This document shows, in pieces, positions 1 through 35,326 of a DNA stretch of 35,326 bases. Location of the stretch: NCBI GenBank assembly GCA_030650885.1, contig JAUSDE010000014.1:1-35326 (forward strand). The letters are read 5' to 3'. Every line of letters starts with the position of its first letter. The first letter of the stretch is position 1. The notes under the pieces were generated by a model. The model had not been told where the DNA came from and made no database searches. It saw only the letters and a list, made by a program, of their open reading frames with translations. This stretch comes from Thermoleophilia bacterium (GTDB lineage Bacteria; Actinomycetota; Thermoleophilia; BMS3ABIN01). Both the position numbers and the translations under genes were made by a program.

Positions 1-1
1 T

Positions 2-1300
<1,299 letters not shown>

Positions 1301-1439
1301 TCACCGGCGATATTATAGCACAAAGAAATTTCAGACTGCAGATCGCCATTTATGCCAGTCCTGATTAAATCTTATTTTTTGCAGGGATTTCTTTTCCTTT
1401 AGGGATCGGTTCATTTTCCGATAGGGGTGGGTATAAATC

Positions 1440-2570
1440 GTGGGGATGACTTCTATGATGAAAGCGAGTTTCATGTTGCGCATATTTATCACGGCCTTTC
1501 TGGGCATGCTGATACTTCTGGTTCCCGCCGGGCTGGTCATGGCTGAACCTGAAAATGACCCCGCCGGCATCGCACAGCAACAGATTCAGACCATTGAATC
1601 ACAGGCTGAGGCCGTGAAAGCGGAAATGGCTGTCCTGAACCATCAGCTTGAAGGCATAGTCGAGCAGCACAACGCCACCAAAGTCCAGCTGGAACGGTTG
1701 ACACTGGATCTGGCGGACAGCCGGGTCCGGCTTGATAACGCCCTGGCGCAGCATGGCAAACAGGAAAGACTGGTTTCCGGGCGCCTGGCCGCGGTTTACA
1801 AGGCGGGTGAGATAAATCTCATGAGCGTACTGATGAACAGCAACAGCCTCACCGACTTCTACGAGCAGAGCCGCTATATCGCAAAAATCAACGAGCAGGA
1901 CAACAAGCTGGAGCAGCAGTTCCGTGTGAGCGCTGAGACTGTTCAGGCTCTTACAGACGAAATCGATCAGAAGCGGTCCATGCAACTGCAACTTGAACGC
2001 CAGCTCGACGATCAGCAAGCCCAGATCGAGACCAGGATCAGGGAGCGCCAGACCAGGCTTGATCGACTTGACGGTCAGGTACAGGAGATCTTTGCAAGGG
2101 AGGCAGAGCGGCTGCGGGTCGAGCAGGAGCGCGCTGCAGCCGAGACAGCGGCAATGCTCCGCGACCTCGAGATAAGTGACGCCGTGCAGGCACAGGTCGT
2201 GCAGACAGCGCTTCAGTATCTCGGAGTTCCTTATGTGTGGGGTGGAGAAAGTCCCTCAGGGTTTGACTGCTCGGGTCTGGTCAAATATGTTTACAAACAG
2301 CATGGGGTAGAGCTCCCACACGCGTCTTCCATCCAGTTCGGAATGGGCGCACCGGTCCCGCCTGATAAGTTACAGCCCGGTGACCTGGTATTCTTTTATG
2401 GCTCGACTGCGCCGCAGCATGTAGGCATGTATGTCGGCAAGGGAAAATATATCGAGGCTCCCAACTTCGGCGAGGTGGTAAAAATTTCCACTCTCAGCTT
2501 TGACAGCGATTACGCGGGCGCCAGGCGATATCCGCTCAAATCGAGGACCGCATTACCTCAAAACCGATGA
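1440..2570 (+). CDS. Secreted NlpC/P60 peptidoglycan hydrolase with N-terminal coiled coil (CwlO/RipA-like)
   Basis: Signal peptide, long coiled coil, C-terminal YLGVPYVWGGESPSGFDCSGLVKYVYKQHGVELPH...PGDLVFFYGSTAPQHVGMYVGKGKYIEAPNFG (NlpC/P60 Cys-His signature). Start may be one of the later Mets. Confidence 0.93.
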   Translation: MGMTSMMKASFMLRIFITAFLGMLILLVPAGLVMAEPENDPAGIAQQQIQTIESQAEAVKAEMAVLNHQLEGIVEQHNATKVQLERLTLDLADSRVRLDNALAQHGKQERLVSGRLAAVYKAGEINLMSVLMNSNSLTDFYEQSRYIAKINEQDNKLEQQFRVSAETVQALTDEIDQKRSMQLQLERQLDDQQAQIETRIRERQTRLDRLDGQVQEIFAREAERLRVEQERAAAETAAMLRDLEISDAVQAQVVQTALQYLGVPYVWGGESPSGFDCSGLVKYVYKQHGVELPHASSIQFGMGAPVPPDKLQPGDLVFFYGSTAPQHVGMYVGKGKYIEAPNFGEVVKISTLSFDSDYAGARRYPLKSRTALPQNR

Positions 2571-2896
2571 CTATGATACTGGTAATTGAAATACTCTTCG
2601 TGATCACCGCTTTCATACTCCTGGTAATGTCAGGATTGAAGATGGTCAAAAAAGCCGCGGGTTTTGGCAGATCGGCAAAGGCCATGAACGAACATACCCA
2701 GCCTCTTATCATGGCACTGGTCTCCCAAAGCGATATGGCTCAGCAGCGGGTTTTTTCCATCACCGGAAACGCTGATCTGCTTCAGCGCAAGATGGAATCA
2801 CTGAGGATCGCTATCGGCAGGATATTAATCGTGTTCGGCGCAATCCGTGAAGTTTCCGACAGGGCTTCCAGAGGCATACGGATTATCGGTTTTTAA
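2567..2896 (+). CDS. Small single-TM membrane protein of unknown function
   Basis: Overlaps the upstream stop by 4 nt (coupling-like); hydrophobic N-terminus then amphipathic helix. Confidence 0.65.
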   Translation: MTMILVIEILFVITAFILLVMSGLKMVKKAAGFGRSAKAMNEHTQPLIMALVSQSDMAQQRVFSITGNADLLQRKMESLRIAIGRILIVFGAIREVSDRASRGIRIIGF

Positions 2897-3753
2897 AGAG
2901 ACCTCTGCGCATGCAGCGGCGATGGAGCCTGCATGCCGGAGACGTCAGATCCGATAAGCAGCTGCGAATATGGGTGTGACGGCGTGCTTGTCAGCTTCTC
3001 TGTCGGCCCTTGTTCGACTATGGCTCCCCGCTTCATGACTACCAGCTCCCTTGTGATCCTTCTGACCAGGGTCAGGTCGTGAGCAATCACCATCAGAGCC
3101 AGATTCCTCTCAGCCCGCAGCCTCAGCAACAGTTCGGATACCTGGAGTTTTGCATGGGCGTCCAGTGACGCAGCCGGCTCGTCACATATCAATAACCTGG
3201 GGCTGACCGCCAGCGCCCTCGCGATCACAACACGTTGCAGCTCGCCGCCGCTGAGTTCATGGGGATAACGATCGGCAAGCTTGCCAGGGAGTCCGACTTC
3301 ACTAAGCAGACCGGCGATATTATCATGAGCTTCGTTCTTTCCTGACAGGCCATGAATACTCAATGGCTCCCCGATGATATCGCCGGCTTTAATCCGCGGA
3401 TCGACTGAACCGGCGGTATCCTGCCAGATAAGCTGAATGATGCGGGCATTTCGCAAGCGTGTCTTTCCTGGTGCCGACAGCTCTTCGCCATCGACACGGA
3501 TACTGCCGGAGTCAGGCTTCATCAGACCTGTGGCGAGAGCAGCGAGAGTGGTCTTACCGGCGCCGCTTTCTCCTATGATGCCAACGGATGCGCCCGCTTC
3601 TATGGCGAGGCTGAACTCACGCAGAGCCTGGATGCCCTGGCTGGTATTTTCTTCCAGCGGCATTTGATCCTCCTCAGCCCTGGCCGGGGTACTGTGGCCT
3701 CGTCCGCGGACTTTATAAAGCTTGCTGACTTTTTCGAATTCAAGCAGGGGCAA
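2893..3753 (-). CDS. Oligopeptide/dipeptide ABC transporter ATPase (DppF/OppF-like)
   Basis: Walker A GESGAGKTT, signature LSGGELQRVVIARAL, Walker B LLICDEP. ORF-track start 3966 lies deep inside dppD; TTG at 3753 (LPLLEFEKVSKLYKV) is a better start and overlaps the dppD stop. Confidence 0.9.
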   Translation of the reverse strand: MPLLEFEKVSKLYKVRGRGHSTPARAEEDQMPLEENTSQGIQALREFSLAIEAGASVGIIGESGAGKTTLAALATGLMKPDSGSIRVDGEELSAPGKTRLRNARIIQLIWQDTAGSVDPRIKAGDIIGEPLSIHGLSGKNEAHDNIAGLLSEVGLPGKLADRYPHELSGGELQRVVIARALAVSPRLLICDEPAASLDAHAKLQVSELLLRLRAERNLALMVIAHDLTLVRRITRELVVMKRGAIVEQGPTEKLTSTPSHPYSQLLIGSDVSGMQAPSPLHAQRSL

Positions 3754-4555
3754 CAGCTTTTTCCCCCTTTTGGCCGGACTGTCCCCAGACTCCGACCAGG
3801 CTTTTTGTGTAAGCATGAGACGGTTTGTTGAGGATGTCCGCGCATTTGCCGCTCTCCACCGTTGCCCCTTCATGCAGAACCATGATGTCGTCAGCGAATC
3901 TGGAGACCAGGCCCAGATCGTGGGAGATGAATACGATCGACAGGCCTGTTGACCTGCGCCGCTCATTCAGAAGCGCGATTATCTGTGCCTGCAATCGAAG
4001 ATCGAGCGAACTGGTCGGTTCGTCAGCGATGAGAACTTCCGGATTGCAGGCGAGGGCCATGGCAATCATTGCCCGCTGGCATAGGCCTCCACTCAACTGG
4101 TAGGCGTGTGGCGCCGCCGCCAGAATATCTCCCGCTATACCGACACGCTCCAAATGCTGGATGGCCAGCAGTCGTGACTCCCCACGGCTGGCCGATTCGC
4201 GCATGCGAATGACCTCGGCTAACTGGTCGACAACCTTCATCGATGGATCTAGAGCCCCCATGGAATCCTGAAAAATCATGCCGATTCCAGAGCCGCGCAC
4301 TTTGCAGAGGTCACCCTCGCTGTAATCAAGCAGGTTTTTTCCCTGAAAGGTGACCTCGCCGCCGATTTTGACCTCTCGACTGTCATGAAGGCCAAGAAGC
4401 GCCATTGCGAGACTGGACTTGCCGGCGCCGGATTCGCCGATGATGCCGAAAACCGAAGCGGGACGGAGTTTAAAGCTGACGTTGCTCACCGCAGCCGAAG
4501 GCTGGCCGCGAAACCTGACCGAGAGGTTCTTCACATTCAACAGATATTCGCTCAC
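3740..4555 (-). CDS. Oligopeptide/dipeptide ABC transporter ATPase (DppD/OppD-like)
   Basis: Walker A GESGAGKSS, LSGGLCQRAMIAMAL, LIADEPTSSLD. Confidence 0.93.
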   Translation of the reverse strand: MSEYLLNVKNLSVRFRGQPSAAVSNVSFKLRPASVFGIIGESGAGKSSLAMALLGLHDSREVKIGGEVTFQGKNLLDYSEGDLCKVRGSGIGMIFQDSMGALDPSMKVVDQLAEVIRMRESASRGESRLLAIQHLERVGIAGDILAAAPHAYQLSGGLCQRAMIAMALACNPEVLIADEPTSSLDLRLQAQIIALLNERRRSTGLSIVFISHDLGLVSRFADDIMVLHEGATVESGKCADILNKPSHAYTKSLVGVWGQSGQKGEKAVAPA

Positions 4556-4556
4556 G

Positions 4557-5465
4557 TCATCCAGCCTTTTTAATGCGCGGGTTCAAGGCTCTGGTGGCAG
4601 AGTTACCGATGAGGATGAATATCAGCACCATCAGAGTCACAGCGATTCCAGGCACGATGACAAGCCACGGTGCGGGCTCGAACTGCCCCATCGACTCAGA
4701 GAGCATCATGCCGAGGCTCGGATCAGGCCGCTGCACTCCAAGGTTTATGAAACTCAATCCGGCTTCGGCCAGAATCGCGCCGCCGGTGGCCACAGCCGTA
4801 TAGGAAATCAGCGGTGGTATTGAATTTGGCAGGACATGACGGAAAAAGATCCTCGACTCGCCGGCTCCCAGGACTTTCGCTGCCTTGATGTATGTTTTTT
4901 CCCTGATTGAAATAAGTGATGACCTGAAGACCCTGGCGAAGATCGGCCAGCCGAAAAAAGCTATCGCAATGAATACATTACGACGGCCTGGACCCATAAC
5001 CGCCATGATGGCTATTGCACCCAGGACAACCGGGAATGACAGGAAGACATCCGCCGTCCGCATGAAAATGGCATCAGTAATGCGACCGCCGTACACCGCT
5101 ACCGTAGCTGCAGCCATCCCTGCCGTCAACGCCAGGCCCGTAGCGGCGACACCGACGATCATGGATGTCCTGATCGCCCAGAGGACCCGCGAAAGCTCAT
5201 CCCGGCCGTGGAGGTCAGTTCCCAGCGGGTGCTCGAACCCAGGGGCCTCGGCGATGCGGTCATAATCCGGCTCGACGGGGTCTGCGAGAGGCAATAGCGG
5301 AACGATCAGCGAAATGGCCAGCAGAATAGCCGCAAGGGTAATAGCAAAGATCAATGTGTGATGTTTACGGCGCGGGGAATCATAGCCGAAATTCGTGTTG
5401 GCGACACCGAGCTCTGCTCCGGCGGCGGCCATTTCAGAGGCCGCATCGAGACCCGCCCTAGCCAT
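4557..5465 (-). CDS. Peptide ABC transporter permease (DppC-like)
   Basis: PLGTDLHGRDELSRVLWAIRTS, EAA-loop region YIKAAKVLGAGESRIFFRHVLPN. Start chosen at internal Met (MARAGLDAASEM). Confidence 0.92.
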   Translation of the reverse strand: MARAGLDAASEMAAAGAELGVANTNFGYDSPRRKHHTLIFAITLAAILLAISLIVPLLPLADPVEPDYDRIAEAPGFEHPLGTDLHGRDELSRVLWAIRTSMIVGVAATGLALTAGMAAATVAVYGGRITDAIFMRTADVFLSFPVVLGAIAIMAVMGPGRRNVFIAIAFFGWPIFARVFRSSLISIREKTYIKAAKVLGAGESRIFFRHVLPNSIPPLISYTAVATGGAILAEAGLSFINLGVQRPDPSLGMMLSESMGQFEPAPWLVIVPGIAVTLMVLIFILIGNSATRALNPRIKKAG

Positions 5466-6408
5466 TGGCCTGCTCGCCTGCTCTGACTCGTGGATCCAGC
5501 CAGCCATAAAGGATATCCACAATGGTATTGATAACCACGAAGATAATCACCAGTACGAGGACAGTGCCGATTACCAGCGGCACATCGCGGAAAAGGGCGG
5601 CATTATATACCATCCTTCCCATACCAGGCCATGAAAAGACGATTTCTGTGATCATGGCGCCGCCAAGCAGCGTTCCCAGGTCGATGGCAAGAATCGTGAC
5701 AACAGGCCCGGATACATTTCGCAAACCGTGTTTCAACATCGCCTGCGCCCTGGTAAGCCCTCTGGCCCTCGCCGCTAGTATGTATGGCTTATCCATTTCC
5801 TGGGAGAGAGATGATTGTGTCACTGCGGCGATTATGGCTGTCTGCGCGGCAGCCAGCGTGATGGCCGGTAAAACCAGGTTCAGGGGATTCCAGCCGCCGG
5901 TGCCGGAAATCGGCAATATGCCCAGGCGGCTTGCAAATACATACTGCAATAACATGCCCAGAAAAAAAACAGGAAGAGCGAGCAGCAACGCGCTGGTGAC
6001 TGATGAGAGCGCTTCCAGCCGCGGCCAGCGGCGCAGGGCCATCAGCATGCCCCAGCCGACGCCAAATAAGGTCTCGAGCGTCAGCGCCGCCAGTGTCAGA
6101 TAGATTGTCGCCGGCAGATATTCGAGAATGATGCCGCCGACACCTCGCTGGAGCTCCTGGGATGTGCCCAGGTCGAATTGGGCCAGATGTTGCAGGTATA
6201 TTCCGTACTGGACCCATACCGGGCGGTCGAGACCGAGTTCGCGGCGCAGATTTTCAAGCGCCTCGGGAGTCGCATGATTGCCGAGCGCCGCCTGTGCCGC
6301 ATCTCCGGGAACGAGCAGGTAAATGACAAAGAAGAGCACCGTGACAGTGCCGAACAGCACCAATAACATCTGGAGCAGGCGGTAGAAGATGAAACGGGTT
6401 GTCGGCAT
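5458..6408 (-). CDS. Peptide ABC transporter permease (DppB-like)
   Basis: FYRLLQMLLVLFGTVTVLFFVIYLLVPGD and YILAARARGLTRAQAMLKHGLRN. Confidence 0.93.
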   Translation of the reverse strand: MPTTRFIFYRLLQMLLVLFGTVTVLFFVIYLLVPGDAAQAALGNHATPEALENLRRELGLDRPVWVQYGIYLQHLAQFDLGTSQELQRGVGGIILEYLPATIYLTLAALTLETLFGVGWGMLMALRRWPRLEALSSVTSALLLALPVFFLGMLLQYVFASRLGILPISGTGGWNPLNLVLPAITLAAAQTAIIAAVTQSSLSQEMDKPYILAARARGLTRAQAMLKHGLRNVSGPVVTILAIDLGTLLGGAMITEIVFSWPGMGRMVYNAALFRDVPLVIGTVLVLVIIFVVINTIVDILYGWLDPRVRAGEQANG

Positions 6409-6417
6409 ATTTACCCC

Positions 6418-6432
6418 AGGCCGCCCCGGCCT
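6418..6432 (-). terminator. Small GC hairpin in the dppA-dppB intergenic gap (attenuation/mRNA-processing candidate)
   Basis: AGGCCG-CCC-CGGCCT inverted repeat between two co-directional genes; no strong U-tract. Confidence 0.35.
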
Positions 6433-6475
6433 TTATGAGGGCGCCTGATAAGCGGGCTCCCTCTACCGGCGCCGC

Positions 6476-8083
6476 CTATGTTTGAGACACGGTTATTTTA
6501 TCGAGGGCGATGTCGCCCAAAGATGTGTGGACAAAATTGGTAACCCTGGGTGAATAAACCATGGCGTCCTGGCCAAAGGTGATGGGCACCATCGGCATGT
6601 CGGCCAGGATCTTCCTTTCGGCTTCGTTGTAGAATCCGGTCCTCTGATTCACGTCCGGAGCGGACCGCGCCTTGCCCAGCAGCTCGTCGACTTCAGGATT
6701 CGCATACTGGAATACATCAGTGGCTCCGATGTTGCTCGACTCGAAGAGCGGGAACAGGAAAGAGTCGATGCTTGGAGCGTCCGCCTGCCAGGAGATCAGG
6801 AATAGTGACATGCCACCACTGAGCATCTGGTCACGAAACGCTCCTTCGTCCATGCCGGTGATCTCAACCTGTATACCCGATTTTTTCAGGTCAGACTGAA
6901 TCGCCTGGGCTGTGTCAGCTGCGGGACCAACACCTGGGTAATAAAGGGTCATCGGAGGCAGTCCTGCCCCTCCCGGGAAACCGGCTTCCTCCAACCGCTT
7001 TGCGGTTTGCTCCGGATCAAAACTGTACGGCATGACATCTGCCTGGTGCCCGGGTATCGATGTGGGCACGATGCCGTCGGCGGGGTATTCCTGTCCCTGC
7101 AGCACCTTGTCGGCGATCTTGATGCTATCCATGTCCCACGCAAAAGCTTCTCTTACTTTCTGATTGTCAAAAGGCGGTTTGGTGACGTCGAAGGCAAGGA
7201 AGCGGACAGCGTTAGCCGGCCCCTGGAAGAATTTAACAGACGTATCATTGCGAAGCGCTTCGGTCTGGCCGGCGGGAATCGTCCTGACCGCGTCGACGTT
7301 GCCGGCCTTGAGCTCGGCGACCGCTGTCGCGGGATTAGGGATTATCCTGGCCACCGCCTGGTCGATACTTGCGTCTTGCCCATAATAATCAGGGTTCTTT
7401 TCCAGGACTACCTGATCATCGTGCTTCCATTCTGTAAGGATGAACGGGCCGTTACCCACGGGATGCTCGGCGAATCGGAATTGAGCGTTCTCGACCTCAT
7501 CTTTAGGCACGGGAGCCGCTACTGGGTGCCCGAGCAGTGATACAAAATCGGCCATGGGGAATTCCAGAGTCACTTTAAGCGTGTAATCATCGGCAGCTTC
7601 GACACCTGTCAGTTTGTCGGTTTTCCCATCCGCGAGGTCTGTAGCGCCCATTACAGGCTGCAGTATTGCATAAGCTGTCGAGGACATGGTGTCCGGCGCG
7701 AGAGCCCTGCTCCATGCATAAACGAAGTCGCCCGCTTTGACTTCGGAGCCATTACTGAACCTGACGCCTTTACGCAGATGGAAGGTAAATTCGGTTGCGT
7801 CACTGTTCGACTCCCAGCTTTCCGCCACAGCCGGCACGACTTCGCTCGTTTCCGTGTCGTAGCCCACCAGGCCATCAAAGAGATACCTGGCTATATTTAT
7901 TGCGACGACCTCATCTACCTGGGCTGGATCCAGAGACGCTGGATCGCTGGATTCCGCATATGTAAAAACATTGCTGGATGATGTTTCCTCGCCACAGCCC
8001 ATAATAATCACCGGGGCGACGGCAACCGCGAATAACATGGCCAGCCACACAAATTTTGTCGACCTTTTTCTAAAAATCCCCAC
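6476..8083 (-). CDS. Peptide ABC transporter substrate-binding lipoprotein (DppA/OppA-like, SBP family 5)
   Basis: Lipobox ...VIIMGCGEETSS; EPASLDPAQVDEVVAINIARYLFDGLVGYD; FTFHLRKGVRFSNGSEVKAGDFVYAWSRAL. Confidence 0.95.
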   Translation of the reverse strand: MGIFRKRSTKFVWLAMLFAVAVAPVIIMGCGEETSSSNVFTYAESSDPASLDPAQVDEVVAINIARYLFDGLVGYDTETSEVVPAVAESWESNSDATEFTFHLRKGVRFSNGSEVKAGDFVYAWSRALAPDTMSSTAYAILQPVMGATDLADGKTDKLTGVEAADDYTLKVTLEFPMADFVSLLGHPVAAPVPKDEVENAQFRFAEHPVGNGPFILTEWKHDDQVVLEKNPDYYGQDASIDQAVARIIPNPATAVAELKAGNVDAVRTIPAGQTEALRNDTSVKFFQGPANAVRFLAFDVTKPPFDNQKVREAFAWDMDSIKIADKVLQGQEYPADGIVPTSIPGHQADVMPYSFDPEQTAKRLEEAGFPGGAGLPPMTLYYPGVGPAADTAQAIQSDLKKSGIQVEITGMDEGAFRDQMLSGGMSLFLISWQADAPSIDSFLFPLFESSNIGATDVFQYANPEVDELLGKARSAPDVNQRTGFYNEAERKILADMPMVPITFGQDAMVYSPRVTNFVHTSLGDIALDKITVSQT

Positions 8084-8542
8084 AATACCTCCAGCCTGGT
8101 TTGAGTAAGCGGACGAGCGGAAAAGCGAGTGAGATTACTACTGGAACTCGAGGGCTCACCCGGTCGGGGGTTAATTAGACAAAGTGAATGCGAATCCTGC
8201 TAATTAAACAGCTTTACTGCCGTTTGAAATGAATGCGCTGGAGCCCATCCGAACGGATAGGCAGCATATATTATTCGACATCCAGCATCAGTTATCCTGC
8301 CATTTTATGCTCAAAAACACGCGAATCAAGGCAACTTTCAGGCCCCAACCCGGCCGAAACTACTGCGCCGGAATTGTAAAGGTGCCACCCCGGTAGTAAA
8401 ATTGCCTTTAATATCAGGTTTTTTTATTCCCCAGGATGAGCGTTATGAGGCTGGCCATGGCAATAAAGATTGCGAACTTGCTCTACTTCAGCCGAATATG
8501 CGGTTGGCTTGAGGCGCTACCTCTCCGCTGAGCTGCTTCCAC

Positions 8543-10408
8543 GTGACCCCTTACAATTTTGAACACCCTGATCCTCCGATGACCGGCGATTCCTCTCCAG
8601 GCTCTCAACTGTTCATATACAGATTGCTGCACCTGGCAATCAACCAGGAGTCTCCCGACGGCAGCGTAATGCCCTCGTCTTATCTGGCAGCCAAGAATCT
8701 CGCAAGGCAGCTGGAGATCACGGGTGCAGGGGAACTAAAGGCACTTTTTCGGGATCTGGGGCTCGGGGAACTTCAGATCGATATCACCCGCGATCGTATT
8801 TCGGTATCGATGACCGCAAAATCCCCTGCGTTCCGGGGAGCAGATGAGACTGGCGCTCCCCTCGAACTCGAGCGCGGCCTTGTTGATGGTGCACTTGAGA
8901 TAATCACCGGACTTTCGGTAGAGACGCTTGAAAACACTGGCAGGCTCAGTGATGAGGATGCCCGCTGCTTCGAAGCGGTGCGCGAAGTTATCGGCGGCCA
9001 ACAGCGTTTTATCGCCAGTCTGGCCACAAACCCTGGTGGCTTTACCGGACTCGGCACCAGCAAAACTGGCATTCTCGAGGGTTTTGCTGAAGGTAATGGG
9101 CTCGGGCAGAAAAGCCTCAAATCCTGGTTCATGGACCTGGCCATGCGTGAAGTAGCCCGGGCTCGCCGCCATGGACGCCAGCTTACAGTGATGTATGTGG
9201 ACCTGGATGATCTCGGGCAGATCAACACGGCCCATGGCAGAGCAGCTGGGGACCGGGTGATTCGTGCGGTGGGGACAGCCCTCAGCAAGAGTTGCCGATC
9301 CGAAGACTTTTTGTGGCACCAGGGAGAGGATGAGTTCGCCATCCTGCTCTCGGAGACGGATGCAGATGGCGCCAGCATTGTTGCCAGCAGACTGTCCACC
9401 GAGGTGCTATCCGCAGCTGAATATATAGATATAGCCGCCAAAGTCTCTGCCAGCATTGGTTTTTCGACATTCCCCGTAAATGCGGACAGTGTTCCCGGAC
9501 TATTCGATAGTGCCCGATCAGCTGTCTACCTGGCAAAATCCTTAGGTAAAGGAAGGGCCCAGAGGGCGAGATCCAGCACGGGCATGAATTCAGAAGATAG
9601 CGATAAGGACGTTTCTGGCCTTGATGAGGGGTTGCGGGATTCTACTGCTGGTTCTGGTTCAGGCGCCTCCCGCAGGAGCTCAGGTTTGAGTTCTGATACA
9701 GATACAAAGGAATCCAGGCCATCTGAAATCGTAGAATTGCAGGCAGCCTCCAGGAGTGCACCGGTAGCTTCAGTGATAATCGCGAGCAGCAGCCCGTTGC
9801 TGATAGCGGGAATGCGCCAGGTGCTCATCGATTCGGATAGCTTTCAGATCGTTGCTGAAATATTGGACAACCGCAAATTGTTGTCAGAAATCGCCGACCA
9901 GCGGCCCGATTTGATCTTTGCGGATCTGGAAATGTCGAGAACTGATGATTTCGCAGTTATGAAATTGCTGCGCGGGCATAACCTGCCCTGCAAATATGCG
10001 GTATTCTCCTCTGAGGTAGACCAGGACGTAATCAAGCTCGCAGCTGATTACTCTATCGATGGAGTAATCCTCCAGGAATCTGCTTCTGAAGACGTGATTG
10101 CTGCCTTGCAGGCAGTATTTCGAGGCAAGACTGTACTCCCCGTTGCTGTTGCAGATGCAATGAAGGAACTAACCAAAAACCGTCGGCTGCTTGAAGAGCT
10201 GTCGGAGCGCGAGATCGAGGTACTGCGACTGATAGCCGAAGGAAAGTCCAATTCCCAGATTTCCAATGAACTTTTTATCACGGTGAACACTGTGAGATTC
10301 CACCTTGCAAACATCTACCAGAAGTTGAGTGTTTCGAATCGCACCGAAGCCGCCAATTACTATCTTCGCCAGGATCTGGCTCCGGACGGCCAAACACGTC
10401 TGTTATAG
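8543..10408 (+). CDS. GGDEF-domain protein fused to a NarL-type receiver-like domain and LuxR HTH
   Basis: RHGRQLTVMYVDLDDLGQINTAHG...RSEDFLWHQGEDEFAILL (GGDEF variant); VIIASSSPLLIAGM...PDLIFADLEM...GVILQES (receiver-like); LSEREIEVLRLIAEGKSNSQISNELFITVNTVRFHLANIYQKLSVSNRTEA (LuxR HTH). Start GTG 8543 or ATG 8579. Confidence 0.9.
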   Translation: MTPYNFEHPDPPMTGDSSPGSQLFIYRLLHLAINQESPDGSVMPSSYLAAKNLARQLEITGAGELKALFRDLGLGELQIDITRDRISVSMTAKSPAFRGADETGAPLELERGLVDGALEIITGLSVETLENTGRLSDEDARCFEAVREVIGGQQRFIASLATNPGGFTGLGTSKTGILEGFAEGNGLGQKSLKSWFMDLAMREVARARRHGRQLTVMYVDLDDLGQINTAHGRAAGDRVIRAVGTALSKSCRSEDFLWHQGEDEFAILLSETDADGASIVASRLSTEVLSAAEYIDIAAKVSASIGFSTFPVNADSVPGLFDSARSAVYLAKSLGKGRAQRARSSTGMNSEDSDKDVSGLDEGLRDSTAGSGSGASRRSSGLSSDTDTKESRPSEIVELQAASRSAPVASVIIASSSPLLIAGMRQVLIDSDSFQIVAEILDNRKLLSEIADQRPDLIFADLEMSRTDDFAVMKLLRGHNLPCKYAVFSSEVDQDVIKLAADYSIDGVILQESASEDVIAALQAVFRGKTVLPVAVADAMKELTKNRRLLEELSEREIEVLRLIAEGKSNSQISNELFITVNTVRFHLANIYQKLSVSNRTEAANYYLRQDLAPDGQTRLL

Positions 10409-10700
10409 CGGGTTCCGAGCTTATTGATTTTCCGGAAGCTGGGTTTCGAAGTTAATTGTCGCCTGACTTGCCGTAAATCTTCTGCTTTTACTTAGCTCAT
10501 TCGCGCGCTCGATTTTCGCTTCCGGTTTGTATGTATGAAGTAGACATTGAGACTCTGTAATTTCCCTTCTTCCCGATCTCCTGCAGCAAAGCGCCTGCAA
10601 TTGATCGGAATAGTCGTTCACCTTTGCATTCCTATCTCTCATTCAAACCGTCCTTTACCCCATCCCTTGACTATCACTTCATACGTACCAAACTAATTCA

Positions 10701-10840
10701 CCCCGATTTAGAATCTTTGCATACGTCCCATCAGGACCACTCGGATTTGATGGGACGATCCGCTCCAGATCGGGGGAAGAGCGGAAAAAACGGAGGCTGA
10801 GGGCACCCAAGCCCTTTATCAGCCACGTTTTCCGGGGTTA
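10701..10840 (+). ncRNA. Candidate structured RNA leader (several nested helices)
   Basis: 10-bp perfect helix 10724-10733/10748-10757 inside 7-bp helix 10701-10707/10769-10775; then helix 10795-10800/10819-10824 (plus 10801-10804/10811-10814) enclosed by 10782-10792/10826-10834 with a 2-nt bulge. Confidence 0.5.
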
Positions 10841-10870
10841 AAGCTGGGCAACTGGTAGGAGGTGAGCACC

Positions 10871-10951
10871 ATGAGAGCAAAGCTTTTTGGAGCCATGACC
10901 GCATTGGTGATGTTGCTGGCAGCAGGTGGAGGTAGGTGGTGGTGGAGGTAG
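10871..10951 (+). CDS. 26-aa micro-ORF MRAKLFGAMTALVMLLAAGGGRWWWR (hydrophobic, Trp-rich C-terminus)
   Basis: AGGAGGTGA (9-nt match to the 16S 3' tail) ends shortly before the ATG; signal-peptide-like hydrophobic core; not in ORF track because of length. Confidence 0.6.
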   Translation: MRAKLFGAMTALVMLLAAGGGRWWWR

Positions 10952-11002
10952 TCACCTTCATTTATTTTTTATAATAACCTTCCAGTCGATGGTTAGGGTT
11001 GC

Positions 11003-11008
11003 TATAAT
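11003..11008 (+). promoter_or_regulatory. Candidate -10 box (TATAAT) upstream of the HD-GYP gene
   Basis: Consensus TATAAT about 80 bp upstream of the likely start ATG 11087; -35 is weak. Confidence 0.4.
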
Positions 11009-11086
11009 GCGACCACTTGGCCGCGCGGGCTGTCCATGTGTGTAGGGTGCGGCGTCGCTTTCATCGACTACTTGGGGAGGGTACCG

Positions 11087-12490
11087 ATGGCAGACAGAGA
11101 TCAAGCCAGGCAAAAAGCTCTGGTTGTGCTGACTGCTGTATTAAGCCTCTCGGCTGGTGCCATCTTCTATTATCTTTCCTCGAGATCTTCTTGGTCTAAT
11201 GAAGTAATTTCCCAAACTATTCTTTTGACCATAATTGCCTGGATTGCAGAAGTTCAAGCAGTACAATTCTCAAACCGCGTCCAAGTTAGTAGTGCTAATC
11301 TCCCCGTCCTTCTAGGAATATTTTTTCTCGGTCCTGCGCAAGCTGCCTTAATCGCATGTTTGAGTATATTAGCTGTAAGTCGTGGAAAAGATTACTTACG
11401 AATAATTTTCATAGTTGCTTCGAGTGCTGTTTCAGTGATGACGGTCGGAGCACTTTTTGAATATCTAAGCAGCATTCTTGGTTTCGGAGTGCCGGCTTCA
11501 TTTATTTCCGTTGGCTTTGTCGTCGCTGGCGTTCTCGTTGGCATTATTTGGGAAATAGCAGATTTTTCGTTTACATCCATTGGGATCGCGCTTAGATACA
11601 AGCAAAAGATTATTTCCCTATGGAAAAATAATTTTTTCCCCGCGCTGCCCTCTCAATTAATGATCCTGGGCGTAGGCATAGTTATCGCAGCCGTTTATAT
11701 AAGCGCCGGGATTGCAGCGGCATCCCTGTTCTTCGTGCCAATATTTGCAAGTCAGCACGTATACAAATTACTTGTGCAACAAAAAGAACTACTGGCTGAG
11801 CAGACCAATTTATCTGAAGACCTGATGGATATGAACATTGGCTTGGCGGGAGCCATGATAATGCTGTTGGATAGTAAAGATCATTACACTGCTAGCCATT
11901 CTGCCGGAGTTGCTATGTACTGTCGTGATATGGCCAGAATGATGGGCATGTCCGAGGATGAGCAGCGAATTGCTCATATGGCCGGTCTACTCCATGACCT
12001 GGGAAAAGTCGGTACTCCCGATGCTATTCTTAAGAAGGATGGTGAACTAACAGCGAGAGAATGGGAGCAGATCAAAGAACATCCCACTACAGCAGCAGAG
12101 GTGCTTTCTCAGCTGGCAACACATACAGAAATCGCTGATATAATCCGTCACCACCAGGAGCATTTCGACGGCTCAGGCTATCCTTATGGTATAAGTGGTG
12201 AAGAAATCCCAGAAATGAGTCGGATGCTTTCCGTGGCCGATACATACCATGCCTTGACCTCAGATAGGCCATATCGAGCCGCAAAGAGCCCCTTTGAGGC
12301 ACTAATAATCCTTAGAAAAGTTGCTGGTACACAACTTGATCCCAAGTACGTTGAAGTGATGGCTCAAGTACTAAAGAACGAGGACCTGAGTTACAGGGAG
12401 GGAAGCAAGGCCGACTTTCTCAGTGAATTCCGAAAAGGCCGGCCCGGCCTTAAGTTGGACGATCTCCGCACAACTGCGGATGAAGCCTAA
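11087..12490 (+). CDS. Multi-TM membrane HD-GYP domain protein (putative c-di-GMP phosphodiesterase)
   Basis: Several N-terminal TM helices; LLHDLGKVGTPDAILKKDGELTAREWEQIKEHP...IIRHHQEHFDGSGYPYGISGEEIP. Start ATG 11087 preceded by GGGGAGG; ORF-track start is 11036. Confidence 0.92.
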   Translation: MADRDQARQKALVVLTAVLSLSAGAIFYYLSSRSSWSNEVISQTILLTIIAWIAEVQAVQFSNRVQVSSANLPVLLGIFFLGPAQAALIACLSILAVSRGKDYLRIIFIVASSAVSVMTVGALFEYLSSILGFGVPASFISVGFVVAGVLVGIIWEIADFSFTSIGIALRYKQKIISLWKNNFFPALPSQLMILGVGIVIAAVYISAGIAAASLFFVPIFASQHVYKLLVQQKELLAEQTNLSEDLMDMNIGLAGAMIMLLDSKDHYTASHSAGVAMYCRDMARMMGMSEDEQRIAHMAGLLHDLGKVGTPDAILKKDGELTAREWEQIKEHPTTAAEVLSQLATHTEIADIIRHHQEHFDGSGYPYGISGEEIPEMSRMLSVADTYHALTSDRPYRAAKSPFEALIILRKVAGTQLDPKYVEVMAQVLKNEDLSYREGSKADFLSEFRKGRPGLKLDDLRTTADEA

Positions 12491-12500
12491 GATACACCCC

Positions 12501-12593
12501 GGTTGATCTACTCTCTCCCACTCATCATCTCACTTCCGCTGTTTGGTAGTTCCCCACTCTCACCGTTCCCCACTGCAGAAGCGTAGATCAACC
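12501..12593. repeat. 11-bp perfect inverted repeat enclosing 71 nt with an internal 10-nt direct repeat
   Basis: GGTTGATCTAC (12501-12511) / GTAGATCAACC (12583-12593); GTTCCCCACT at 12549-12558 and 12565-12574. Confidence 0.6.
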
Positions 12594-12769
12594 TCCCCGA
12601 GAATTGAAAACCGCTGGGCGAAGTTTCCAATCGTTCTCAAGACCCACTACCCTATCGTATCTTTTGTCCTTCTTGCTCCTCCCTCGTTATCCAACGCTAC
12701 CGTGGACAACATCAACATCATGACTCTAGCAGGCATTATCTTTCATGTAATCATCCTTTGGATGTATTT

Positions 12770-15604
12770 TTAATCAAGAAAAGTTGTATCTTTTTCAGCT
12801 TGTTTTTGAAAATATAAGGCTGCATCGAGGCGGTTCGTAAAACCCATCTTCCTGAAAATTTTTACTACGTGAGTTTTCACTGTTCGCTCTGAGATATAGA
12901 GCATTTGTGCAATTTGGTTATTTGTTAATCCAAGTGAAAGCTTTTCAAGGACTTCAACTTCCCTCATTGTTAGCAGATCTGAAGGACTCTTTAAATTCTT
13001 GCGAAGTTTATACAGGGATTTTCTCACAATTTCTTGTACACTAACTTCGCTGTCATGTCGCATTCTCCTCAAAAGGGCGAGCGCACCGGTCGAACCTATT
13101 CCGCATAACAATTTCGCAATTTTTTCTCTAATTATTTTGTCATCATGTTTTAGTAACGGTTCGATTGAATCCAGCGACCCTTGACCAATTTGCTCGAGAA
13201 TCCAAAAGACATAATCACTCTTTATACCAATTTCCAGGGCAGCCGTAAAAAGGGGTAAGGAAATTCTGCCTTCTTGAATAATGTAATGGTTATGCTGAAA
13301 TTTATCAGCACGTTGTAAAGCTCTAGTTAGATAATATTTCATCTTAAGTTCGTCACTATTCGTGTAACTAGCCCAGGCTCGACTAAAGTCAATTTGAGTA
13401 TTTACATAATTAAGGCCGTATTTTTTTGCGTAGCATTTAGCTGTATTGAAATATTCTTCCGCCTCATCAAATTTATATAGACGTAAAAGATCGGCTGCTA
13501 TATTCGCATTACTCATTGCGACTTCATAAAGTTCATCTGTCAATAAAGCTTCCGACAAGCTGCTCTTATGGAATTTTAATGCTTCACTGGGGTTACCTTG
13601 CCGTCTTGATAAAGTCCCCAGGTGGCAGAGAGAGTCGGCAGTAACATCACTTCGTTTCTGATCAATCCTCAGGGAAACCTCAAGTGCCTCTTCCAATAGT
13701 TGCTTCCCCTTTTTTGCCTCTCCATTGGCGATATGAATGCATCCCAATGTATCTAGAATGGAGGGCAACAATTTGAGTTCATGTCGTTTCTTGATGCCAT
13801 CTTCACAAAGCAAGGCTAATCGTAAAGCTTCATCATATTTACCAAGCATCATCAGACAAGATGCTAAATTGTTTTCGTAGAAATACTGTTGGCTATTTGA
13901 TAACCCATCCCTCGAGCAATACTTAGATAGCGATTTGTATGCAATTTGAAAAATTCCCTGACGCATATTCTGCATTTCCGCTATATTTGTAAAACAAGTT
14001 TTTTGGATACTGTCATCTTCACAAAGAACTGAGTTTGCCATATCGCAACATAATTGAATGCCGTGTTGGTCAAAACTAATCCAATAACTAATAGCTAATT
14101 GAGAAATTACCTCTAGCCTTAGTTCTGGCGATAAGCATCGCAATAAATGGTCCTTTAGTATTTCTATAGCTTCATGTTTATTTCCCAATTCGTTGAGGCA
14201 TTCGCACTCTGCAATTAGTGACTTTGATAGCATCACAAGATTACTTGGGTTCAGAAGTTTTTTGACTTTTTTTAAATCGTTCAGCGCCTTACGAAACTTC
14301 CCAGCTGACATCAGGATCATGGCCTTCTGGATCTGCAAGGTGGGGGTAATGAATATCTCCGGCAGGGAATCGATCCATTTTTCCAGTGTTGCGTACTCTG
14401 CGGAGTTGAGCATTTGATCGCCTGCTTTTTCGATCAGTGCTGCAGCATCGGAGTATTTTTCAGCCGATAGATATTGTTCGATGGCTTTCCATTCCTTCCC
14501 CGCATCCACAAATGCTTTCGCATAATCGTTCCTGATGCGGTTTATGTCCTCCTGTTCATTCTGTTGAAGCAACCGTGAATTAAGGAAGTCACGAAAAAGT
14601 GGGTGATACCGATACATAGCCGCTTCGTCGAGCCTGTTAGTGAAAAGGTTGCGTTGTTCCGCCTCCGCCAGCAATTTTCCTGTACCTGCTAATCCCAGAG
14701 CCTTTTCGCATATAGTCGGATCCACGGGGTCGATCAACGCTGACTTTATCAAAAGCTCCTGCATTTCGACCGGCTGGTTGTTGAGAACTTCCTCTGCAAG
14801 ATATTCATATACATTTTGCTGCATGCGGCTTTGAGAGAATAGATCAGGCATATCGCTACCAGACCTGAGATAGTTCTCAGTCAGCACCAGCCCAGCCGCC
14901 CATCCCTCCGTGCTTCTATGCACTTTGTTCAGAACCGCCGGAGAAGCCTGGATTTCCCAGATATCAGTCAGGCTGGATAATTCGTCCAGGGAAAATTGAA
15001 GGTCCTCATCATTCACGTCCAAGATCAAGCCCTGAGTACGCAAACGGCCAAGGCTGAGTTCAGGGTAATTACGAGTGGCGATGACTAGCTGGGAATTTTC
15101 TGAAAGATTCCGTACCAGATACTCAGCAATGCGAGACCCATGATCAAATTCGTCAAATAGATGAAAATCATCAAAACAAAGCATGAGTGGAGAATCGCCG
15201 TTTTCACGAAGTTCATCGATCAGTACGGCCAGAACGCTCTCAATCTCTACTGAAAATTCAGTGACATCGCCCAGACGCGAGCGGGCTCGGGCTCTTTCGA
15301 ATCCACACGCGTGAGTTATTCCGGCGATAAGGTGCCGCAGGAACACGGCAGGGTCGCGATCCAGATCGTCTACTTGATACCAGACACTGAAACCGGTGAA
15401 TTCCCGGAGCATCTGCGCCATCAGAGTCGTCTTGCCAAAACCCGGGCCTGCGCAGATACTTATTAAGCGCGGAGCGCCGTTTGATCCCGGCCACATTAAG
15501 AGTCGCGGTCGTTCCAGAACCTGGCGCAATCTTGGCGGCCTTAGTTTACCTTCAAGAATATATTTCGAATTTTTGTCCGGCCCTACGACTTCCCGCGGCT
15601 GCAC
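12770..15604 (-). CDS. MalT-like (LAL/STAND ATPase) LuxR-family transcriptional regulator with TPR and HEAT-like regions
   Basis: Walker A AGPGFGKTTLMAQ, LMLCFDDFHLFDEF, TPR-like middle, HEAT-like segment, C-terminal LTMREVEVLEKLSLGLTNNQIAQMLYISERTVKTHVVKIFRKMGFTNRLDA. Confidence 0.9.
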   Translation of the reverse strand: MQPREVVGPDKNSKYILEGKLRPPRLRQVLERPRLLMWPGSNGAPRLISICAGPGFGKTTLMAQMLREFTGFSVWYQVDDLDRDPAVFLRHLIAGITHACGFERARARSRLGDVTEFSVEIESVLAVLIDELRENGDSPLMLCFDDFHLFDEFDHGSRIAEYLVRNLSENSQLVIATRNYPELSLGRLRTQGLILDVNDEDLQFSLDELSSLTDIWEIQASPAVLNKVHRSTEGWAAGLVLTENYLRSGSDMPDLFSQSRMQQNVYEYLAEEVLNNQPVEMQELLIKSALIDPVDPTICEKALGLAGTGKLLAEAEQRNLFTNRLDEAAMYRYHPLFRDFLNSRLLQQNEQEDINRIRNDYAKAFVDAGKEWKAIEQYLSAEKYSDAAALIEKAGDQMLNSAEYATLEKWIDSLPEIFITPTLQIQKAMILMSAGKFRKALNDLKKVKKLLNPSNLVMLSKSLIAECECLNELGNKHEAIEILKDHLLRCLSPELRLEVISQLAISYWISFDQHGIQLCCDMANSVLCEDDSIQKTCFTNIAEMQNMRQGIFQIAYKSLSKYCSRDGLSNSQQYFYENNLASCLMMLGKYDEALRLALLCEDGIKKRHELKLLPSILDTLGCIHIANGEAKKGKQLLEEALEVSLRIDQKRSDVTADSLCHLGTLSRRQGNPSEALKFHKSSLSEALLTDELYEVAMSNANIAADLLRLYKFDEAEEYFNTAKCYAKKYGLNYVNTQIDFSRAWASYTNSDELKMKYYLTRALQRADKFQHNHYIIQEGRISLPLFTAALEIGIKSDYVFWILEQIGQGSLDSIEPLLKHDDKIIREKIAKLLCGIGSTGALALLRRMRHDSEVSVQEIVRKSLYKLRKNLKSPSDLLTMREVEVLEKLSLGLTNNQIAQMLYISERTVKTHVVKIFRKMGFTNRLDAALYFQKQAEKDTTFLD

Positions 15605-15708
15605 TTTCCCTCATTTCCCCACCCCGTGTTTTATGCACTCTGACCTAACAAGAACGCCAATTCAGGGCATAAATGTTCGATCACAGCATGTGAATATGTC
15701 ACTCAAAT

Positions 15709-18549
15709 CTAATTACCTCTTCCCGACTCGTCACTTCCTGCACAATTATTATTCTTCTGGTATATGGCCGCAACTTGCGAGCGGCTGGTCAAGCCCAGTT
15801 TTCTGAATATGCTGCTGATATGAGTTTTCGCGGTCGGCTCGCTGATATACAGGCGCTCGGCGAGCTCGGCGTTGCTCATGCCCTCGGCCATGAGTTCCAT
15901 CACCTGATTCTCGCGACGGGTCAGAATCTCTTCCGGAGCATCAATCGTAGACCGCAGACAACGCAGCTCTGCATTAGCTGCCCGCCGAACCGAAACATCC
16001 TGGTCACGGAGCACCCGCCTTATGTAGGGCGCAGCCGCAACGCCACCCGAGGCTGTCAGGGCGGTGATCGCCGCAGCTTTGATCTGAGGCGAACCACTAT
16101 TTAGTAGTGATGCAAAGTCCTCCAGCGCTATCGGGCCTATTGATGGAAGGATTCCTATCATGTACTCGCGTTCGATGTCATGCATGAAAGCAAGTGCCAA
16201 AAGACCTGTGCTAATCCTGCCCTCCTGAATTATGAAGTTATTATGCTGGTATAGAGCGGCAAGTTGCAGAGATTTGCCTATTTCCACGAGCGCCCGTTCC
16301 TCATCCCCGTCCTCGAAAGCAGAACAGGCAAAAATATAATGGACCTGCGTGGAAATATATTTATAGCCGTGCCTCACCGCCAGAATTTGAGCTTCTTCAA
16401 GGTCGTTGATGCCTTGCGGGTCATCATGTTTCCGCCTGAGCCTGTCCGCGCCAAGATTAACCAGGCAGCTCGCGGCCGAATACTGATTTCCCCCGTCACG
16501 ATGATGCAGATACATCGAATGTGCTTCGATCGCCTTATCCAGATCGCCCTGGCGCCGGAAGTGAGATCCCAGATATTTTGGACTGTAGAAGGGGCCAAGA
16601 ACCCTGGAGTCACCAACCTCCCTGTCGAGCGCCTCTATGATCTTTTGGCCGGTATCGCCGTCTTCAATGTTAAGCAGAACAACTCCCCTCAGGAATTCGT
16701 ACCCCATCCTTAGTTGCTGATCCTCATCGCCAAGATATTCGCTCCGCTCAGCGATCGCAGCCAGGGCTTCCTCGTATCTGCCCATCTCATAAAGTGAAAA
16801 TATTTTCCAGGTAAGGATATAGAACCTGATGAGCATCGGCGAGCGCATGCTTGATTCCCCCTGCAGCTCGACGGCTTTATCCTGCAGCAACTGGAACTCT
16901 CCGGCAAACCAGCTGGAAGCCATCCCGTTTGTCGCGAGCACGAAGCGCGTCTCAACCATCGTTACATCACACAAGTCTGTCGCCTGCTCCATAAGTTCCA
17001 ACGCCTCCTGCCCGAACCCCAACAGCAGATTCTGCGTTGCCATGCGGGAAAGAGCCGCCACCTTCTGCTCTGGAGTCATGGCCCATTTCAGGGACTCGGC
17101 AGCGTTTTCCAGGCTTTGGGCGTGCATGTCCCTCATAAAGAAGAATTCAGCTTGGGACAATGCACAGGCGAACAGGCCATCAGAGTCACCATCCCGGGCG
17201 AAGCCATCAGCTGCAGCTTTATACCAGCGCACCGCCAGTTCCACATCCCCCTTATGCTCGCTGGTTCTCGCGGAGTAATACGACATCCAGGGCCTGACCA
17301 TGATGGTATCTTCCGGAATCTGGGAGAGCCATTCCGCCACCGTATCGTAGTGGCCTGCCTCCAGAATCGCTCCGCCCTTTGTCTCGATTATGTCCACAGC
17401 CAGAGCGGGAGATCGCGATTCAAGGAAATGATGAATGGCGAAGTCATATTGTTCATGATCCGCATATGCCTTTCCATAGCGTCCATTCAATGCGTCTATA
17501 TCAGAAATCGGCATGCTTTGTTCGAGCTTGTTCTTAAGAAACTGGCGGACGAGCGGTTGATAAATATAGCTTTTGCCTTCTTCCAGACAGGTTATCATCA
17601 GGTTACGCGTTTCCAGTTCCCGAAGATGCCTGGCCGAGTTCGGTTTTCCATCACCGGCCGTCAAAGCCTGGTCGCAGATTCGAACCTCGACTGCTTCAAG
17701 AATTGAGGTCTCTATAAGGAACTGCTGCAATTCATCGCTCAGCTCTGACCAGACTTCCTCAGCGAGGTAACCGGCTATTGCGCCATGCACACCCAGCAAT
17801 TCCGGATTTACATGAATTGGCAATCGCCGATCAACAGTCAGCAGATTTCTGGCAAGAACGATGGCCACCGGCCATCCCTCAGTGGCGGCGTACCATACCT
17901 TCAGCTCCTCTTCATCCAGTTCCCTGCCGCAACAGCCGTTGAAAATCTCTGCCATCTCTTCGATTGTGAACCTGAGGTCTTCCGTGTCGATTTCCTTCAG
18001 ATTCCTCTGCGTTCGAAGCCGCCCAAGTGACAGAGATGGCTTTCCCCTGCTGGCGATGACGACACGGAAATCTGGGGGCAGATGCGTGATCAGGAATTGC
18101 ACAGCGCCGGCAATATACTCGAAATCCTTCACCAGCTGGAACTCATCGAAAAAAAATACAAACGGCGCTGTTGCGGCGCCGCTGATCTCATTGATGAATA
18201 CCGTCAGGTAACTCTCACATTTGTCAGCATCGTCCATCTTGCCTGGCAGGGCCCTCTCCAGTGAAACACCGAATTCGGGTAAGTGCCGGTTCACGCCCTC
18301 AACCATATGAGCCAGAAATACTGCCAGAGCTCTGTCTGCCGAACTGAACTGATACCAGATTCCCTGACTGTCACGCAGAGACTGGTAGAACTGGCCCATG
18401 AGTGTGGTCTTGCCATATCCCGCGTCGGCGCAGAGGACGGTCAGACGCTCATCGCTCGAACTGAAATCGTCCACGAGCCTGATTCTGGGCAGCATGCGGC
18501 TGCAATCCGGCGGAATCAGCTTGGTTTCAAGGATCAACGGTTTCTTCAT
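15709..18549 (-). CDS. MalT-like (LAL/STAND ATPase) LuxR-family transcriptional regulator, paralogue of the preceding gene
   Basis: Walker A ADAGYGKTTLMGQ, FVFFFDEFQLV, HEAT-like segment, LTRRENQVMELMAEGMSNAELAERLYISEPTAKTHISSIFRKLGLTSRSQ. Confidence 0.92.
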   Translation of the reverse strand: MKKPLILETKLIPPDCSRMLPRIRLVDDFSSSDERLTVLCADAGYGKTTLMGQFYQSLRDSQGIWYQFSSADRALAVFLAHMVEGVNRHLPEFGVSLERALPGKMDDADKCESYLTVFINEISGAATAPFVFFFDEFQLVKDFEYIAGAVQFLITHLPPDFRVVIASRGKPSLSLGRLRTQRNLKEIDTEDLRFTIEEMAEIFNGCCGRELDEEELKVWYAATEGWPVAIVLARNLLTVDRRLPIHVNPELLGVHGAIAGYLAEEVWSELSDELQQFLIETSILEAVEVRICDQALTAGDGKPNSARHLRELETRNLMITCLEEGKSYIYQPLVRQFLKNKLEQSMPISDIDALNGRYGKAYADHEQYDFAIHHFLESRSPALAVDIIETKGGAILEAGHYDTVAEWLSQIPEDTIMVRPWMSYYSARTSEHKGDVELAVRWYKAAADGFARDGDSDGLFACALSQAEFFFMRDMHAQSLENAAESLKWAMTPEQKVAALSRMATQNLLLGFGQEALELMEQATDLCDVTMVETRFVLATNGMASSWFAGEFQLLQDKAVELQGESSMRSPMLIRFYILTWKIFSLYEMGRYEEALAAIAERSEYLGDEDQQLRMGYEFLRGVVLLNIEDGDTGQKIIEALDREVGDSRVLGPFYSPKYLGSHFRRQGDLDKAIEAHSMYLHHRDGGNQYSAASCLVNLGADRLRRKHDDPQGINDLEEAQILAVRHGYKYISTQVHYIFACSAFEDGDEERALVEIGKSLQLAALYQHNNFIIQEGRISTGLLALAFMHDIEREYMIGILPSIGPIALEDFASLLNSGSPQIKAAAITALTASGGVAAAPYIRRVLRDQDVSVRRAANAELRCLRSTIDAPEEILTRRENQVMELMAEGMSNAELAERLYISEPTAKTHISSIFRKLGLTSRSQVAAIYQKNNNCAGSDESGRGN

Positions 18550-18630
18550 CGCTTCTTACTCTATTGTGGGAAAAATGTACCCAATAACAGTGACCGTACA
18601 GAAAAACGTGGTGTTTCTGTTTGGCATACA

Positions 18631-18659
18631 ACTATAGGGTGATTCGGTCATGATGTCTA
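18631..18659 (-). promoter_or_regulatory. Candidate sigma70-type promoter for the 15709-18549 regulator gene
   Basis: Minus strand TAGACA - 17 nt - TATAGT (5/6 matches in each box), about 80 nt upstream of the ATG. Confidence 0.55.
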
Positions 18660-18729
18660 TCATACTTTGGTTGTATATTGCTTGGTAAAAAGTCGTAGTT
18701 TTATCGATTGTTAATATCCCCCAAGGCAT

Positions 18730-18766
18730 AAAAAAAGAACCCCGTCGTCGTTCGACCACGGGGTTC
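18730..18766 (-). terminator. Rho-independent terminator of the cold-shock gene
   Basis: Minus strand GAACCCCGTGGTCGAACGACGACGGGGTTC followed by TTTTTTT. Confidence 0.85.
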
Positions 18767-18789
18767 TCAAGCTTCGATTTTCGTGAAAA

Positions 18790-18990
18790 CTATTGCGGGA
18801 CGACGTTGGAAGCCTGCAGGCCCTTCGCCCCTTCAGTAACTTCGAATTCGACTTTCTGGCCCTCGTTGAGGGTCTTGTAACCCTCTACCTGGATCTCGGA
18901 GAAGTGGACGAAGAGATCTTCGCCGTCTTCCCTCTCGATAAAGCCGTAACCCTTTTCGTTACTGAACCATTTTACGGTTCCGTCTGACAA
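18790..18990 (-). CDS. Cold-shock domain protein (CspA family), TTG start
   Basis: [51 protein letters not shown]. Confidence 0.97.
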
Positions 18991-19236
18991 CCTTCTACCC
19001 TCCCATCTGCTTGCCCATACAACCGCGGGGCCGCTGTACTTTTCTCACTGCCCGAAAAGCTTTTTAACCGCCGCAGGCAGATCTGATACGGGAAAACAGT
19101 ACTACAACATCAAGGGGTTGTAAAGTAGTAAAGCCGCGATTTTCAGGGTCCTGTTTTATTGTAAATATGCGGACCTGTGGGTATGGTTAATCCGCGTGAA
19201 GCTATCTATGGCGGGGCTGTTCCCCGCGAGATTTTC

Positions 19237-20733
19237 ATGGAGGATGCTATCAATACCAGCCGCAACCGGTATATTGCCCTTTCCGTGCTCTGCGCCGGCA
19301 TATTCCTGGCAGCTATAGATCAGACAGTTGTGGTGACTGTGCTGCCGCGTATCATCGATGACCTCGAAGGAGGCTTCAGCCCTGCCGGTGTGGAACGTGC
19401 CGGGTGGATCATCACCGCTTACCTGTTCGGCTTCGCGGTCGTGCTGCCGCTGATGGGGCGCGTGGCGGATCTCTACGGCCATCGACGGACTTACGGGCTG
19501 GCGATGGTTATCTTCGCCCTTGGCTCTTTGCTCTGCGCGTTCAGCGACAGCCTTTACGCACTTGTGGGTTTTCGGGCGCTGCAGGCGGTCGGCGGTGGCG
19601 CCATGGTTCCAATCGCGATGGCCGTGGTCGGCCACAATTTCCCTGCTGGCAAGCGAGCCCTGGCTCTAGGCATCATCGGCGCATCCGGGGAAGCAGGCGG
19701 AGTGCTTGGTCCGCTATACGGTTCATTAATCGGCCAGTACATCGGCTGGCGCGCTATTTTCTATCTTAACATCCCCCTGGTGCTGGTGATCGTCTGGTTG
19801 TTATGGCGATACGTGGATGAGAGCAAAAGGTATAAGGTCGCCATCGATTACAGAAGCGCCGCACTGATGGCCCTGGGGTTGGGACTCACTACCCTTGGCG
19901 TCTCAGGAGGCCGGGAGGCGGGATGGTATGGCTTCGGTTTGCCGCTTGTGGGCTTGGGCCTGGCTTTGATCATTGCATTTATCTTCAGCGACCTGCGTTC
20001 GGAGCACCCTCTGGTGAATTTTCAGCTTTTCTCCAACCGATCATTCGCTTCGGCGAATATCGCCCATTTCCTGGTGGGGATCGCGCTGATCACTGCTCTG
20101 GTGCAGGTGCCATCCTTCGCATATAGCTCCGGCTGGCCCGCGTCCTCCTATAGCGATCCGATGACCGGAGGCCTGCTGCTGATCCGGCTGACACTGATGA
20201 TCCCGGCAGGAGCGATCGTCGGCGGGCTTCTTTGCGGCCGTGTGGGCGGACGGCTGCCGGCGGTTTTCGGTTTTGTTCTCTCGGCGTTCGGCCTTTGGCG
20301 GATGAGCCTCTGGGATGCCGATGTCGGAGCTATGAGGCAGACCCTGGACCTGCTGATAGCGGGGTTCGGATTCGGCCTGGTGATCGCCCCGATTAGCCTG
20401 GCAGTTGTGAATTCGGTCAAGCGCCGCAGGATGGCTTCAGCGTCAGCAGTGCTTACCACCAGCCGGATCATCGGCATGATGGTCGGCCTGGCGGCTCTCA
20501 ACAGCTGGGGAATCAGCAAATTTCAACAGGCCCAGGAAGCGGATCCGGCACCGGTACCGCGCCGCGGTATGAGCGTCACAGAATACCTGGAAGAACTGAA
20601 GTTATGGGAGCACCACAGCGTTGAAACGATCCTTGGGGTTCTCAGCGATTTCTTTCTGATCGCGGCGGTCGTCTGCGTGATCGCTATCATCCCGTCACTG
20701 CTGCTTTTCCGGAAAGACAGTGAACCGTACTAG
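19237..20733 (+). CDS. MFS transporter, DHA2 (EmrB/QacA-like) family
   Basis: LSVLCAGIFLAAIDQTVVVTVLPRIIDDL, GRVADLYGHRRTYGLAMVIFALGSLLCAFS, many TM helices. ORF track opens at 19177; Met at 19237 fits the family N-terminus better. Confidence 0.92.
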   Translation: MEDAINTSRNRYIALSVLCAGIFLAAIDQTVVVTVLPRIIDDLEGGFSPAGVERAGWIITAYLFGFAVVLPLMGRVADLYGHRRTYGLAMVIFALGSLLCAFSDSLYALVGFRALQAVGGGAMVPIAMAVVGHNFPAGKRALALGIIGASGEAGGVLGPLYGSLIGQYIGWRAIFYLNIPLVLVIVWLLWRYVDESKRYKVAIDYRSAALMALGLGLTTLGVSGGREAGWYGFGLPLVGLGLALIIAFIFSDLRSEHPLVNFQLFSNRSFASANIAHFLVGIALITALVQVPSFAYSSGWPASSYSDPMTGGLLLIRLTLMIPAGAIVGGLLCGRVGGRLPAVFGFVLSAFGLWRMSLWDADVGAMRQTLDLLIAGFGFGLVIAPISLAVVNSVKRRRMASASAVLTTSRIIGMMVGLAALNSWGISKFQQAQEADPAPVPRRGMSVTEYLEELKLWEHHSVETILGVLSDFFLIAAVVCVIAIIPSLLLFRKDSEPY

Positions 20734-21362
20734 GGCTTGGTGATATCCACTACTATTCTTCCAGGCGAACCCAGACCGGCAAGTGAATATGTGGATGGCG
20801 ACGCCAGCTCGATGGAATATGCAAGTGACTGGTCATCGCTTTGCTGAAGCCGCTTGAGCGTTGTTACCACCGGATCTCCCAGATCAAGTGAGCTGGAAGT
20901 TACGCTCTCATTTGTGCCGATGGACCTGATTCCGCCGAGAACTACTTTTATCTGTGTGCCGTCGGCTGACATGGTGGCATCGGCATGCGGGACCTGCAGT
21001 ACCTGATCTCCTTCAGGAGTCCCCATCTCGAAGACGATGCGATAATAGGTGCCGTGATCGGACCATCTAATATCACGAAGCTGCAGACCATCAACCAGGG
21101 TCCCAACTGACTGGCTTCCCGTAAGTCCGGCACCATAGGGTGACGGCTGCTCCTCGGGTACAGTCTGGGTCTGATCAGCTGCGATGAAGGGTACCGGCGC
21201 CTCCACGGGGGTTGTCAAAGTCGTGATACTGCCACCGGCTGCATTTGTGTTTGCGTCGCTGGATGATTCATCACCACAGCCACCCATGAACGTCAGCGAC
21301 TGCAGCGCAATCAAAATAAGCGCAGCGGCAGCCACGAGCATACGAATCCTTGTCAGTCGCAT
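20730..21362 (-). CDS. Lipoprotein with AMIN-like domain
   Basis: Lipobox SLTFMGGCGDESS; RWSDHGTYYRIVFEM...VPHADATMSADGTQIKVVLGGIRS resembles actinobacterial AMIN-like lipoproteins. Start preceded by GGAGGAGCG. Confidence 0.75.
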   Translation of the reverse strand: MRLTRIRMLVAAAALILIALQSLTFMGGCGDESSSDANTNAAGGSITTLTTPVEAPVPFIAADQTQTVPEEQPSPYGAGLTGSQSVGTLVDGLQLRDIRWSDHGTYYRIVFEMGTPEGDQVLQVPHADATMSADGTQIKVVLGGIRSIGTNESVTSSSLDLGDPVVTTLKRLQQSDDQSLAYSIELASPSTYSLAGLGSPGRIVVDITKP

Positions 21363-21402
21363 CGCGCTCCTCCGAATGGGGCAAGTGAGGAAATCTGCAG
21401 AA

Positions 21403-21553
21403 GTCCCAAGGAACCTTCGGAAAAATCATTCCCCATCGCGAATGGGAAAGCCCTGGCTGGCTCCGTAATACGCGGGCTCATGGCGCCGCGTTTCCGTACC
21501 AGGGAAGTCTCCCGGAGTAACCCGGGATTGCCATCGTCCGATTCCTTGGGACC
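21403..21553 (-). ncRNA. Structured element A (proximal of two related elements) upstream of the lipoprotein gene
   Basis: 11-bp terminal helix GTCCCAAGGAA (21403-21413)/TTCCTTGGGAC (21542-21552); helix CCCTGG (21451-21456)/CCAGGG (21499-21504); apical CGCGG-N10-CCGCG (21471-21475/21486-21490). Confidence 0.65.
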
Positions 21554-21664
21554 ATCAATGATTCTAGTCCACCAGAAATGCATCGGCAATAGCATCTGCC
21601 GCAGATTCAAAGATTTTCAGCGGAATTTGCGAGGATTTTCTCAGGTGCTTCCGGGCATAGAAAA

Positions 21665-21804
21665 GTCCCAAGAAACCTTCTTTGCCTGCCTTCTCAGAGC
21701 CTGCTTCACCTGATTTCCCCGTACTTTGCGGCTTTTTACTTCCGCATTTCCTCTATCAGGCTTCTTTGCAGTTCTCCAGCGAGCCTTTCCGACTTCTTGG
21801 GACC
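21665..21804 (-). ncRNA. Structured element B (distal), related to A with compensatory changes
   Basis: 10-bp terminal helix GTCCCAAGAA (21665-21674)/TTCTTGGGAC (21794-21803); helix CCTGAT (21709-21714)/ATCAGG (21755-21760); apical TGCGG-N10-CCGCA (21727-21731/21742-21746). Confidence 0.65.
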
Positions 21805-21811
21805 TATATAT

Positions 21812-21839
21812 ATTATAAACCTATCCCTCAGGATAGCAA
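21812..21839 (-). promoter_or_regulatory. Candidate sigma70-type promoter firing into element B / lipoprotein leader
   Basis: Minus strand TTGCTA - 16 nt - TATAAT; predicted start falls at the 5' edge of element B. Spacer overlaps palindrome CTATCC-CTCA-GGATAG (21821-21836). Confidence 0.6.
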
Positions 21840-21956
21840 GGTAATCCGCTAGGGGTTTTTACTGAAATTACTGGATTTTGCGGCTTTTTTGTTTCGGTTG
21901 GAATGGCTGGTGGTAGGTATCGTCAACTCCATTTAACCACCAGGGAAGGATGCCTG

Positions 21957-23267
21957 ATGAGCCGATTCTCGTCGACAGCTGTTATGACGCTGCTCTTGTA
22001 TCTGATGTCATTTTCGATGGCAGCCTGCGGGGATTCGGGACCCTCATCAACAGCTGCGGAAACCGCCGTAACCTCGACTTCAGAAATAAAGCCCTTGTTT
22101 AAATCTACCGATTTCACTGACCCGTCGACCTGCGGTAGCTGTCATAGCGATATTTTCGCCCAGTGGCAGGGCTCTATGCATAACAACGCATTCCAGGACA
22201 AGTTTTACCTGAAGATGCATGATGAAGCCAGTAAAGATACGAACGGAGCTGTGGATGCCTATTGCACGTTTTGTCACACCCCGATAGGCACGATGTCCGG
22301 TGAGGTGCCCCCGACATCCGGTCCCCAGATCAGCGAAATCTCGAAGAAGGGCGTTCAGTGCGATCTCTGTCACACGGTAACGAGCGCGAATTTTACTTTC
22401 GCGCCCAGCAAGATAAAACAGGGGCCTTTCACGGACTCCATCTCCACCTTCCATGAGACTGCATATAACGAGCTGTTTACCAAGTCGGAATTCTGCGGCA
22501 TGTGCCACGACGTCAACCATCCGGATAATAATCTTGCCCTTGAAGCCACCTATACGGAATGGAAATCGAGCCCGTATGCAGCCCAGGGAATCCAGTGCCA
22601 GGATTGCCATATGACACCAGGCCCGGGCGTCACCAAACCGAACCCCGGGAAGGCGGCGACTGGAGGCCCCGAGCGGACTCATATCTATACTCACCAGTTC
22701 GTAGGTGGCAATGCCACCTCGCTGGCGTCGCCCGAACATCAGAAGCTGGCAGTCGCACAGTTACAGGCTGCGGCAAGCCTGTCGATCTCTTCGCCCCCAA
22801 GCGTTGTTCCGGGAGGCGACATGGAGTTGCAGGTGACCGTGAACAACAGGGGAGCCGGGCATTACCTGCCGACCGGTCTGACAGAGGTCAGGGAGATGTG
22901 GCTGGATATTGATATTACCGATGCGAACGGCAAGACAATATACCGTTCTGGCGCTGTTGGGGAGAACGGCTCTGTGGATCCGAAGGCTGTCATGTATCAG
23001 ACGCTGTTCAGTGACAAGGACGGCCAGCCGACCCACAAGCCGTGGCTGGCCGTGGCGACCCTTTCCGACAATCGGATTCCGCCCATGGGCAGCGCGACTG
23101 AAAAATACAGCGTTACCGTGCCTGCCGGCACATCGATGCCGCTGACTGTCAAAGCCGGTTTGCGCTATCGCACAGCTTCGCAATCATTTGTGGACGAGTT
23201 GATGGGAGTGGACGCAGTCGAAATGCCGGTCATCGACATGGCAAACGCGACAGCCGAGGCGAAGTAA
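21957..23267 (+). CDS. Multiheme c-type cytochrome lipoprotein (5 CXXCH motifs, cytochrome c554-like)
   Basis: CGSCH, CTFCH, CDLCH, CGMCH, CQDCH; lipobox SFSMAACGDSG. Start Met 21957 (ORF track 21903). Confidence 0.9.
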   Translation: MSRFSSTAVMTLLLYLMSFSMAACGDSGPSSTAAETAVTSTSEIKPLFKSTDFTDPSTCGSCHSDIFAQWQGSMHNNAFQDKFYLKMHDEASKDTNGAVDAYCTFCHTPIGTMSGEVPPTSGPQISEISKKGVQCDLCHTVTSANFTFAPSKIKQGPFTDSISTFHETAYNELFTKSEFCGMCHDVNHPDNNLALEATYTEWKSSPYAAQGIQCQDCHMTPGPGVTKPNPGKAATGGPERTHIYTHQFVGGNATSLASPEHQKLAVAQLQAAASLSISSPPSVVPGGDMELQVTVNNRGAGHYLPTGLTEVREMWLDIDITDANGKTIYRSGAVGENGSVDPKAVMYQTLFSDKDGQPTHKPWLAVATLSDNRIPPMGSATEKYSVTVPAGTSMPLTVKAGLRYRTASQSFVDELMGVDAVEMPVIDMANATAEAK

Positions 23268-23293
23268 CCGCCGGACGCTGTCAGGCCTGTTTT

Positions 23294-24475
23294 TCAGGCA
23301 TCCTGTAAAACGGCTATGCCGGGCAGCTCTTTACCTTCAAGGAATTCCATTGAGGCGCCGCCGCCTGTGGATACGTGGTCGAGGTTATCGGCGAGTCCGT
23401 AGCGATTGAGCGCGGCTACGGTATCGCCACCTCCGGAGACTGTAAGGGCATCGTCTGCATTGGCCACCGCGGAGGCGACAGCACGGGTGCCGGATGAGAA
23501 TGGTTCCATCTCGAAGGCGCCCATCGGTCCGTTCCAGAAGATGGTACGCGCCATCTGGATCTCCCTGACATAATGAGCCGATGTGGCCGGGCCGATGTCG
23601 AGGCCCATCCAGCCTTCGGGTATCTGCTCGACGCGCACTATCTGCGCGTGGGCCTCAGCTGCAAATTCATCCGCTACCACCAGGTCGACCGGCAGCATAA
23701 TGCGGCATTTTGAACTTTTCGCTTTCTCAAGGGCCGCAGCGGCAACTCCGATGGCTTCTTCCTCAACCTTTGAAGCGCCGATATCGATGCCCTGAGCTTT
23801 CAGAAAACCGAAGCACATGGCGCCGCCGATGATGATGGCGTCAGCGAAATCCAGAAAACGGTCGATGACGCCGATCTTGTCCGACACCTTGACGCCACCG
23901 AGGATAGTCACGAACGGGTGCTTCGGATGCGCGATCAGGTGATTGAGCTGCAGCAGTTCGTTCTCGAGGAGAAATCCTGCCACTGAGGGTAGAAGAGCCG
24001 CAACTCCGGCGGTAGATGCGTGAGCCCGGTGAGCGGTGCCGAAGGCGTCGTTGACGAAGACGTCTGCGAGGCGCGCCAGAGCTGCTGCGAATTCCGGGTC
24101 GTTCTTCTTTTCTTCCGGATGAAAGCGGCTGTTCTCCAGAAGCGCCACGCCGCCGCTGGGAAGTTCGGCAAGCCTGGCCTCGACCTCGGGCCCGATGCAA
24201 TCGTTAAGTTTCATGACCTCCACACCTAACAGATCAGAGAGACGAGCCGCTATCGGGTCCATCCGCAAAGCATCGTCGGGACCATCCTTGGGCCTTCCCA
24301 GATGAGAGATAAGGATGACCCTGCTCCCGGCCTGCCGCAGGTAATTGATAGTGCCCAAAGCCGCGCGAATGCGCGTGTCATCTACAACCGCGCCATTTTC
24401 CAGGGGAACATTGAAATCAACGCGCACAAGCACGCGCTTGCCGACGACATCTATTTCTTTGACAGTCTTTTTCAT
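23294..24475 (-). CDS. pgk: Phosphoglycerate kinase
   Basis: MKKTVKEIDVVGKRVLVRVDFNVPLENG...ILISHLGRPK...VSGGGDTVAALNRYG...STGGGASMEFLEGKELPGI. ORF-track N-terminal extension (24625) rejected. Confidence 0.98.
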   Translation of the reverse strand: MKKTVKEIDVVGKRVLVRVDFNVPLENGAVVDDTRIRAALGTINYLRQAGSRVILISHLGRPKDGPDDALRMDPIAARLSDLLGVEVMKLNDCIGPEVEARLAELPSGGVALLENSRFHPEEKKNDPEFAAALARLADVFVNDAFGTAHRAHASTAGVAALLPSVAGFLLENELLQLNHLIAHPKHPFVTILGGVKVSDKIGVIDRFLDFADAIIIGGAMCFGFLKAQGIDIGASKVEEEAIGVAAAALEKAKSSKCRIMLPVDLVVADEFAAEAHAQIVRVEQIPEGWMGLDIGPATSAHYVREIQMARTIFWNGPMGAFEMEPFSSGTRAVASAVANADDALTVSGGGDTVAALNRYGLADNLDHVSTGGGASMEFLEGKELPGIAVLQDA

Positions 24476-24542
24476 GGAGTCCCCTATAGTATGACGCGGA
24501 TCGGCGGCGCTGTTCAGCGGGCGGCCAGTAAAGTATCTAAAA

Positions 24543-24614
24543 CCGGGATGAGATGTTTCCGACGAAGCGTCTTGTCGAAGACGCTTAAGCGAAGGAGGGA
24601 ACATCTCATCCCGG
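24543..24614. repeat. Long hairpin (18-bp outer arms incl. one wobble, plus 9-bp inner hairpin) in gap-pgk intergenic region
   Basis: CCGGGATGAGATGTTTCC (24543-24560)/GGGAACATCTCATCCCGG (24597-24614); AAGCGTCTT-GTCG-AAGACGCTT (24565-24586). Confidence 0.85.
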
Positions 24615-24669
24615 ATTCTGCACAATCGTTCGCCAGGGTTGTATCGACCCCAGGTTCTGCGCTGATTGC

Positions 24670-25725
<1,056 letters not shown>

Positions 25726-25832
25726 CTAACATATAGCGGGGGTTTCGTAACCCGGAGGGCTGTTGAGGAGACTGCCTGACATGGTATGTGGCTGGACCGG
25801 TGAACAAAAGCGTGACGACTAAAGCAAAATGT

Positions 25833-26087
25833 TCAGCTGGCGGTGTTTCCATAACGAAAGATGCGCCAGACTGTTTTAAATACGTGTTTCCTGGGTGTAT
25901 TTTTAATTATCCCGGCAGTTTCCTTTCCGGCCAGATATGCGCCGAACAGCCCGATGATCGTTTGTATTGTCATGATGACCACAGTGACCACGGCTGTTAA
26001 CGATTCCTCGTTTGAAGGGTTGATGAGCGAAGCGATGTAGGGTGATAGCAGCCAGAAAGGCAGAAACCACAGCATCAGCATCATCAC
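25833..26087 (-). CDS. Small 2-TM hypothetical membrane protein
   Basis: Two hydrophobic segments with charged C-terminus; fills the gap-whiA interval on the coding strand. Confidence 0.5.
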   Translation of the reverse strand: MMMLMLWFLPFWLLSPYIASLINPSNEESLTAVVTVVIMTIQTIIGLFGAYLAGKETAGIIKNTPRKHVFKTVWRIFRYGNTAS

Positions 26088-26193
26088 GCCGACGCGCAGT
26101 CGGAGCCTTGATTTGTCGGCTCCATTTTTTTGTGTCAGGTCTTCGGTGATGAAAATCCCTTCTTTTCAGAAACTAGCTGGATTTAGACTCGAG

Positions 26194-27117
26194 TTACCCG
26201 TCCGCCAGGGCCACCAGCCGCCTCAATCTGTGGTTTACCGCCGACTTGCCCAGCGGCGGGTCGGCCATCTGACCGAGATCGGCGATAGTGGTCGAAGGAT
26301 GAGCCAGACGCAATTCGGCTATTTCGATAAGGCTACTGCTGAGCCTATCCCATCCACCACTCCGCTGCAGCTTCTCGATCGCGCTTATCTGTCTCGCGGC
26401 GGCGCGAGTGCAGCGAGCGGCGTTGGCCTGGTCACAGTTGGCGCGGCGGTTGGCTTCCTCGCGAATGCCGCTCATGACCGAGCGCTCCTCGAACTTGAGG
26501 GCAGCCTGATGACCACCGGTGGCGACCAGGAAATCTGTGATTGCTCCAAGGTTCTTGGAATAGACTGCCGGGTGGCGCTTTCGATGGGCCAGTGAAAGTC
26601 TGAGCCCCAGGCCGGCCGCCGCTTCGCGCACCGTTTCGAGGAAGGGCTCGCTGTCAGAATAGATCTCGAGGTGCGCAGAAGAACCCGGCTCGCTGACCGA
26701 GCCTGAAGCGATAAAAGCGCCGCGCAGGAACGAGGACTGGCAACAAGGTTTCCGGATGATCCGTAGCGGCAGCTTCTCCTGCAGCGACATGGAGTCTGAA
26801 AGCACACCGATCTCGTTGAGGAACTGCACCAGGCGAACCCCGCCTTCGATATGGACCTCATAGCGTTTATGTGGTCCAAGACGGCGCTCGTCGAGAACCC
26901 TGACTTCCAGAGGAAGGTCGAATGACCTCACCAGCGATACCGCAGTGCGGGCCGTGGCTGATAGGCCGAAGGAGGCGTGCAGGCCGTATTCACCCCGGGC
27001 TTTGATGTGGAAACTGCCAGCGGCGCGGAAGAGAGCGGCTAGCTCGGCCGTGCGGCAGCATTGGCGCTTGCGGGCGACGCGGTTGAGTTCCTGTTTTACC
27101 TCGGTGGTGAAAGACAT
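26194..27117 (-). CDS. whiA: DNA-binding protein WhiA
   Basis: MSFTTEVKQELNRV...CCRTAELAALFRAAGSFH...RRANCDQANAARCTRAAARQISAIEKLQ...LRLAHPSTTIADLGQMADPPLGKSAVNHRLRRL; adjacent to yvcK and rapZ. Confidence 0.97.
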   Translation of the reverse strand: MSFTTEVKQELNRVARKRQCCRTAELAALFRAAGSFHIKARGEYGLHASFGLSATARTAVSLVRSFDLPLEVRVLDERRLGPHKRYEVHIEGGVRLVQFLNEIGVLSDSMSLQEKLPLRIIRKPCCQSSFLRGAFIASGSVSEPGSSAHLEIYSDSEPFLETVREAAAGLGLRLSLAHRKRHPAVYSKNLGAITDFLVATGGHQAALKFEERSVMSGIREEANRRANCDQANAARCTRAAARQISAIEKLQRSGGWDRLSSSLIEIAELRLAHPSTTIADLGQMADPPLGKSAVNHRLRRLVALADG

Positions 27118-27118
27118 T

Positions 27119-28075
27119 TCAAAGCAGCGACACGACCGCGGCCGCGAGTTTGTCACTGTCATGGCGGAAGTAGTTGCCGCCCGAGGCCACTCCATCGTAG
27201 ATGATGTTGACGCCAAAACTATCCAGGCGCTCCCGGTCGATCACGACCGGAAGCGCTCCCTTGTCCCGGTAGAATTCAATCAACGGCGCCGGCGGCTCGG
27301 CTGTGTTGACGATCATGTTGTTGACGATGCCGGGCTGAGTGTGCCGGACCAGCGCCTCCAGGTGATCTGCCGCCGAGAAACCCATGGTCTCGCCCGGCTG
27401 TGTCATCACATTACAGATGAAGACGCGGGGGCAATCGGCTCCTGCCACAGCTTCCGCGATCTCCCTGATCAGCAGGTTGGGAAGGATGCTGGTAAAAAGG
27501 CTGCCCGGTCCGGCGACGATGACGTCGGCCGCGGCGATAGCGTCGAGCACGGCGCTGGTGGGACGAGCGTCTTCCGGTTCCAGCCAGATATGGCTACAGC
27601 AGCGGTTGGAACCGGCGATGGCCGACTGCCCCTCGACCATCCTGCCGTTGTCGAGTTCAGCCTTGAGCCAGACCAGGTCCAGGGATGCCGGTAGCACCGT
27701 ACCGCGGGTCTTGAGGATCTTGCTGGAGAGGCGCACGGCTTCCTCGAAATCGTCCGTAACTTTCGTAAGCGCTGCGAGGAAAAGATTACCGAAGCTGTGC
27801 CCGGAAAGGGAGCCTTCCCCTTCCTCGAAACGGTACTGGAACAGGCGACCCATGAGCGATTCATCCTCGGCCAGGGCCACCAGGCAGTTGCGGATGTCGC
27901 CGGGAGGCAGAATGCCCATCTCGCGGCGCAGGCGGCCGGAGCTGCCGCCGTCGTCGGCGACGGTGACCACTGCGGTGAGGTTCGTTGTGAAATGCTTGAG
28001 CCCGCTGAGTAGCGTCGCCAGGCCGGTGCCGCCACCCATGACCACAATAGCCGGATTTCCCTCAGACTTTCCCAA
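27119..28075 (-). CDS. yvcK: YvcK/CofD-like protein (gluconeogenesis factor)
   Basis: IVVMGGGTGLATLLSGLKHFTTNLTAVVTVADDGGSSGRLRREMGILPPGDIRNCLVALA. Confidence 0.96.
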   Translation of the reverse strand: MGKSEGNPAIVVMGGGTGLATLLSGLKHFTTNLTAVVTVADDGGSSGRLRREMGILPPGDIRNCLVALAEDESLMGRLFQYRFEEGEGSLSGHSFGNLFLAALTKVTDDFEEAVRLSSKILKTRGTVLPASLDLVWLKAELDNGRMVEGQSAIAGSNRCCSHIWLEPEDARPTSAVLDAIAAADVIVAGPGSLFTSILPNLLIREIAEAVAGADCPRVFICNVMTQPGETMGFSAADHLEALVRHTQPGIVNNMIVNTAEPPAPLIEFYRDKGALPVVIDRERLDSFGVNIIYDGVASGGNYFRHDSDKLAAAVVSLL

Positions 28076-28940
28076 TATCCCGATGCCTGGTGATCACGTT
28101 GTAGTTGTATTTTTTATTCCGGTAGCGCTTTGCCAGCCACTCGGCGATGGCCACTGAACGGTGGCGTCCACCGGTGCAGCCGATGCCGATGACCAGGTTC
28201 GATTTTCCTTCGGCCACATATCGCGGCAGCAGGTAGTCAAGTAGCGGCGTCAGCCGGTCAAAGAACTCTTTGGCTTCTTTCTTCTGAACGACATAGTGGC
28301 TGACGGCAGCGTCGAGGCCAGAAAGCGGCTTGAGCTCCGGCTCGAAGTGAGGGTTCGGCAGGAAGCGGACATCGAAGACCAGGTCGGCGTCCAGCGGTGT
28401 GCCGTACTTGAATCCGAAAGAGACAAAGGTGACGATGAACTCGCCGGAGCCCTCGGGCACGACATCCTTGACGATGTCCGCCCGGAGTTCATGGATATTA
28501 AGCTCGCTGGTGTCGATGGCCCAGTCGGCCCGCTCTTTGAGTGCCGAAAGCATCTCCCGCTCGCGGCGGATGCCCTCGGGGATATCGCCCGACGCCGACA
28601 GCGGATGCGGCCGGCGCGTCTCCTTGAAGCGGCGCAACAGTACCTCGTCGGATGCCTCCATGTAAAGCAGGCGATAGCTGATGCCCTTCTTGTCCAGCTC
28701 ATTGAGACAGCCGTCGATCTCATCGAAATATTTGCCGCCGCGGACGTCACTGACCACGGCCACGCGCCGGACCTTGCTGCCTTCGAGAGCAAAAAGATCT
28801 GCGGCGGCAGGGATCATCTGGGGCGGCAGGTTATCGATGCAGAAGAAACCGGCGTCCTCAAACGCGGCCATGGCGTGGGACTTGCCCGCGCCGGAGAGGC
28901 CGGTGATGATGGTGAATTCTATTTGGTGGTCTGTTTCCAT
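28062..28940 (-). CDS. rapZ: RNase adapter RapZ family nucleotide-binding protein
   Basis: FTIITGLSGAGKSHAMAAFEDAGFFCIDNLPP...VFDVRFLPNPHFEPELKPLSGLD...IGCTGGRHRSVAIAEWLA. Confidence 0.97.
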   Translation of the reverse strand: METDHQIEFTIITGLSGAGKSHAMAAFEDAGFFCIDNLPPQMIPAAADLFALEGSKVRRVAVVSDVRGGKYFDEIDGCLNELDKKGISYRLLYMEASDEVLLRRFKETRRPHPLSASGDIPEGIRREREMLSALKERADWAIDTSELNIHELRADIVKDVVPEGSGEFIVTFVSFGFKYGTPLDADLVFDVRFLPNPHFEPELKPLSGLDAAVSHYVVQKKEAKEFFDRLTPLLDYLLPRYVAEGKSNLVIGIGCTGGRHRSVAIAEWLAKRYRNKKYNYNVITRHRDIGKV

Positions 28941-29027
28941 GATGTTGGTGGCCGTATCGGCCGCGCTTCTATCATTCTGGAGTCTATTGGATTAGCTCGC
29001 ATCGCGGAAGGGCAAGCGCTCATCAAC

Positions 29028-29606
29028 TCACTCCGAAAAAGGCAGGCCTTCGAGACTCAGCAGCCTGGCCTTCCATCCGCGGCCCGCGGAGAACTTTCCC
29101 AGACTGCCGTCGCTTCTAACCACGCGATGGCAGGGGATGATCACCGGATAGGGATTCGCCGCCATGCAGTTGCCCACGGCTCGGCTGGCCCGGGGATGTC
29201 CGGCGACCATCGCCAGTTCTGCGTAGCTGATGGTCGTGCCATAGCGGACAGCGGCCAGTGCGTCGGCAACGCGGGACTGGAAAAGTTTCCATCCTGTGCG
29301 GTCGATCGGTATCTTGCGCAGGTCGAAGGCCGTTTTCTTCCCGGCGAAATAGTTTTCGAGCTGGCGAACGAGCTTTTTCTCGGCTGTGGTTCGCGGGATA
29401 TCCGAGTCCAGGCCTGCAGATGATATACGGGCCGACGATGATTCATGTTTTGATGTTATCAGGGTGAAAGATGAAAAAAGATTGTCCGCCACTTTTGACC
29501 CCGGAAGGCCATGGGCGATCAACAGCTCCCCGCGCCAAACAAGAACTCCTGGCCCATACGGGCTCTTATATGTAATCCGCCGGAGTCTGTCCGAATTTGT
29601 GGACAA
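29028..29606 (-). CDS. Methylated-DNA-[protein]-cysteine S-methyltransferase family
   Basis: YAELAMVAGHPRASRAVGNCMAANPYPVIIPCHRVVRSDGSLGKFSAG (PCHRVV). TTG start at 29606 preceded by GGGAGGTG inside uvrC. Confidence 0.93.
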   Translation of the reverse strand: MSTNSDRLRRITYKSPYGPGVLVWRGELLIAHGLPGSKVADNLFSSFTLITSKHESSSARISSAGLDSDIPRTTAEKKLVRQLENYFAGKKTAFDLRKIPIDRTGWKLFQSRVADALAAVRYGTTISYAELAMVAGHPRASRAVGNCMAANPYPVIIPCHRVVRSDGSLGKFSAGRGWKARLLSLEGLPFSE

Positions 29607-31521
29607 AGGCGTACACCTCCCTGGCGACCTTTGGCGGAAGCCCAGGCACAGCTTCCAGCTCATCTCGGCTGGCGGCCAGAAAACGTTCCGGTGAGCCGAA
29701 GTGCGCCAGGATCGCGCGTTTGCGGGCTGGCCCGATGCCGGGAAGGCTGTCGAGGATGGAACCGGTCATGGCGCGACCACGCTTCTGCCGGTGGAAAGTG
29801 ATGGCAAACCGGTGCGCCTCGTCGCGAATCCTTTGCAGCAGGCCGAGAGCCGGTGAGTCGCCCGGAAGTCGCAGCGGACGAGGCTGGCCCTTGATATATA
29901 TTTCTTCAAACCGCTTTGCGAGGCCGATCACCGGTATGTCCTTGTTGCCTGCCGCGGCCAACGCGCCCGCCGCAGCCGACACCTGGCCGGCGCCGCCGTC
30001 GACGATGATGAGATCCGGGCGGGCGGAAAAACTTGGATCTTCGCTTGGAAATGATTGTTCGATGGTTCTGGTGGCTCCAGCTGATCTGGTGACCTCGTCG
30101 CGGGTCACAGATACGGCGCCGCGCTTGAACCGCCGGCGGAGCACCTCCGCCATACTGGCGAAATCATCCGGCCCTTCTACATCCCTGATCGCGAATTTGC
30201 GGTAATGGGCAGGCACCGGCAATCCTTCTTCGAAGACGACCATCGAACCGACGGGATGCTCGCCGGCGGTGTTGGAGATATCGTAGCACTCGATCCGCCG
30301 GGGGATCCGTTTCAGGCCAAGCTCCTGCTTCAAGCCTGCCAGAGCTTTTACCGGACGTGACTTTATCTCCTCTTCGCGCAACCGGTCCTGCTCGAATGCG
30401 AGCACGGCATTCTGTTCGGCCATCGTCTGCAGCTCCCGACGCCTGCCTCGGACAGCCGGCCGGACTTCTACCCGTGAACCCTTCAGTCCGGAAAGCATCT
30501 CGCTCACGGAGTCAGCGCGCTCGAACTGCAGAGGGACCACAACTTCCACCGGCAGTCCGATGGGAGAGGAATAATAGTGGATCATGAACTGTTCGAGTAT
30601 GTCAGCCCCTTCTTCGCCAGCCGTGTTCTTGAGGAAAAAACTCTGGCGGTCGCTCATGGAACCGTCGCGGATCTGCAAGACCTGGACGCTGGCGGAATCG
30701 CCTTCCGTATGAATACCGATGACATCGAGGCTGTCGAGGCCGGTGGCAGTGGCCTGCTGCTTTTCGAGCAGGTGTTCGAGAGCGCGCAGGCGGTTGCGAA
30801 GGGCGGCGGCTTCCTCATATTGCTGGCCGGCGGCGGCCACTTCCATTGCCTCCTGTATCTCTTCCGCCATGCCATCAGATTTGCCCGACAGCAGCAGCTC
30901 GACCCGTTTGATCATCTGGCGGTAGGTGGCTTCGTCGACTTTGCCGGCACACGGAGCCAGACACAGGCCGATGTGATAGTTGAGACATGGCGTCCCGGTC
31001 CGCCTGCCCGGTTCCGGTCCGCGGCACTTGCGATAGGGATAGATCTTGCCCAGAAGCTCGATGATCTCACGCACCATGCCGGCATTGGCAAAGGGTCCGA
31101 AGTACACAACCCCGGGACGGTGCGACTTGCGGGTTATCATCACTCGCGGAAATCTCTCGTTGATGGTGATAGCTACATACGGGTAGGATTTGTCATCGCG
31201 GAGCATGACGTTGAATGGCGGGCGATGATGCTTGATGAAGTTCGATTCCAGGAGCAGCGCTTCAGTCTCGCTGGAAGTCACGACGAAGTCGAAGTCACGC
31301 ATTCGTTTCAGCATGCGGGTGATGCGAAGATTGTCGACGGTCGGCCCAGCCTTGCGAAAATATGACATGACCCTCTTGCGCAGCGACTTGGCCTTGCCTA
31401 CGTAGAGGACCTTTCCGGCGCCGTCGCGGAAAACATAGATGCCGGGACTGTCCGGCAGGGAAGCCAGCAGGTGTCTGGTGCGCTCGGTTGTTGTGGGTTC
31501 GGTCATGGCCGGTTGATCCAT
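29566..31521 (-). CDS. uvrC: Excinuclease ABC subunit C
   Basis: LPDSPGIYVFRDGAGKVLYVGKAKSLRKRVMSYF; RRIECYDISNTAGEHPVGSMVVFEEG; SILDSLPGIGPARKRAILAHFGS. Confidence 0.98.
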   Translation of the reverse strand: MDQPAMTEPTTTERTRHLLASLPDSPGIYVFRDGAGKVLYVGKAKSLRKRVMSYFRKAGPTVDNLRITRMLKRMRDFDFVVTSSETEALLLESNFIKHHRPPFNVMLRDDKSYPYVAITINERFPRVMITRKSHRPGVVYFGPFANAGMVREIIELLGKIYPYRKCRGPEPGRRTGTPCLNYHIGLCLAPCAGKVDEATYRQMIKRVELLLSGKSDGMAEEIQEAMEVAAAGQQYEEAAALRNRLRALEHLLEKQQATATGLDSLDVIGIHTEGDSASVQVLQIRDGSMSDRQSFFLKNTAGEEGADILEQFMIHYYSSPIGLPVEVVVPLQFERADSVSEMLSGLKGSRVEVRPAVRGRRRELQTMAEQNAVLAFEQDRLREEEIKSRPVKALAGLKQELGLKRIPRRIECYDISNTAGEHPVGSMVVFEEGLPVPAHYRKFAIRDVEGPDDFASMAEVLRRRFKRGAVSVTRDEVTRSAGATRTIEQSFPSEDPSFSARPDLIIVDGGAGQVSAAAGALAAAGNKDIPVIGLAKRFEEIYIKGQPRPLRLPGDSPALGLLQRIRDEAHRFAITFHRQKRGRAMTGSILDSLPGIGPARKRAILAHFGSPERFLAASRDELEAVPGLPPKVAREVYAFVHKFGQTPADYI

Positions 31522-31652
31522 AGTTATTCGTGAAACGCCGCCTGTGCAGGTTCTTTATGCTGTTTAATGATAGCACTGGAAAGCGGCTTTCGAGAGGCCT
31601 TGGTTTCAGGGACACGTTTGGGGTCGGTCTTAAAGCAGTCGTCTGTGAAGCA

Positions 31653-31684
31653 GCGAAAGGGGAGCCGGATGGCTCCCCTTTCGC
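31653..31684. terminator. Strong 14-bp perfect hairpin with tetraloop (terminator-like)
   Basis: GCGAAAGGGGAGCC-GGAT-GGCTCCCCTTTCGC; no long U tract. Confidence 0.5.
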
Positions 31685-31954
31685 GGAGGTGGATCAACTC
31701 TAAATTGCTGCGCATCCGTCTGCGGAGAACGGGAGGTACGGCCGCCGTAGCAAAGCAGTTGGCATTAAAGCCTTGGCCGCACTGGTCTCTCTTACCTGCA
31801 CAACATGTTAAGCAATTTCGTCACCGTGAGGGCAAACCCTTCGACGCTTAACAATAAGTTTCAGCGGCTGACGGGCGCGCCTGCCAGCGCCGAATTCCAC
31901 ACTGATAATTAGACGAGAAACCGTGGCTTTGGATTCAGATTTCCGTTGAGCCAA

Positions 31955-31978
31955 ATGGACTGAATCATGGACTGAATC
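31955..31978. repeat. Tandem duplication ATGGACTGAATC x2
   Basis: Two identical adjacent 12-mers. Confidence 0.9.
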
Positions 31979-32013
31979 AGGGGCATTCAGCTGATTCTGA
32001 CAGCCAGCCAGCC

Positions 32014-32190
32014 TCAGACCGGCAGTTTCCTGATTATCTTGTCGGAGATCGCGTCAAGGGTCTCGCTGCCGGGTTTGGGCGCGAATAGAAGACCCAGCAC
32101 CAGTCCCACCAGCATCCCGAAAAGCATGAGCTTCATGCCGCCGTGATGTTTTCCGCTTCCTCCTGCTTTGTGCCGCTTACAACAACTCAT
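32014..32190 (-). CDS. YtxH-like small membrane protein
   Basis: MSCCKRHK...KLMLFGMLVGLVLGLLFAPKPGSETLDAISDKI (TM followed by LFAPKPG-type motif). Confidence 0.75.
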   Translation of the reverse strand: MSCCKRHKAGGSGKHHGGMKLMLFGMLVGLVLGLLFAPKPGSETLDAISDKIIRKLPV

Positions 32191-32279
32191 ATGGATCTGC
32201 CTCCCGATTCTATGTTGAATAAACAACGGAGACCATGCGGCCTCCGTTGTCAGAGCTTAAATGCATGGCCGATCGGCGT

Positions 32280-32933
32280 CTAGCGCTTTGCTTTAGCCTT
32301 TGCCTTCGGCTTTGCTTTGGCCTTCGGCTTTGCCTTGGCCTTAACCGCGGCCTTCTTCGGCTTGGCGGCGGCCTTTTTTGCGACTGCCTTTGCCTTCGGC
32401 TTGGTCTTAACGGCCTTGGCCGCTTCCTTCTCCTTCAGATTCTTGTCGATATCGCGCTTGAAGGCCTTCCAGTCACGGCCGTAGAGCCGGTAAGGGTTCC
32501 AGGCGGTGACTGTCTTGGTGTAGCGGTTGAACTCGTGGAAGTTCGGCGCGCGGCCGAGCTTGCGAGCGATGCGAGTGCCTTCGTCGATATAGCGTTCACG
32601 CGTTGGTTTGCGGGGCTTTTCCAGTCCCACGGAGACCTTGAGCTCGCGCACACTCATGCCCATGCGAAGTGCCGGATACTTGGCGTCGACCTTGCCGAGC
32701 TTTACCAGCTTCTTCATCTCGTCCTTGGTGCGGCGAGCCGCCGGGATCATGCCGGCTTTGCGGACTGCAGTAGTCCAGCCGCCGAACCGGGCCCTGATCG
32801 CCTCTGCGCTCGGCTTGTTCTTGCCGGCGAGATATCCATGATATGTGGGGCCCATCATCCCGTCTTTGTCATGCTTCTTGCCCTCACGCTTGAGAGCGTC
32901 CAACAGGTCCTGATCAGAATAGATTTGCTGCAT
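32280..32933 (-). CDS. Homing-endonuclease-associated-repeat-like protein with Lys/Ala-rich histone H1-like C-terminal tail
   Basis: YSDQDLLDALKREG...PTYHGYLAGKNKPSAEAIRARFGGWTTAVRKAGM resembles the HNH_repeat family; second degenerate copy RYIDEGTRIARKLGRAPNFHEFNRYTKTVTAWNPYRLYGRDWKAFKRDI; tail KPKAKAVAKKAAAKPKKAAVKAKAKPKAKAKPKAKAKAKR. Confidence 0.8.
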   Translation of the reverse strand: MQQIYSDQDLLDALKREGKKHDKDGMMGPTYHGYLAGKNKPSAEAIRARFGGWTTAVRKAGMIPAARRTKDEMKKLVKLGKVDAKYPALRMGMSVRELKVSVGLEKPRKPTRERYIDEGTRIARKLGRAPNFHEFNRYTKTVTAWNPYRLYGRDWKAFKRDIDKNLKEKEAAKAVKTKPKAKAVAKKAAAKPKKAAVKAKAKPKAKAKPKAKAKAKR

Positions 32934-33130
32934 TCTCCTACCTCTCTTTTTATGGCCCCGTCCTACCGGGGTCAGGAATTGAGACCCTTGCGGGTCTCCC
33001 CTACCGTTTTTGCCGGCCTTGCCGGCTGCCCGATCAGTCCCCCGAGACTGTTGTTACCATTCCGTTTTTTATCACTATGTCCCCCTTGCGTCGCTGTCCC
33101 TGCCATCAAGTGATAAAACTTTCCTCAAAT

Positions 33131-34372
33131 TCAGGCGATAAGAGTCTCCACCTGGTCCATTATCCGTTCGGCGCATTCCCGCTTGGTGGTCTTTTCAACA
33201 AAAATATCATCTCGGCCGGGAGCCATGATGGTTATCTCGTTATCACTGGATTCGAAACCGATATCCGCCCGGGATATGTCGTTGAAAACGATCATGTCCA
33301 ACCCCTTGTCCAGCAGCTTCCGCCTTGCGCGTTCGCGATTTTCTTCTCCGTGCTCTGCTGCAAATCCTATCCGAACCCTGCCGTTTCCATTATTCTTCAA
33401 ATTAGCGACAATATCACTTGTTGGCACCAGCTTCAAGTTACTAACTGATTCCTCCCTCTCAATCTTTCCCATTGTCATGATGTCTGAAACTTTGTAGTCA
33501 GAGACGGCTGCGGCCATCAACAGGACATCACAACTTTCATATTCACTCTCAACTGCGGTTTCCAGTTCCTCGGCGGTCTCCACATCGATCTGAGTAATAC
33601 CAGGAATCCGCGTGGTTGAGCAGTTAGCGGCTACAATCGTGACCCTGGCGCCGCGGTCCAGGGCGGCTTCGGCCAGCTCCATGCCCATTCTGCCACTTGA
33701 CCGGTTTGTGATATATCTCACCGAGTCGATCGGCTCGCGGGTGCCGCCGGCGGTCACCAGGACTCGAACCCCGGCGAGGCTGCCAGACCTGTTGATATCG
33801 CCATGGACGTCAGCCTTGCTGGTCGGGACATCGGCGAGATGCTGTCGCACCCGCTCGAAGATCTCGCGAGGCTCCGCCATGCGGCCAACACCCTCATCCC
33901 CACAGGCGAGTTCGCCGGAACCAGGCTCGATGATAAGTGCTCCCCGACGCTTAAGAGTATCGATATTCTCGCGTACGGCTGGATGGTTCCACATTTGTTG
34001 ATTCATCGCGGGGCAGATCATCACCTTGGCTTTGGTGGCCAGGTAACTGGATAGCAGCAGATTGTCCGCCAGGCCAGCAGCCATCTTTCCAATGGTCCCG
34101 GCTGTAGCCGGCGCCACCAGCATGATGTCAGCCGAAGCAAGATCGATATGGCTGAAAACGGATTCGGAGCGGGGGTCGAACTGGTCGATAACGACCGGAT
34201 GGCCGCTGAGCGCCTGGAATGTCAACTCGCCGACAAAGCGAAGACTGGCTTCAGTCTGCAAAACGCGTACATCGTGGCCTGCGGACGTAAGCAACCGCAG
34301 CAGGTCCACAGCCTTGTAAGCCGCGATGCTGCCAGTGACCCCCAGGATGATGCTTTTGCGGGAATTATTCAT
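33131..34372 (-). CDS. coaBC: Bifunctional phosphopantothenoylcysteine decarboxylase / phosphopantothenate-cysteine ligase
   Basis: ILGVTGSIAAYKAVDLLRLL, ICPAMNQQMWNHPAVREN, VLVTAGGTREPIDSVRYITNRSSGRMG. Confidence 0.97.
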   Translation of the reverse strand: MNNSRKSIILGVTGSIAAYKAVDLLRLLTSAGHDVRVLQTEASLRFVGELTFQALSGHPVVIDQFDPRSESVFSHIDLASADIMLVAPATAGTIGKMAAGLADNLLLSSYLATKAKVMICPAMNQQMWNHPAVRENIDTLKRRGALIIEPGSGELACGDEGVGRMAEPREIFERVRQHLADVPTSKADVHGDINRSGSLAGVRVLVTAGGTREPIDSVRYITNRSSGRMGMELAEAALDRGARVTIVAANCSTTRIPGITQIDVETAEELETAVESEYESCDVLLMAAAVSDYKVSDIMTMGKIEREESVSNLKLVPTSDIVANLKNNGNGRVRIGFAAEHGEENRERARRKLLDKGLDMIVFNDISRADIGFESSDNEITIMAPGRDDIFVEKTTKRECAERIMDQVETLIA

Positions 34373-34437
34373 GCCAATGCTGATGAATGCCAACAGGCCC
34401 TAACAATGCCATCGAATCTAACGGGAAGCGGGTTGTT

Positions 34438-34668
34438 TCAGGCGCGGTAGCGGTAAGAGATCCGGCCCGCCGCGATCTCTTCGAGGGCGACGGTGAGGAT
34501 ATTCCTGCTCCGTGTATCAATCATCGGCGGCGGGATATCGTCGATACTGCCTTCGTCACGGTTGCGGTAATAGTTGTTTATCTGACGCGCGCGCTTGGCT
34601 GCGATCGTAACCAGTGCATACTTGGAGTCGACCTTCTCAAGCAGCGCGTCTATTCTGGGCTTGTTCAA
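34438..34668 (-). CDS. rpoZ: DNA-directed RNA polymerase omega subunit
   Basis: INKPRIDALLEKVDSKYALVTIAAKRARQINNYYRNRD...NILTVALEEIAAGRISYR; adjacent to gmk. Confidence 0.95.
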   Translation of the reverse strand: MNKPRIDALLEKVDSKYALVTIAAKRARQINNYYRNRDEGSIDDIPPPMIDTRSRNILTVALEEIAAGRISYRYRA

Positions 34669-34677
34669 CCTGGCCTC

Positions 34678-35232
34678 CTAAAGGCTGGACTTGATTAACC
34701 GTTCGAGTTCTTCGGCCGCCTGTACGACAGCCTTGTTAACTACAATGTAGTCAAATTCATGCTGTGACGCAAGTTCTTCCTCCGCCCGCTCCAGCCGCAC
34801 TTTCCTTTCAGCGTCGGCCTCGGTATTCCTGCCGGCGAGCCTTGACCTCAGTTCGTCGACGCTTGGCGGGGAGATAAATACCAATATCGCCTCCGGCATC
34901 TTCTGCTTTATATTGCGGGCGCCCTCCAGCTCGATCTCCAGTACCACGTTCCTGCCCGATTCCAGCTGTCGGACAACCTCGCTGCGCAAAGTTCCATATC
35001 TGTTGGAGCCATAAGTCACGTATTCCAGAAAATCCCCATGGGCGATCCGCTGATCGAATTCGTCGGGGGTGAGGAAAAAGTATTCGCGCCCTTCCTGCTC
35101 GCCGGCGCGCATGGGGCGGGTTGTGGCGGACCTGGAAAGTGCGGTGTCTTCCAGCCTGGGCAAGATCTCGTTTATCAGAGTGCCCTTGCCAACACCGGAC
35201 GGGCCTGAGATTACGAAGAGATGGCCGCGGAT
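34678..35232 (-). CDS. gmk: Guanylate kinase (no canonical start codon found; shown from AUC codon at 35232)
   Basis: In-frame upstream of the ORF-track start: IRGHLFVISGPSGVGKGTLINEILPRLEDTALSRSATTRPMRAGEQEGREYFF (P-loop GPSGVGKG). ORF-track start at 35163 would remove the P-loop. Confidence 0.93.
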   Translation of the reverse strand: MRGHLFVISGPSGVGKGTLINEILPRLEDTALSRSATTRPMRAGEQEGREYFFLTPDEFDQRIAHGDFLEYVTYGSNRYGTLRSEVVRQLESGRNVVLEIELEGARNIKQKMPEAILVFISPPSVDELRSRLAGRNTEADAERKVRLERAEEELASQHEFDYIVVNKAVVQAAEELERLIKSSL

Positions 35233-35260
35233 GGCTGAATCGCCATCATGACCTGATGGT

Positions 35261-35326
35261 CTAGGGGCGAAAAAAAGTCACCAGCTCCCGGCGCTGCCTT
35301 TCAGAGAGGCCGCCGACCGTCTTGTT
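35261..35326 (-). CDS. C-terminus of mycobacterial-type integration host factor (mIHF)-like protein, truncated by window edge
   Basis: NKTVGGLSERQRRELVTFFRP*, resembles the GLGxRQRxxLL C-terminus of mIHF; mihF-gmk-rpoZ-coaBC is a known actinobacterial order. Confidence 0.6.
   Translation of the reverse strand, partial: NKTVGGLSERQRRELVTFFRP

Follow-up and report, generated by a model that had tools for sequence, protein, structure and literature searches.

Sequence comparison gives good support to a new family of structured small RNAs, predicted to be free-standing, about 120–155 nt long and absent from Rfam 15. Two of its members, here called A and B, lie in tandem on the minus strand of the window, the whole stretch of 35,326 nucleotides analysed in this work. 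They are paralogous members of a single structured RNA family, and the proposal of a first-pass annotation that they represent a duplicated non-coding RNA selected for its structure was borne out by the homology of A and B and by compensatory changes among their relatives. Below, f1 denotes the window's own taxonomic family and f5 a second family of the same class (records labelled Thermoleophilia/Actinomycetota); covariance model R1 was built from 23 B-type sequences and model R2 from 63 matches.

Two paralogous RNA elements and their relatives

The features of the window that bear on the RNA family are the following:
20730..21362, minus: lipoprotein gene with an AMIN-like domain, downstream of element A (PF24837 at 25.2 bits, slightly short of the 27-bit cut-off)
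21399..21553, minus: RNA element A, a diverged paralogue that occupies the AMIN-like gene's leader
21561..21566, minus: predicted −10 box of A, promoter-like hexamer TAGAAT
21584..21589, minus: predicted −35 box of A, TTGCCG, between B and A (17-nt spacer)
21661..21804, minus: RNA element B, main B-type member, ~144 nt (133.3 bits with R1, whose training set includes B)
21664..21677, minus: 3′ arm of the B closing stem (covarying helix 1), followed by the terminator-like U-run UUUUCU
21712..21755, minus: kink-turn-like junction around the B core, 5′ NGA-G and 3′ C-NNN-GA, a sequence pattern from which the 3D form is predicted
21721..21751, minus: B core, GGAAA / apical hairpin with 10-nt loop / AGUAC, near-invariant alignment columns read as bulged-G (loop E)
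21791..21804, minus: 5′ arm of the B closing stem (GGUCCCAAGAAGUC; covarying helix 1)
21812..21817, minus: predicted −10 box of B, promoter-like hexamer TATAAT
21834..21839, minus: predicted −35 box of B, TTGCTA (16-nt spacer)
23294..24475, minus: gene for phosphoglycerate kinase, next to B on its upstream side in f1 (PF00162, E 3e-153)

On the minus strand B folds with z = −4.31 and A with z = −3.85; in both cases 0 of 200 dinucleotide shuffles were equally stable, and the plus strands fold less well. All helices and conserved blocks initially quoted for the two elements were found on this strand. Their limits, first given as 21403–21553 and 21665–21804, were corrected to those listed above, and the 10-nt apical loop holds for A and B themselves but is no constant of the family, as its length varies in relatives. 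R1 detects A at 44.6 bits (E about 1e-6) without any A-type sequence in its training set, which places the homology of the two elements beyond chance. They are nevertheless not isostructural: the middle helices of B are replaced in A by two extra hairpins. A short peptide reading AUG-CGG-AAG-UAA in the apical stem of B was also considered and dropped, since by inspection it is not kept in f5.

Two sequences alone cannot prove covariation, so relatives were gathered. In a MAFFT alignment of 23 sequences, built with no structural input, 90.6% of cells are paired, compared with 77.8% after shuffling, a figure biased towards the structure because the structure was derived from the same alignment; two-sided changes occur in 25 of the 36 pairs, and slid partners pair at just 35–44%. 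For the 63 matches, in an alignment fitted to the structure, 90.2% of cells are paired, two-sided changes affect 31 of 36 pairs and two-sided cells number 442 against 133 in shuffled controls. Parsimony on a FastTree tree counts 91 compensatory branch events in 28 pairs, where permuted partners give a mean of 5.9 (maximum 21) and slid partners 2–7. The compensatory changes originally seen between A and B are part of strong family-wide covariation, and the family does not present sequence conservation without covariation.

In the core, a bulged-G (loop E) motif can be read next to a kink-turn-like junction. GGAAA opposite AGUAC is the pattern of the bulged-G motif of sarcin-ricin type, and it is present in 54 of the 63 members, all A copies included. 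The sequence pattern of a kink-turn, a 3-nt bulge followed by tandem G·A pairs, occurs in 45 of the 53 non-A members (13/13 B, 26/31 f5, 6/9 C copies) and in 0/10 A copies: A is without a kink-turn. All 13 B copies carry a second kink-turn-like junction. The apical loop is variable among family members.

A DNA search of 99 related genomes gave matches in 17, mostly of f1, with B conserved across most f1 genomes; wherever both elements were seen, they share a strand and B precedes A. Scanning GTDB genomes for the exact pattern of the core returned 21 stretches. Actinobacterial records, several of which bear the title Thermoleophilia, account for 19; the two matches outside Actinomycetota (L033 and L041) have the core letters only and look like chance. 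The search of actinobacterial genomes with a covariance model, as the first-pass annotation had suggested, was done with the B-type model and found homologues in f1 and f5 only. R1 detects the family in 36 of 299 genomes of the class, all f1 or f5, with all but one of the sampled f1 genomes positive, and in a phylum sample of 397 genomes every match again falls within these two families; both samples were scored with stricter filters, which weak relatives could escape. With R2 and laxer filters (E ≤ 1), nothing was found in f2, f3, f4, f6, f7 and f8, the non-f1/non-f5 genomes of a 40-genome set. Taken together, these searches suggest that, at their sensitivity, the RNA family is confined to two taxonomic families within a single class. 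An earlier description of it was not found in the open-access papers searched. The RNA family is uncatalogued and combines clear covariation with clear predicted boundaries and the presence of several paralogues in a genome; the bacteria that carry it are uncultured, live in soil and the subsurface, and belong to a lineage known largely through metagenomes.

Comparison with known RNA families

A, B and the D-type loci (D is described below) have no match in Rfam 15 at or above the gathering score, in agreement with the initial failure to place A and B in a known class; elements in 16 relatives, searched at E ≤ 10, returned merely sub-threshold chance matches.

The closest approach is Dictyoglomi-1 RNA (RF01703), of which the family might be a distant relative. 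B matches it weakly from end to end (18.5 bits, E 0.07), the two have GGAAA...AGUAC and the letters of a GUAAAA loop in common, and both possess a long closing stem and a GGAAA/AGUAC-type internal loop beside an apical hairpin. However, 18.5 bits is far under the cut-off of 150, other tested members gave no match, and the shared letters belong to the common loop E motif; Dictyoglomi-1 also differs in spanning 236 positions with an extra arm. We regard such kinship as very unlikely. Dictyoglomi-1 is itself an orphan non-coding RNA from an under-sampled lineage (PMC2864571).

The family resembles 6S RNA (RF00013) in being rod-shaped, stand-alone and of like length (about 150 nt for 6S), and 6S paralogues are known from some bacteria. 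In place of an open central bubble, however, its members have a conserved noncanonical core, and RF00013 gives no hit on either A or B. All f1 genomes searched contain a separate 6S RNA; in the window's genome it lies at G000:C24:5558-5714 (77.6 bits, above the Rfam cut-off), which refutes the family as the genome's 6S RNA and leaves hardly any probability to its being a 6S paralogue.

Several GGA motifs recall the CsrB/RsmY-type sponges that sequester CsrA, and there is a weak RsmY match of 13.7 bits (E 0.19), far under the cut-off of 57. The GGA motifs of our family sit in internal loops, unlike those of the sponges, which sit in hairpin loops. In a search of 60 genomes, those of f1 and f5 yielded no CsrA gene, whereas one is present in several sister families; barring an undetected CsrA, this refutes a CsrA sponge, and we give the idea next to no weight.

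Bacterial Y RNAs share the long closing stem and conserved internal loop, but a TROVE/Ro60 gene was found in 0 of 60 genomes, with a control organism positive. Likewise, a kink-turn RNA bound by L7Ae was rejected, as PF01248 proteins occur in 0 of 60 genomes, with 7 control genomes positive. The obvious partner proteins CsrA, L7Ae and Ro60 are all missing from the f1 and f5 genomes searched.

Paralogues, genomic loci and predicted transcription units

The window's genome has at least three copies (A, B and C), and probably four with D. Copy C, at G000:C61:8761-8905, is flanked by murJ-like and UPF0182-type genes, the latter convergent with it, and a lepA-like gene is nearby; gene names at the C, D and f5 loci were read from protein sequences by eye. 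The fourth copy D, at G000:C31:6555-6678 (33 bits with R2, E 5e-4), is rated probable because it keeps mainly the closing stem and the adjoining purine loop. D-type matches recur across most f1 genomes (L127-L142); in several of those whose context was read, they lie a few hundred nucleotides ahead of paired genes for a DAHP synthase (aroF-type) and a prephenate dehydrogenase. In some genomes an inverted-repeat hairpin, CATCTTC...GAAGATG, immediately precedes D.

Genomes of f5 carry one to seven copies each. The main f5 copy adjoins genes of hypoxanthine phosphoribosyltransferase type and of hydrolase type, and in many genomes fpg-argS lies downstream of it in convergent orientation. Some f5 copies have a same-strand gene 80–300 nt downstream. 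One f5 genome (G072) contains seven members, several at contig ends, which suggests recent multiplication.

In other f1 genomes B directly follows the phosphoglycerate kinase gene (L007, L009, L010 and L011). A multihaem cytochrome c554-type gene (21903-23267, plus strand) lies between this gene and B in the window, and likewise in some relatives; it looks inserted, given the direct adjacency elsewhere.

A mobile repeat, raised at first as the alternative to a structured RNA, finds no support: within each family the copies keep their synteny, and a genome has between one and seven of them. Searches gave no match to phages or plasmids and no convincing one to viruses, the single IMG/VR pattern match scoring just 8.6 bits with R2. 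As a separate observation at the edge of the window, a site-specific-recombinase-like ORF (101-1267) overlaps at its 3′ end an opposite-strand tRNA gene (1227-1300), which hints at an element that integrated using the tRNA gene as its attachment site.

Sigma70-like hexamers stand at a fixed distance before A, B and f5 copies, and a typical copy begins 6–9 nt past the conserved −10 box. Mean hexamer matches reach 9.4/12 for f5 (5.5 shuffled), 9.2/12 for A-type (5.9 shuffled) and 8.5/12 for B-type copies (6.5 shuffled). In A-type relatives, similar hexamers recur with unchanged position and spacing, and in many B copies the −10 is perfect or nearly so but the −35 is poor. The C copies show no fit to sigma70; seven of nine have TAA-N18-CGATA instead, which we take to be the spacing expected for the FliA/WhiG consensus. 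This consensus is TAAA-N15-GCCGATAA. We therefore predict that C is driven by a FliA/WhiG-type promoter, and the FliA_WhiG family was matched in 40 of 40 genomes searched, above its cut-off in 37.

At the other end, most copies of B, f5 and C type have a U-run after the closing stem; it is retained among B relatives and weak for A in the window. Since copies end at the closing stem and then the U-run, the closing stem appears to double as a terminator. The family thus shows the marks of a stand-alone small RNA: a promoter and a terminator of its own, as predicted from the fixed-distance hexamers and U-runs, and covariation behind its conserved structure.

Candidate modes of action

As first described, A lies upstream of an AMIN-like lipoprotein gene, and this was confirmed: A is in the leader of the gene, whose PF24837 score stays below the cut-off, and in f1 the two share one predicted promoter. 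This arrangement invites a cis-acting riboswitch or attenuator, possibly tandem, in which a ligand would stabilise the closing stem and a terminator would form before the AMIN-like gene. The U-run behind the closing stem in several relatives and the position of D 5′ of a DAHP synthase gene point the same way. However, a separate predicted promoter lies between B and A. Family copies occupy unrelated loci, and their downstream genes vary by paralogue and species and are often convergent, so that the copies do not form the 5′ UTR of a consistent gene set. The AMIN-like gene, moreover, is kept without A in the sister species G008, G009 and G017: in G017 just GGTCC is left at the place of A, and in G008 a −10-like box stands about 10 nt from a start codon, a nearly leaderless start.

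The tandem riboswitch suggested in the first-pass annotation is not supported by these data. Convergent downstream genes refute a riboswitch as the general function of the family, and we consider cis control as its overall explanation quite improbable. Cis roles are possible for A-type and D-type copies, which lie 5′ of same-strand genes (AMIN-like and DAHP synthase, respectively). In some species, then, a paralogue of a putative small RNA sits in the leader of a protein gene that sister species have without it.

The RNA probably acts as a free-standing molecule and not as the built-in sensor of a gene. Taken as a whole, the explanation that we favour, with moderate confidence, is a free-standing structured small RNA with a protein-recognised core, acting in trans. 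Each copy would be transcribed from its own predicted promoter, starting 6–9 nt after the −10 box, and would fold as a rod of stacked helices closed by the GUCCC/GGGAC stem; this stem and the U-run would form the terminator ending the transcript, and the RNA would accumulate as such. The rigid core may then be bound by a lineage-specific protein or complex, with the RNA working in trans, a part of the proposal that we advance tentatively and rate at somewhat under even odds. Different sigma factors (housekeeping for the A, B and f5 copies, FliA/WhiG-type for C) may supply the RNA under different conditions. A would be a paralogue now residing in the AMIN-like leader, with a small-RNA role, a cis action, or both.

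Base-pairing with mRNAs, through the variable apical loop or single-stranded purine stretches, is a fair rival to protein-bound action in trans. Trans-acting small RNAs typically have a promoter and a terminator of their own, as predicted here, and, as in this family, exist as multiple paralogues and vary in their apical loops. On the other hand, the folded rod offers few free single-stranded stretches, and its strongest conservation lies in noncanonical internal loops and not in a seed, which makes base-pairing unlikely as the main function in our estimation. A bolder version of the protein-bound reading has the family as a lineage-specific global regulator or scaffold RNA of the rank of 6S or Csr, with its loop E and kink-turn core, sigma-specific paralogues and one copy captured in the leader of a gene for an envelope lipoprotein; we offer this as speculation, doubtful but worth stating. 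Altogether, two recognisable 3D modules and predicted sigma-specific promoters provide testable leads to the partner and to the condition of expression.

Elsewhere in the window, at 12770-18549 on the minus strand, two adjacent, similar regulators of about 945 amino acids have C-terminal LuxR-type ends and look MalT-like by eye.
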